From positions 1 through 53,413 of the forward strand of contig CAMTON010000015.1 in assembly GCA_947074105.1 (NCBI GenBank): a stretch of DNA of 53,413 bases. The letters run 5' to 3'. Below the pieces are notes generated by a model that saw only the letters and a program-made list of their open reading frames with translations, had not been told where the DNA came from and searched no databases. Below are positions 1-53,413 of this stretch, piece after piece. The stretch is from an uncultured Bacteroidales bacterium. Lineage in GTDB: Bacteria > Bacteroidota > Bacteroidia > Bacteroidales > JAUNSR01. Each line of letters starts with the position of its first letter. Position 1 is the first letter of the stretch. The position numbers and the translations under genes were made by a program.

Positions 1-158
1 TGTGGAAATCAATGGGTATGACAGTAGCATGGGGTCTTGCATTCTCTACACTTATCACCCTTGTGCTTATCCCGACACTTTATACTACTTTCGCTAAAAA
101 CGGTATTCTTCGCAGAAAGAAAAAATTTGCTAAAAGTCTAATTAAACAACAAAATTAA
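1..158 (+). CDS. RND-type efflux transporter, C-terminal end only
   Basis: The frame is open from the left edge (codons from position 3) to a TAA at 156-158. About 51 residues are visible: a hydrophobic stretch containing MGMTVAWGLAFSTLITLVLI, then PTLY and a basic, Lys-rich tail. This matches the last transmembrane helix and cytoplasmic tail of AcrB/CzcA-type resistance-nodulation-division pumps, where the final helix ends in a conserved V-x-P-(x)-L-Y-like motif. The rest of the gene lies outside the window, so the substrate (drug or metal) cannot be told. It is followed after 11 bp by a small PII-like gene, which fits one transcript. Confidence 0.75.
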   Translation, partial: WKSMGMTVAWGLAFSTLITLVLIPTLYTTFAKNGILRRKKKFAKSLIKQQN

Positions 159-169
159 TAACCGATAAT

Positions 170-463
170 ATGAAAGCTGTATTTATATCATTTGACCAGG
201 CTCATTATGAAAGCATAGTTAAAATTCTTGACAGAACTTCAAACCGTGGTTTCTCGGGATGGGAGAATATACAGGGAAGAGGTACAAAAACAGGCGAACC
301 ACACTATGGTTCACATGCATGGCCTAGTATTAACGGTGCCATTATGACAATGGTAAACGATGAAAAGGTCGATTCTTTGCTGAGAGAGTTAAGAAAACTC
401 GATGATCTGCGTCCGGCACTTGGCTTAAGAGCATTTGTAATGAATGTAGAACAAAGTATCTGA
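170..463 (+). CDS. small PII-like protein next to the RND pump
   Basis: A 97-residue protein beginning MKAVFISFDQAHYESIVKIL. The alternation of short beta and alpha stretches and the C-terminal segment ALGLRAFVMNVEQ resemble the ferredoxin-like fold of PII/CutA-type proteins. Small PII-like proteins are known next to heavy-metal RND pumps. The central part GRGTKTGEPHYGSHAWP, with Gly, Glu and two His residues, sits where a PII T-loop or ligand loop would be. The ATG lies 11 bp after the transporter stop, so the two are probably co-transcribed and the protein may sense ligand or modulate pump activity. The fold is inferred from pattern only and the function is not established. A strong terminator follows at 504-537. 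Confidence 0.55.
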   Translation: MKAVFISFDQAHYESIVKILDRTSNRGFSGWENIQGRGTKTGEPHYGSHAWPSINGAIMTMVNDEKVDSLLRELRKLDDLRPALGLRAFVMNVEQSI

Positions 464-503
464 TAATCCCCGGTATTTAAAAATATCCGAAAAACTATAT
501 ATT

Positions 504-537
504 AAAGAGGCTCTGATTTAACATTAGAGCCTCTTTT
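504..537 (+). terminator. intrinsic terminator after the RND/PII-like genes
   Basis: Perfect 11-bp stem (AAAGAGGCTCT at 504-514, complement at 526-536) with an 11-nt loop, ending in a run of T. It closes the pump transcript before the HPt gene. The 176 bp from here to 714 are AT-rich and hold no convincing gene. Confidence 0.85.
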
Positions 538-713
538 GTTTATTTGCCTATGTGATGATGTGGTCTATATAACTATAATTAACAAATGTGCCTCATGCAG
601 GTATTTGTTGATATGTAAAAAAATCTTTATTTTGCATTCCGGATGTTTACTTAGGATAAGTAGTATCCTGAAATCTGATTACTTTAAAAATAAATACCTC
701 AAGGCAATTAAAA

Positions 714-1070
714 ATGAGCAGTGAAGATAAAGAAAGGCTGATTAATGCAGGCGTAGATATGCCTGATGCTCTGGCAAGGTTTATGGACAACGAAATGCTT
801 TATGGTAAATTCCTGAAATTGTTTCTTGCCGATACTTCTTTCAGTAATTTGCGGGAATCTATTCTTAATAAGGATCTGAAGACGGCATACTCTTTTGCTC
901 ATACATTAAAAGGTGTGGCGTCGAACCTTAGTTTCAGAAATCTTATTGATGCTCTGATGCCGATACATAACTCACTTAAAGAAGAAATATTAAAAGACTA
1001 TTCTTTTGAATTATCCGTGTTGAATCAACGTTACGACGAAATAACGGATATAATAAAAGAAATGAAATAA
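714..1070 (+). CDS. histidine phosphotransfer (HPt) protein
   Basis: A 118-residue single-domain HPt protein. The phospho-accepting site is His63 in FAHTLKGVASNLS, the typical AHTLKG motif of the helical bundle. It probably relays phosphate to or from the hybrid kinase that starts 112 bp downstream, since that kinase carries receiver domains but no HPt of its own. The N-terminal sequence (GVDMPDALARFMDNEMLY) is like the HPt modules of Clostridia-type sensory proteins rather than the usual Bacteroidetes ones; that comparison is from memory of the families. No separate output regulator is adjacent. The start is the first in-frame ATG. Confidence 0.85.
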   Translation: MSSEDKERLINAGVDMPDALARFMDNEMLYGKFLKLFLADTSFSNLRESILNKDLKTAYSFAHTLKGVASNLSFRNLIDALMPIHNSLKEEILKDYSFELSVLNQRYDEITDIIKEMK

Positions 1071-1092
1071 TCTAAGCACATATATTTTTTTA

Positions 1093-1131
1093 ATCCCTCT
1101 GAAAATATTCAACTATTATATTCAGAGGGAT
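1093..1131. other. stem-loop between HPt and kinase genes
   Basis: Perfect 11-bp inverted repeat (ATCCCTCTGAA at 1093-1103, complement at 1121-1131) with a 17-nt loop. A T-run precedes it and only an AT-rich stretch follows, so it is a poor intrinsic terminator on either strand. It may be a processing or attenuation element between the two genes. Confidence 0.55.
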
Positions 1132-1182
1132 AATTATTTAAAAAAACTCTCAAGTTCAAATATTAACTGAAATTTCCTTTTC

Positions 1183-3915
1183 ATGAAAAAAGATTTTCTC
1201 AATTACTATAATAATAATTTCAATTCCCTGATGCAGATATTAAGTTCTGTTGAAAATGACGGAATAGGTCTCATAAATAAAAAGGATGAAATAATTTATT
1301 TGAATGAAAAGGGATGTTCGCTTCTTGATATAGATTACGATTCTCTTACTCCGTCAAACATAAAAGAAAAGATATCCGAGGAAATGAAACTAAAGAATTT
1401 CCAGAATCTTCTTTCCAAGAAATACAGAAAAGTATTTCGTGTGAACGGACATTTCGTAGGAACACACGATTTCTCCAATATTAATATTGAAATAGAAAAT
1501 GACAAGGGGGCAGAAGAGCTTGTCCTTTGCCGTTTCCGCGACATCACAGATGTTTTCGACCGGAAAGAGATGGAAGAATATCTTTACAGTGATGCTCCTA
1601 TAGGAGTATTTAAAATAATCATTTCTGATAAGTTTAAATTTCTATACGGATCACCATATTTCTATACATTGAATGGTATTGAAAATGAAAATAAAGATGA
1701 TAATAAATTTCAGGACGATAATCCCATCTTCCCTGAATTTCTATATCCCTATATCGAGAATATAAAAAACTCTATATCCCGAAACGATGATAATTCAACA
1801 TTTGAAATTGAACTACAGGACAAAAACTCTTCGCCGGTATATCTTCTTGCTCAGTGCACATTTGTGAAAGTACCTAAGGGTATCGTTGTTTATGGTTTTG
1901 TCGTAGACAATACTTTCCAGAAGATGCAGGAGATGGAGATGCAGACCATGCACCAGATAAATAAATTCACAATAGAGAAAGATTATCTTAATGTTGTCAT
2001 ACTTGATATTATAAACAAACAATATCAGATCATAGCTACAAATCAATACAATCTGGAAATTTATCCAAAAGGAGATCTTGGCCAGATTATATCTCTTCTT
2101 AAAAAACGAGTCTTTTCAGAAGATCGTGATCTGCTTGAAACTAACCTTGCTTTAGATAATATAATCGATATTCTTAAGGAAAACGATCGCTGTTCTGAGA
2201 AAATAAGATTTGCCGTTGAAGATAAAGTTATCTGGACTCTTTGTGAAGCACAGTATTATGACGAAGATAAGAATAAACTTCTTCTTTGTATGAGAGATAT
2301 TGATGAAGAGGAACGCCAGAAAAAGCGACTTGTTGCCGCGATGCAAAAAGCGGAAAGTGCTAACAGGGCAAAAAGTGATTTTCTTTCCCGTATGTCTCAT
2401 GATATCCGCACCCCGCTTAATACAATAATAGGAATGACATCTCTTTCGTCAATGCACCTTGATAATGCCGAAAAGATGAAAGAATATCTGAAAAAGATAG
2501 ATAATGCATCAAGATTCCTTCTTTCCATTATAAATGATGTTCTTGATATGTCAAAAATTGAAAGCGGTAAAATGGACCTTGTTTTGGATGATTTCAATTT
2601 TAAGGATTTCATCAGTTCGCTTACTCATATCTGTTACCACAGTGCTTCACAAAAGGGAATAGATTTCAATGTTACTTCTGACCCTAATCTTGTAAGATAT
2701 TATTATGGCGATCAGCTTCGTTTGCGTCAGATACTGATGAATCTCCTTTCAAATGCGATTAAATTTACGGCAAAGGAGAAAGGTTATGTTGCATTAAGGG
2801 TTGATCTTGTAAGACATGAAGAAGAAAATGACCTGATTCGTTTTACAGTATCCGACAATGGGGTAGGTATTAGTGAAGAATTCAGAAAACGTCTTTTCAA
2901 ACCGTTTGAGCAGGAGTCGGAGAATCAGTCCGGTCTTGTTGGTACAGGGCTTGGACTAAGCATTACTCATTCTCTTGTGAAAATAATGAACGGAACTATC
3001 CGCGTGATAAGCAGTCCCGGAGAAGGAAGCCGGTTTATAGTTGAAATTCCGCTGAGAGAAAGTTCCCGAAAAGAAAATGATGTAAAAACCGATTATAAGC
3101 ATAATGAAAAAATAAAAGTACTTATTATTGATGATGACGAAGTAACCTGCAGACACACACGCTCTATTCTAAATGAAGCGGAAGTGGAATCAGATTATGT
3201 CCTTTCAGGAAAGAAAGGAATCGACATGATCAATAAAGCGATAAGGATGGAATCTCCGTACAACCTGATTATTGTCGACTGGAAAATGCCTGAAATGGAC
3301 GGCAACAGAGTTTGTAAAGAGATAAGAAAGAATGTGGGAGATAATGTGCTGATATTTATTATGTCAGCATTCGACTGGACGGAAATTGAAGAAGAAGCAA
3401 GAGAAAACGGAGTAAATCATTTTATCAGCAAGCCGATGTTCCGTGACGATATCCATTTTATGCTTCAGAGTATAAGCAATGAACCCGGAATCCGTAAGAT
3501 TGAAAAGAAAAATGACAATGTAATATCATTCAATGCGGAGAAAATTCTACTTGTGGAAGATAATGAGATTAATGCGGAACTGCTTAAAACTCTGCTTGAA
3601 TGTTTCAATCTTAATATTACCGTTGTTTCCAACGGGGAAGAAGCTGTGAATAAGTTTGCATCTTCATCAATAAATGAATACCGTATAATACTTATGGATA
3701 TAAGAATGCCGGTAATGAACGGATATGAAGCAACAAGGATAATAAGAAATATGAATCGTGACGATGCTACGTCAATTCCGATTTTTGCCCTTTCCGCCAA
3801 TGCTTTTGCTGAGGATATTGAAAGTTCGATTAAATGCGGAATGAATGAACATCTATGCAAGCCTATAGATATAAAGGAGATTACCAGAAAGATAAAAGCT
3901 TATATCAATAAATAA
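1183..3915 (+). CDS. cytoplasmic hybrid sensor histidine kinase with two receiver domains
   Basis: A 910-residue protein with no clear membrane segment or signal peptide, so probably a cytosolic sensor. Residues about 15-380 look like successive PAS-type sensor segments. The kinase core follows: H-box RMSHDIRTPLN with His406, N-box QILMNLLSNAIKF (about 516-528), DNGVGI (about 558-563) and GTGLGLSI (about 587-594). Two receiver domains come next: REC1 with acidic DDD at 650-652, Asp699 and Lys750; REC2 with ED at 792-793, Asp839 and Lys893. Both keep the residues needed for phosphorylation. With the upstream HPt protein it can form a phosphorelay, but no DNA-binding output is encoded nearby. 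The MSHDIRTP box and the REC1 style (VDWKMPEMDG) are typical of Clostridia-type hybrids. Confidence 0.92.
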   Translation: MKKDFLNYYNNNFNSLMQILSSVENDGIGLINKKDEIIYLNEKGCSLLDIDYDSLTPSNIKEKISEEMKLKNFQNLLSKKYRKVFRVNGHFVGTHDFSNINIEIENDKGAEELVLCRFRDITDVFDRKEMEEYLYSDAPIGVFKIIISDKFKFLYGSPYFYTLNGIENENKDDNKFQDDNPIFPEFLYPYIENIKNSISRNDDNSTFEIELQDKNSSPVYLLAQCTFVKVPKGIVVYGFVVDNTFQKMQEMEMQTMHQINKFTIEKDYLNVVILDIINKQYQIIATNQYNLEIYPKGDLGQIISLLKKRVFSEDRDLLETNLALDNIIDILKENDRCSEKIRFAVEDKVIWTLCEAQYYDEDKNKLLLCMRDIDEEERQKKRLVAAMQKAESANRAKSDFLSRMSHDIRTPLNTIIGMTSLSSMHLDNAEKMKEYLKKIDNASRFLLSIINDVLDMSKIESGKMDLVLDDFNFKDFISSLTHICYHSASQKGIDFNVTSDPNLVRYYYGDQLRLRQILMNLLSNAIKFTAKEKGYVALRVDLVRHEEENDLIRFTVSDNGVGISEEFRKRLFKPFEQESENQSGLVGTGLGLSITHSLVKIMNGTIRVISSPGEGSRFIVEIPLRESSRKENDVKTDYKHNEKIKVLIIDDDEVTCRHTRSILNEAEVESDYVLSGKKGIDMINKAIRMESPYNLIIVDWKMPEMDGNRVCKEIRKNVGDNVLIFIMSAFDWTEIEEEARENGVNHFISKPMFRDDIHFMLQSISNEPGIRKIEKKNDNVISFNAEKILLVEDNEINAELLKTLLECFNLNITVVSNGEEAVNKFASSSINEYRIILMDIRMPVMNGYEATRIIRNMNRDDATSIPIFALSANAFAEDIESSIKCGMNEHLCKPIDIKEITRKIKAYINK

Positions 3916-3934
3916 TAAATCATTGTTATTTATC

Positions 3935-3985
3935 AAAAAAGGCCTTTCCGTATAAGTGAACACTTATGTGGAGAGGCCCTTTTTA
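3935..3985. terminator. terminator after the hybrid kinase
   Basis: Long stem-loop in which GGCCTTTCCGTATAAGTG pairs with CACTTATGTGGAGAGGCC, with A-run before and T-run after, so it could act on both strands. Any reading frame opened at 3956 would start inside this stem, which argues for the downstream start at 4049. Confidence 0.85.
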
Positions 3986-3986
3986 T

Positions 3987-3994
3987 TACCTTTG
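3987..3994 (+). promoter_or_regulatory. -7 promoter element (TAccTTTG)
   Basis: Exact match to the Bacteroidetes -7 consensus TAnnTTTG, directly after the terminator and about 55 bp before the ATG at 4049. Transcription would start near 4001. No strong -33 TTTG is visible. Confidence 0.6.
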
Positions 3995-4048
3995 CATCCT
4001 GATTTATTTACAACATTCAAAAAGTATAAAACTATAAATATTTTCATT

Positions 4049-4228
4049 ATGGATAATCTTCCTAAAGATCCTAATATATTGATGAGCTTTATAAATACAA
4101 AGCTCCGTGATGAGTTCCGTACTCTTGATGATCTTTGCCTTTCTCTTGATATTGACAAGAATGAACTTCTGAAAAAACTTGCAGAAGCAGGATTCGAATA
4201 TAATGCCCCTCTTAATAAGTTCTGGTAA
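4049..4228 (+). CDS. DUF4250-like small protein
   Basis: A 59-residue protein, MDNLPKDPNILMSFINTKLR at its start, with the pattern LPKDP-x-L-x-SF-x-NTKLRD, then LDDLC, then LNKFW at the end. This is the layout of the DUF4250 family, small helical proteins of unknown function found in gut Firmicutes and Bacteroidetes. The middle (TLDDLCLSLDIDKNELLKKL) looks like a helix-turn-helix-sized bundle, but DNA binding is not shown. The longer frame opened at 3956 starts in a terminator stem and upstream of the -7 element, so the ATG at 4049 is chosen. It has its own promoter. Confidence 0.8.
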   Translation: MDNLPKDPNILMSFINTKLRDEFRTLDDLCLSLDIDKNELLKKLAEAGFEYNAPLNKFW

Positions 4229-4265
4229 TGAGCTCCGTTTCACGAATCGAAGTATATTTTTTCAA

Positions 4266-4344
4266 ATAACCGCACAGTTATCATATTGCCACCGAACAGT
4301 TGCAATATGACAACTGTACAGTTGTCATGTTGTCATCGTGCGAC
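4266..4344. repeat. 22-bp palindromic tandem repeat array, locus A
   Basis: Three consecutive 22-bp units (4266-4287, 4288-4309, 4310-4331) and a decayed fourth piece to about 4344. The shared core is ACYGNACAGT followed by a CATAT-like end; positions 4, 5, 7, 10-13, 18, 19 and 21 of the unit are identical in all six copies of the two loci. The third unit lies in a perfect 22-bp palindrome at 4307-4328 centred on CTGT/ACAG. It sits between convergent genes (DUF4250-like and the beta-helix lipoprotein). An 18-bp stretch is identical to locus B at 38469-38486. There are no unique spacers, so it is not CRISPR. Confidence 0.85.
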
Positions 4345-4502
4345 TTTTTCATAAAATTACAGAGCCAAAAAATCCATTCCCCTCGATTCACATCGGAAGA
4401 ATGGAACATAAGAATTGATTGTGTAATAAAAAACAATAGATCAATCTTAAAAATTAAGAATAGTAAAATCACTCATTAAAATTTAACAATCTCTCAACAC
4501 AA

Positions 4503-6017
4503 TTAATATACAGTATTTTGTGGATCAAAATTAGTCCAGCTATCCATCCAGTCGTCAGAAGGAGATGAAAATGCACCTATGTATGAAACTCTGTCAAATC
4601 CTGAAGATAGAAGATTGTCAGAGAAATCAGCACCTGAAAGAAGCGGGCTGCCCGACTGTGGGCCATAAGACGGATTCGACAGAGTTGAGTTAGGCTGTAC
4701 AAGCATAAGCTCGTCAACACTGCTGAAATATCTGTTGTTGTTTGCGATATTTTTAAAGAAGGTAGCTGAGAATGACTCTCTTGTTTCATCCATATTCTCA
4801 GCATCCGGTGAATACAGGTCAAGAAATGATTTATTTCTGTCAGAACCAAGGATGCTCATATTGGCGAATACAAGATTTTTAAGTTTAAGATCTCCGTTTT
4901 CCGCCCATGTCTGTGTTGTTGATGATTTGTCGTTTTCTACGATAAGTCCTACAGGGTATCCTATTGCTACAGAGTTGAAACAGTTAAGGTGAGAATTTCT
5001 GCGTATTTGCATTGCAGCCTGGAAAACTCCGGTTTTGGAACCGTTGTTAGGATTCATATTGATATCTCCCGGACGGATATAATCTGCACTGTTTACGAAA
5101 TTCGCATCCTGAGCAAGCGGTCCTACAAGAGTCACATTGCTGAATACCGGGCTTGTGTAAGGTGTGCCCTGAGAAGTACTGCTGTTGTCTGATTCAAAAC
5201 CGTTGGAAATAGATGTATCCGCGATTTTCGGATGGCGTACTCCGAGAAGGAACTGAAGGTTACCCTGAAAACCGTTGTCTGTATCAAAGTCATCGTCCCA
5301 TCCATGATATGCAACAAGATATTTACAGTTAACGGTACCACCGAACCATTCGAATGAGTCGTCGTTACAGTAAGAAACCTGAACATGGTCGATCTGTGTC
5401 CCGCGTCCTACAGAACCCATTGTAAGTCCGTTGATCTCTTTATCAGTGTCAAAAGGATAGCCTGCGAACTCAATACGTACATAGCTGAGGATTCCTGAAT
5501 TATCGTCATTATCAACAAAACCTTCCACATTGCCGTGCTCAGTTCTCGGTCCGCCCTCTATAAGCTGCTTGCCAAGATTGTTTTGTGCATATCCGCAAAG
5601 GATCACGCCTCCCCAGTCTCCCGGCTTTCTCTGTCCCGCGTCTTTAGCGGATGTGAAAACGATAGGTTCTGATTTTGTTCCCTGAGCATATATCTTACCT
5701 CCGGGTTCAACGATAAGGCTACCCATTGTTTTTGTATCTCCTTTGATCACTGTACCGGGTTCTATAGTAAGTTCTGAACCTTTAGTAACATATATGAAGC
5801 CCTTCATAACGTACACACCTTTTGGAAGAGTGTATGTACCGTTTATCTCATACTCTTTATTACCGTTACCTATTTCATTTCCGTTAAAGATAAACGGAAG
5901 ATCTGTAGCATCCGGATCAGGAGTAATTACAGTTGAGTTATCATCATTGTCCTTGCAGGAAGTCAATGATAAAGCGGCAATCATAGCGCCCATTAAAGAA
6001 AGACTGATTCTTTTCAT
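4503..6017 (-). CDS. secreted beta-helix lipoprotein, partner of TonB receptor
   Basis: A 504-residue protein with a lipoprotein signal (MKRISLSLMGAMIAALSLTSC; lipobox LTSC, acylated Cys21) followed by an acidic linker. From about residue 60 it has short repeated beta strands (GVYVMKGFIYV, LTIEPGTVIKG, GSLIVEPGGKIYAQG) like a right-handed parallel beta-helix. It is downstream of and same-strand with the TonB-dependent receptor at 6057-8930, with a 39-bp gap, so the two form an operon. Such lipoproteins usually sit on the outer membrane next to the receptor and may help capture its ligand. The ligand is unknown, and this is not a SusD-type protein because no TPR/SusD features are seen. The 4345-4502 spacer downstream is AT-rich without a gene. 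Confidence 0.75.
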   Translation of the reverse strand: MKRISLSLMGAMIAALSLTSCKDNDDNSTVITPDPDATDLPFIFNGNEIGNGNKEYEINGTYTLPKGVYVMKGFIYVTKGSELTIEPGTVIKGDTKTMGSLIVEPGGKIYAQGTKSEPIVFTSAKDAGQRKPGDWGGVILCGYAQNNLGKQLIEGGPRTEHGNVEGFVDNDDNSGILSYVRIEFAGYPFDTDKEINGLTMGSVGRGTQIDHVQVSYCNDDSFEWFGGTVNCKYLVAYHGWDDDFDTDNGFQGNLQFLLGVRHPKIADTSISNGFESDNSSTSQGTPYTSPVFSNVTLVGPLAQDANFVNSADYIRPGDINMNPNNGSKTGVFQAAMQIRRNSHLNCFNSVAIGYPVGLIVENDKSSTTQTWAENGDLKLKNLVFANMSILGSDRNKSFLDLYSPDAENMDETRESFSATFFKNIANNNRYFSSVDELMLVQPNSTLSNPSYGPQSGSPLLSGADFSDNLLSSGFDRVSYIGAFSSPSDDWMDSWTNFDPQNTVY

Positions 6018-6056
6018 TTTCTTTGATTTTAGTTAAACTTGACAGTTAGTATTTTA

Positions 6057-8930
6057 TTAGAATGTTTTTGATATGCTGATATTGAAAGTTCGTCCCGGAC
6101 GATATGACTTAGTGATCTGTTCTCTTTTCTGAATATTGCCGTCAGCGTCGGTAAATTCAGGAAACTGTTTGAAATAGAGAGTCTCGGCAAGGATATCATT
6201 TGCGGCAACTTTTATTTCAAAATCATTTCTGAATCTTTTTGAGAAAACGATATCCAATATATTTCTCGGCATCTCATATGAATCAGGAATATTATTGTTA
6301 TTCTGGGCACCATCTGAGGTAAGAACTCTGCCGACACCGATTATGCGCTTTCCTATCCTGTTATAAAGCAATCCACAGGTAAGTCGGTATGTCGGATTCT
6401 GATAGAAAAGTCCGGTATTTATAAGATATGGAGACTGGCCCTGCATCGGGCGGTCTTTTTCCTGACTGTTCTTGTTGAATTTAACTTCTGATTTTATTAA
6501 TGCTCCGTTGAAATTTACACTGAAATTACGAAGTCCGATAAAATCAAGGTTTTTCCTTATTTCAAGTTCTATTCCATAATTATCAGCTGATTTTGCGTTT
6601 TCAAAAGTGAATGTGTAATCGCCTCCCGTATCAATATAGGTCCATTCGATAGGATTTTTGAAATTCTTATAGAAGAGAGATAATGATATTACTTCACCGT
6701 CAGCGGGATATATTTCATATGCCAGGTCAAAGTTTTTGATATACGCCGTTTTAAGATTAGCGTTGCCCATTACATTGCTGTACAGCTCAAAATCATTGTA
6801 AACCGATGATGAAACTTCTCTGAATTCAGGACGGTTGACCGATGTCCCGAAAGCTGCTCTGAGCTGATTCTTTTCAGTGATCTTGTATGACATGTTTACG
6901 GAAGGGAATATATCACTGTCGGTGTAATAATCTGTTCTGGTATTATTTCCCTCTACCGAAAGATAGTTTACAAGAGCTTTTCTGTTGTATTCATACCTTA
7001 TACCACCATATATATTCAGCTTATCTATAGGAATATTAAGAGCCAGATATCCTGCACCGAGAATATTTGAACCGTCATAATTGTTTGTATTGTCGGTATC
7101 ATCATATATATACAGCTTGTTATAATCAAAATTGCCATCAGTCATTATTTCATCATACAGATTTCCGTAACCGAAATCCGTCGGAAGATTATCTTCGTTC
7201 CATCTGTATGTAAAATTCCTTGTACGGTATTTCCTTTCTCTGTATTCACCGTAAAGTCCTGTTTTAAGTGTAGGTCTTATACCGAAAAGATTAAAGTCCT
7301 TTTTATAATTTGTAGTCGCTGAGAAAATATTCTCATCAAGGCGGGTGAATTCTCTTGTTATGTCATTCTGATCTATTTCCATATCACCGAAATGACTGTC
7401 TTCGGGAAATCCGTTTTCATTCCATTTTACTACACGCCTGTCAGGAGTATTTTTGTTTGAGTAGGAATAGCCGGCTCCCCAGTCGAATTTAGAATTCTCA
7501 CGATTATAAGTTCCGGCAAGCTGACCGCTGTAAGTCATGCGGCTCATATAGTAGTATTCATCCTTAACATGATTGTACTGGCCTGATGTATACTGAAAGC
7601 CTTCGCGATGAGTATAGCGGTTTACCGCATTCTGATTTATAATATTCTTAAATTCATATTTATCACCTTGTTTAGGTATAAATGTGAAATTAAGCATACC
7701 ACCAAGTCTGACATTCTGATCATATCTCTGGTCGGTATAACTGAAATAATATTCCGGTCTGTCGTATATATTGTTGTAGACTGCATACCTGGCATTTGTC
7801 ATGTCGGAATACGTCTTTGAAGCATTGGTATAGTTTACGGCGGCAAGCATTGCATATTGTTTTCCGGATTCCGTTTCACGATATTGATTTAATGCTGCGT
7901 TAAGTCGGAGATCTCCTTTCGGAGTGAATTTCTTCAATTGCCAGTTATTGTTGAATCCGGATTTCGTAAGAGCAGTCACTGCATCTGAATCATCATTATT
8001 CAGGCGATCGGAAAAACCGATATTCTTATTTCTTAAGCCGTTGTCAAATCCGAGAAAGTCGGTTGCCGAACCTTTTAATTTATACGAAGTTGAGAAATGT
8101 GTCATATCATTGACCGCAGTTCCCACTGATAGGGAAAATGAATTCCTTTCCGGAACATCTTTTGTCTGTATTTTGACAAAACCGCCGGAAAAGTCGGCCG
8201 GCACCTCAGGAGCCTGAGTTTTCATCACCATCATATTGTCTAACTGGGATGAAGGAATGATATCAAAGGAAAAAGCTCTGGAGTCAGCTTCCGAACTCGG
8301 AACACCATTGTTGTTTATCCATACATTGTTATATCTCTGCGCAAGCCCACGCACCATGACGAATTTATTTTCAATCAGAGATACACCCGGTATCCTTCTG
8401 ATTACTGCAGATGCGTCGGAATCCTGTGTTTTTGTGATCTGCTGGCTTGATACTCCGGTCTGGATCACAAGGCCGTCTCTTACAGATTTCAGCAGGGACA
8501 TCTCATTGTTAAGTTTCTGAGTTGCTATTACAACTACTCCGTCAAGAGAAAGACTTTCATCCGCCATTTCAATGTTTATGAAGGTACTTTTTGAAACAGT
8601 GACGGAAGTCTCTATAACAGCATCCTTATATGCTATATATTTCACCAGAAGCTTATATCTGCCGGGAGAAAGAGACTCAAGAATGAAGTTCCCGTCAAGA
8701 TCGGCAACCGTACCTGTTGTTGTCCCATCAATCTGCACTGTTGCACCGGTAAGAGGCTCTTTTGTCTTCTGATCGATAATAATACCTTTTATCGATCCTT
8801 TTTGTGAATTCATAATCTCGCTGCTAACCTGAATAGGGTATTCCGGAAAAAACGGATTTTCTGCTTTAGCATTATTAATCTGAATAGCCATGGCTGAAAA
8901 AACGGCCAGCTTGTATAATCTGCTTTGCAT
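6057..8930 (-). CDS. TonB-dependent outer-membrane receptor (957 aa)
   Basis: Signal peptide-like start (MQSRLYKLAVFSAMAIQINNAKA), then a carboxypeptidase-regulatory-like beta-sandwich at about 45-135 (GSIKGIIIDQKTKEPLTGATVQIDG is its first strand pair), then a plug domain at about 140-255 (SLIENKFVMVRGLAQRYNNVW) and a beta-barrel to the C-terminal Phe (ISISKTF). The terminal aromatic residue is typical of outer-membrane barrels. It should import a TonB-dependent ligand across the outer membrane. The next gene on the strand is a beta-helix lipoprotein, not SusD, so this is not a classical starch-utilization pair. The ligand cannot be read from sequence. A weak -7-like element lies upstream. 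Confidence 0.92.
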   Translation of the reverse strand: MQSRLYKLAVFSAMAIQINNAKAENPFFPEYPIQVSSEIMNSQKGSIKGIIIDQKTKEPLTGATVQIDGTTTGTVADLDGNFILESLSPGRYKLLVKYIAYKDAVIETSVTVSKSTFINIEMADESLSLDGVVVIATQKLNNEMSLLKSVRDGLVIQTGVSSQQITKTQDSDASAVIRRIPGVSLIENKFVMVRGLAQRYNNVWINNNGVPSSEADSRAFSFDIIPSSQLDNMMVMKTQAPEVPADFSGGFVKIQTKDVPERNSFSLSVGTAVNDMTHFSTSYKLKGSATDFLGFDNGLRNKNIGFSDRLNNDDSDAVTALTKSGFNNNWQLKKFTPKGDLRLNAALNQYRETESGKQYAMLAAVNYTNASKTYSDMTNARYAVYNNIYDRPEYYFSYTDQRYDQNVRLGGMLNFTFIPKQGDKYEFKNIINQNAVNRYTHREGFQYTSGQYNHVKDEYYYMSRMTYSGQLAGTYNRENSKFDWGAGYSYSNKNTPDRRVVKWNENGFPEDSHFGDMEIDQNDITREFTRLDENIFSATTNYKKDFNLFGIRPTLKTGLYGEYRERKYRTRNFTYRWNEDNLPTDFGYGNLYDEIMTDGNFDYNKLYIYDDTDNTNNYDGSNILGAGYLALNIPIDKLNIYGGIRYEYNRKALVNYLSVEGNNTRTDYYTDSDIFPSVNMSYKITEKNQLRAAFGTSVNRPEFREVSSSVYNDFELYSNVMGNANLKTAYIKNFDLAYEIYPADGEVISLSLFYKNFKNPIEWTYIDTGGDYTFTFENAKSADNYGIELEIRKNLDFIGLRNFSVNFNGALIKSEVKFNKNSQEKDRPMQGQSPYLINTGLFYQNPTYRLTCGLLYNRIGKRIIGVGRVLTSDGAQNNNNIPDSYEMPRNILDIVFSKRFRNDFEIKVAANDILAETLYFKQFPEFTDADGNIQKREQITKSYRPGRTFNISISKTF

Positions 8931-8959
8931 CTTATTCTTATTGTTTTATTATTACACTG

Positions 8960-8967
8960 CAAAGATG
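8960..8967 (-). promoter_or_regulatory. weak -7-like element for the TonB receptor operon
   Basis: On the minus strand the sequence reads CAtcTTTG, one base off TAnnTTTG, 29 bp before the receptor ATG. The rest of the 279-bp divergent spacer (8931-9209) is AT-rich and shows no gene. Confidence 0.35.
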
Positions 8968-9192
8968 TCGATGCGGGATTTCACACCTGCTACAAAGAGA
9001 TTACATTGTCGTTCACATATATTACAAAATAATTAAATAATTATATTAAACAAGCTTGTTTTATATCCGGTCGGGTTCTGGAATTAAATAAAAGTGAAAA
9101 AAAGGACGGTAATTACTGAAAATAAACATGAAAGATGTATTTATTGTTATATTTATGCATTACTGTATGTTGATAATACATTAGTTTTTATT

Positions 9193-9201
9193 TAATTTTT
9201 G
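9193..9201 (+). promoter_or_regulatory. -7-like element very close to the phosphorylase start
   Basis: TAattTTTG (one extra spacer base compared with TAnnTTTG) ends only 8 bp before the ATG at 9210. If used, the mRNA would have almost no 5' leader. Confidence 0.4.
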
Positions 9202-9209
9202 CCAATATA

Positions 9210-10085
9210 ATGGAAAAGAGAAAGATAGCGGAGTCGGAACTGATATTGAATCCGGACGGAACAATTTTTCATCTGCACCTTCTTCCGGAGCAGATTTCAG
9301 ATAAGATAATTCTTGTAGGCGATCCTTCAAGAGTTGACCTGGTTGCATCCTTCTTCGATAAGATCGAAGTAAGCGTATCAAGCAGGGAGTTTCATACAAT
9401 TACAGGATATTATAAAGATAAACGTCTTACGGTATTATCGCACGGAATAGGGACCGACAATATCGATATTGTGATAAATGAGCTTGACGCTCTGGTTAAC
9501 ATAGACCTTAAGACAAGAGAGATAAAGTCGCCACTTAAGAAGCTTGATCTTGTAAGAATTGGGACTTCGGGTGCTTTACAGCCCTATCTTCCGGTAGGGA
9601 GTTTTGTCGTTTCGGAAAGTTCAATAGGTTTTGACGGAGTACTTCACTTTTATGCGGGAAATTATAAATACCGTAATCTTGAGTTTGAAGACAAGCTTGT
9701 GGAGTTTACGGGATATCCGTCTGAAGCAGCTAAACCATATGTCGTAGATGCAGATCCTGAGTTAATAGAAAAAATTGCGCAGGACGATATGCATAAAGGT
9801 ATTACAATTTCGGCAAACGGATTTTATGGACCTCAGGGAAGAGAGCTGAGACTTCCGCTTGCAGTACCTGAACTTAATGAAAGACTGGAAGCTTTTGCCT
9901 ATAATGCAAGAAAAGTAACTAACTATGAAATGGAAAGCTCCGCTCTTGCCGGCCTTGGGAAAATGTTGGGTCACAGAGCTATGACTGTTTGTGCCATAAT
10001 AGCCAATCGTGTGGCTCATAACAGTAATGCCAACTATAAAGATTTCATAAAAGAGCTGATAATAAAAGTTCTGGACAGAATATAA
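9210..10085 (+). CDS. nucleoside phosphorylase, uridine phosphorylase type
   Basis: A 291-residue member of the PNP/UDP phosphorylase family, which splits nucleosides with phosphate to give base and ribose-1-phosphate. Visible motifs are the phosphate-binding GDPSRVD near residue 40, SREFHTITG, the HGIGTDN loop, RIGTSGALQ, and the ribose/base-binding YEMESSALAGLG near the C-terminus. The SREFHT and MESSAL spacing fits uridine phosphorylase better than purine enzymes, though exact base specificity is not certain. The enzyme should be cytosolic and serve pyrimidine salvage. It is a single gene between the divergent receptor and its own terminator at 10112-10167. Confidence 0.85.
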   Translation: MEKRKIAESELILNPDGTIFHLHLLPEQISDKIILVGDPSRVDLVASFFDKIEVSVSSREFHTITGYYKDKRLTVLSHGIGTDNIDIVINELDALVNIDLKTREIKSPLKKLDLVRIGTSGALQPYLPVGSFVVSESSIGFDGVLHFYAGNYKYRNLEFEDKLVEFTGYPSEAAKPYVVDADPELIEKIAQDDMHKGITISANGFYGPQGRELRLPLAVPELNERLEAFAYNARKVTNYEMESSALAGLGKMLGHRAMTVCAIIANRVAHNSNANYKDFIKELIIKVLDRI

Positions 10086-10111
10086 AACCGAAAAAAAGAT
10101 TTTAATGTCAG

Positions 10112-10167
10112 ACAGTCGTCATCCGTCTTGTTCATATATGAAAAAGACAGATGGCGACTGTTTTTGT
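10112..10167 (+). terminator. terminator after the nucleoside phosphorylase
   Basis: Long stem in which CAGTCGTCATCCGTCTT pairs with AGACAGATGGCGACTG (with G-U pairs), loop TTCATATATGAA-like and itself palindromic, followed by TTTTTG. Confidence 0.85.
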
Positions 10168-10262
10168 ATAAAAAAATGAGATAAACCATATTTAAGACTT
10201 CCGTGTTATATGTTAATACATATCACAATCAAGAATAAAAACAGAAAGAATAAATTCCGGTT

Positions 10263-11801
10263 ATGCAGTACTTTAACCTGAAATTATATATACTAAGCAT
10301 TATCACCGGCATTGCAACGGGTGCCGTAGCTACGCTTTTCCGATGGCTTATAGCTGAATCTTATCATTTGAGGAAATATTTATTTTCTGAAGATAGAAGT
10401 TTCTGGTTCTCAATTCTTGCGCCTGTTTTTATCTGGATAGTATTTATGGGAGTCAATTATATGAAAAGCCGGATTCCATATGTCTCAGGAAGCGGCATAC
10501 CACAATCGATGGCTGCCATAATCGGCAGATATAAATTTATACGTCCTTTCAGGCTTTTAGGAGCTAAGTTTGCTGCAGGGCTTGCCAGTATCGGATTAGG
10601 ACTTACACTGGGTAAAGAGGGCCCGTCAATGCAGATGGGATCCGTTTGCGGAACTATTGTAGGCGAAAATTTTAAAACGACACCTGTAGAAAAGAAACAC
10701 CTTATAGCTTCCGGTGCCGGAGCCGGTCTGGCCGCAGCTTTTACAACACCTCTTGCTCCCGTATTTTTCATTATTGAGAATATGCAGGGATGGGGGGCAA
10801 TTAAGATCATGATACCTACACTTCTTGCGTCACTCTGTTCAGGATATTTTGCAGGTATCATTTTTACGAATTCGCATCTTCATTCCGTCATTATACAGGA
10901 GCCAACTTATGATACATCATATAAAATAATCATACTTTTTGCTTTCGCTGTTTTTATCTTTATTGTAGGACGTATATATTGTTTCTCAATATTAAGAATA
11001 AAGACTGCTATGAGAAGTTTCCGGCTTCCCCGTTGGACAAAAATCCTTATTGTTTCTGTCATAACTTCCGTGATGGGATTTATTTTCATTGATATTACTG
11101 CAGGAGGAGAGAAAGAACTTATTTTCCAGGTTCATAATAATCAGAGTTCATTCTGGTATGTATTTCTGATAATGGTACTTATTATTCTCACTACATCCAT
11201 AGGATACGGGATTAATTTCAGTGGGGGATTAATTCTTCCTACACTTGTACTTGGCGGAATATCCGGGAAGGTTTTTGCCATGATTCTGACAGATATGGAT
11301 ATTATTCCGGTAGAGGTAATACCGTTTTTTATGTATATAGGATTGGCATTGATGTTTACATGCGTATTCAGTTCTCCGATCACCGGGCTTATAATAGCGA
11401 TAGAAATAACAGGTAAATATGAGCTTCTTGTACCTATGATCGTAACAGTGACAATGGCAGTACTTTTTATCCGTCATTTTCACAGTCGTCCGCTTATGAG
11501 AAGTCTTTATATGGATATGATTTCAGAAAAGTTCGAAAAAGGATTGTTCTACAGAACTTCATTTGAGGTCTGTTCTAATTCATTTTATATAGGGAAGTCA
11601 TATTCAAGTGTAAAACTGCCTCACGATATTGAGATAATAAATGTGATGCGATATGATTCGAAAAGTAACGGAGGCACTTATGAGGTCGGACCGCGTACGG
11701 TACTGAAAACCGGTGATGTCATTAATGTAAAGATGGCAGCCGTTGGTTATGAACAGCTTTATTTTATAATGAGTGCTTATTGTAATGAATTGGGGAATTA
11801 A
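10263..11801 (+). CDS. ClC-family chloride transporter/channel with C-terminal TrkA-C-like domain
   Basis: A 512-residue polytopic membrane protein. ClC signatures are GSGIP (76-80), GKEGP (117-121, with gating Glu119) and GGLILP (321-326). Residues about 430-505 are soluble and resemble a TrkA-C (RCK-C) domain, likely a ligand-binding regulator. At the place of E. coli ClC Glu203, the internal proton glutamate, the sequence reads IIENM: Glu172 is kept but position 173 is Asn. In the family loss of this glutamate goes with altered or lost H+ coupling, so transport may be uncoupled or follow another proton route; this is inference. Single gene after the phosphorylase terminator. Confidence 0.9.
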   Translation: MQYFNLKLYILSIITGIATGAVATLFRWLIAESYHLRKYLFSEDRSFWFSILAPVFIWIVFMGVNYMKSRIPYVSGSGIPQSMAAIIGRYKFIRPFRLLGAKFAAGLASIGLGLTLGKEGPSMQMGSVCGTIVGENFKTTPVEKKHLIASGAGAGLAAAFTTPLAPVFFIIENMQGWGAIKIMIPTLLASLCSGYFAGIIFTNSHLHSVIIQEPTYDTSYKIIILFAFAVFIFIVGRIYCFSILRIKTAMRSFRLPRWTKILIVSVITSVMGFIFIDITAGGEKELIFQVHNNQSSFWYVFLIMVLIILTTSIGYGINFSGGLILPTLVLGGISGKVFAMILTDMDIIPVEVIPFFMYIGLALMFTCVFSSPITGLIIAIEITGKYELLVPMIVTVTMAVLFIRHFHSRPLMRSLYMDMISEKFEKGLFYRTSFEVCSNSFYIGKSYSSVKLPHDIEIINVMRYDSKSNGGTYEVGPRTVLKTGDVINVKMAAVGYEQLYFIMSAYCNELGN

Positions 11802-12405
11802 GTGTTAAATATGGACTTATATAAAACAATTCTTATTTAAAGATTGTTGTGATTAGGTTGATTTGAGCAAATTTTTCAGAGAAAATAAAAAAGCCGTTAT
11901 TTAGCAAGTTAAATCATTTTTGCGATTATAATTACATATTAAGACTTTAGACTTATATATTTAAATATAAGAAAATATATATAGTAACATAAAAAAATGT
12001 TTTTAAACAATATGCAACTTGTTTCTTTTTAACATTATAGTGTTTTTTTAGTATTCTAATTAATATATATTTGTTGTAAGGTTATATTAGATAAAATAAT
12101 TTATTATTAACATATTGTGAAATATAATCTGAAAACTACCGATGAAACAACACTTGATGAAATAACACACTAACGTTGACACAAAATACAATATGTCAAA
12201 TTTTAAACTATTATCTGATACGGAATAACACAACATTTATAACTATAAAGGTTTATACTACATGCACGAGGTGACATATTTATGCACCTGCGTTTACGCC
12301 GTCACTTATAACTATAAAAGTTTATACTCTCCGTTTTTATAATCATTTCAAAAAATAGAAATCTAATATCTATACATTAAATTATTAACTAACAAATCGA
12401 AGAAA
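11802..12405. other. 604-bp AT-rich intergenic region before the large secreted protein
   Basis: No convincing gene on either strand. The left two thirds are extremely AT-rich. The right third holds the two 23-bp direct repeats described separately, and between them a GC-richer stretch with small inverted repeats (AGGTG...CACCT at about 12270-12288 and GTGAC...GTCAC at about 12271-12305). It is probably a long regulatory region and leader of the gene at 12406. Confidence 0.5.
12237..12328. repeat. pair of 23-bp direct repeats upstream of the secreted protein
   Basis: TTATAACTATAAAGGTTTAT followed by ACT at 12237-12259 recurs at 12306-12328 with a single A/G difference, 69 bp apart start to start. 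Each copy also has imperfect dyad symmetry (TATAA...TTATA). The placement 78-169 bp before the ATG suggests binding sites for a regulator. Confidence 0.7.
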
Positions 12406-15400
12406 ATGAAAAAAAATTTACTTTCTCTTCTGGCAATCTCGTTCGCTGCGGTTGCCACCGGTTATGCTGCTGAAAATTCTGTTTCAGACGTGACTGTAAT
12501 GAGCAGCACACAATCTCAAAGCTGGGTAGGAGATGAACTTGGCAATGGAGAGTTTTTTCTTTATAATATTGGGGCACAAAATTTTCTTGGAGCCGGTAAT
12601 GCATGGGGTACTCAAGGCACATTTGGGACAACATCAATTCTTATGGAATTAAATGGAGGGAACGGAGTATACACTATATGTTCAAAAAACGAATATACTA
12701 ACGGAGTTAAAATTTATTTAGGTGAAGGAGGATTTGTTGATCAGAATAGTTATAACTGGACTTTTACGGACCAGGGTAATAATGTATATACTATTACAAA
12801 TGAAAATGAAGGGAAAGTATTAGGATATGATGGTACTACAGCATTAAATGTTTTGCTTACAGAGATTGATGATAATGCAAAATGGTTATTGCTTTCAAAA
12901 AATCAGAGGATAAAATATCTTGAAAATGCAACAGTAGAGAATGCATTGGATGCAACATTTCTTATCACGAATCCAAATTTCAACAGATCATCAAGAAGTG
13001 ATGTGTGGTCTGGCGAATCATCTGACGGAAACACGAATTTTCCTGCTATTAACGGAGATAATACTGTTGAAAATCGCCCGTATTATGTTGGCGAAATCTA
13101 TAAAGGTAGTTCTGTAAAATATTCAATGTATCAGCAGTTTGAAAATATACCAAACGGTAAATATACTCTTGAATGTAAAGGTTTCTATAGAGACGGATCT
13201 CCGGTGGAAGCTGCATCAAAACGAGAAAGTGGAGATGAAATTTTAGGAGCATATATTTTTGCAAATGAAAGCAAAACACCGTTAATGTCAATCTTTAATA
13301 AAGAAGATGATTTGGGTTACGGAGCAGGTACGACTTACGGATTTATCCCAAATACCATGGCTGAAGCTGCAAAATATATGATCGCAGGTTATTATGGAGG
13401 AAATACAGTAGAAGTTACAGTTGTAGACAATAAGCTAAAAGTCGGAATTATGAATGACGCAGAAAGTTTAGGATCAAACTGGTGCTTATTTGATGATTTT
13501 AAACTTACTTATCATGGAATTGATTTAACAGAGCTGCAGAACCTTTTGAATTCAAAAATTGAAGAAATAAAAGAGATTGATCAGACTTTATTAACTACAG
13601 GAATTAAAGCAGGACTGAATAAAGCAATAGAAGAAGCAGAAGGTGTAAAAAGCACTGTTGATGCTATTGAACATGCAATTGCAGTTTTAAATGAAGCAAT
13701 AAAAAATGTAGAAGAATCAGCGGCTGTAATCTCTGCAATTAATGAATTGGAAGTGAAATGTACAGAAATACTTGCTGTTACATTAGCTGATGAATCGTTT
13801 AGCACATTTGTAGCTTCAGTAGCACAGAAAGTTGATGAAGCGACTTCTGTTGACGAGCTTGAAGCTGTTAATGCAGAATTAAGAAATGCTTATGCTGAAT
13901 TTTTACTTGTAGCTGTTCCGACAGAAGGAAACATTCTTGACTATACATTCCTTATTGAAGGAGTAGGAAATTCTCATAACGGATGGCAGAGAACTCACAG
14001 CAGTCAGAATTTCACATATAAGACATCAACTGAAAAGAATACTGACGAACTTGTTGCTCCGGGCTTTATTGAAACATGGAATGGAAGCGCTTATACAGGA
14101 CGTACATTCTTTGTGAAAGAAGGTTTACGTCAGGGACATTATACAATATCTGCATTTACATTTGATAATACGATGAGTGGAAATGTAGCATTCTATGCTA
14201 ATTCAGAATCAGTAATGCTTGATAATACAACAAATATGTTCTCATTAAGCAAAGTTGAAGATGTTGTAGTTTATGCAGACGGAAGACTGGAATTCGGTCT
14301 TAATATCGCTGAGCCGGGATCAACATGGATGGGTATTACCAATATTACTTTAGGTTATAAAGGTGATCTTACATCTGCTGATTTTGCAGAAGGTCTGATA
14401 TTGAAAATTGAAGAAGCAAAAGCACTTCCTGTAACAAATGCAGGAGATAATTCATTCCAGTATTCTTCTTCTTATGCAGATGCTCTTAATGAAGCAATAG
14501 TTAAAGCGGAGGCAGCATTGGAAGCGGCTGATTATAATGTAGTTGTAGCTGCGACAGGCGAACTTGCTGAAGCAATCAGTGCATATAATGAAAAAACTCT
14601 GAATATACCTGCAGCTGATGAAATCTTTAATGCGATTCTTACTTTTGAAGGATGGGGTTATGACAATATGGCTGTAACATTTATTGCAAATGACAGAAAC
14701 GATCATGGATTATATAATATCAAATATTTAGCACCTGCAAACAAAAACTATGCTCAGGCATTTAATTTTATTGCAGCAGAAGAATCAGACTGCTACACAA
14801 TGAGTATGATCGATGTAGACGGTGTAAGAAGATATATCAGTACAGGTGTTCCTCATGGAGGAAATTCAAGCCAGATCAGAACAGTAACAGATGAAACTAA
14901 AGCTCTTGTTGTGAAAGTTATCGCAACTGATCGCGAAGGTGTTTATAATCTGTATAACACAGAAGCTAAAAACTATATCGGAAGTCAGGATGCAGGGGTA
15001 TATACCGTGAATTCTCATATTGATTTCAAACTTGAAAAAGCAGAAAAAGCTGTTGTTACAATAGCAACTGATGACTTCGGTTATTCGACAGTAATAGTTC
15101 CTTTTAAAGCTGAAATCCCATCGGAAATGAATGTTTATACGTATGAGAACGATGAAGAGTTTGGCCCTGTGCTTGTAGAAGTTTACGATATGGAAGCAAA
15201 TACTCCTTATGTAGTAAAAGCTGTTGCAGGTGACTATGTATTAACAGGAACCGGTGCTGCGACTAAAGATTCTTACTCTAAAGGTCTGTTGGCTGGTACT
15301 TATGAAGAAGTGGTTGCTCCTGAAAATTCTTATATCTTCAACTGTATAGCTGCTAAAGTAGGTTTCTATCAGATTCCTGAAGGTGTAGAAGCAAAAGTTG

Positions 15401-15624
15401 CTCCATACAGCACTTATATGACTCTTGATGGAGGACAGCCTACATATATTATTTATGATGACGTGCTAACATCTATCGAAAACGTAAATGCAACAGCTGA
15501 AATCGTTGACGTTTACGGAATCGACGGTATCATTGTTCGTAAAGCCGTTAAGAGATCTGAAGCTCTACAGGGTCTTGGTAAAGGCATCTATATCGTAGGT
15601 GGAGAAAAAGTTGCTGTTAAATAA
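12406..15624 (+). CDS. large secreted multidomain surface protein with C-terminal sorting-like tail
   Basis: A 1072-residue protein with a signal peptide (MKKNLLSLLAISFAAVATGYAA). Apparent order: a ricin-like beta-trefoil segment (about 40-165), a beta-sandwich carbohydrate-binding-like segment beginning TNPNFNRSS (about 185-360), a FIVAR-like helical repeat rich in Ala and Glu (about 365-500), a second sandwich (515-645), a second helical repeat (655-735), a second trefoil-like segment (745-895) and a beta-rich C-terminal part. The end (VDVYGIDGIIVRKA... GKGIYIVGGEKVAVK) resembles the C-terminal sorting domains of type IX secretion cargo in Bacteroidales. No catalytic motif was recognised. 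A role in glycan binding at the cell surface is plausible but inferred. It has its own long upstream region and a terminator at 15691-15729. Confidence 0.75.
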   Translation: MKKNLLSLLAISFAAVATGYAAENSVSDVTVMSSTQSQSWVGDELGNGEFFLYNIGAQNFLGAGNAWGTQGTFGTTSILMELNGGNGVYTICSKNEYTNGVKIYLGEGGFVDQNSYNWTFTDQGNNVYTITNENEGKVLGYDGTTALNVLLTEIDDNAKWLLLSKNQRIKYLENATVENALDATFLITNPNFNRSSRSDVWSGESSDGNTNFPAINGDNTVENRPYYVGEIYKGSSVKYSMYQQFENIPNGKYTLECKGFYRDGSPVEAASKRESGDEILGAYIFANESKTPLMSIFNKEDDLGYGAGTTYGFIPNTMAEAAKYMIAGYYGGNTVEVTVVDNKLKVGIMNDAESLGSNWCLFDDFKLTYHGIDLTELQNLLNSKIEEIKEIDQTLLTTGIKAGLNKAIEEAEGVKSTVDAIEHAIAVLNEAIKNVEESAAVISAINELEVKCTEILAVTLADESFSTFVASVAQKVDEATSVDELEAVNAELRNAYAEFLLVAVPTEGNILDYTFLIEGVGNSHNGWQRTHSSQNFTYKTSTEKNTDELVAPGFIETWNGSAYTGRTFFVKEGLRQGHYTISAFTFDNTMSGNVAFYANSESVMLDNTTNMFSLSKVEDVVVYADGRLEFGLNIAEPGSTWMGITNITLGYKGDLTSADFAEGLILKIEEAKALPVTNAGDNSFQYSSSYADALNEAIVKAEAALEAADYNVVVAATGELAEAISAYNEKTLNIPAADEIFNAILTFEGWGYDNMAVTFIANDRNDHGLYNIKYLAPANKNYAQAFNFIAAEESDCYTMSMIDVDGVRRYISTGVPHGGNSSQIRTVTDETKALVVKVIATDREGVYNLYNTEAKNYIGSQDAGVYTVNSHIDFKLEKAEKAVVTIATDDFGYSTVIVPFKAEIPSEMNVYTYENDEEFGPVLVEVYDMEANTPYVVKAVAGDYVLTGTGAATKDSYSKGLLAGTYEEVVAPENSYIFNCIAAKVGFYQIPEGVEAKVAPYSTYMTLDGGQPTYIIYDDVLTSIENVNATAEIVDVYGIDGIIVRKAVKRSEALQGLGKGIYIVGGEKVAVK

Positions 15625-15690
15625 TTCTGAACAAGATTATTTTACATACTGATTTTAATAGATCTTTTATGATTTAATTAAAGACAAACA

Positions 15691-15729
15691 GGAGCCCTTT
15701 CCGGAATTTTTTCGGAAAGGGTTCTTTTT
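15691..15729 (+). terminator. terminator after the large secreted protein
   Basis: Stem AGCCCTTTCCG paired with CGGAAAGGGTTCT around a T-rich loop, followed by TTTTTG. Confidence 0.85.
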
Positions 15730-15866
15730 GTTTAATATTGGAATATGAGATATTTTTAATTGTTACGTCTGTTATAACATAGAATATATTTGACATAATA
15801 TATTCGTAATACTGGTTCGCGGGCAAAAAAAATAACTACAACAAATTAAATACTGTAAATTATTGT

Positions 15867-15874
15867 TAGTTTTG
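15867..15874 (+). promoter_or_regulatory. -7 promoter element (TAgtTTTG)
   Basis: Exact TAnnTTTG match 24 bp before the ATG at 15899. The GTG at 15881 would fall right at the predicted transcription start, which supports the ATG start. Confidence 0.65.
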
Positions 15875-15898
15875 TAGATAGTGAAAAATGTAAATAAT

Positions 15899-17353
15899 AT
15901 GTTTTTAAAGAAAATAATCTTATCGAAACGAATTGGTAAAATTTTTGCAGTATCGCTGATCTCACTTATGTGTATGGATATGTCTGCACAAACGCTTGAA
16001 CAGGCAAGAGGATATATCGGCAAAAAAGAGTATCATAAAGCGGCGGAGTCGTTTGAAGTGCTTATTAAAAGATACCCTAACCGTCCTGATGTAAATAAAT
16101 GGTATGGACAGGCATTATTTGAGATCGGTAAAAAGGAAGAGGCCGTACCTTTTCTTCTGAAAGCAGCAAAAGGGAAAATAACAGGTTCTTATCCATATCT
16201 GGGAGAATATTATTTTGAGAATTATCAGTTTAATAAAGCGGTAGATTATTTTACTAAATATAAAGCCTCTCTTAAACCGGCAGAAGAGGAAGAGATGGTT
16301 CGTGTAAAGGAACTTCTTTCAAAGGCGGAACTTGCGGAGAGAGCCCTATCTAAGGTGGAGAAAGTGGAGATCATCGATAGTATAGTAGTCGGAAGGAATA
16401 ATTTCTTCCGTAATTATATGCTTGGAAACGAGACCGGCCGCCTTCTTGATTATGATGTTACAGGATTAGGAAATGATCCTGAAAATCTTGTTTTCGAAAC
16501 GCAGAGAGGAGACAGACGTCTTTTCGGAAAATCTAATGATTCACTTGAGTATAATATTTATTACACCGGAAGACTTCTGGGTGATTCCTGGAGCGAGCCT
16601 ATGCCGCTTAAAGGAGGCATTAATTCGGAGTCAAATGATAATTATCCGTTTGCACTGACCGACGGTATGACGGTTTATTTCGCATCCGACCGTGACGGAG
16701 GAATAGGAGGTTATGATCTTTATGTTTCAAAATACAGTCCTGAAAGGGAAATGTATCTTCAGCCTGAAAGACTGCCTATGCCGTTTAATTCGCCGTATAA
16801 TGACTATATGATGGCTATCGATGAGGATATGAATGTCGGTTGGTTTGCTTCTGACAGATTTCAGCCTGAGGATTCTGTGGTAATATATGTTTTCATTCCT
16901 AATGCGCAGCGTGTATATTATGAAAAAGATCTTCCTGATACGATGGAGAATCTGGCAAAAATAAACTCTATTAAAAGTACATGGAATCTTGGCAGCAATT
17001 ACAGAGATATTCTTTCAAAGATTTATGAACTCGGTACGGTTGATAATACGCGCAAAGCGGTGGATTTCGTATTCATCGTGAATGACAAGAATACATATTA
17101 TCATCTTTCAGATTTTAAAGACGCTAAAGCCAAAGAACTTTATAAAAAGATTATCGCTGTAAACAAGGCCCTGAATGACAATGCCGATCAGCTTAATAAA
17201 CTTCGTAATCAATGGTCAAGTGCTGACAATAATCGCAAAAGTCAGCTTAGAGCTGAAATTTTGAAACTTGAAGATGTCAGGGTTTCTCTTTTGAATAATA
17301 TCGATCAGACAGAAAATGAAGTAAGAAAAGCGGAACTTCCGAAGTTAAGATAA
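15899..17353 (+). CDS. TPR and PD40 beta-propeller protein, exported
   Basis: A 484-residue protein with a signal peptide ending at about MSAQ. Residues about 25-130 form TPR-like helices (ARGYIGKKEYHKAAESFEVL, KWYGQALFEIGKKEEAVPFL). Residues about 180-320 hold PD40/WD40-like propeller blades (YPFALTDGMTVYFASDRDGG; DYMMAIDEDMNVGWFASDR). The C-terminal 100 residues are a charged coiled coil. The domain set recalls the N-terminal part of PorE-type periplasmic proteins but lacks an OmpA domain. It precedes nfeD-like and floA genes by 53 and 56-bp steps, so it probably belongs to the same membrane-organisation operon. The ATG at 15899 is preferred to GTG at 15881. Confidence 0.75.
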   Translation: MFLKKIILSKRIGKIFAVSLISLMCMDMSAQTLEQARGYIGKKEYHKAAESFEVLIKRYPNRPDVNKWYGQALFEIGKKEEAVPFLLKAAKGKITGSYPYLGEYYFENYQFNKAVDYFTKYKASLKPAEEEEMVRVKELLSKAELAERALSKVEKVEIIDSIVVGRNNFFRNYMLGNETGRLLDYDVTGLGNDPENLVFETQRGDRRLFGKSNDSLEYNIYYTGRLLGDSWSEPMPLKGGINSESNDNYPFALTDGMTVYFASDRDGGIGGYDLYVSKYSPEREMYLQPERLPMPFNSPYNDYMMAIDEDMNVGWFASDRFQPEDSVVIYVFIPNAQRVYYEKDLPDTMENLAKINSIKSTWNLGSNYRDILSKIYELGTVDNTRKAVDFVFIVNDKNTYYHLSDFKDAKAKELYKKIIAVNKALNDNADQLNKLRNQWSSADNNRKSQLRAEILKLEDVRVSLLNNIDQTENEVRKAELPKLR

Positions 17354-17406
17354 CGGAATTCAACATTCTTATTATATATTTACATTCTGACAAACTAAAA
17401 TTCTAT

Positions 17407-17877
17407 ATGATTCTTGACCTTTTTATAATCATCATATTATCACTCCTTGGAATTTTTCTTCTTATAGCGGAAATATTTATAATACCCGGTTTTGGCGTAG
17501 CGGGAATTGCCGGATTTATCTTTATGGGTGGATCTGTATGGTATGCTTATGATCAACTCGGTCCTACGGGAGGAAATATCACGTTTCTTATTGCCGGTAT
17601 AGGCTTTCTTGTAATGGTATATCTTTTTGTCAAAAGTAAGATGGTCAACCGTATGGCGCTTAAGAAAGAGATAAAGTCGAATATAGAGAATACCATAGAT
17701 TCATCAATCGTAGCAGGTGATGAAGCTATGACCATTTCAATACTTAATCCAATGGGTTCAGTTCTTGTAAAAGGTATGAAAATAGAGGCCAAATCTCCGG
17801 AAGGATTTATTGACGTTAACAGTCGTGTGATAATCGAAAAAGTGGAGAAGACAAAGGTTATTGTACGTTTGGCATAA
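17407..17877 (+). CDS. NfeD-family membrane protein
   Basis: A 156-residue protein with two or three N-terminal membrane helices (DLFIIIILSLLGIFLLIAEI; GVAGIAGFIFMGGSVWYAY; ITFLIAGIGFLVMVYLFV) and a C-terminal OB-fold segment (GDEAMTISILNPMGSVLVKG, then SRVIIEKVEKTKVIVRL). This is the short NfeD form without a ClpP-like protease domain. NfeD proteins are usual partners of flotillin/stomatin-type proteins, and here the next gene, 56 bp on, is FloA. It likely helps organise membrane microdomains in the inner membrane. Confidence 0.85.
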   Translation: MILDLFIIIILSLLGIFLLIAEIFIIPGFGVAGIAGFIFMGGSVWYAYDQLGPTGGNITFLIAGIGFLVMVYLFVKSKMVNRMALKKEIKSNIENTIDSSIVAGDEAMTISILNPMGSVLVKGMKIEAKSPEGFIDVNSRVIIEKVEKTKVIVRLA

Positions 17878-17933
17878 CAAAAAAAATATTTATTAAAATA
17901 AAATCATAAATTCATTACAAACAATACTTATTT

Positions 17934-18908
17934 ATGGAAGTACCATTGATTTTACTCGGGGTAATAATCGTCTTATTATTCCTGTTCCTGCACTTTGTGC
18001 CGGTTTTGTTGTGGATCTCGGCTAAAGTGTCGGGTGTCCATATATCTCTTATGCAGCTTGTGCTGATGCGTATCCGTCATGTCCCACCTCACGTTATTGT
18101 GAGAGCTATGATTGAAGCTCATAAGGCGGGTCTGAACAATATAACAAGAGATGAACTTGAGGCGCATTATCTTGCGGGCGGTCATATAGAACGTGTAGTA
18201 CACGCTCTTGTATCTGCTGCAAAGGCAAATATCGAACTATCTTTTAAAATGGCTACAGCTATCGACCTTGCCGGACGTGACGTATTCGAAGCGGTTCAGA
18301 TGTCTGTAAATCCTAAAGTTATCGATACGCCTCCGGTTGTAGCGGTTGCGAAAGACGGTATTCAGCTTATTGCAAAAGCAAGGGTAACGGTAAGAGCAAA
18401 TATCCGTCAGCTTGTCGGCGGAGCAGGAGAAGATACAATTCTTGCCCGTGTAGGTGAGGGTATCGTTTCTTCGATAGGTTCTTCGGATACTCACAAGACA
18501 GTGCTTGAAAATCCTGATTCAATTTCGAAACTTGTTCTTCGTAAAGGTCTTGACTCAGGTACGGCTTTTGAAATCCTGTCAATTGATATCGCGGATATCG
18601 ATATAGGTAAGAATATCGGTGCTGAACTTCAGATTGACCAGGCAAATGCCGATAAGAATATCGCTCAGGCAAAAGCTGAAGAGCGTCGCGCAATGGCTAT
18701 CGCCAGAGAGCAGGAAATGATCGCCAAAGCACAGGAAGCTCGTGCGAAAGTGATTGAAGCTGAAACTCTTATCCCTCAGGCAATGGCGGAAGCTTTCCGT
18801 ACAGGAAATCTTGGGATAATGGATTTTTATAAAATGAAAAATATCCAGGCTGATACAAGCATGAGAGATTCTATCGCCGGCGACAGCATAGGTCCGAAAA
18901 ACAGCTAA
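17934..18908 (+). CDS. floA: flotillin-like protein FloA
   Basis: A 324-residue member of the FloA (UPF0365) family. It starts with a hydrophobic membrane hairpin ([20 protein letters not shown]), followed by [21 protein letters not shown], a conserved family block. The middle has the SPFH-like part ([20 protein letters not shown]) and the end an Ala/Glu-rich coiled coil ([20 protein letters not shown]). FloA scaffolds functional membrane microdomains on the cytoplasmic face. Length is normal for the family. Last gene of the TPR/PD40-nfeD-floA cluster, closed by the terminator at 18931-18972. Confidence 0.93.
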
Positions 18909-18930
18909 AATAATATTTTAAACGTACAGA

Positions 18931-18972
18931 AAAAAGCTCTCTGAAGACATTCGGTTTTCAGAGAGCTTTTTC
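18931..18972 (+). terminator. terminator after floA
   Basis: Stem AAGCTCTCTGAA paired with TTCAGAGAGCTT, followed by a T-run. The 200 bp after it to the next gene are AT-rich with nothing recognised. Confidence 0.85.
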
Positions 18973-19178
18973 TATTTTATAATACTGATAATTGGATTTT
19001 TATGTGTTTGTGTTGATAAATATTATAAAAAAACTAAATCCATAGTTCTGTTTAATCCATAAAGATGTTTTTACATAAATGTATTTTTAATTCTAAATAC
19101 CATCTTAGTTATATTATGTAAAAATTATTTATTATTTTTAAAACGATTATAATCTAAACATTGACTAATTCAGTTATT

Positions 19179-20165
19179 ATGAAAAAATCTACTTATTTGT
19201 TTTTATGTTTAATATCATTTCTTGCTTTTACAGGATGTATTGATGACGAAAAAGATACTGACACTGATTCTGAAAAGAATGAAACTGTCTTATCCGGTTT
19301 TACTAATCCTGTTAAATCTGTAACTTATAACCGAGAAACCTGGTTGTTTGTATATGCAGACAATAAACTCGCGGATATAAATTTCAAGGATCAGGATAAT
19401 CTTTATCCTTCAGCGGCATCTATGACTTTGTCTCCATTATCTTTTAAGCTTGAATACAGATCTTATCCGGCTGTCAGAGAGCTTAAGAATATTGTTTTAA
19501 ACAAGACCGGATGTATTACTTCAGCTGAATTAAGTCATATAGAAAGAGATGAGGTTGCAAATTATATAATGAATTATACATATAATCAGGAGTCTCAGAT
19601 AATTGCGGCAGATATTTCAGGAGTTGCACCGGAAGGAAATGAGTCAATCAAATGTGATTATGTGTGGTCGGACGGTAATATTGATTTAATAACAGTTAAT
19701 GCTGTAGCATCCGGAGAGTTTTATGACCAAACTTTCGAGTTGAATTATAAAATTTCGGCAAGATTTGAATACGGAAATGTTTTAAATACAGGGCTGTTCA
19801 CTCCGACACAGTTGTATATGGGGTATGGAAATGATTTTCTTTTTGCCTGTTTTGTCGGTTTGAAAGGAAAACAAACAAAAAATATACCTTCAAAGATCTA
19901 TTTTAAAGAGGAAGTAACTGAAACTTATGATGAGGAAACTGAATATGAAATTAATGAGTATGAATATGATGTAGAAATCGAATATGACGGTAAAGGCAAT
20001 ATAATTTCAATAAAAGAAGAAGACCCTGTAGAGGAGGAAGAAGAAATCATTTATTTCGGTTATGACGGAAGCAATGTTTCAGCAAGCCATATTTCAGGCA
20101 ATAAAGCCGAAAAAACTCTTTTGAATAACCTTATTAAAGGGAAAAAGAGGATTCTAAATAAATGA
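19179..20165 (+). CDS. lipoprotein of unknown function, possibly DUF4595-like
   Basis: A 328-residue protein with a lipoprotein signal (MKKSTYLFLCLISFLAFTGC; lipobox FTGC). After a short acidic linker the body is made of beta-strand pairs such as SVTYNRETWLFVYADNKLAD and YNQESQIIAADISG, the look of DUF4595-type Bacteroidetes lipoproteins. The C-terminal 80 residues are strongly acidic with repeated Glu/Tyr (EEETEYEINEYEYDVEIEY-like). Function is unknown; export to the outer membrane or periplasm is likely. The frame is open from a TTG at 19161, but the ATG at 19179 places the signal peptide normally. It converges with yjbQ over a shared terminator. Confidence 0.7.
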   Translation: MKKSTYLFLCLISFLAFTGCIDDEKDTDTDSEKNETVLSGFTNPVKSVTYNRETWLFVYADNKLADINFKDQDNLYPSAASMTLSPLSFKLEYRSYPAVRELKNIVLNKTGCITSAELSHIERDEVANYIMNYTYNQESQIIAADISGVAPEGNESIKCDYVWSDGNIDLITVNAVASGEFYDQTFELNYKISARFEYGNVLNTGLFTPTQLYMGYGNDFLFACFVGLKGKQTKNIPSKIYFKEEVTETYDEETEYEINEYEYDVEIEYDGKGNIISIKEEDPVEEEEEIIYFGYDGSNVSASHISGNKAEKTLLNNLIKGKKRILNK

Positions 20166-20199
20166 TCTTCTGATAATCGGCATTCTTATTGAAATAAAA

Positions 20200-20249
20200 A
20201 ATAAGGACATAAATTCAGGAATATATTATCCTGCTTTTATGTCCTTATT
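20200..20249. terminator. bidirectional terminator between convergent genes
   Basis: Stem AATAAGGACATAAA paired with TTTATGTCCTTATT, with an inner CAGGA/TCCTG pair and a small AT loop. It serves the lipoprotein gene on plus and the yjbQ-like gene on minus. Confidence 0.85.
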
Positions 20250-20268
20250 CTTATTTATGTGTATAATA

Positions 20269-20682
20269 TTATTCACCTAATACAGTGGCAACAATCTTTC
20301 TGGAACCACCATGGTTGCGGAATTCACAAAGATAAATGCCCTGCCATATCCCCATATTAAGATGATGATTTGTAATAGGAATAGTTATCGAGGCTCCGAT
20401 AATTGAAGTTTTGGCATGAGCCGGCATATCGTCGTCTCCTTCATAATCATGTCGGTAATATGGTTCCCGCTCTTTTATAAGACGTGTAAAGATCTCTTCC
20501 ATATCATCGCGAACGGTAGGATCCGCATTCTCGTTTATTGAAAGTGCGGCAGAAGTATGTTTTATGAATAATTGAAGGATTCCGGTCTTAGGAAGTTTGT
20601 CAAGATGACGAAGTATTTCATCCGTAACAAGATGAAAACCCCTTTTGCGGGAGTTTAATGTAAATTCTTTTTGATAAACCAT
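20269..20682 (-). CDS. YjbQ family protein (UPF0047)
   Basis: A 137-residue member of the YjbQ/UPF0047 family. Visible conserved blocks are GILQLFIKHTSAALSINENA, DPTVRDDMEE and HAKTSIIGASITIPI, then GTWQGIYLCEFR-like GIWQGIYLCEFRNHGGSR with the His residues of the presumed active site. Some family members have thiamine-phosphate synthase activity when overproduced, but the physiological role is uncertain. Single gene, divergent from the exonuclease across 180 bp. Confidence 0.9.
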   Translation of the reverse strand: MVYQKEFTLNSRKRGFHLVTDEILRHLDKLPKTGILQLFIKHTSAALSINENADPTVRDDMEEIFTRLIKEREPYYRHDYEGDDDMPAHAKTSIIGASITIPITNHHLNMGIWQGIYLCEFRNHGGSRKIVATVLGE

Positions 20683-20833
20683 AACATGATAAATTTAGAA
20701 AAATGAAATAATAATATTTCCGCCTTAAATACTGTAGTTGCTCAATATAATAAAAATGTTCCTATTAATCGGCATTATGCAAAATAAAGCTTTCTTTCTC
20801 TTTCACTTATTGATAATATATGCTGTATATTGA

Positions 20834-20841
20834 TATATTTG
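20834..20841 (+). promoter_or_regulatory. -7 promoter element (TAtaTTTG)
   Basis: Exact TAnnTTTG match, 21 bp before the ATG at 20863. The TTG at 20830 that would extend the frame lies upstream of this element and so cannot be in the mRNA. Confidence 0.7.
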
Positions 20842-20862
20842 CCAAAAAAAATTACAAATAGA

Positions 20863-21432
20863 ATGAAAATATTATTTTTTGACCTTGAAACGACAGGTAC
20901 GAATCCGGGGCGTCACGGCATACATCAGATAAGTGGTCAGGTTGTGGTCGACGGAGAAACTAAAGAAGAGTTTAATTTTTTCGTACAGCCAAATCCAAAA
21001 GCTCAGATTGAAGAGGAGGCTCTTCAGGTTTGTAATGTGACAAGAGAACAGATTCTTAATTATCCTCCTATGAAAAAGATATATGATCAGTTGATTGATA
21101 TTCTTTCACGTTATGTTGACCGTTATAATAAAAACGATAAGTTCTTTCTTGCCGGTTATAATAATTCTTCATTTGATAATAACTTTCTTCGTGGATTCTT
21201 CCTGCAGAATAACGATAAATATTTCGGATCATGGTTCTGGTCTAATTCTATAGATGTGATGATACTTGCTACACCGTTTCTTGCTGAAAAAAGAACTGAA
21301 ATGCCGGATTTTAAGCAGGCGACAGTAGCGAAATATCTTGGAGTTAATGTCAATGATACATTGCTTCATGATGCTAATTATGATCTTGCTCTTTGCCGTG
21401 AGATATATAATAAAGTATGCGGTAGATTCTAA
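20863..21432 (+). CDS. DnaQ-like DEDD 3'-5' exonuclease
   Basis: A 189-residue exonuclease-domain protein. Exo I is FDLETTG near the N-terminus (catalytic Asp and Glu), Exo II lies around AGYNNSSFDNNFLRGFF, and Exo III is HDANYDLALC, giving the His and Asp of the DEDDh type. It should remove nucleotides from DNA or RNA 3' ends; it is too small and isolated to name as polymerase epsilon subunit. The ATG at 20863 is favoured by the promoter element just upstream. Its stop overlaps the start of the pseudouridine synthase (TAATG), so the two are translationally coupled. Confidence 0.85.
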   Translation: MKILFFDLETTGTNPGRHGIHQISGQVVVDGETKEEFNFFVQPNPKAQIEEEALQVCNVTREQILNYPPMKKIYDQLIDILSRYVDRYNKNDKFFLAGYNNSSFDNNFLRGFFLQNNDKYFGSWFWSNSIDVMILATPFLAEKRTEMPDFKQATVAKYLGVNVNDTLLHDANYDLALCREIYNKVCGRF

Positions 21433-23078
21433 TGTATAAAGCTGAAAAATTGAATAATAAGATACATTATTTTGAATCGGATATTTCACATATCCCTCTT
21501 CCGGAGAAATTCACTTATCCTTTCTGTTACGAACCTCATACGTTATCTGTAATGGCTTCAGAGATAGTGAAAAGGCATATATCTGAAAATATTGATGAAT
21601 ATTCGGAAGCAAAAGATGGTAAGATGTTCGGAGTTCTTATAATAAGAGATAAACAAGGGAAGACAGGTTTTCTTGCCGCATACTCCGGGCTGCTTAATAA
21701 CAGAAACGATCATCCTTTTTTTGTTCCTCCTGTATATGATCTGCTTAATCCTGACGGCTATTTTAAAGCTGAGGAAAAAAGAATTTCAGATATAAATAAG
21801 AAAATCGGGGCCCTTGAGTCTGATCCGGATTATATATCGCTTAAGAAGGATTTCAATATTCTTATAATAGAATCTGACAGGGAAATTGCGGAATTTAAAG
21901 AATTGATGAAAGCCAAAAAGATTCTGCGTGACAGGAAAAGAAATAATCTTGATGAAAATTGTACGGAAGAGAGTCTTTTAGCCGAAAGCCGGTTTCTTAA
22001 AGCTGAATTCAAGCGTCTTCAGAAAAAGTTGTCCGATAAGATTGAAAAACTTAAGGAGAATTTACAACAATATGAAGAACAAATCAGAGATCTTAAAAAA
22101 GAAAGAAAGGAAAGCTCCGCTATTCTTCAGCGCAGATTATTTGATAGTTTCAGAATGAAGAATGCTAAGGGGGAGGTGAAAGGGTTATGTGACATATTCG
22201 GAACTACAGCTATTAAATTTCCTCCTGCCGGTTCCGGAGAATGTTGTGCTCCGAAACTTTTACAATATGCCTATATCCATAATCTTAAACCTGTGGCTAT
22301 GGCTGAATTCTGGATAGGAGAGTCTCCTAAATCAATAATCCGAAAAGAGGGAAATTACTATCCGTCGTGTACCGGGAAGTGTGGGCCAATTCTTTCTTTC
22401 ATGCTTCAGGGGCTTGACGTTGAGTCGAATCCGGTTGAAAATATCAAACAACCAGAATCTCTGGAAGTAATTTATGAGGATAATAATATTATAGTTATTA
22501 ATAAACCACAGGGAATGCTTTCGGTGCCGGGAAAAAATAACACTGTCTCCGCTCTTGAAATTCTGAAGCAGAACACAGATTATCAAGATTTAAATGTTTA
22601 TGCAGTACATCGCCTGGATATGGCGACTTCCGGTCTGTTGATGTTTGCAAAAGGTGAAGAGAGTTATAAAAGGTTTCAGTCTCTTTTTGCTGAACATAAC
22701 ATAGAAAAACATTACATAGCAGTCCTGGACGGACTTATTCAAAAAAATCAGGGAATTATAGATCTGCCTCTTTCGTCAGATTATCTGGAAAGACCCAAGC
22801 AGAAAGTGGATTTTGAAAACGGGAAAAGAGCTATAACTATATTTAAAGTAATATCTGCTGAAAAGGGAAAGACCAGAATCGACTTTATGCCTGTTACTGG
22901 AAGGACACATCAGTTAAGAATGCATTCTTCTCACATTTCCGGTCTTGATACTCCAATCCTCGGTGATGAACTTTACGGAAAAAAGGATAAACGGCTGTAT
23001 CTGCATTCTTATTCTATGAGATTTATTCACCCCTTCACGCAAAAAGAAATTTATATCGTAAAAGATGCTGATTTCTGA
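21432..23078 (+). CDS. RluA-family pseudouridine synthase with long N-terminal extension
   Basis: A 548-residue protein. The C-terminal third (about 345-548) is the catalytic domain: the family motif HRLDMATSGLL holds catalytic Asp396, and later come ALDGL-like AVLDGLIQKNQG and PVTGRTHQLRMH. It converts uridine to pseudouridine in rRNA or tRNA. The first 340 residues are an extension: a globular part (1-120), a coiled coil rich in Lys/Glu (about 125-235), and a Cys-containing part (AGSGECCAPKLLQYAY, YYPSCTGKCGPI). Long RluA proteins of this kind occur in Bacteroidetes, but the role of the extension is not known to me. It begins inside the exonuclease stop (1-bp overlap). Confidence 0.88.
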   Translation: MYKAEKLNNKIHYFESDISHIPLPEKFTYPFCYEPHTLSVMASEIVKRHISENIDEYSEAKDGKMFGVLIIRDKQGKTGFLAAYSGLLNNRNDHPFFVPPVYDLLNPDGYFKAEEKRISDINKKIGALESDPDYISLKKDFNILIIESDREIAEFKELMKAKKILRDRKRNNLDENCTEESLLAESRFLKAEFKRLQKKLSDKIEKLKENLQQYEEQIRDLKKERKESSAILQRRLFDSFRMKNAKGEVKGLCDIFGTTAIKFPPAGSGECCAPKLLQYAYIHNLKPVAMAEFWIGESPKSIIRKEGNYYPSCTGKCGPILSFMLQGLDVESNPVENIKQPESLEVIYEDNNIIVINKPQGMLSVPGKNNTVSALEILKQNTDYQDLNVYAVHRLDMATSGLLMFAKGEESYKRFQSLFAEHNIEKHYIAVLDGLIQKNQGIIDLPLSSDYLERPKQKVDFENGKRAITIFKVISAEKGKTRIDFMPVTGRTHQLRMHSSHISGLDTPILGDELYGKKDKRLYLHSYSMRFIHPFTQKEIYIVKDADF

Positions 23079-23128
23079 TTAATACAGACAAAAGGTAATA
23101 CCGACATAAATAATAGATTATAATAAAG

Positions 23129-23173
23129 AATCCGTTATTGTTAACTTAAAAAATTAACAATAACGGATTTTTT
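23129..23173 (+). terminator. terminator after the pseudouridine synthase
   Basis: Perfect 16-bp stem (AATCCGTTATTGTTAA at 23129-23144, complement at 23154-23169) and six T. A longer frame for the next gene would start with TTG at 23172, inside this terminator, so that start is excluded. Confidence 0.93.
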
Positions 23174-23264
23174 GCTTATTCGTCGACGAAAACAGGGTAT
23201 CTGTCTATTTCTTTTTTTTGCTAATGCTCATCTTCATAGTTTTGTTTCAGAAAATCAGAGTGAG

Positions 23265-24593
23265 ATGAGAATTAAAAATATTAAGCATAAGGTAATGCTG
23301 GTTGTAAGCGGAATGTTTATTTCTGTTTCACTGATGGCAAATGACAGCCTTGCATGGAACCTTGACGATTGTCTTGTATATGCGGCAGAAAATAATATCA
23401 GCATTCTTCGATCGGGACTTCAGTTTGATGAGTCGGAGATAAATCTGAAAGAAGCGAAAGCTTCATTATTTCCTTCGCTGACATTCAATACAAATCAGAA
23501 TGTAAATTTTGATAATGAAGCTGATGATCATACTGTTTACTCGGGTACTTATAACCTTACGGCAGGAATGACTATCTATAACGGAGGTAGACGTCTGAAC
23601 ACGATAGAGCAGTCAAAGATAAGCAGAGAATATGCTCTGTGGAATTTTCTGACAACAAGCAACAACATTAAGATTCAGATTATACGTCAATATTATCAAT
23701 TGCTTTATACTCATGAATCGGTTCTTACAAACGAACAGATTGTCATTACTTCAGAAAAGGAACTTGAACGCTCAACAGAACTATTCCGATCCGGAATGAT
23801 AAGCAAGGTCGATCTGGCGCAGGTGGAAAGCCAGTATAAGAAAGACAATTATCAGCTTGTAATGGCAAAAACCTCGGAAGCCGAAGCTCTTCTGGCATTG
23901 AAACAGCTTCTGCAGTTAAGTAATGAAAGTGATTTTGAGGTGGATTATGTTTCCGACAATATGACAGATTTGCCTCTTGTTCCGGTTCTTACGGAAGTTT
24001 TGGATAATGCACTTATGAATATGCCTGAAATAAAAGGGGCTACAGCTCAGATCAAAATCTCTCAGCTTGAAAGAAAGATAGCGGCAGGTGAATGGATTCC
24101 TACAATATCCCTTAATGCTTCTGTGACAACGGGACATAACACTATTTCTCCCGATAATTTCGGCAAACAGATCGGAAAGGGATTCAATGAAAATGTAGGT
24201 GTGACACTGTCCGTTCCGTTATACAACAACCGACAGACAAAATCAAAAGTTGAAAGAGCTAAGGTTTCGATACTGGATGCTGAGCTCAATTATGAAAATG
24301 TTATTCTTGAGGTCTCGAATACAATAACTACAATTCATCTTGACGCTATATCGGCGCAAAGTCAGTATGATGCGGCACTTGCTCAACTTGCAGCAGCGGA
24401 AGAAAGTTATGACCTTGTTCAGCAGAAATTTAATCTTGGAATGCTGAATGCAGTAGATCTTCTGGTAGAGAAGAATTCGCTTCTGAACGCTATTCAGGAT
24501 AAGATTCAGGCCAAATACAGCGCACTTCTTGATATAAGACTTCTTGAGTTTTATAATAATATTGGTCAGTTTGCTGTTGACGGATTCAATTAA
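23265..24593 (+). CDS. TolC-family outer-membrane efflux protein
   Basis: A 442-residue protein with a signal peptide (MRIKNIKHKVMLVVSGMFIS, then VSLMAND). The mature part shows two OEP-type repeats: LDDCLVYAAENNISILRSGL early and the long helical hairpins around EKELERSTELFRSGMISKVD, and the second around LDAISAQSQYDAALAQLAAA with QQKFNLGMLNAVDLL. It forms the trimeric outer-membrane channel of a tripartite exporter. First gene of an operon with a MacA-like adaptor (45 bp later), an ABC ATPase and a permease. The ATG at 23265 is chosen because the longer frame begins in a terminator. Confidence 0.9.
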   Translation: MRIKNIKHKVMLVVSGMFISVSLMANDSLAWNLDDCLVYAAENNISILRSGLQFDESEINLKEAKASLFPSLTFNTNQNVNFDNEADDHTVYSGTYNLTAGMTIYNGGRRLNTIEQSKISREYALWNFLTTSNNIKIQIIRQYYQLLYTHESVLTNEQIVITSEKELERSTELFRSGMISKVDLAQVESQYKKDNYQLVMAKTSEAEALLALKQLLQLSNESDFEVDYVSDNMTDLPLVPVLTEVLDNALMNMPEIKGATAQIKISQLERKIAAGEWIPTISLNASVTTGHNTISPDNFGKQIGKGFNENVGVTLSVPLYNNRQTKSKVERAKVSILDAELNYENVILEVSNTITTIHLDAISAQSQYDAALAQLAAAEESYDLVQQKFNLGMLNAVDLLVEKNSLLNAIQDKIQAKYSALLDIRLLEFYNNIGQFAVDGFN

Positions 24594-24638
24594 TGTGATA
24601 GATAATATATTACGGTAATTCAGAAAAGATATATAAAG

Positions 24639-25769
24639 ATGAAAAGAAATGTCGTTTTTGCGGCGTCGGTAATAGCAGTACTGCTTTCAGCTTTCAGTTG
24701 TAAATCAGGAGGTGAAGCAAAACATATGCAGGAAACCGCAACAGCAAAAAAAATAGATATGTCAAGAGAAGTAACTGCAACGGGAACTCTTGAGCCGATT
24801 AATAATGTAGAGGTAGGTACACAGGTATCCGGTATTATTTCCAAAATATATGTAGACTATAATTCGGAGGTGAAAAAAGGACAGGTACTTGCTGAACTTG
24901 ATAAAACAACACTTGAAGCGGAGCTTGAATCTCAGACTTCAAATATGCTTGCCGCTAAAGTGGAGTATGAATATCAGACAAAGCTGTTCAACCGTTCAAA
25001 AGAATTACATCAGAAACAGATGATTTCCGATACAGAATATGAACTGGCTGAATATAATTATCTGAAATCAAAAAACAGTTATGATAAGAGCCGTTCTGAT
25101 ATGGTTAAATCCAAAACCAACCTGGGATTCGCAACTATATTTTCGCCAATTGACGGAATAGTATTGTCGAGAGCTGTTGATGAAGGGCAGACTGTTGCCG
25201 CAAGTTTCTCTACTCCGACACTTTTTACTATAGCAAACGACCTTACCAAAATGCAGGTTATCGCTGATGTTGATGAAGCTGATATAGGTGAAGTAAAAGA
25301 AGGACAAAAAGTGACATTTGACGTTGATGCTTATCCGGATGATAAATTTGAAGGATATGTGACTCAGGTGAGACTTGAGGCTACAACAACATCTAACGTT
25401 GTGACATATGAAGTGGTGATTGCTGCTCCTAATCCGGATCTGAAATTGAAGCCGGGACTTACGGCAAATGTCACTATTAAGACACTTGAAAGAAATAATG
25501 TATTATCGGTACCGTCGAAGGCTCTTAAATTCAGAAATGAAAGTGCTGACGGAAAACCTGGTGTATGGGTTAAAAACGGAGAACAACAATTGAGAATGCC
25601 TGTTTCGGTAGGTTATGATGATAGAGTGAATGTTGAAATTACAGGCGGTCTTAAAGAAGGAGATGTTGTGGTAGTTGATGAGACCTCCCAAATGGCCGGA
25701 GCGGGCAATCCTCAGTTGAATAAAGAAAAAAGTCCGTTCATGCAGGGACCTCCGTCAAGAAAGAAATAA
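24639..25769 (+). CDS. MacA-like periplasmic adaptor (membrane fusion protein)
   Basis: A 376-residue lipoprotein (MKRNVVFAASVIAVLLSAFSC; lipobox AFSC) of the HlyD/MacA type. It has a barrel-sandwich (lipoyl-like) half motif VGTQVSGIISKIYVDYNSEVKKGQVLAELD, then a helical hairpin (about 90-150), the second lipoyl half (GFATIFSPIDGIVLSRAVDEGQTV) and C-terminal beta-barrel and membrane-proximal domains. It links the inner-membrane ABC transporter to the TolC-like channel. Third-party substrate unknown; MacAB relatives export macrolides, peptides or lipids. Confidence 0.9.
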   Translation: MKRNVVFAASVIAVLLSAFSCKSGGEAKHMQETATAKKIDMSREVTATGTLEPINNVEVGTQVSGIISKIYVDYNSEVKKGQVLAELDKTTLEAELESQTSNMLAAKVEYEYQTKLFNRSKELHQKQMISDTEYELAEYNYLKSKNSYDKSRSDMVKSKTNLGFATIFSPIDGIVLSRAVDEGQTVAASFSTPTLFTIANDLTKMQVIADVDEADIGEVKEGQKVTFDVDAYPDDKFEGYVTQVRLEATTTSNVVTYEVVIAAPNPDLKLKPGLTANVTIKTLERNNVLSVPSKALKFRNESADGKPGVWVKNGEQQLRMPVSVGYDDRVNVEITGGLKEGDVVVVDETSQMAGAGNPQLNKEKSPFMQGPPSRKK

Positions 25770-25788
25770 TCTTAAGCGGAGAAATAGT

Positions 25789-26544
25789 ATGGAAAAAGAA
25801 ATTATAAAGCTTGTAGATATAAAACGCAGTTTCCTTGTCGGCAACGAAGTCGTAAAAGCTTTACGCGGAGTAAGCTTCAGTGTAAAAGCCGGAGAATTCG
25901 TAACTATAATGGGAACCAGCGGATCCGGAAAATCCACACTTCTGAATATTCTCGGTTGTCTGGATACACCGACATCGGGAGAATATTATCTTGACGGTAT
26001 AAGGACAGACTCTATGAGTAAGGACAAACGTGCCGATATAAGAAACAGTAAGATTGGATTCATATTCCAAAATTATAATCTTTTGCCAAAGACAACCGCG
26101 ATTGAAAATGTGGAACTTCCACTAATCTATAATCCGGGAATTCCGGCAAGAGAAAGACGTAAAAAAGCTATTGAAGCACTTAAGCTTGTCGGACTGGGCA
26201 ATCGTCTTGATCATAAATCAAATCAGATGTCAGGAGGACAGCAACAGCGTGTCGCTATTGCAAGAGCACTGGTAAACGACCCGGTGATATTGCTTGCCGA
26301 TGAAGCTACGGGAAATCTTGATACACGTACTTCTCTTGAGATTCTTGCTCTTTTTCAGGATCTTTACAAAGACGGCAGAACAATATTGTTTGTTACCCAC
26401 AATCCGGAGATGAGTGATTTCAGTAGCAGGACTATAGCTCTGAGAGACGGAAAAGTGATCAGCGATACTTATAATGATAAGATTAAAGATGCCCGCGAAG
26501 AGTTAGCTCTTCTGCCGGGTACAGATGACGGACAGGAGAGGTGA
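25789..26544 (+). CDS. MacB/LolD-type ABC transporter ATPase
   Basis: A 251-residue ATPase with Walker A GTSGSGKST, Q-loop in IFQNYNLLPKTTAIENV, signature SGGQQQR, Walker B VILLADEATG and the switch His in VTHNPEM. It belongs to the MacB/LolD/FtsE group. In Proteobacteria the MacB ATPase and permease are one chain; here they are separate genes, as is common in Bacteroidetes. It starts 19 bp after the adaptor gene. Confidence 0.95.
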   Translation: MEKEIIKLVDIKRSFLVGNEVVKALRGVSFSVKAGEFVTIMGTSGSGKSTLLNILGCLDTPTSGEYYLDGIRTDSMSKDKRADIRNSKIGFIFQNYNLLPKTTAIENVELPLIYNPGIPARERRKKAIEALKLVGLGNRLDHKSNQMSGGQQQRVAIARALVNDPVILLADEATGNLDTRTSLEILALFQDLYKDGRTILFVTHNPEMSDFSSRTIALRDGKVISDTYNDKIKDAREELALLPGTDDGQER

Positions 26545-26628
26545 TGCATCAGGACAGATAATGATTTATATCATATATTATGAATTGATTACCATATCCT
26601 GAGTTGAAAAATAAATGAATTGTACAAT

Positions 26629-27849
26629 ATGAATTTTGCAAACCTCTTTAAAATAGCTCTCCGGGCACTGAATACAAATAAATTCAGAGGATTTCTGACT
26701 ATGCTGGGAATCATTATCGGGGTTGCTTCTGTTATCACCATGCTTGCTATTGGTCAGGGATCAAAGCAAAGCATCAGGGAGCAGATTTCCGAGATGGGAT
26801 CAAATATGCTTATGATTCATCCGGGAAGCATGAGAATGGGTGGTGTCCGACAGGATGCCTCTACGATGCAGAGTCTGAAGATTGAGGATTATAATGCCAT
26901 TGTTCAGAAAAGTGAATATGTCGCTGCCGTTTCGCCATCTGTAACAAGCAGCGGACAGGTGATATACTCATCAAATAATACTCCGACAACATTATACGGA
27001 GTAAATCAGGATTATCTTGAAATACGTAAATATAAAGTTACCGACGGAGATGTCTTTTCCGATCAGGATATCAGGACTTTTGCAAAAGTCTGTCTTATCG
27101 GAAAGACTGTAGCCGATAATCTTTTCCCTGACGGAGAATCGCCTCTGGGGAAATATATAAGATTTAACAAGACTCCTCTTAAAATTATCGGAGTACTTGA
27201 GCCGAAAGGATATAACAGTATGGGAATGGATCAGGATGATCTTCTTATCGCTCCATATACCACTGTTCAGAAAAGGGTTCTTGCTATCAATTATCTGCAG
27301 GGAATTTATGCTTCTGCAGTAAATGAAGAACTATCGCCAAAAGCGGTAGAAGAGATAGAAGAAATACTTCGTTTCAATCATAAGATAAAAGAAGACGGAG
27401 AAGATAATTTCGAAGTCAGATCCCAGGAAGAACTGACATCAATGATGACATCAACCACAGATCTTATGACATTGCTACTTTCATGTATTGCAGGAATATC
27501 ACTGCTTGTCGGGGGTATCGGGATCATGAATATTATGTACGTATCGGTAACGGAACGAACCCGTGAGATCGGACTTCGAATGTCAATAGGAGCAAAAGGA
27601 AAAGATATTCTTATCCAGTTCCTGATAGAAGCAGTTCTGTTGAGTTTTGTGGGAGGAATAATAGGAATCCTGCTTGGAGTTTCAGTAACATTCGTAGTTA
27701 AGTTCGTTGCCGGCTGGCCGGTTCTGATACAGCCATGGTCAGTACTTCTTTCCTTTGCCGTTTGTACGCTTACCGGAATATTCTTCGGGTGGTATCCGGC
27801 AAGAAAAGCAGCAAGTCTTGATCCTATTGAAGCGATAAGGTACGAATAA
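26629..27849 (+). CDS. MacB/FtsX-type ABC transporter permease
   Basis: A 406-residue permease: one N-terminal membrane helix (FRGFLTMLGIIIGVASVITMLAIG), a large periplasmic MacB core domain (about 45-270), then three helices (LMTLLLSCIAGISLLVGGIGIMNIMY-like region; AVLLSFVGGIIGILLGVSVTF; WSVLLSFAVCTLTGIFFGWYPA) ending in the family motif PARKAASLDPIEAIRYE. MacB-type mechanotransmission drives export through TolC. The TTG at 26620 also opens the frame, but ATG at 26629 is the natural start. Last gene of the efflux operon; terminator at 28002-28055. Confidence 0.93.
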   Translation: MNFANLFKIALRALNTNKFRGFLTMLGIIIGVASVITMLAIGQGSKQSIREQISEMGSNMLMIHPGSMRMGGVRQDASTMQSLKIEDYNAIVQKSEYVAAVSPSVTSSGQVIYSSNNTPTTLYGVNQDYLEIRKYKVTDGDVFSDQDIRTFAKVCLIGKTVADNLFPDGESPLGKYIRFNKTPLKIIGVLEPKGYNSMGMDQDDLLIAPYTTVQKRVLAINYLQGIYASAVNEELSPKAVEEIEEILRFNHKIKEDGEDNFEVRSQEELTSMMTSTTDLMTLLLSCIAGISLLVGGIGIMNIMYVSVTERTREIGLRMSIGAKGKDILIQFLIEAVLLSFVGGIIGILLGVSVTFVVKFVAGWPVLIQPWSVLLSFAVCTLTGIFFGWYPARKAASLDPIEAIRYE

Positions 27850-28001
27850 GGACACTTTACAGGTCTTTATAGCGAAATAAAACGAATAATATTAGATTAA
27901 ATATTCTCATAATTATATATTTTTATTGAAAGTAACAAATGAGATTGAAGAGACTTTTTTTAACTTTCATAAGTTACAATTAGTAGTTAGTAAGTAGAGT
28001 C

Positions 28002-28055
28002 GATAGAGTTTGCCGTAATCTGTTGTGAAACAGGTGATGCAAGCTCTATCTTTTT
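28002..28055 (+). terminator. terminator after the efflux operon
   Basis: Stem GATAGAGTTTGC paired with GCAAGCTCTATC (one G-U pair), with an inner CTGTT/AACAG stem, followed by five T. It separates the efflux operon from the kinase gene at 28118; the 150 bp before it hold nothing recognised. Confidence 0.8.
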
Positions 28056-28117
28056 AGAAAAAAACGATTAAGAACTTAACTGAAAATATTATATTTTCAT
28101 TATTAAATATAATAGAT

Positions 28118-29230
28118 ATGTATATCAAAAATAGACCATCAAGATTTGTAGAAATACTCATACACATTATGGTGTGGACAATTCTGTTTTCTTCACCGTT
28201 TTTATTTATGCCTAATGATATAAATGAAAGCTGGCTTTTCTTTTATTCAAGATTCTGCTTCAGTCAGCTCATTGTCATAATAATCTTTTACAGCAATTAT
28301 TTCCTTCTTATAAACAAATATCTTTTTGACAGAAAAGTAAGGACATTTCTTACTATAAATATCATTGCTATAATTGCGGGATCAGTACTGATGTATCTTG
28401 TTGACGATGTCTTTGTTCCGATCGGTTCTGCTCATCACGGTTCTGCGCATCCGGGATCAGTGCCACCCGGAGAAAAGCCCCCGATTAAACTTGGCTGGAT
28501 GCTTAAGATAGGACGAGATACAATATTTTATATTCTGACAGCCGGTCTTTCGGTAGCGATAAAAATGACATCTCAGTGGTATAGTGAAGAGTCGCAGCGA
28601 AAAGAACTTGAGAAAAACCATTACGAGGCTGAGCTTAAGAATCTTAAAAGTCAGCTTAATCCACATTTCCTTTTCAATACTCTTAATAATATCTATTCTC
28701 TTGTAGCAATTTCGCAGGACAGAGCCCAGTCTGCCATACATCAGTTGAGTAAGCTGCTCAGATACGTTCTTTATGATAACTACGAAACGGAAGTTCCGTT
28801 ATCCAAGGAGATAGAATTTATAAATAATTATCTGGATCTTGTAAAACTTAGATTTTCATCAAAAGCTGATATAAGCTTTGAAATCAAAGGAGAGCCTTCA
28901 GAGTGGAATATTGCTCCAATGCTTTTTATTTCCCTGATTGAAAATGCTTTTAAACACGGAATTAACGGAAGCGGAAAATCATTTGTACATATAAATCTTT
29001 TTGTGGATAATGAAAAACTTCTTTTTGATGTTGAAAACAGTTATTTTGACAAGCATTCCGATGACAGAAGCGGTTCCGGAATAGGCCTGGATAATCTGCG
29101 AAAACGACTGGCCATAATTTACGGTAAAAATGCCTCTTTCACAGCAGGAAGAAAAGATGATAAGTTTATTTCAGAGATAAGAATAATAAGAAAGAATATA
29201 ATCAGCCATAAGAAGTCCGAAAATGAATAA
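28118..29230 (+). CDS. LytS/YehU-type sensor histidine kinase
   Basis: A 370-residue inner-membrane kinase. Four hydrophobic segments lie in the first 150 residues. The His_kinase block LKSQLNPHFLFNTLNNIYSL carries the phospho-accepting His183, followed by the HATPase part with LIENAFKHGI and SGSGIGLDNLRKRL. Between the third and fourth segments is an unusual loop with tandem GSAHHGSAHPGSVPPG (103-118), rich in His and Pro. The gene overlaps the LytTR regulator by 8 bp, so the pair forms one two-component system. Confidence 0.92.
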   Translation: MYIKNRPSRFVEILIHIMVWTILFSSPFLFMPNDINESWLFFYSRFCFSQLIVIIIFYSNYFLLINKYLFDRKVRTFLTINIIAIIAGSVLMYLVDDVFVPIGSAHHGSAHPGSVPPGEKPPIKLGWMLKIGRDTIFYILTAGLSVAIKMTSQWYSEESQRKELEKNHYEAELKNLKSQLNPHFLFNTLNNIYSLVAISQDRAQSAIHQLSKLLRYVLYDNYETEVPLSKEIEFINNYLDLVKLRFSSKADISFEIKGEPSEWNIAPMLFISLIENAFKHGINGSGKSFVHINLFVDNEKLLFDVENSYFDKHSDDRSGSGIGLDNLRKRLAIIYGKNASFTAGRKDDKFISEIRIIRKNIISHKKSENE

Positions 29231-29975
29231 CGATCTTAAACTCAGAACAATCATAGTGGACGATGAGCCGCTTGCCCTTGAATTACTGGAATCTTATGTC
29301 CTTAAGACACCTTTTCTTCAGCTTATCGGAAAGTACGACTCTTCTGTTGAGGCAATGAGAGCTATAGAAACAGATCTTCCTGATATTGTATTTCTGGATA
29401 TCCAGATGCCGGATCTTAACGGTATAGAACTTGCAGGGATAATCTCCGATAAGACATTTGTTGTTTTCATAACAGCTTTCCAGCAGTATGCAGTAGAAGG
29501 TTTTAAAGTTAATGCAATTGATTATCTGTTAAAACCGGTAAGTTATTCCGAGTTTTTAGGTGCTGCAAATAAGGGATTACGGCTTAAAGAGCTTATGATA
29601 AAAGCTCAGAATAGCGGAAAAGAGAAAAAAGAAACAGTTTTTAAAGAAAGAGAGGACTTCATTTTTGTTAAAACAGAATATAAGCTTGTTAAAATAGAAA
29701 TAAGTAAAATACTTTATATTGAAGGCCTTAAAGATTATGTGAAAATATTCACTGAAGGGGAAAAACATCCTCTTGTCTCTAAAAACTCAATGAAACAGAT
29801 TGAGGAAACCCTTAATGACGAAGAATTTATCCGCGTTCACAGGTCATTTATCGTAAGAAAAGACAAGATAAGTGTTATAGAAAGAAACAGAATTGTGTTC
29901 GGAAATGAATATATTCCGATATCCGATTCTTATAAAGAACAGTTTCAGGAATTTCTTCATAACCGTACTCTCTGA
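29223..29975 (+). CDS. LytTR-family response regulator
   Basis: A 250-residue regulator with a receiver domain (acidic DDE at 13-15, phospho-acceptor Asp59 in VFLDIQMPDLNG, Lys107 in DYLLKPV) and a C-terminal LytTR DNA-binding domain (FVKTEYKLVKIEISKILYIE ... FIRVHRSFIVRKDKI). It should be phosphorylated by the overlapping LytS-type kinase and control transcription. Targets are unknown; the neighbouring efflux operon and aspartase are candidates by position only. Confidence 0.94.
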   Translation: MNNDLKLRTIIVDDEPLALELLESYVLKTPFLQLIGKYDSSVEAMRAIETDLPDIVFLDIQMPDLNGIELAGIISDKTFVVFITAFQQYAVEGFKVNAIDYLLKPVSYSEFLGAANKGLRLKELMIKAQNSGKEKKETVFKEREDFIFVKTEYKLVKIEISKILYIEGLKDYVKIFTEGEKHPLVSKNSMKQIEETLNDEEFIRVHRSFIVRKDKISVIERNRIVFGNEYIPISDSYKEQFQEFLHNRTL

Positions 29976-30128
29976 TTGATGTTTGTTTACAAATGTTTAT
30001 ACAAATAAAGACTCCACTTAAAAAAAACATACATTTATTTACAAACTAATCCTTAAAATTGAACTTATAAAATAAGTTGGTGTTCTACTTGTGATGATGC
30101 TTTTACTAACATTTAAAGCAAGAAGGAT

Positions 30129-31562
30129 ATGATGATCAATTTAAACAATAGCCAAGGAAAGTCACGCACAGAACATGACTTTTTGGGAGAAAAAGAGATC
30201 CCTGATCAGTATTATTTCGGAGTCCAGACCGTAAGAGCTTTGGAAAATTTCAATATAAGCGGAGTAACACTGGATTTCTTTCCGGAACTTATTCAGGCTC
30301 TTGCAATGGTGAAAGAAGCCGCTGCAATGGCCAATCGTGACCTGGGAGAAATAAGTAAAGAAAAAGCTAATGCCATTATTGAGGCCTGCAAAGAGATCCG
30401 AATGGGCAAATTCAACGATCAGTTTGTAGTTGATATGGTACAGGGTGGTGCCGGTACCTCTACAAACATGAATGCCAATGAAGTGATCGCAAACCGCGCG
30501 CTCGAAATAATGGGCCATCAGAAAGGTGAATATAAATATCTTCACCCCAATGATGATGTAAATAAATCTCAGTCAACAAACGATGTTTACCCTACAGCGG
30601 TTAAAATAGCCCTCTATTTTGCAAACAGAAAGCTTGTAAGTGGTCTTAACTATCTTATTGAAGCATTTTCGGTAAAAGGCGTTCAGTTTGCCAATATAAT
30701 CAAAATGGGTAGGACTCAGCTTCAGGATGCAGTGCCTATGACGTTAGGGCAGGAGTTTGATGCTTATGCAACCAATCTGAGTGAAGAGATTCCGCGTCTT
30801 GAACAGAATGTGAATCTTTTCCTTGAAGTCAATATGGGAGCAACAGCGATAGGTACCGGTATAGCTGCCAATCCTCAATATTCGGCGCTCTGCATAAAAT
30901 ATCTTTCTGAAATCACACAGTTGCCTATTATGGCTGCTCAGAATTTCATAGAAGCAACCAATGATACAGGTTCTTTCGTTATGTACAGCTCTGCCGTTAA
31001 GCGATTAGCGGTCAAGCTTTCTAAAATATGTAATGACCTTCGTTTATTGTCAAGCGGACCACGTGCCGGATTAAATGAGATCAATCTTCCTCCAATGCAG
31101 CCGGGATCATCTATAATGCCGGGTAAAGTAAATCCTGTAATACCTGAAGTTGTCAATCAGATTGCATTCCTTGTTTTTGGTAATGACCTTACTGTGACAT
31201 TTGCAGCAGAAGCCGGACAGCTTGAACTTAATGTGATGGAACCTATAATTGTTTTCTCAATGTTCCAGTCTATCGAAATGCTGACAAAAGGTATGAATAC
31301 ATTAAGAGATAAATGTATTATCGGTATCACGGCAAACGAAAAACACTGTAAAGAGCTTGTTTACAACAGTATCGGTATCGTTACGTCACTTCTTCCTATT
31401 CTTGGTTATGAGACTTGTTCAAGACTTGCACGTAAGGCTATGGAAACAGGAAAAGGTATATATGATCTGATTCTTGAAGAAAATATAATGCCAAAACAGG
31501 AGTTGGATAATATTCTTCAGCCGGAAAATATGACAAAACCTAACCGCTCAATGCTTAAATAG
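30129..31562 (+). CDS. aspA: aspartate ammonia-lyase (aspartase)
   Basis: A 477-residue member of the fumarase/aspartase superfamily, converting L-aspartate to fumarate and ammonia. It follows E. coli AspA closely: GGAGTSTNMNANEVIANRAL, HPNDDVNKSQSTNDVYPTA, KMGRTQLQDAVPMTLGQEF, SSGPRAGLNEINLPPMQPGS and the flexible catalytic loop GSSIMPGKVNPVIPEVVNQ. These and NEINLP distinguish it from fumarase C. In anaerobic Bacteroidales it supplies fumarate for fumarate respiration. ATG codons at 30129 and 30132 are both possible; an AAGGA ribosome site at 30123-30127 sits close to both. Single gene. Confidence 0.94.
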   Translation: MMINLNNSQGKSRTEHDFLGEKEIPDQYYFGVQTVRALENFNISGVTLDFFPELIQALAMVKEAAAMANRDLGEISKEKANAIIEACKEIRMGKFNDQFVVDMVQGGAGTSTNMNANEVIANRALEIMGHQKGEYKYLHPNDDVNKSQSTNDVYPTAVKIALYFANRKLVSGLNYLIEAFSVKGVQFANIIKMGRTQLQDAVPMTLGQEFDAYATNLSEEIPRLEQNVNLFLEVNMGATAIGTGIAANPQYSALCIKYLSEITQLPIMAAQNFIEATNDTGSFVMYSSAVKRLAVKLSKICNDLRLLSSGPRAGLNEINLPPMQPGSSIMPGKVNPVIPEVVNQIAFLVFGNDLTVTFAAEAGQLELNVMEPIIVFSMFQSIEMLTKGMNTLRDKCIIGITANEKHCKELVYNSIGIVTSLLPILGYETCSRLARKAMETGKGIYDLILEENIMPKQELDNILQPENMTKPNRSMLK

Positions 31563-31683
31563 CAATTAATAAAACATTCATATAGAAAAATTCAATAAAT
31601 ATATCCACGGTTTAATTTATTGGTTTCATTTAAGGCCATTTATGTATTTATTGATTATAAACAATCGGCAGATTGTGATTTTG

Positions 31684-31722
31684 ATAAATTATTCCATGCC
31701 CGCAAAGCATGGAATAATTTAT
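31684..31722. promoter_or_regulatory. 16-bp perfect inverted repeat overlapping the menF promoter
   Basis: ATAAATTATTCCATGC at 31684-31699 and its exact complement at 31707-31722, 7-nt spacer CCGCAAA. The right arm ends on the first base of the -7 element at 31722. No T-run follows, so it fits an operator better than a terminator of aspA. Confidence 0.75.
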
Positions 31723-31729
31723 ATATTTG
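31722..31729 (+). promoter_or_regulatory. -7 promoter element of menF (TAtaTTTG)
   Basis: Exact TAnnTTTG match ending 18 bp before the ATG at 31748. The frame of menF is open upstream from a TTG at 31727, but that codon lies inside this element. Confidence 0.7.
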
Positions 31730-31747
31730 CAGTCTAAAAGAACCGAA

Positions 31748-32971
31748 ATGACAGTGATTGTTGAAGAGATAAATAAATTAATAGAAAATAAGAGAGCATT
31801 TTATTTATACCGAGAGCCGTTAGGAAAAGAGATTGTATTAGGTCTGCCGTATGCTCCGTTAGTTATAAATATCAATGATATAACTGATTATAACGGATTC
31901 ATAGTATCTCCTTTCTACCTTGAAAATTCTGAAAATCATCTTAATGATAAAATCACAGACAGTATATCGCTAAATGATACCGAATATATTGACCGGAATA
32001 AAATAAAAAAAGATCTTCCGGTTTTCCTTCTTCCTTATCACCGTGAGCTGCGATTTTTTCTGAATGAAGAATCTGTCATTTCTGAAACTTCTGAAAAAAT
32101 CCAGTCATATATTTCATCACTTTGTTCCGATAAGTCTTATCCTGAAATTTCTTCTTTACAGTTTGACGATTCTGATTTCCATATAGCTGATAAAAGTGAA
32201 TATCTTGATCAATGCAGCAAAACCATTGATAATATAAGAAATGGAAACATTCAGAAAATGATACTTTCCCGTCAGATCAGAAATACTCTTAATACATTAG
32301 ATGATGGTGCTGATATCTTTTTCAGTCTTGAAAAAAAATATCCCCGAGCATTTACTTTCCTTATACATATTCCTGGATGTATGTCCTGGGTAGGAGCGTC
32401 TCCTGAGCTTCTTGCGGATTATAAAGAAAAGACATTCACTACAGTATCGCTTGCCGGAACGAAAAGACCTGAAGAAAACTGGAGTGAAAAAGAGTATGAA
32501 GAGCAAAAAATGGTTACAGATTACATAACAGATATTTTCAATAAGAATAAATGTAACAATATTAGTAAAGATCTTCTTCAGACAGTGAAAGCAGGTGCAA
32601 TAGAGCATTTGCAGACTATAGTGAAAGCTGAAACGGAAACAACAATATTGTCTAAAATAATCAGAGAACTCAGCCCTACGGCAGCATTATGCGGTACACC
32701 CAAAGACAAGGCATATGAATTGATAAAAGAGATAGAAAAACATTCTCGTCTGTACTATGGAGGTTTTCTTGGTCGTATAAACCTGAACAATGGATCCTCA
32801 GATGATAATGTTAACTCTTTGAAACTCTTTGTAAATCTGAGATCCGCCTTATTGAAGGAAAACGAATCATATATTTATGTAGGAGGTGGGATAACAAAAG
32901 ACTCTGTTCCGGAAAAAGAATGGGAAGAAACATGCATAAAATCTCAGACTCTTCTGTCGGTATTTAAATAA
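31748..32971 (+). CDS. menF: isochorismate synthase MenF
   Basis: A 407-residue chorismate-binding enzyme catalysing chorismate to isochorismate, the entry step of menaquinone synthesis. Motifs are KMILSRQIRN, VGASPELLADY, the LAGTKRP block, ELSPTAALCGTPKDKA and YYGGFLGRI, ending with the usual YVGGGITKDSVPEKEWEET. The menD gene follows on the same strand, which supports isochorismate rather than anthranilate or salicylate synthase. A 235-bp gap to menD (32972-33206) has no gene and suggests possible separate transcription. Confidence 0.92.
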   Translation: MTVIVEEINKLIENKRAFYLYREPLGKEIVLGLPYAPLVININDITDYNGFIVSPFYLENSENHLNDKITDSISLNDTEYIDRNKIKKDLPVFLLPYHRELRFFLNEESVISETSEKIQSYISSLCSDKSYPEISSLQFDDSDFHIADKSEYLDQCSKTIDNIRNGNIQKMILSRQIRNTLNTLDDGADIFFSLEKKYPRAFTFLIHIPGCMSWVGASPELLADYKEKTFTTVSLAGTKRPEENWSEKEYEEQKMVTDYITDIFNKNKCNNISKDLLQTVKAGAIEHLQTIVKAETETTILSKIIRELSPTAALCGTPKDKAYELIKEIEKHSRLYYGGFLGRINLNNGSSDDNVNSLKLFVNLRSALLKENESYIYVGGGITKDSVPEKEWEETCIKSQTLLSVFK

Positions 32972-33206
32972 AATTTTCATGACAGGAAATTGTGATTTAA
33001 AATTTACTCATAAATCAACTTTTCTGTATGAAAACACATTTAATCTTTATAAGATAACGGAAATCATCAGATAATGCACAAACTTACATATAAGTGTTTA
33101 AATAAATGAAAAAATATATAGATTGCAAGAACAACCTAACTTGATTAATAGTTATTTTACAAGAGTTCTTAATTAATATGTTTTTTCCTGAAGAAAATTT
33201 TAAGAA

Positions 33207-34898
33207 ATGGCAACACGAAAGGTAACAAATAAAAGCACTGATAAAATTAATATTCAGCTTTTAGCACGTCTTTGTAAAATGAAAGGAGTTAAAAGAGCTG
33301 TTATATCTCCGGGCTCACGTAATGCTCCTTTATCAGTTGCTTTCAACAGACAGGAAGGAATTGAATGTATATCACTTGTCGATGAGAGAAGTGCCGGGTT
33401 TTATGCTCTTGGCATCGCTCAACAGACAGATGAACCGGTTGTCGTGATATGTACTTCGGGTACCGCTCTTCTTAATTTGTCTCCTGCTATTGCTGAAGCC
33501 TATTATCAGCAGATACCTCTTATTGTGATTTCTGCTGACCGACCAAATGAATGGATTGATCAGGATGACAGTCAGACAATCCGCCAGGAAAATATTCTTG
33601 AAAAAATAGTAAAATTCAGTTGCTGCTATCGTTCGGAATCAGACAGAGAAGATGATGTATGGTATAACAACCGTATAGTCAATGATGCGATTAATATTGC
33701 CATGAACGGAGCCAAAGGACCGGTTCATATAAACGTGCCGCTTGAAGAACCTTTGTGTCGTACGACTGAAGCAACTCCGGTAGTCCCTCGTGTTTTCGGA
33801 GAAATAAAACCGGCATTTAACCTTACAAAAGAAACTGCGGTAGAATATGCTCAGTCAATAAACTGTTCGCTGAAAGTGATGATTCTTGTTTCAATGCAAC
33901 GTCCTAATGACGAGTTGAACAAGATTCTTAATACACTATCCGGTTTTCCTCAGATAGTTGTTCTTACTGAAACAATTTCCAATATGAGAGGCGATAAATT
34001 TATTGCCAATATCGACCGAACCATATCAAGGCTTACTGCAAATCAGAACAAAACATATAAACCTGATCTTCTTATTACCTTTGGCGGACCTTTAATTTCA
34101 AAGTTTATAAAAAGATTCCTCAGAGAGAATAAACCGGCTCATCATTGGCACATAGGAGAACAGTCGTATACAGTTGATACTTATACCATACTTACTCAAA
34201 GAATAAACAGCAGACCTGTTGATTTTCTGCGTTCTCTTCTTCCGCATATTCAGAATAACAAATCCAAATATGCTGAACGCTGGGTTTTAATGAATAAAAA
34301 AGCGGAGGAGCATCATCAGCAATTTATAAAAACACTTGTCTGGAGTGACTTTAAAGCCTTCTCGGTAATACTTCCTTTATTACCTAAAGAATCGAAACTT
34401 CAGCTTTCAAACGGGACTTCTGTCAGATACCACCAACTCTTTAAAAACAACAGGGTTGTACGTGTAGATGCAAACCGCGGCACAAGCGGTATCGACGGCT
34501 CAACATCTACAGCATCAGGTGCGGCTTCTACTTTTTACGGCGACACCACACTTATTACCGGTGATCTGAGTTTTCTGTATGATATCAATGCTATATGGAA
34601 TAAAAAGCTTTCATCAAGTTTTAAGATCATTGTGATCAATAACAATGGCGGGGGAATATTCCGTTTCATAAAAGGCCCTTCTACATTGTCGGAAATGGAA
34701 GAATATTTCGAAGCTACACATTCGATAGACATATCGAAGCTGGCCGAAGCTTACGGGCTAAACTATATTTCAGCACAGAATGAGAAAGAGCTTAAAAGAG
34801 CGATGAAAATCATATATGCCTGGGACAAACCTACAATACTTGAAGTCTTTACACCAAGGGAAGTGAATGATGAGATCCTGCGGTCATATTTCAAATAA
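33207..34898 (+). CDS. menD: SEPHCHC synthase MenD
   Basis: A 563-residue thiamin-diphosphate enzyme joining 2-oxoglutarate and isochorismate in menaquinone synthesis. Visible are the N-terminal part VKRAVISPGSRNAPLSVAF, the catalytic-Glu region LVDERSAGFYALGIAQ, GTSGTA-like CTSGTALLNLSPAIAEAYYQ, RGTSGIDGS, and the ThDP/Mg site GDLSFLYDINAIWN...NNNGGGIFRF. Length is normal. It lies between menF and menB. Confidence 0.95.
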   Translation: MATRKVTNKSTDKINIQLLARLCKMKGVKRAVISPGSRNAPLSVAFNRQEGIECISLVDERSAGFYALGIAQQTDEPVVVICTSGTALLNLSPAIAEAYYQQIPLIVISADRPNEWIDQDDSQTIRQENILEKIVKFSCCYRSESDREDDVWYNNRIVNDAINIAMNGAKGPVHINVPLEEPLCRTTEATPVVPRVFGEIKPAFNLTKETAVEYAQSINCSLKVMILVSMQRPNDELNKILNTLSGFPQIVVLTETISNMRGDKFIANIDRTISRLTANQNKTYKPDLLITFGGPLISKFIKRFLRENKPAHHWHIGEQSYTVDTYTILTQRINSRPVDFLRSLLPHIQNNKSKYAERWVLMNKKAEEHHQQFIKTLVWSDFKAFSVILPLLPKESKLQLSNGTSVRYHQLFKNNRVVRVDANRGTSGIDGSTSTASGAASTFYGDTTLITGDLSFLYDINAIWNKKLSSSFKIIVINNNGGGIFRFIKGPSTLSEMEEYFEATHSIDISKLAEAYGLNYISAQNEKELKRAMKIIYAWDKPTILEVFTPREVNDEILRSYFK

Positions 34899-34933
34899 TA
34901 AATGATATAATAACTGTTCTATGATATAAATAA

Positions 34934-34979
34934 TTCTTCCGGACCGGCATCGGAATTTATATTCCGAAATCGGCCGGAT
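34934..34979. other. stem-loop between menD and menB
   Basis: Interrupted stem TCCGGACCG...CGGAAT pairing with ATTCCG...CGGCCGGA around a TTAT loop, 40 bp after menD. No T-run follows, so it may be an attenuator or mRNA-processing structure rather than a full terminator. Confidence 0.55.
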
Positions 34980-35037
34980 TTAATTATGCATATGAATAAG
35001 TAACCCCGAATACGTATTTTTAAATTAGATTTTATAT

Positions 35038-35865
35038 ATGGATAATCAAAGAGAATGGATTACTCTGAAAGAGTATTCTGATATTAAATTTGAGATTTTT
35101 GAAGGTATAGCAAAAATCACTATCAATCGCCCTGAGGTTTATAACGCTTTCAGGCCTCAGACGATATTTGATATGCTTGACGCTATGAATTTCTGCCGCG
35201 AGTCGGAAGATATAGGTGTAATCGTATTGACAGGAGCAGGTACTAAAGCTTTTTGTGCCGGTGGTGATCAGAAAGTAAAAGGTGTAGGCGGATATATTGA
35301 TGAAAAAGGAGTTCCGCGTCTTAATGTTCTTGACCTTCATAAAGCGATACGCTCAATGCCTAAACCGGTTGTAGCTATGGTAAACGGTTATGCAATCGGA
35401 GGGGGTCATGTGCTTCATGTTGTTTGTGATCTTACTATAGCTTCTGAAAATGCAAAATTCGGACAGACAGGACCAAAAGTAGGAAGTTTTGACGCAGGAT
35501 TCGGCTCTTCTTATCTTGCCCGCTGCGTAGGTCAGAAAAAAGCAAGAGAAATATGGTTCCTTTGCAAACAATATACTGCTCTTGAAGCAGAACAGATGGG
35601 CATGGTAAATACCGTGGTACCTTTGGAAGAACTTGAGGATACTACGGTTGAATGGTGTAAGATAATGCTTCAGAGAAGTCCGATGGCATTAAGAATGATA
35701 AAACGAGGACTGAATGCAGAGCTGGACGGACAACGCGGACTTATGGAGCTTGCAGGTGATGCGACACTAATGTACTATCTTATGGAGGAAGCACAGGAAG
35801 GGAAACACGCATTTCTTGAAAAACGTGATCCTGACTTCAAGAAATTCCCTAAATTCCCGGGATAA
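35038..35865 (+). CDS. menB: 1,4-dihydroxy-2-naphthoyl-CoA synthase MenB
   Basis: A 275-residue crotonase-fold enzyme that closes the naphthoquinone ring from o-succinylbenzoyl-CoA. Diagnostic parts are [28 protein letters not shown], the oxyanion region [40 protein letters not shown] and the C-terminal [14 protein letters not shown]. Close to textbook MenB throughout. A terminator-like hairpin follows at 35921-35957. Confidence 0.96.
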
Positions 35866-35920
35866 CAGAAGTAAAAATAATTCAGGCTACAGAGAATATA
35901 GAAATAAAATATAGCAGATA

Positions 35921-35957
35921 AAGAGTGTTACGGACATATAGTCCCTGGCACTCTTTT
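35921..35957 (+). terminator. terminator between menB and menC
   Basis: Stem AAGAGTG/CACTCTT with an inner GGAC/GTCC stem and a T-run. It implies that menC is at least partly transcribed from its own promoter. Confidence 0.75.
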
Positions 35958-35964
35958 TTATTTA

Positions 35965-35972
35965 TATCTTTA
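35965..35972 (+). promoter_or_regulatory. weak -7-like element before menC
   Basis: TAtcTTTA, one base from TAnnTTTG, 14 bp before the first menC ATG and directly after the terminator. Confidence 0.4.
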
Positions 35973-35986
35973 TCCTTATAAAAAAA

Positions 35987-37066
35987 ATGCTTATGCTGAA
36001 ACTGACATTCTATCCATATATTCTTGATTTTATTGAACCCGGCGGCACATCAAGAGGAGTAATGCTTAAAAGAAAAATATGGATTCTCTTTCTGGAAAAC
36101 GAAAACGGCGAAACAGGGATTGGCGAATGTGCGCCACTGGAGGGTCTTAGTTGTGAAAATATAGAAGAAATAGATTCTCTTCTTCAGAATATATCTTCTG
36201 ATCCGGCCAGATATATTTCAGATCTTTCTTATCTGGATGAATTCCCTTCGGTAAAATTTGCTCTTGAAATGGCATATATAGATCTGATTAATAAAGGAAA
36301 ATCTGAATGGTTTCCTTCTGAATTCACTAAAGCGCAGGACCATATTAAGATTAACGGACTTATCTGGATGGGGACAAAAGAAAAAATGCTTGAAAGAGTA
36401 GGAGAGAAGTTGTCTCAGGGATTTACATGTCTGAAATTCAAAATCGGAGCGATCAATTTTTCTGATGAATATGAACTGATCAGATCCGTCAGAGAAAAAT
36501 ATGATAAATCTATACTGGAAATAAGAGTAGACGCGAATGGCGCTTTTTCATACGAAGAGGCACGTCGTGTATTGGATAAACTTAATAAAATAGATATCCA
36601 CTCTATTGAACAACCGCTGAAAGCAGGTAAAATAGAAGAAACATCCCGCCTTTGCGCTGATACTCCCGTGCCGATAGTCCTTGATGAAGAACTTATCGGC
36701 ATACATAATACAGAAAAAAGAAAGCAACTTCTCGGATTTATAAAACCTCAGTATATAATACTAAAACCGTCACTGACCGGAGGTTTTTCTTCTTCTGACA
36801 CATGGATATCACTGGCTGAGGAAAACTCGGTAAAATGGTGGATTACATCGGCTCTCGAATCAAATATAGGGCTTAATGCCATTGCGCAATGGACATATAC
36901 AAAACATAATGACCTACCTCAGGGTCTGGGCACGGGCAAAGTATTTTCCAATAATTTCCCATCTGCCGTTTTTACAAAAGGTGAACGTCTTTTTATAGAC
37001 AAGGACTACAATAACGATTATCAGACTCTTAAAAGCCGGTTAAAGCTTCAGAAAAGAGATTCTTAA
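35987..37066 (+). CDS. menC: o-succinylbenzoate synthase MenC
   Basis: A 359-residue enolase-superfamily enzyme that dehydrates SHCHC to o-succinylbenzoate. Motifs: GIGECAPLEGLS near the N-terminus, catalytic Lys in TCLKFKIGA, metal ligands in IRVDANGAF, IEQPLKAG and LDEELIG, and the second catalytic Lys in IILKPSLTGG. The metal-binding acidic residues are all present. Position after menB supports the name rather than a dipeptide epimerase. ATG at 35987 or 35993 both possible. No menE follows; the next gene is fucO. Confidence 0.9.
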   Translation: MLMLKLTFYPYILDFIEPGGTSRGVMLKRKIWILFLENENGETGIGECAPLEGLSCENIEEIDSLLQNISSDPARYISDLSYLDEFPSVKFALEMAYIDLINKGKSEWFPSEFTKAQDHIKINGLIWMGTKEKMLERVGEKLSQGFTCLKFKIGAINFSDEYELIRSVREKYDKSILEIRVDANGAFSYEEARRVLDKLNKIDIHSIEQPLKAGKIEETSRLCADTPVPIVLDEELIGIHNTEKRKQLLGFIKPQYIILKPSLTGGFSSSDTWISLAEENSVKWWITSALESNIGLNAIAQWTYTKHNDLPQGLGTGKVFSNNFPSAVFTKGERLFIDKDYNNDYQTLKSRLKLQKRDS

Positions 37067-37192
37067 GTTATAAAAGAATAAATCATGACTGTTATGTCAT
37101 AAATATAAAAAGTAGTGTCATTTTGAATAATATCATTAATCAAATAAAATAATATTTTGGCGCCATACTTTTAATTACTTATTAAACATACC

Positions 37193-38350
37193 ATGAAACG
37201 AATCATTTTAAATGAAACTTCCTATTTCGGAGCAGGATGCCGCTCTGTAATAGCAGAAGAAGTCGCTCGCCGCGGCTTCAGAAAAGCATTTTTTGTAACA
37301 GACAAAGATCTTATAAAATTCGGTGTTGCCGATAAGATTACACAGGTCCTTAACGCTGCTTCAATTCCCTTTGAACTGTTCAGTGATGTAAAAGCCAACC
37401 CTACTATTGCCAACGTACAGCACGGAGTGGAAGCATATAAGAAATCAGGAGCTGATTTTATTATAGCCTTAGGAGGCGGATCTTCAATAGATACTGCAAA
37501 AGGGATAGGTATTGTAGTTAACAACCCTGAGTTTGCAGATGTAAAATCACTTGAGGGAGTTGCTGACACAAAACACAAAGCTGTACCGACATTCGCTCTT
37601 CCGACTACTGCGGGAACAGCTGCCGAAGTAACTATAAACTATGTAATAATAGACGAAGATGCAAAAAAGAAAATGGTTTGTGTCGATCCTAATGATATTC
37701 CGGCTGTCGCTATTATTGATCCTGAACTGATGTATTCAATGCCTAAAGGACTTACCGCTGCTACAGGAATGGATGCTCTTACTCATGCCATTGAAAGTTA
37801 TATAACACCGGGAGCATGGGCTATGAGTGACATGTTTGAGATAAAAGCTATTGAAATGATAGCTCAGAATCTTAAAAATGCTGTTGACAACGGTAATGAT
37901 ACTCTTGCCCGCGATAATATGGCACAGGCACAGTATATAGCAGGTATGGGATTCTCAAATGTAGGACTGGGGATAGTTCATTCTATGGCTCACCCGCTCG
38001 GAGCATTCTATGATACTCCGCACGGTGTAGCAAATGCGTTACTTCTTCCTTATGTGATGGAGTATAATGCAGATTCTCCTGCTGCTCCCAAATATAAAGA
38101 TATTGCCGGAGCCATGGGAGTTGATATTGAAGGAATGAATACCGAAGAAGGAGTAAAAGCAGCTATTGAAGCAGTAAAGAAACTGTCGGAAAGTATTAAT
38201 ATTCCTCAGAAGCTGTCCGAAATAGGAGTAAAGGAAGAAGATATTCATGATCTTGCCGTAGCAGCATATGGTGATGTCTGCACAGGAGGTAATCCTCGTC
38301 CTACATCCGTAGAAGATATTGAAGCCATTTACAGAAAAGCTTACAGATAA
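37193..38350 (+). CDS. fucO: iron-dependent alcohol dehydrogenase, lactaldehyde reductase type
   Basis: A 385-residue group III (Fe-dependent) alcohol dehydrogenase. NAD-binding GGGSSIDTAKGIG and the metal-binding region ALTHAIESY...GIVHSMAHPLGAFYDTPHGVANALL (Asp and three His) are intact. The overall match is to FucO, which reduces L-lactaldehyde to 1,2-propanediol during fucose or rhamnose fermentation. No fucose genes are next to it here, so substrate is by family only. Single gene with a strong terminator. Confidence 0.88.
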   Translation: MKRIILNETSYFGAGCRSVIAEEVARRGFRKAFFVTDKDLIKFGVADKITQVLNAASIPFELFSDVKANPTIANVQHGVEAYKKSGADFIIALGGGSSIDTAKGIGIVVNNPEFADVKSLEGVADTKHKAVPTFALPTTAGTAAEVTINYVIIDEDAKKKMVCVDPNDIPAVAIIDPELMYSMPKGLTAATGMDALTHAIESYITPGAWAMSDMFEIKAIEMIAQNLKNAVDNGNDTLARDNMAQAQYIAGMGFSNVGLGIVHSMAHPLGAFYDTPHGVANALLLPYVMEYNADSPAAPKYKDIAGAMGVDIEGMNTEEGVKAAIEAVKKLSESINIPQKLSEIGVKEEDIHDLAVAAYGDVCTGGNPRPTSVEDIEAIYRKAYR

Positions 38351-38381
38351 ATAATAAACAAAATATTTCTTTCTTCATTTC

Positions 38382-38427
38382 AGGGAGAGCGGTTGCAGAA
38401 AATGCAATCGTTCTCCCTGTCTTTTTT
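38382..38427 (+). terminator. terminator after fucO
   Basis: Stem GGGAGAGCGGTTGCA paired with TGCAATCGTTCTCCC, small loop, then CTTTTTT. Confidence 0.9.
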
Positions 38428-38467
38428 AATCTCTCCTGTTTTTATATACTCCCTACTTATTTTTTGT

Positions 38468-38546
38468 GCAACTGTACAGTTGTCATATGTAAACTGCGCA
38501 GTGTTAATATGACAACCGTACAGTTAACATATAACAACCGACCATG
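38468..38546. repeat. 22-bp palindromic tandem repeat array, locus B
   Basis: Three 22-bp units at 38468-38489, 38490-38511 and 38512-38533 and a decayed fourth to about 38546. The unit is the same as at locus A (4266-4344), core AACTGTACAGTT in the best copy, ending TCATATG. It starts about 40 bp after the fucO terminator and lies before a long gene-free stretch. Confidence 0.85.
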
Positions 38547-39230
38547 TTTTAATAATATCATTATATCACTATCGGAAATAGTGATATTGAGTTTTGCATC
38601 ACTGTTTTTGATCTCATAAACGACGGATGATAAATACAAGAAATAATTTCTTAAAATGATCGGCAATAATTTATTAAAAGGAAAGTAATATGATAAAATT
38701 GTCCTGATTTATCAATTTATCCCGTTAAATATATATGTTCTAATTATTTATTGACTTTGTATATTGAGGTTTTTGCAGACATGTTTTATCAATAGAGAAT
38801 ATAAAAATATCGTTAATAAAAAAATACAATTCCATTTTGATAAAAATGGAAAGAATTTACCAAAACGGACATTAAAATTTACGAAATGGGAAGTGGTGGG
38901 CTTTTGTCAGTTGGTGAAAATACAATGAAAATGACAAAATAAGTGCTTAAATATATGATGAGGATAGTTTTTTTGTTCATATCGGAAAATTATAACAAAT
39001 AGTAGTCAAATTTTCCGATTGGTAAAAAGTGGGAGAAATTTCCGAAATCGTAAATGTTAAAATGTTAAATTGTGTTGTATAGAAATCAATTTTATTATTA
39101 AGGATAGCATAAAAATATATTTAAACTTATTTGCGGAACATTTAGAAAACGGATAAAGCTTATTGATCTGCCTTCTGATTAAAGGAATATAATCATAGAA
39201 TGCCTGATATTGATTTTATATGAAAGATTT
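38547..39230. other. gene-poor structured intergenic region
   Basis: No convincing long gene. It holds a 9-bp hairpin (TTCCATTTT at 38830-38838 with its complement at 38843-38851, 4-nt loop), an 11-bp inverted repeat (ATCGGAAAATT at 38981-38991 and complement at 39009-39019), and a tiny open frame at 38886-38942 (18 residues, beginning MGSGGLLSVGENT). The base composition is very AT-rich except around that tiny frame. It could be a regulatory or non-coding RNA region for the gene at 39231. Confidence 0.45.
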
Positions 39231-39713
39231 ATGAATTTTCTGTCTGATCATTTTAAAAACTTCTTGCTAAAAAGAAATGTGTTAGGATGTCTCGGTAAAG
39301 TGTACTTTTTTAAAGAATACAATTCTCCGATAATAGCGACAGGGTCAAAAAAATCGGGATTTAAACGAAAATATTCTTCATGGTTATACAGATTGTATGG
39401 CATTCCTGATCTTGAAAAATTAAAATCATATAGGAGTATGTCTGATAAGAAAAATAAAATAAAAGCAATATTTGATAAGGACAACAAATCTCCTTCAGAC
39501 ATTAATCTTCTTAAAGATTTGATAAAGTTGATCTCGCTGCTGGATAAAGAAATTAAAATCATTTATATATTATATCTGTCCGGGTACACTTTAGAAGATA
39601 TTTCTGAAAAAAATGATGTAAGCTTAGAATATGTAAAAAAGTCGATAAAAGCGGCTGAAAATATAATAACCGAAAAATTAGAGAAGCTCTGTCGTGATAA
39701 AGATTTAACATGA
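39231..39713 (+). CDS. small protein with sigma-70 region-4-like helix-turn-helix
   Basis: A 160-residue, Lys-rich protein. The C-terminal 55 residues (LLDKEIKIIYILYLSGYTLEDI, then SEKNDVSLEYVKKSIKAAENI) follow the sigma-70 region 4 pattern, with a helix-turn-helix at YTLEDISEKNDVSLEYVKKS. The N-terminal half matches no sigma region 2 that I recognise, so it may be a partial sigma factor or a specialised DNA-binding protein. The TTG at 39210 extends the frame; ATG at 39231 is taken. Codon use is very AT-rich. A terminator follows at 39724-39767. Next gene is the 7TM-AraC regulator. Confidence 0.6.
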   Translation: MNFLSDHFKNFLLKRNVLGCLGKVYFFKEYNSPIIATGSKKSGFKRKYSSWLYRLYGIPDLEKLKSYRSMSDKKNKIKAIFDKDNKSPSDINLLKDLIKLISLLDKEIKIIYILYLSGYTLEDISEKNDVSLEYVKKSIKAAENIITEKLEKLCRDKDLT

Positions 39714-39723
39714 TAATGTCTTC

Positions 39724-39767
39724 AGCCAAAGGAGCACAATGACGATAGTTCCCCTTTGCTTTTTTTT
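39724..39767 (+). terminator. terminator after the sigma-4-like gene
   Basis: Stem AGC-AAAGG paired with CCTTTGCT (one bulge), followed by seven T. Confidence 0.75.
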
Positions 39768-40152
39768 AGATGATAATGCTAAATTTTATTGTTGTTTAAG
39801 TTTATTATAAACTAAATATAGTTTATCCTTAATAATGCCGCCTGTAAATGTTTCTTAATAAAATGCAGGTTGGCATAAGTTGAAAATAAACTAATTTTGA
39901 TATGTATAAGGAATCTAAATAACAATAATAAACATCTATTTGCTTAATTATAACTTCTATTACTGGGGTTGTGATATTAATTTAATAATAATTAATAATA
40001 ACAGAAGATCAGAACGATCAATTTCAAAGGAATAGTTCGCAAAGATTCCGGTTTTCTGTCATATGATCATTGTTTGCAAGGGATTGATAATTTAGAATAT
40101 ATTATTTCCGTAAGACGATGTCATTAAATAATTAATACATTCTATTTCCATT
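39768..40152. other. 385-bp AT-rich gap with no recognised gene
   Basis: AT-rich spacer before the 7TM-AraC gene. I see no gene, no clear TAnnTTTG element close to the ATG and no strong structure. Confidence 0.5.
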
Positions 40153-41421
40153 ATGAATAACATTTTTTATTCACTCAGTTTGACTACTATTATTGTTAAT
40201 TTTCTTTGTTTGTTTATATATCTCCGAATATTGAAATATAGCAATAAGTACAATAAAACTATGCCTCTGCATGGGCTTAAATTCTTTGTGCTTATACATG
40301 CGGCAAAGTTTATTCAGCTTATATATCTTTTTAATATAGAGGAAGTGTTTTATGCAAGATATTCATTACTGGTGGATTTTATGCTTTATTTCCCTTTGTC
40401 CTCTCTTTTCTGGTGCAGTTTTCTGCAGCTGCAAAGCAAGGCACGGAAGACATGTAATGTTTTAGTGGCATATTCTCTAGTATTTCTTGCGGTTCTTACA
40501 CTTGGTATAATTGTTGATAAAGAGTTTATTGTAGAAAACTGGCTGACAATAAGAACTATAGCGATTTTTATAAGTCTTATCAGCCTTTTAATGTATTTCT
40601 CAAACATACATCTTGAATATATAAGAGGGTATTTTCTTTATAAATCCGGTAAAGCAGAATCTTTGAATTTTCCGAAGTCATATGCAGCAAAGGTTATAGC
40701 AATAGTATATCTGAATGTAATTGTTTATGCCAGTGTATTTCTGATAGGAGGTCATGACGGCAGATTATTTGCTAATATCTATTTCTCAATACTTAATATC
40801 TATATTCTTAATTTCTGGATTCAAAAGTTGATAATGGACTCTGTCAAGCATAAAAGTGAGATTATTATGGATTCTGAACTTGTCCTTTCTGAAAATGAAC
40901 TGAAAAAAATTGATCATTATTTCTCATCATTATATACGGAATCGCCTGTTTCCGCGGAAAATAATCCTGAATATTATAATAAGGCGGAAGTAAATGAAGA
41001 AGATGATGATTATCAGTCAAAAAATCGTCTGGAATATATGTATGAAGCAATTCTGAATGACGTACATTCTATTATAAATGAGAATAAGCTTTACCGCAAG
41101 TCTGATCTTAAACTTCAGGATCTGCTGAAATATATAAATACTAACAGAACCTATCTTTCCGCAGCAATCAACAAGAATGAAAATACTAATTTTTATAAAT
41201 TGATCCTGAAATACAGGATGACACATTTCTATTATCTTATAAATGAAGAAAAAGATATTCTGCTTAGTGAAGCGGCATTTGATTCCGGATTCGGTACATC
41301 GAAAGTTCTCAGTCGCGTTTTCAGACAGGAACTTGATATAACACCTTCAGATTTCAAAAAGCTTACTCCGCTTGAACAGTCACAGATTCTTAAGGATAAA
41401 GATCTGCTGATGAAACGATGA
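40153..41421 (+). CDS. membrane-bound AraC-family regulator (7TM plus HTH)
   Basis: A 422-residue protein. Seven hydrophobic helices fill residues about 1-235 (for example SLTTIIVNFLCLFIYLRIL and IYFSILNIYILNFWI), then a charged linker, then an AraC-type HTH at about 310-410: LLKYINTNRTYLSAAINKNE as first helix-turn-helix and LSEAAFDSGFGTSKVLSRVF, ending RQELDITPSDFKKL. It probably senses a membrane or periplasmic signal and regulates transcription while membrane-anchored. The two spacers on either side give no obvious target. Confidence 0.85.
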   Translation: MNNIFYSLSLTTIIVNFLCLFIYLRILKYSNKYNKTMPLHGLKFFVLIHAAKFIQLIYLFNIEEVFYARYSLLVDFMLYFPLSSLFWCSFLQLQSKARKTCNVLVAYSLVFLAVLTLGIIVDKEFIVENWLTIRTIAIFISLISLLMYFSNIHLEYIRGYFLYKSGKAESLNFPKSYAAKVIAIVYLNVIVYASVFLIGGHDGRLFANIYFSILNIYILNFWIQKLIMDSVKHKSEIIMDSELVLSENELKKIDHYFSSLYTESPVSAENNPEYYNKAEVNEEDDDYQSKNRLEYMYEAILNDVHSIINENKLYRKSDLKLQDLLKYINTNRTYLSAAINKNENTNFYKLILKYRMTHFYYLINEEKDILLSEAAFDSGFGTSKVLSRVFRQELDITPSDFKKLTPLEQSQILKDKDLLMKR

Positions 41422-41452
41422 TTCCTGTTTTTTATAAATATATCTTTACGCT

Positions 41453-41488
41453 AAAGTTGCTCCACGGGAAACCGGGAGCAACTTTTTT
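41453..41488 (+). terminator. terminator after the 7TM-AraC gene
   Basis: Stem AAAGTTGCTCC paired with GGAGCAACTTT and six T. The stretch from here to 41704 holds nothing recognised. Confidence 0.85.
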
Positions 41489-41704
41489 ATTTATATACAT
41501 AATTAATTAATAATCATTTTATTAAAAACCGATAGTTTATAATCAGGTATTGTATATATGATTGTTTATCAGAGTCTACTTTTTTAATATTACGATTAAT
41601 GGTAATGTTTTGAATATTAATTGTATAATAATATAGAGAGCCTGTATTTTTACTATATGTCAGTGGGCTGAATAATAAGACGGTATTGGATGAATATAAC
41701 AGCA

Positions 41705-41747
41705 CAAAAAAAACAGGAAACCGGGATATTATCCTGATTTCCTGTTT
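41705..41747 (-). terminator. terminator after rlmD (minus strand)
   Basis: Perfect 10-bp stem (AAACAGGAAA at 41711-41720, complement at 41738-41747) with an inner GGAT/ATCC stem. On the minus strand it is followed by eight T. Confidence 0.85.
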
Positions 41748-41787
41748 CTGTATATATAAAGATATAATCGTTATCTTATAAATATAA

Positions 41788-43197
41788 TTATTTAAGTTCC
41801 AGAAGAACAACGTTTTCAACATGATGAGTATGCGGAAACATATCAACAGGTTGAACTCTTGTAACTTTGTATTTAGTATCAAGAAGCTGAAGGTCGCGGG
41901 CCTGCGTAGCAGGATTACAGCTTACATATACGATACGCTGAGGTTCAGCAAAAAGAATAGCATTAACAACATCTTCATGCATACCTGCGCGGGGAGGATC
42001 GGTAATGATAACATCCGGACGTCCGTGCTCATTGATAAAATCAAGTGTAAGTATATCCTTCATATCTCCGGCATAAAACAGAGTATTGTCTATTTTATTA
42101 ATGTCCGAATTTACTTTTGCATCTTCGATAGCTTCAGGAACATATTCTATACCAATGACTTTTGCCGCATTTTTAGCTACAAAATTAGCAATTGTCCCTG
42201 TCCCTGTATAAAGGTCATAAACAAGCTCATTACCTGTAAGTCCTGCAAAATCTCTGGTTATACTGTAAAGTCGGTATGCCTGCTCAGAGTTAGTCTGATA
42301 GAATGATTTCGGTCCGATTTTGAACTTAAGATCTTCCATCTGTTCGAAAATATGATCGTTTCCTTTAAATACAAGAATATCCTGGTCTGTAATAGTATCA
42401 TTACATTTTCCGTTAATCACATACATAAGAGATGTAATCTGAGGGAATTTATCAGCCACAAAACTCAGCAATGCTTCACGTGCTTCTTTATCTTCTTTGT
42501 AGAAAGAGATTATAAGCATAAGTTCACCTGTAGAAGACGTACGTACGATCATGGTTCTCAGGAATCCCTCCTGATTTCTAAGATCGAAAAATTCAAGATC
42601 ATGATCTAATGCATACTGACGGATAGCAAGACGGATTTCGTTTGAAATATTATCCTGTAACCAGCATTTTTTGATATCAAGAACTTTGTCGAAACATCCC
42701 GGAATATGGAAACCAAGAGCATTCATATCTTTTTGCTCGTGTATTAATCCCATTTCACTTGAAGTAAGCCATCGTTTGTTTGAAAACGTGAATTCAAGTT
42801 TGTTGCGGTAAAATTCTGTTTTCTCCGAACCCATGATAGGCTCGAAATCAGGAAGATCTATCTTACCTATACGGCTAAGATTATCAAAAATCTGCTGTTG
42901 TTTGAATTTTAGCTGTTCGCTATATGGAAGATGCTGCCATTTACAGCCGCCACAAACTGTAAAGTGTTCACAGAAAGGCTCAGTACGAAGGTCGGAATAC
43001 TTATGGAATTTCATAACTCTTCCTTCCGCGAAAGATTTTTTCTGTCTGTAAATCTGAAGATCAACAATATCTCCGGGAGCCGTGAAAGGGACAAAAATCA
43101 CTTTGTCTTTCCATCTGGTAATCGCTTTGCCTTCGGCTGCCACATCTAATATTTCTATCTGCTCCACTAAAGGGAGTTCTTTCTTTTTACGTGCCAA
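41788..43197 (-). CDS. rlmD: 23S rRNA (uracil-C5)-methyltransferase, RlmD type
   Basis: A 469-residue SAM-dependent RNA methyltransferase. An N-terminal TRAM domain (about 5-62) is followed by the Fe-S cysteines Cys76, Cys82, Cys85 in FCEHFTVCGGCKWQHL, with a fourth Cys probably in LDIKKCWLQD. The catalytic part has YQTNSEQAYRLY, the SAM site VYDLYTGTGTIANFVAK, DPPRAG and the nucleophile Cys in YVSCNPATQARDL. It makes 5-methyluridine in 23S rRNA. RlmD is the best fit, though RlmC or TrmA-type specificity cannot be excluded. Promoter at 43231-43238, terminator at 41705-41747. Confidence 0.9.
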   Translation of the reverse strand: MARKKKELPLVEQIEILDVAAEGKAITRWKDKVIFVPFTAPGDIVDLQIYRQKKSFAEGRVMKFHKYSDLRTEPFCEHFTVCGGCKWQHLPYSEQLKFKQQQIFDNLSRIGKIDLPDFEPIMGSEKTEFYRNKLEFTFSNKRWLTSSEMGLIHEQKDMNALGFHIPGCFDKVLDIKKCWLQDNISNEIRLAIRQYALDHDLEFFDLRNQEGFLRTMIVRTSSTGELMLIISFYKEDKEAREALLSFVADKFPQITSLMYVINGKCNDTITDQDILVFKGNDHIFEQMEDLKFKIGPKSFYQTNSEQAYRLYSITRDFAGLTGNELVYDLYTGTGTIANFVAKNAAKVIGIEYVPEAIEDAKVNSDINKIDNTLFYAGDMKDILTLDFINEHGRPDVIITDPPRAGMHEDVVNAILFAEPQRIVYVSCNPATQARDLQLLDTKYKVTRVQPVDMFPHTHHVENVVLLELK

Positions 43198-43230
43198 TTT
43201 TCTTTATTTTTCTATAAGTACAAATTCATG

Positions 43231-43238
43231 CAAAGTTA
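43231..43238 (-). promoter_or_regulatory. -7 promoter element of rlmD (TAacTTTG on minus)
   Basis: Exact TAnnTTTG match on the minus strand, 34 bp before the rlmD ATG. Confidence 0.65.
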
Positions 43239-43384
43239 GTGATTTTAGCTTGATGCACGGTCGCGCCATAAAAAAATAATAGTCAGGATCTATATTTTAA
43301 TACAATTTATTTGGATAAGATAAAGAGAATCATAATATTTGTAAAAGAGCCTAAAGAAAAATGCCTTAAAAATAATTAAAATTT

Positions 43385-43407
43385 AAACAATTGTTTTTCA
43401 ATTGTTT
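43385..43407. promoter_or_regulatory. 9-bp inverted repeat before the dikinase gene
   Basis: AAACAATTG at 43385-43393 and its complement at 43399-43407 with a T5 loop, 25 bp before the ATG. Could be an operator or a leader hairpin. Confidence 0.5.
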
Positions 43408-43432
43408 TATACCTTGAACCATATATACATTA

Positions 43433-46156
43433 ATGATGAAGACACAAAGAATTTACACATTCGGCGATGGCAGTGCCGAAGGAAGAGCCGACATGAAAAA
43501 CCTCTTGGGGGGTAAGGGTGCTAACCTTGCAGAAATGAACCTTATCGGTGTTCCGGTTCCTCCGGGATTTACAATTACCACAGAAGTATGTACGGATTAC
43601 AACCGCCTGGGAGCGGAAGCTATTATGCTTGCTATAAAAGCAGATGTAGAGCGCGGAATATCACATATAGAAACGCATACGGGGAAGAGATTCGGGGATA
43701 AAAATGACCCTTTACTTGTTTCGGTGCGTTCCGGGGCGCGAGTTTCCATGCCGGGAATGATGGACACGGTTCTTAATCTTGGCATTAATGATGAGGCTGT
43801 AGCTGCTCTTGCAAAAAAATCAGGAAATCCACGTTTCGCATGGGATTCCTACCGCCGCTTTATTCAGATGTACGGAGACGTCGTTTTGGGAATGAAACCC
43901 AAAAATAAGACCGACATTGATCCGTTCGAAGAGATTATCGAGGCAATGAAAAAAACAAAAGGGGTTAAGCAGGATAATGAACTTACGGTAGAGGACCTGC
44001 AGGCTCTTGTTCCTTTGTTTAAAGCGGCAGTCAAAGAAGTTACAGGAAAAGATTTCCCTGTTAATCCTTGGGATCAGCTTTGGGGAGCAATCTGTGCAGT
44101 ATTCGATAGCTGGATGAATGAAAGAGCAATATATTACCGCAGAATGAATCAGATTCCGGAAGAGTGGGGTACTGCTGTCAATGTGCAGGCTATGGTATTC
44201 GGAAATATGGGTGATACATCTGCTACCGGCGTTGCATTTACAAGAGATGCCGCAACGGGAGAAGATATATTCAACGGTGAATATCTTATCAATGCTCAGG
44301 GAGAAGATGTGGTAGCAGGAATCCGTACACCACAGCAGATTACTACTGAAGGATCAAGGAGATGGGCTCAGCTTCAGGGTATTTCTGAGGAAGAGAGAAG
44401 TGCTAAATATCCTTCTCTTGAAGAAACAATGCCTGAGTGTGCTAAAAATCTGATTGAAACTCAACAGAAGCTTGAAGATTACTTCAAAGATATGCAGGAT
44501 CTTGAATTTACGATTCAGGAGGGCAAACTATGGCTTCTTCAGACAAGAAACGGAAAACGCACGGGTGAGGCAATGGTAAAAATCGCCATGGATCTTATGC
44601 GTGAAAATATAATTGATGAAAAATCAGTATTGAAAAGAATGGAGCCTCAGAAACTTGATGAACTCCTTCATCCGGTTTTTGATAAATCGGCTCTTAAATC
44701 TGCGAAAGTTATCGCAAAAGGTCTTCCGGCCTCTCCGGGTGCGGCAACAGGAAGAATAGTGTTCTTTGCCGACGATGCGGAAATCTGGGCGGAGGATAAA
44801 CAGAAAGTTATTCTTGTACGTATTGAAACATCTCCGGAAGATCTTAAAGGAATGGATGTAGCGGTAGGTATCCTTACAGCACGCGGAGGTATGACATCAC
44901 ATGCTGCTGTTGTGGCGAGAGGCATGGGTAAATGCTGCGTATCAGGTGCAGGAGAAATAAAAATAGATTATAAGAATAAATCTATTCAAATGAGTGGCCA
45001 TACTTACCAGGAAGGCGACTGGATTTCTCTTAACGGATCGACAGGAGAGGTTTATGACGGAAAAGTTGCAACTGTGGATCCTGAAATCAGCGGTGATTTC
45101 AAATTGCTTATGGAATTCTGTGAAAAATATACTAATATGGATGTAAGAACCAACGCCGATACTCCTAAAGATGCTGCTGTGGCACGCAAATTCGGAGCAA
45201 AAGGTATCGGTCTTTGCCGTACCGAGCATATGTTCTTCTCCGGAGAAAGAATCAAAGTAATGAGAGAAATGATTCTTTCCAAAACAGAACGAGGCAGAAG
45301 AGATGCTCTGAACAGACTTCTTCCTATGCAGAGAAGCGATTTCTCAGGAATTTTTGAGGCTATGGACGGCTATGGAGTGACTATTCGTCTTCTTGATCCT
45401 CCTTTACATGAGTTTGTACCTCATCAGCTTGCCACACAGAAAGAACTGGCGGAAGAGATGGGTCTTTCTCTTGATGAAGTGAAACAAGCTTGCGATTCTC
45501 TTGAGGAGTTCAATCCAATGCTTGGACATCGAGGCTGCCGTCTTGGATGTACTTATCCTGAAATTACAGAGATGCAGGCAAGGGCAATCATTGAAGCTGC
45601 TCTTGAGGCCAGATCAAAAGGGCATAAGGTTATACCTGAAATCATGGTTCCTCTTGTAGGAGTTATTGAAGAACTGAAACTTCAGGCTAACATTATTCAT
45701 GAAACAGCTGAAAAAGTATTCAAGGAAAAAGGTGAAAGAATAGATTATAAAGTAGGTACTATGATTGAAGTGCCTCGTGCGGCTCTTACTGCTGATAAAA
45801 TAGCAGAAGTTGCAGATTTCTTCTCTTTCGGAACTAATGACCTTACTCAGATGACATTCGGATATTCACGAGATGACGCAGGAAAATTCCTTAAAATCTA
45901 TCATGAAAAAGGTATCCTTAAAAATGATCCTTTTGCAGCACTTGATCAGGACGGTGTGGGATCGCTTGTAAAAATCGGAGTTGAAAAAGGACGCGTTACA
46001 AAACCGGGGCTTAAAGTCGGAATATGCGGAGAACATGGCGGGGAACCGTCGTCTGTAGAATTCTGTAATAGTGTCGGCATGAACTATGTAAGCTGCTCTC
46101 CATTCAGAGTGCCTATCGCAAGAGTTGCGGCGGCACAGGCGGCATTGAACAGATAG
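43433..46156 (+). CDS. ppdK: pyruvate, phosphate dikinase
   Basis: A 907-residue enzyme interconverting pyruvate, ATP and phosphate with phosphoenolpyruvate, AMP and PPi. N-terminal ATP-grasp domain opens with GGKGANLAEMN and later has TGVAFTRDAATGE; the phosphohistidine domain has GGMTSHAAVVARGMGKCCVSG with the catalytic His; the PEP/pyruvate barrel ends with FSFGTNDLTQMTFGYSRDD and GICGEHGGEPSS (catalytic Cys region). Full length and intact. It supports PPi-linked glycolysis or gluconeogenesis in this anaerobe. ATG at 43433 or 43436. Confidence 0.96.
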   Translation: MMKTQRIYTFGDGSAEGRADMKNLLGGKGANLAEMNLIGVPVPPGFTITTEVCTDYNRLGAEAIMLAIKADVERGISHIETHTGKRFGDKNDPLLVSVRSGARVSMPGMMDTVLNLGINDEAVAALAKKSGNPRFAWDSYRRFIQMYGDVVLGMKPKNKTDIDPFEEIIEAMKKTKGVKQDNELTVEDLQALVPLFKAAVKEVTGKDFPVNPWDQLWGAICAVFDSWMNERAIYYRRMNQIPEEWGTAVNVQAMVFGNMGDTSATGVAFTRDAATGEDIFNGEYLINAQGEDVVAGIRTPQQITTEGSRRWAQLQGISEEERSAKYPSLEETMPECAKNLIETQQKLEDYFKDMQDLEFTIQEGKLWLLQTRNGKRTGEAMVKIAMDLMRENIIDEKSVLKRMEPQKLDELLHPVFDKSALKSAKVIAKGLPASPGAATGRIVFFADDAEIWAEDKQKVILVRIETSPEDLKGMDVAVGILTARGGMTSHAAVVARGMGKCCVSGAGEIKIDYKNKSIQMSGHTYQEGDWISLNGSTGEVYDGKVATVDPEISGDFKLLMEFCEKYTNMDVRTNADTPKDAAVARKFGAKGIGLCRTEHMFFSGERIKVMREMILSKTERGRRDALNRLLPMQRSDFSGIFEAMDGYGVTIRLLDPPLHEFVPHQLATQKELAEEMGLSLDEVKQACDSLEEFNPMLGHRGCRLGCTYPEITEMQARAIIEAALEARSKGHKVIPEIMVPLVGVIEELKLQANIIHETAEKVFKEKGERIDYKVGTMIEVPRAALTADKIAEVADFFSFGTNDLTQMTFGYSRDDAGKFLKIYHEKGILKNDPFAALDQDGVGSLVKIGVEKGRVTKPGLKVGICGEHGGEPSSVEFCNSVGMNYVSCSPFRVPIARVAAAQAALNR

Positions 46157-46215
46157 TTTTTATTGTGTTCTTCATATCAAATAAAAAGATTAAATTTTTG
46201 AAGGTTTTATCTTTT

Positions 46216-46249
46216 AGGGCAGTCGTAAGAAATTATGGCTGCCTTTTTT
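46216..46249 (+). terminator. terminator after ppdK
   Basis: GGCAG/CTGCC stem with flanking pairs, then six T. The 260 bp from here to lpxC are an AT-rich promoter region with three GCGCA motifs. Confidence 0.7.
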
Positions 46250-46404
46250 GTTTGAATGAGTTTTTATATGTTAACCTTCGAAAAAGTATATGATGAAAAA
46301 TTAAGAAAATAGATTTAAAAGAATATTTAATACTGTTTTTGGCGCACAATTAAATAAAATGCGCAATTTTAAGTCCCAAAATGTGGTTATTAACTCAAAA
46401 AAAG

Positions 46405-46412
46405 TAATTTTG
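46405..46412 (+). promoter_or_regulatory. -7 promoter element of lpxC-fabZ (TAatTTTG)
   Basis: Exact TAnnTTTG match. It predicts a 5' leader of about 90 nt before the ATG at 46509. GCGCA motifs at 46342, 46361 and 46412 (the last overlapping this element) may be regulatory. Confidence 0.65.
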
Positions 46413-46508
46413 CGCAATAATATTTTGTATTAGCTTAATAGTTAATACTACATTTATAATCGTAATAGAAAAATAGAAAATATACTCACGTAAAAACTTT
46501 AATAATTT

Positions 46509-47891
46509 ATGAACCAAAGAACGCTAAAGGAAAGTTTTTCTTTACAAGGTAAAGGGTTACATACAGGACTTGATATTATCGTCACATTCAAACCGGCTCC
46601 GGCAAATCACGGATATAAAATTCAGAGAATAGATCTTCCTGAAAAACCGGTAATTGATGCACTTGCGGAAAATGTAAAACAGACACAAAGAGGTACTGTT
46701 ATAGCTAAAGGTGATGTTTTTGTAAGTACAATCGAACATGCAATGGCTGCTCTTTATGCAGCAAAGATTGATAACTGTCTTATTGAAGTAAATGCTCCTG
46801 AATTCCCTATCCTTGATGGTAGTTCTATTTATTACTGGAAAGAAATACAGCGTGTAGGCGCTGAAGAACAGAAAGCAGAAAGAGAATACTTTATTGTAAG
46901 AAAGAAAATAGAAATAAAAGATGAGGAGACAGGATCATATATTCTTATGCTTCCTGAAGATAACTTTACTGTTAATACACTTATCAGCTTTGACTCTCCG
47001 GTGTTGTCAAATCAGTTTGCCACACTTGAGAATATTGAAGATTTCGGAGAAGAGATTGCAGCTGCAAGAACGTTCGTATTCGTACGCGAAATAGAACCAC
47101 TTGTAAAGAATAATCTTATTAAAGGTGGTGATCTTGATAACGCAATCGTTATTTATGATTCTATAATTACACAGGAAGAGCTTGATAATCTGGCCGATCT
47201 TATGGGTGTTGAAAGAAAACATGTCAGCAATCTTGGTTATATCAATAATAAGCCTCTTGTTTTTGATAATGAACCGGCACGTCATAAGCTTCTTGACCTT
47301 ATCGGTGACCTTGCTCTTTGCGGTAAGTTTATCAAAGGCCGTATCATCGCTACACGTCCGGGACATAATATAAACAATAAGCTTGCACGCCAACTTCGTA
47401 AAGATATTAAGAAAGCAGAGGTTCAGGCACCTGTTTATGATCCTTCTGTAGTTCCGGTAATGGATATAAATAAGATTAAATCGGTATTACCTCACAGATA
47501 TCCGTTCCAGCTTGTAGATAAGATTATCGAGGTAAATGATAAATATGTAGTTGGTGTCAAAAACGTGACTAATAATGAGCCTTTCTTCCAGGGCCATTTC
47601 CCTCAGGAACCTGTTATGCCTGGTGTGCTTATCATAGAAGCTATGGCACAGTGCGGTGGACTTCTGGTATTAAGCTCTGTTGAAGATCCGGAAAGATATT
47701 CTACATATTTTATGAAAATTGACAATGTTAAGTTCCGTCAGAAAGTTGTACCTGGAGATACATTGATTTTTAAAATTAGCTATATCACAGAACTTCGCCG
47801 TGGTTGCGCAGTTATGAAGGGATATGCTTTTGTTGGAGATAAAATTGTTACAGAAGCAGAGTTCATGGCTCAAATAATTAAGAATAAATAA
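46509..47891 (+). CDS. lpxC/fabZ: bifunctional LpxC deacetylase / FabZ dehydratase
   Basis: A 460-residue fusion. Residues about 1-300 are LpxC, the zinc deacetylase of lipid A synthesis: TLKESFSLQGKGLHTG, zinc-binding STIEHAMAAL, the DGSS motif, and RHKLLDLIGDLALCGKFIKG. Residues about 318-460 are FabZ, the 3-hydroxyacyl-ACP dehydratase: LPHRYPFQLVDKI with catalytic His and GHFPQEPVMPGVLIIEAMAQ with catalytic Glu. The fusion is a known feature of Bacteroidetes and couples lipid A and fatty acid supply. First gene with lpxA following after 85 bp; lpxD is not in the window. Confidence 0.96.
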   Translation: MNQRTLKESFSLQGKGLHTGLDIIVTFKPAPANHGYKIQRIDLPEKPVIDALAENVKQTQRGTVIAKGDVFVSTIEHAMAALYAAKIDNCLIEVNAPEFPILDGSSIYYWKEIQRVGAEEQKAEREYFIVRKKIEIKDEETGSYILMLPEDNFTVNTLISFDSPVLSNQFATLENIEDFGEEIAAARTFVFVREIEPLVKNNLIKGGDLDNAIVIYDSIITQEELDNLADLMGVERKHVSNLGYINNKPLVFDNEPARHKLLDLIGDLALCGKFIKGRIIATRPGHNINNKLARQLRKDIKKAEVQAPVYDPSVVPVMDINKIKSVLPHRYPFQLVDKIIEVNDKYVVGVKNVTNNEPFFQGHFPQEPVMPGVLIIEAMAQCGGLLVLSSVEDPERYSTYFMKIDNVKFRQKVVPGDTLIFKISYITELRRGCAVMKGYAFVGDKIVTEAEFMAQIIKNK

Positions 47892-47976
47892 TTCACTATT
47901 GTAAAAAAAGATGTTTCTTTGCTGAGAATTTAAAATCACAGCAAAAAAACACTTTAGTGTAATAATAATTTTCTTT

Positions 47977-48753
47977 ATGAAACAACCTTTAGCATACGTT
48001 CATCCGGACGCTAAGATTGCAAATAACGTTGTAATCGAACCATTTGTAACCATCGATAAAAACGTGGTTATAGGTGAAGGTACTACAATCGGTTCTAATG
48101 TAACAATATTAGAAGGAACCAGAATAGGTAAGAATTGCAGAATTTTCCCTGGCGCTGTTATTGGTGCGATACCTCAGGACCTTAAGTTCAGAGGAGAGGA
48201 TACTTTGGCAATTATCGGAGATAATACTACAATCAGAGAATGTGTAACAATCAACAGAGGTACTGCTGCAAAAGGTAAAACTGTTGTTGGAAATAATTGC
48301 CTTATCATGGCTTACTGTCATGTGGCTCACGATACAATTGTTGGAAATAACGTAATCATGTCTAACTGCGTGCAGCTGGCCGGAGAAGTTATAATTGATG
48401 ATTTTGCAATAATCGGAGGTGGTGCTCTTGTGCATCAGTTCTGTCATATCGGTTCTCATGTAATGATTCAGGGTGGAGCACTTATTAATAAGGATATTCC
48501 TCCTTATGTTAAAGCGGCAAGAAATCCTATTTCATATTCAGGAATTAACTCTATCGGACTTCGCAGACGCAATTTTGATAGTGAAACAATATGTCAGATT
48601 CAGGAAATATACAGATATCTGTATCTTTCCGGTATGAATAATACTGATGCAGTAGAACGTATCGAAGCAGAACTTCCTGCAACAAAAGAAAGAGACGAGA
48701 TTATCCAGTTTGTGAGAAATTCTCAGAAAGGTATTATTAGAGGATATCTTTAA
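47977..48753 (+). CDS. lpxA: UDP-N-acetylglucosamine acyltransferase LpxA
   Basis: A 258-residue left-handed beta-helix enzyme, made of hexapeptide repeats (IGEGTTIGSNVTILEGTRIG). It carries the first acyl transfer of lipid A synthesis. The catalytic His is in CHVAHDTIVGNN and the family block GAIPQDLKF is present; the C-terminal helices (ICQIQEIYRYLYLSGMN) are standard. It lies 85 bp after lpxC-fabZ, so both are probably one operon. Confidence 0.96.
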   Translation: MKQPLAYVHPDAKIANNVVIEPFVTIDKNVVIGEGTTIGSNVTILEGTRIGKNCRIFPGAVIGAIPQDLKFRGEDTLAIIGDNTTIRECVTINRGTAAKGKTVVGNNCLIMAYCHVAHDTIVGNNVIMSNCVQLAGEVIIDDFAIIGGGALVHQFCHIGSHVMIQGGALINKDIPPYVKAARNPISYSGINSIGLRRRNFDSETICQIQEIYRYLYLSGMNNTDAVERIEAELPATKERDEIIQFVRNSQKGIIRGYL

Positions 48754-48860
48754 TTTTTTTTACTCTATATAAATTGAGAAAAATAACAGATTTCTTTCTT
48801 TTTAAATCTCTGATATTTCAGTATTAAAATTTTTTATTTGCCAAAGGCTATTAAAATTTC

Positions 48861-48906
48861 ATATATGAAGAGGAAAATTCAAACATTTCCTCTTCATATA
48901 TTTTTT
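48861..48906 (+). terminator. terminator after lpxA
   Basis: Perfect 16-bp stem (ATATATGAAGAGGAAA at 48861-48876, complement at 48886-48901) followed by six T. Confidence 0.92.
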
Positions 48907-48981
48907 ATATATTTGAAATATGATAGAGAGACAGTCTCTGTTATTTAATTAAATATTATTTTATTTATCATTAATAGATAT

Positions 48982-49533
48982 ATGGTATACAAATTTTTAA
49001 TTCTTTCTGACGAGGTTGATAATTTTGCCAGAGAAATAAGCATTGATGCAGATGCTTCGTTTCTTGAGTTGCAGGATGCTATTTTAGATTCTGTAGGATT
49101 TACAAAAGATCAGATAACATCATTTTTTATCTGCGATGATGATTGGGAACGTAAAACGGAAGTAACACTTTTTGAAATGGATTCATCTTCTGAAGTTGAT
49201 TCATGGGTTATGGAGTCAACAAAGCTTAGCGATCTGATTGAAGATGAACATCAGAAATTAATGTTTGTTTTTGATAATGTTGCGGAAAGAGGTTTCTTTA
49301 TGGAATTGCGCAATATTGAGAACAGAGCACATCTTGATAAGCCGGAGTGTTTGCGATCTATCGGTAATCCTCCGGTTCAGTTAGAGAATTTCGATAATGT
49401 GGATCTTGGCACAGGTGATGTTTTAGATTTTTCTGAAGATTTCTATCCTGATGACTCTTTTGATCCTTCTGAAATCGATGAAGAAGGATTCTCTAACTTT
49501 GAAGACGGCAACGATCCTTATTCAAACTTTTAA
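48982..49533 (+). CDS. pRiA4b ORF-3-like protein
   Basis: A 183-residue acidic protein. The N-terminal 125 residues (VYKFLILSDEVDNFAREISI, SFLELQDAILDSVGF, FFICDDDWERKTEVTL, LMFVFDNVAERGFFMEL) fit the plasmid pRiA4b ORF-3-like domain. The last 50 residues are a low-complexity Asp/Glu/Phe tail. The function of this family is not established; cytosolic. It has its own terminators on both sides. Confidence 0.75.
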   Translation: MVYKFLILSDEVDNFAREISIDADASFLELQDAILDSVGFTKDQITSFFICDDDWERKTEVTLFEMDSSSEVDSWVMESTKLSDLIEDEHQKLMFVFDNVAERGFFMELRNIENRAHLDKPECLRSIGNPPVQLENFDNVDLGTGDVLDFSEDFYPDDSFDPSEIDEEGFSNFEDGNDPYSNF

Positions 49534-49597
49534 TAATTAATATTTATTTCGTCAGGAAAAAATATACTTTTTGGAATATTAAATTGTTCTGAAATCA

Positions 49598-49647
49598 AAA
49601 AAAGGAAGATTTACATAAACATAGGTTTTATGTATATCTTCCTTTTC
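49598..49647. terminator. bidirectional terminator between convergent genes
   Basis: Stem AAAAGGAAGAT...TACATAAAA paired with TTTTATGTA...ATCTTCCTTTT. Two further inverted repeats lie between it and the minus-strand receptor: ACCTCTAT/ATAGAGGT at 49705-49724 and AGCTGCAGA/TCTGCAGCT at 49752-49782. Confidence 0.85.
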
Positions 49648-49804
49648 TGCTTTATAGAAACTAATTACAGGCATCATAGCCTTAATTTTAATTTATTCTT
49701 TAGGACCTCTATTAAGATAGAGGTAGGCAAATCCGTAGGAGGATAAGTGTAAGCTGCAGAATTGATTATTAAATCTGCAGCTCAATAATATCGGAGAATA
49801 TTTA

Positions 49805-52036
49805 TTAATGAGATTTATGTCCCGGAATATTCCATCTGATTCCAGCATATAAAGAACGTCCATGGACAGGCCCCCAGATCATTGTCGCGTCAAAACTATT
49901 GCCGAAAGGATTTGCAGCATCAATAATAGGATTAGACTGAGTGAAATTGAAAAGATTCTCAGCCCCTATATAGAAAGAACAGTTTTTGAAAAACTTTGAA
50001 ATCTGAAGATGAGTCACAGTGTAAGGTTTGAATCTTTCATTCCAAAGAGGATTTGCAGAATCAGGTGAAGGCATACGTCCTCCCCCGTTCAGCTGAAGAG
50101 TATAATCGAACTGCCATCTTTTTTCATAATTAGGAGTCTGATAAGAAGCTGTTAAAAGCCCTTTATGGCGACTCTGTAAAGCTTTTTCTTTCAGAATACC
50201 ATTGTATGTTACCTTAGCGTCATTGAAACGATAAGCTGCTCTTACCTCAAAACCTCTGAATAGAGGGAAGCCTGCTTCAACCTGAACGCTGTTGGCGTAA
50301 GATTTTCCATCAAGATTATAGAAATAAATGCCGTTAGGATCTGTTTCCATATCCATTACAACCTGTTTATTGAATTCGGTGCGGTAATAATCGGCAGTAA
50401 GAGAGATTTCTTTATCTCCGACAGGAATATGAGCCGATGCGCTGAAGCCCCAGTTTAAAGCATCCTCCATGTCAAGATTTTCTGCAATATAAAGGTTCTT
50501 TACTCTTGAAGAGGCAAGATAGTTATTATTCTCAGCAAGGACATTTACCGAGCGATAACCTTTGCCTACAGAACCTCTTAGCTGAAGCCATTCGAAAGGA
50601 TCGTATTTAGCATGAAAACGTGGAGTTACAAAATATCCGTACTGGTTGTGGTGATCGCCTCTTAAGCCGGCAAGAAGAGTAATGTTATGTGTTGGTTTAT
50701 ATGTATACTGAACATATGCACCAGGCACATATTCTTCTCTTTTCGGATTATATAGAGGTTTTTCTCCCGGAATAAGCATTGTCTGATCAATGAAGTCTCC
50801 GACAAAACTTAAACCTGTGCTAAGCTGATGTTTCTCTCTGATATCTGTTTCGAAAAGAAGGCTTCCATACAGGTTGTTCTGCGTAAGATCGTAAGTATTA
50901 TATCCGTAATTACTTTTAAGATTATGACGTGATGCAGAAAGGATAAGGGCGATACTTGTATTATTATGATGATTCAGAACAATACCGTTTTTCATAAAAG
51001 CTTCATATCTTTCGGTATTAAGCGCAACTTCATAAAGATCCTGTTCCGGATGAATATGTGGAGTCTGTCCTGACTCACGGTTTTCTTTTATGAATTTAAA
51101 TCCAAGTTCAGAATGCCAAGCTCCCTTATTGATTGTCCAGCGATTCATTGCATTGATCTGTTCAAGGCGCGGACGGTCAAGAAATCCGTCATCATTGGCA
51201 TCATGATTCTTCTTGTCATTCGAATAATGCATAAATAAGCCGGTTGAAACATGTTTGCCAAGACTTACGTTAGCATCAACATTACCTTCCATACGTCCAT
51301 TGTCGGAACCGAACAGGTTTACTGTAAGAGGATCGGAATTGTTGGGCTTTTTATATTCCACATTGATTTGTCCTGTTACGGCCTCATATCCGTTTTTCAC
51401 AGAAGCTGCACCTTTTGATATCTGTATACTTTCCATCCATGGTCCCGGGATATAATCAAGACCATAAAGAGATGCTACGCCACGAAAATTCGGATTGTTC
51501 TCCGTCATCATCTGAACATAAACATTCGAAAGTCCAAGAAGACGTATCTGTTTAGCACCTGTTGCCGCATCGCTGTAAGATACATCTACGCTGGCATTAG
51601 TCTCAAATGCTTCTGAAAGATTACAGCATGCCGCACGGTGAAACTCGGCTACACCGAGTTTCTGAGTCTGAAGAGGTTCAAGGCGGCTGTTCATCGTTCC
51701 CATTCCCTGACCTTTGACAACAACCTCTTTAAGAGTCGTATTTGAATATAGTTTGATAAAAACTTCCTGACAGCAACTCATCACTTCAACAGTATCCGAT
51801 TGTAACCCGATATAGCTTCCGACAAGCATGTCATTATCATCGTCAAGAATATTATCTATTTCAAAACGTCCTTCATTATCGGTAGAAGCACCTATCGTCG
51901 TGTTAAGCCATACGACATTCGCTCCGATCAGCGGCTGATCGTTTTCATCGACAACAATTCCTTTAATAAACTTATTATGAGCAAAAGAGAAAGATACATT
52001 CAGCAGAAGAATGCATATGATATATAAATGTTTCAT
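49805..52036 (-). CDS. TonB-dependent outer-membrane receptor (743 aa), possibly metal-related
   Basis: Signal peptide (MKHLYIICILLLNVSFSFAH), carboxypeptidase-regulatory-like domain at about 22-105 (IKGIVVDENDQPLIGANVVW), plug domain at about 125-245 (VYVQMMTENNPNFRGVASLY; QISKGAASVKNGYEAVTGQI) and a barrel to the C-terminus. It has paired Cys at about 87-88 and 137-138, and the extracellular-type segments are His/Asn-rich (HHNNTSIALILS), which could bind metal. The gene for a Cys-rich membrane protein lies upstream with 171 bp between. The ligand is not known. Confidence 0.88.
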   Translation of the reverse strand: MKHLYIICILLLNVSFSFAHNKFIKGIVVDENDQPLIGANVVWLNTTIGASTDNEGRFEIDNILDDDNDMLVGSYIGLQSDTVEVMSCCQEVFIKLYSNTTLKEVVVKGQGMGTMNSRLEPLQTQKLGVAEFHRAACCNLSEAFETNASVDVSYSDAATGAKQIRLLGLSNVYVQMMTENNPNFRGVASLYGLDYIPGPWMESIQISKGAASVKNGYEAVTGQINVEYKKPNNSDPLTVNLFGSDNGRMEGNVDANVSLGKHVSTGLFMHYSNDKKNHDANDDGFLDRPRLEQINAMNRWTINKGAWHSELGFKFIKENRESGQTPHIHPEQDLYEVALNTERYEAFMKNGIVLNHHNNTSIALILSASRHNLKSNYGYNTYDLTQNNLYGSLLFETDIREKHQLSTGLSFVGDFIDQTMLIPGEKPLYNPKREEYVPGAYVQYTYKPTHNITLLAGLRGDHHNQYGYFVTPRFHAKYDPFEWLQLRGSVGKGYRSVNVLAENNNYLASSRVKNLYIAENLDMEDALNWGFSASAHIPVGDKEISLTADYYRTEFNKQVVMDMETDPNGIYFYNLDGKSYANSVQVEAGFPLFRGFEVRAAYRFNDAKVTYNGILKEKALQSRHKGLLTASYQTPNYEKRWQFDYTLQLNGGGRMPSPDSANPLWNERFKPYTVTHLQISKFFKNCSFYIGAENLFNFTQSNPIIDAANPFGNSFDATMIWGPVHGRSLYAGIRWNIPGHKSH

Positions 52037-52207
52037 TGTGTTCTGTTTTTAATAATTGAAATAAATAGAAATAGTAATTGGAAGTCTTGCCTGTAATATT
52101 TGAGATTTCCGCGAATAGAAAATACATAAACGTAATCCGCAATCTTTGATCATAAGATCAGAAAATGCGAAATCGGGAAATCAAAGCAAAACAGCCTTAT
52201 TTCTTAT

Positions 52208-52636
52208 TTAAATTATTAAAACAGAATGAAGTGTCAGGATATTCCGCCCCTGTTGCGTGACATCTGCAGGAGGAATATTATAGTCGGAAATTTTTTGCTG
52301 AAATTCCAAAAGATCAAATATCACGCAGCATATTAATGTGTAATCGATATAAAATCTTTCTTCAGTGAGAATTTTTTCAGCCCTGTAGTCTTTTGAAATT
52401 TCATCAATCATACCTATGCAGCAGATACAGTGTTCTTCATTATCGTCGGAGGTATCGTCGCTATCAGAGACTGATGTATGGCAGCATTTAGGCGTTTCTT
52501 TTAAAGATACTACGTTTTCTGTCATGTTGTTTGTGCATATGTCACAAAGTAGATGAGAAACAAGCGCAAGAACAGATGTCATAAGAATTACGACAGCCAT
52601 TAACGAAATTGATATGTTTCTTAATTTACCAGACAT
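52208..52636 (-). CDS. Cys-rich small membrane-anchored protein
   Basis: A 142-residue protein I cannot assign to a family with certainty. One N-terminal membrane helix or signal anchor (ISISLMAVVILMTSVLALVS), then Cys clusters CDIC at 31-34, KCCH at 50-53 and HCICC at 69-73, separated by an acidic Ser/Asp stretch, later ICC at 102-104. The Cys/His pairs suggest metal or redox binding outside the cytoplasm. It precedes the TonB receptor on the same strand, and a long inverted repeat covers its promoter. A metal-handling role is a guess from composition and context. Confidence 0.7.
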   Translation of the reverse strand: MSGKLRNISISLMAVVILMTSVLALVSHLLCDICTNNMTENVVSLKETPKCCHTSVSDSDDTSDDNEEHCICCIGMIDEISKDYRAEKILTEERFYIDYTLICCVIFDLLEFQQKISDYNIPPADVTQQGRNILTLHSVLII

Positions 52637-52640
52637 AAAA

Positions 52641-52671
52641 AACGTGTTATTTATTACAAAAATAACACGTT
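52641..52671. promoter_or_regulatory. 12-bp perfect inverted repeat over the Cys-rich gene promoter
   Basis: AACGTGTTATTT at 52641-52652 and exact complement at 52660-52671, 7-nt spacer. It covers the minus-strand -7 element and ends 4 bp before the ATG. This is typical operator placement. Confidence 0.8.
52657..52664 (-). promoter_or_regulatory. -7 promoter element for the Cys-rich gene (TAttTTTG on minus)
   Basis: Exact TAnnTTTG match on the minus strand, inside the inverted repeat; a TTG-containing -33-like stretch (TTGATTG) lies about 20 bp upstream. The predicted leader is about 13 nt. Confidence 0.65.
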
Positions 52672-52742
52672 ATTCAATCAATAGGATGTTTTGTAAGTCT
52701 AAATATATGTTATATAGTCTTAAAAATAAGCTTTAAAACATG

Positions 52743-53096
52743 TTATTTGAGTTTTTCTGTCCATTCAGGTTCTTTAAAACCTACAAGAATCATATCGTCA
52801 TTTACAAATACCGGACGCTTTACAAGTTTACCTTCAGAGGCAAGAAGTTCGATTAATTCCTCTTCTGATGCCGTCTTTACAATTTCTTTAAGGTTTCTTT
52901 CTTTATAAATCTGCCCGCTTGTATTGAAAAACTTCTGAACCGGCAATCCGCTCATTCTTATCCATGAAGCTAATTCCTCTTTTGAAGGTTTTTCAGTAAC
53001 AATGTCACGCGGAATAAAATCAATATTGTTTTCCTGAAGCCATTTTATCGCTTTACGGCATGTACCGCATTTAGGGTAGTGGAGTAGTTGGGTCAT
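52743..53096 (-). CDS. ArsC/Spx-family (YffB-like) protein
   Basis: A 117-residue thioredoxin-fold protein of the arsenate reductase/Spx group, beginning MTQLLHYPKCGTCRKAIKWL with redox Cys10 and Cys13 (CGTC). Further family parts are IPRDIVTEKPSKEEL, KFFNTSGQIYKE and LVKRPVFVNDDMILVGF. It may be an arsenate or other thiol reductase, or an Spx-type regulator; sequence alone does not decide. ATG at 53096 is chosen, since the 13 extra residues upstream do not belong to the fold. The next gene on the strand is the Cys-rich one, with its own promoter. Confidence 0.88.
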   Translation of the reverse strand: MTQLLHYPKCGTCRKAIKWLQENNIDFIPRDIVTEKPSKEELASWIRMSGLPVQKFFNTSGQIYKERNLKEIVKTASEEELIELLASEGKLVKRPVFVNDDMILVGFKEPEWTEKLK

Positions 53097-53261
53097 ATTA
53101 ACTGATATAAAATTTATGAAAACAATTATATTCAATATTTCAGTAAATATATTACATTGACTGAAAAATTAGTAATTGTTATACAGAAATATATATAATA
53201 TAACACTCTATTTCTCATTTCGCGCAAGTGAGCGCTTATCATATCGAAAGTGAACAATGAC

Positions 53262-53304
53262 AAAAAGAGCATTGCGAAATAAAATATACGCAATGCTCTT
53301 TTTT
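53262..53304. terminator. bidirectional terminator near the right edge
   Basis: Perfect 15-bp stem (AAAAAGAGCATTGCG at 53262-53276, complement at 53289-53303). On the minus strand it would terminate the partial gene at 53359-53413. Confidence 0.85.
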
Positions 53305-53358
53305 CTGTTATCCTAAAGTTGTCTTTTGAATATTATTTCTGATAGAAGAAACGATATC

Positions 53359-53413
53359 TTAATCTTTCTGTAATGATTTGATATCTTTCTGAATTTCCTT
53401 GATTGTCTTGTTA
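53359..53413 (-). CDS. C-terminal end of an unidentified protein
   Basis: Frame open from the right edge, stop at 53359-53361; the 17 visible residues (NKTIKEIQKDIKSLQKD) look like the end of a coiled coil. The terminator 55 bp later supports a real gene end. Too short to name. Confidence 0.4.
   Translation of the reverse strand, partial: NKTIKEIQKDIKSLQKD

Follow-up and report, generated by a model that had tools for sequence, protein, structure and literature searches.

Dispersed palindromes that organise the chromosome are represented by the matS/MatP, SBS/SlmA and NBS/Noc systems. In archaea, the single protein SegB acts at tens of palindromic sites dispersed along the chromosome, and its 13-bp motif is conserved across genera and mostly intragenic (PMC12284271). 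Operators of Lrp/AsnC (FFRP) octamers are exemplified by those of BarR, an Lrp-type protein of the Sulfolobales, in which four to five semi-palindromic sites lie two helical turns apart, with one dimer proposed for each site, and the DNA is wrapped on the octamer (PMC10201364). Two types of dispersed repeat are also relevant, i.e. the REP/BIME/REPIN elements and their RAYT transposases (PMC3733652, PMC2817692) and BrickBuilt of Porphyromonas gingivalis, which is probably an order-level relative of the organism studied here; BrickBuilt is a MITE with 23-nt tandem repeats in 1 to about 23 copies and is present as 19 elements (PMC4596501).

Here, we analyse two arrays (A and B) of 22-bp palindromic units in a 53,413-nt stretch of DNA (the window) from an uncultured Bacteroidales bacterium, and the family to which they belong. 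The arrays are like the SegB sites in that tens of palindromic sites are dispersed along the chromosome; however, they contain four dyads, are intergenic and diverge in sequence. With Lrp/AsnC octamer operators they share regularly spaced dyads at two-turn spacing, whereas BarR-type operators are single promoter regions and the arrays are distributed chromosome-wide at about 80 loci, largely outside promoters. Like REP/BIME/REPIN elements, they are numerous, dispersed, intergenic, palindromic and species-specific but have no RAYT, show no selection for hairpins, avoid perfect palindromes and have a fixed three-unit build. BrickBuilt resembles them as a species-specific intergenic tandem repeat with a period close to 22 bp and inverted ends; palindromes are not mentioned in the BrickBuilt paper, whereas the units described here are double dyads in fixed number.

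Results

Three adjoining 22-bp units in phase at array A, the same arrangement at array B and a perfect 22-bp palindrome at 4307-4328, ATGACAACTGTACAGTTGTCAT, had been reported in a preliminary description of the window, and all are present in the sequence (Table 1); the palindrome is formed by units 2 and 3 of array A. What had been taken for a decayed fourth unit of array A is a regular outer half-site followed by an A/T-rich end, as found at nearly every copy. The 16-mer GTTGTCATATGACAAC has 4 matches in the window at up to 3 mismatches vs 0.14 expected, which excludes a chance origin. Array A is located between convergent reading frames, as had been noted, and array B between co-directional genes. 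The window also encodes a TonB-dependent receptor with a carboxypeptidase regulatory domain (Pfam), which is compatible with a Bacteroidales origin. Just upstream of array A, a 59-codon reading frame (4050-4228) resembles a small conserved protein that may be DUF4250-like. Array B is followed by 650 bp of AT-rich DNA without a clear gene (38560-39210) and then by a small protein (39210-39713) that shows weak similarity to sigma-70 region 4.

Table 1. Coordinates in the window of arrays A and B and of the adjacent terminators
Feature	Position	Strand	Sequence or description	Basis
Element A overall	about 4259-4354		three 22-bp units and half-site-like flanks	
Left end of element A	4259..4272	.	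A/T-rich tip and outer half-site, ending ...CCG	symmetrised flank profile
Array A unit 1	4273..4294	.	CACAGTTATCATATTGCCACCG	sequence and PWM chain
Array A unit 2	4295..4316	.	AACAGTTGCAATATGACAACTG	sequence and PWM chain
Array A unit 3	4317..4338	.	TACAGTTGTCATGTTGTCATCG	sequence and PWM chain
Right end of element A	4339..4354	.	TGCGACTTTTTCATAA	PWM scan and flank profile
Intrinsic terminator of gene 4503-6017 (minus strand)	4373..4405	-	between gene end and array A; hairpin -17.1 kcal/mol, then U tract	terminator scan
Intrinsic terminator of Fe-ADH gene 37193-38350 (Pfam)	38381..38428	+	between gene end and array B; hairpin -30.1 kcal/mol and T tract	terminator scan
Left end of element B	38461..38474	.	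TTTTTGTGCAACTG	PWM scan and flank profile
Array B unit 1	38475..38496	.	TACAGTTGTCATATGTAAACTG	sequence and PWM scan
Array B unit 2	38497..38518	.	CGCAGTGTTAATATGACAACCG	sequence and PWM scan
Array B unit 3	38519..38540	.	TACAGTTAACATATAACAACCG	sequence and PWM scan
Right end of element B, degenerate	38541..38556	.	ACCATGTTTTAATAAT	PWM scan and flank profile

The genome that contains the window (G000) comprises 3.86 Mb in 205 contigs. At up to 3 mismatches, the 20-mer CAGTTGTCATATGACAACTG matches 37 sites in this genome vs 0 for the reversed control. A genome-wide search for further copies had been proposed in the preliminary description; using a profile derived from a gapless alignment of 13 arrays, we found at least 78 arrays, including one two-unit array that came from the weight matrix, and these arrays are intergenic, keep strictly to the 22-bp phase and have two dyad centres. 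In this respect the original observation was right and understated. We examined 75 arrays, each with about 3 kb of flanking sequence on either side unless the contig ended earlier, as well as the whole of contigs C1 and C2, and scanned all of this sequence with a weight matrix. Unit number varies hardly at all: exactly three full units are present in 69 of the 75 arrays, four in 5 (one of which, L082, is better read as three units) and two in 1. Together with its outer half-sites, a three-unit array has four GTAC-centred and three ATAT-centred dyads with TpA steps every 11 bp in the units, spans about 96 bp in all and is closed by symmetric A/T-rich ends, e.g. TTTnAAAAAAGACG...CGTCTTTTTTnAAA or TTTTGTACAACCG...CGGTTGTACGAAAA. 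In a symmetrised profile of 68 arrays, information in the flanks reaches about 15 bp outside the units with almost none beyond, and T tracts are found on about half of the ends. The about 385 kb of fully scanned contigs hold no graveyard of decayed copies. A minisatellite MITE of the BrickBuilt type is rejected given the constant unit number and the finding that units differ at most non-core positions, and a CRISPR-like array is rejected because the units are contiguous, without spacers and at about 80 loci. More arrays than expected are located less than 300 bp from a contig end (C103, C42, C191, C57 and C125), and this excess suggests that arrays may sometimes break the assembly.

The unit sequence is under selection. 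At unit positions C3, T6, A11, T14, A19 and G22, at least 227 of the 229 units carry the same letter, and at positions 4, 7 and 9 and the mirror positions the choice is almost strictly between two letters, whereas the positions neighbouring the six invariant ones are saturated with variation. The 4-mer between T6 and A11 has 28 forms, with GACA, TGTC, TGCA, TGCG, GTTA, TTTC and GATA being the commonest. Identity between pairs of arrays is close to a slot-shuffled null (61/66 for the best pair; the null maximum in 30 shuffles is 60), and the conserved letters are therefore held by selection rather than by recent copying.

Within arrays, perfect palindromes are avoided: the same word occurs in both halves of an ATAT dyad in 6 cases vs 23 expected and across a GTAC dyad in 6 vs 14 expected, whereas the same word in direct orientation in the next unit is not avoided. 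Half-sites 1 and 4, and 3 and 6, are more alike than by chance (z=3.4), though adjacent halves avoid identity. The minimum folding energy of arrays equals that of word-shuffled arrays (z=0.06), facing half-sites of the units show no covariation of the pairing type, and an Rfam search of window positions 3900-4600 gave best matches far below gathering scores. This pattern would be expected of a protein-binding site in double-stranded DNA with a bias against perfect palindromes and is unlike an RNA hairpin, an attC-like strand or a REP. Accordingly, a cruciform or attC-like folded strand is rejected by the depletion of perfect palindromes, and an RNA element by the lack of both an Rfam family at gathering score and pairing-type covariation. 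Y1/RAYT transposase (PF01797) was detected in none of five genomes of the genus (71-96% complete) and in all five control genomes. The REP-like element that the preliminary description had considered, including a REPIN, is rejected because no RAYT gene was found in the genus, there is no selected hairpin and perfect palindromes are avoided.

The distribution of the arrays along the chromosome is non-random and over-dispersed. The at least 78 arrays give 14 within-contig gaps (9.5, 13.2, 16.8, 20.1, 20.5, 22.8, 22.9, 23.7, 24.8, 25.6, 34.2, 41.2, 75.8 and 77.5 kb), and half of these are 20-26 kb. No gap shorter than 9 kb was seen vs 10.1 expected (P<2e-4, 5000 simulations in which the lengths of unread contigs were interpolated), and random placement averages 22.7 gaps. 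Independently of the genome-wide search, no second array occurs in the stretches of about 6 kb that surround the arrays. A few arrays are at contig ends, and some neighbours can thus be concealed by assembly breaks, though probably too few to explain the deficit of short gaps.

With genes called by a simple longest-ORF rule, 39 of 67 classified arrays lie between co-directional, 16 between convergent and 12 between divergent genes, and the background gaps of at least 100 bp in C1 and C2 (n=133) are divided into 69, 27 and 37, respectively. Thus, the convergent placement of array A, to which the preliminary description had drawn attention, is nothing special. In tandem gaps the array is nearer to the stop codon than to the next start in 29 of 39 cases (medians 70 vs 159 bp, P=0.003). 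Among the 49 3' gaps that could be tested, i.e. with at least 30 bp from gene end to array, 31 have an intrinsic terminator in this interval vs 3 of 62 5' gaps; arrays A and B each follow this post-terminator placement on one side. About 20 arrays adjoin a stop codon so closely that a terminator would have hardly any space or none, and at these the array may have a role in ending transcription. The 68 array-facing genes share no family, with 159 Pfam families represented by at most two members each.

None of the other four genomes of the genus contains the G000 unit, and the exact two-dyad pattern gave only 12 single, chance-like hits in 84,980 GTDB representatives, in taxa that are unrelated judging by their titles. 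In the sister genome G001, the best weak profile hit is a 22-bp-phase array of different sequence. A sequence-free search for lag-22 repetition in 400 kb of this genome identified at least four families: a (GTTATCAAYTGATAAC), b (CACCTTGCAAGGTG), c (ATCCTAANNGCNNTTAGGAT) and d (GTTGGAAYGTTCCAAC). In the whole of G001, about 12-14 arrays belong to family c and about 14 to family a. The family-c arrays examined in full have four dyads at 22 bp. In most copies of family a, the middle dyad is broken on one half, and the perfect palindrome is therefore again avoided. Family a also has long symmetric ends, TTTTGCTGCTCCTTGC/GCAAGGAGCAGCAAAA, whose resemblance to terminal inverted repeats makes dispersal by transposition at some time possible; its copies are more similar to each other, and its linker, AGTTRTCAnnTGAYAACT, resembles the G000 unit.

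Of 22 G001 arrays, 5 occupy an intergenic gap whose G000 counterpart also has an array (4/9 for family a and 1/9 for family c) where gap and array density predict about one to two by chance; this comparison is suggestive of positional conservation. The orthologous G001 gaps of arrays A and B contain no array. G002 has a similar array family (GATTCC...GGAATC; L203), and in G003 a 22/23-bp tandem array adjoins the same gene as array A. In G004, repeats with a 21-bp period around GACGGTCAAAATTT (L186 8304, L191 5527 and L193 15384) may correspond to the arrays in this species. Palindromic arrays with a period of 22 are not enriched in about 540 kb drawn from 40 further genomes of the order. In one order relative, G022, 23-bp tandem repeats that are not palindromic, CTCACAAGTTTGTCAGTTTTTA, occur twice within 1.5 kb (L232, about 8.2 and 9.7 kb); this is a different kind of array and closer to BrickBuilt. 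The preliminary description had made conservation in relatives a touchstone, and here the architecture is kept and the unit sequence is not. A phage or plasmid origin is rejected, as the three matches in viral contigs represent a single sequence that lacks an array and no plasmid matched.

Discussion

Combining architecture, selection, placement and spacing, we suggest that the arrays are operators for a putative sequence-specific, multi-dimer chromosome-binding protein, most likely a chromosome organiser; we give this model about even chances. In this model, (i) each array would be an operator of double-stranded DNA on which several protein dimers bind next to one another, (ii) the half-sites (TACRGT-KNNM-AT), which alternate in orientation every 11 bp, would each be read by identical protomers, (iii) the 22-bp unit, corresponding to two helical turns, would place the dyads on about one helical face, and (iv) the constant count of four dyads, two turns apart, would point to one closed assembly and not an open-ended filament, e.g. 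a tetramer of dimers around which the DNA is wrapped as in Lrp/AsnC-type octamers. The about 80 sites, more than 9 kb apart and usually beyond terminators, would most likely be nucleoid or topological-domain sites. Finally, divergence of the unit sequence between species with persistence of the architecture would presumably reflect a change either of the binding protein's specificity or of the protein itself. The interpretation in the preliminary description is thus partly supported: sites for bound protein dimers are the best reading of an in-phase family with two dyads, and the chromosome-organising role that it mentioned fits the over-dispersed spacing.

The four GTAC dyads at 22 bp in the G000 arrays, and likewise the dyads of family c in G001, match Lrp/AsnC octamer operators with four or more dyads at two-turn spacing. 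Among proteins of such geometry, DNA-wrapping octamers of the Lrp type are the best known. G000 encodes four Lrp/AsnC proteins and G001 three. The HTH segments of the three shared proteins are nearly identical in the two genomes, and the shared proteins therefore do not explain why the units differ; a further difference from BarR-type operators is that the 22-bp unit differs between the sister species although these HTHs are conserved. With the shared proteins excluded, the extra, G000-specific paralogue G000_C9 (contig 9, about 7 kb; L280), for which we found no close G001 counterpart, is the sole remaining candidate of this family. Overall, we consider it rather improbable that the binding protein belongs to the Lrp family. 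In contig 5 of G001 (L179 about 18.1 kb / L284), a four-dyad array of family b is located about 100 bp past an Lrp/AsnC gene, beyond the terminator; the G000 orthologue of this gene is without an array.

Alternatively, the arrays may be MITE-like non-autonomous mobile elements with palindromic ends that were dispersed by a putative transposase, in which case the units would be transposase-binding sites and target immunity would space the copies. Compatible with this scenario are the well-delimited, symmetric ends of the G000 arrays, with their A/T tips and outer half-sites, the long inverted ends and more similar copies of family a in G001, the precedent of a MITE holding 23-nt tandem repeats in P. 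gingivalis (PMC4596501) and the occurrence of species-specific, intergenic elements in several families per genome; target immunity would, moreover, yield over-dispersion. However, the G000 copies show almost no relationship to one another, share no flank sequence beyond the ends, have a nearly constant unit number and have left no decayed copies in the about 385 kb scanned, and plasmids contain no similar element. Specifically, a family of decaying MITEs would not combine a pairwise identity near the slot-shuffled null with six positions conserved at 99% or more next to saturated neighbours, and this version fails. Altogether, we regard a mobile element as unlikely.

A second alternative is that array-bound protein stops RNA polymerase between neighbouring genes, making the array a bidirectional roadblock terminator or insulator. 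The bias towards gene 3' ends, the arrays that directly abut stop codons and the T tracts would be accounted for by such an activity, whereas the classical terminator already present ahead of the array in most testable 3' gaps (31 of 49), the use of divergent gaps (12 of 67), the lack of selection on RNA fold and the even spacing on a scale above 9 kb, which is not expected of a terminator, would not; we consider this explanation improbable. The array itself is not an intrinsic terminator, given the absence of fold selection and the separate terminator in those same gaps.

Dyad operators are typical of transcription factors and 12 of 67 arrays are in divergent promoter regions, as the operators of an ordinary transcriptional regulon might be; however, the array-facing genes have no common family, 16 of 67 arrays lie between convergent genes and those in tandem gaps are farther from starts than from stops, making this very unlikely. 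Least probable is a DNA-topology element, such as a gyrase-binding site like BIME-2 of Escherichia coli, in spacers where supercoils accumulate: the position in 3' spacers, the TpA steps and a spacing plausible for topological domains are compatible with it, yet gyrase is highly conserved while the units are wholly different between sister species and between families within one genome, and there is no hairpin or REP structure.

If the arrays are operators for a multi-dimer chromosome-binding protein, they could represent a new class of element, i.e. fixed four-dyad arrays in 22-bp phase at quasi-regular intervals, whose specificity changes between sister species while the architecture and some positions persist, in a chromosome-wide version of the co-evolution of centromere-like sites and their proteins. 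We advance this only tentatively. Full-text literature searches found no description of such an element, although subscription papers were thinly covered and a description may exist.

Outside a few models, the folding and partitioning of most bacterial chromosomes are obscure, and about 80 well-defined sites with a strong spacing rule address that problem. These sites are a ready bait for the binding protein and provide a direct test. Moreover, an architecture that is kept while its sequence is replaced would allow the study of how binding specificity changes in concert across dozens of sites in a bacterial chromosome.
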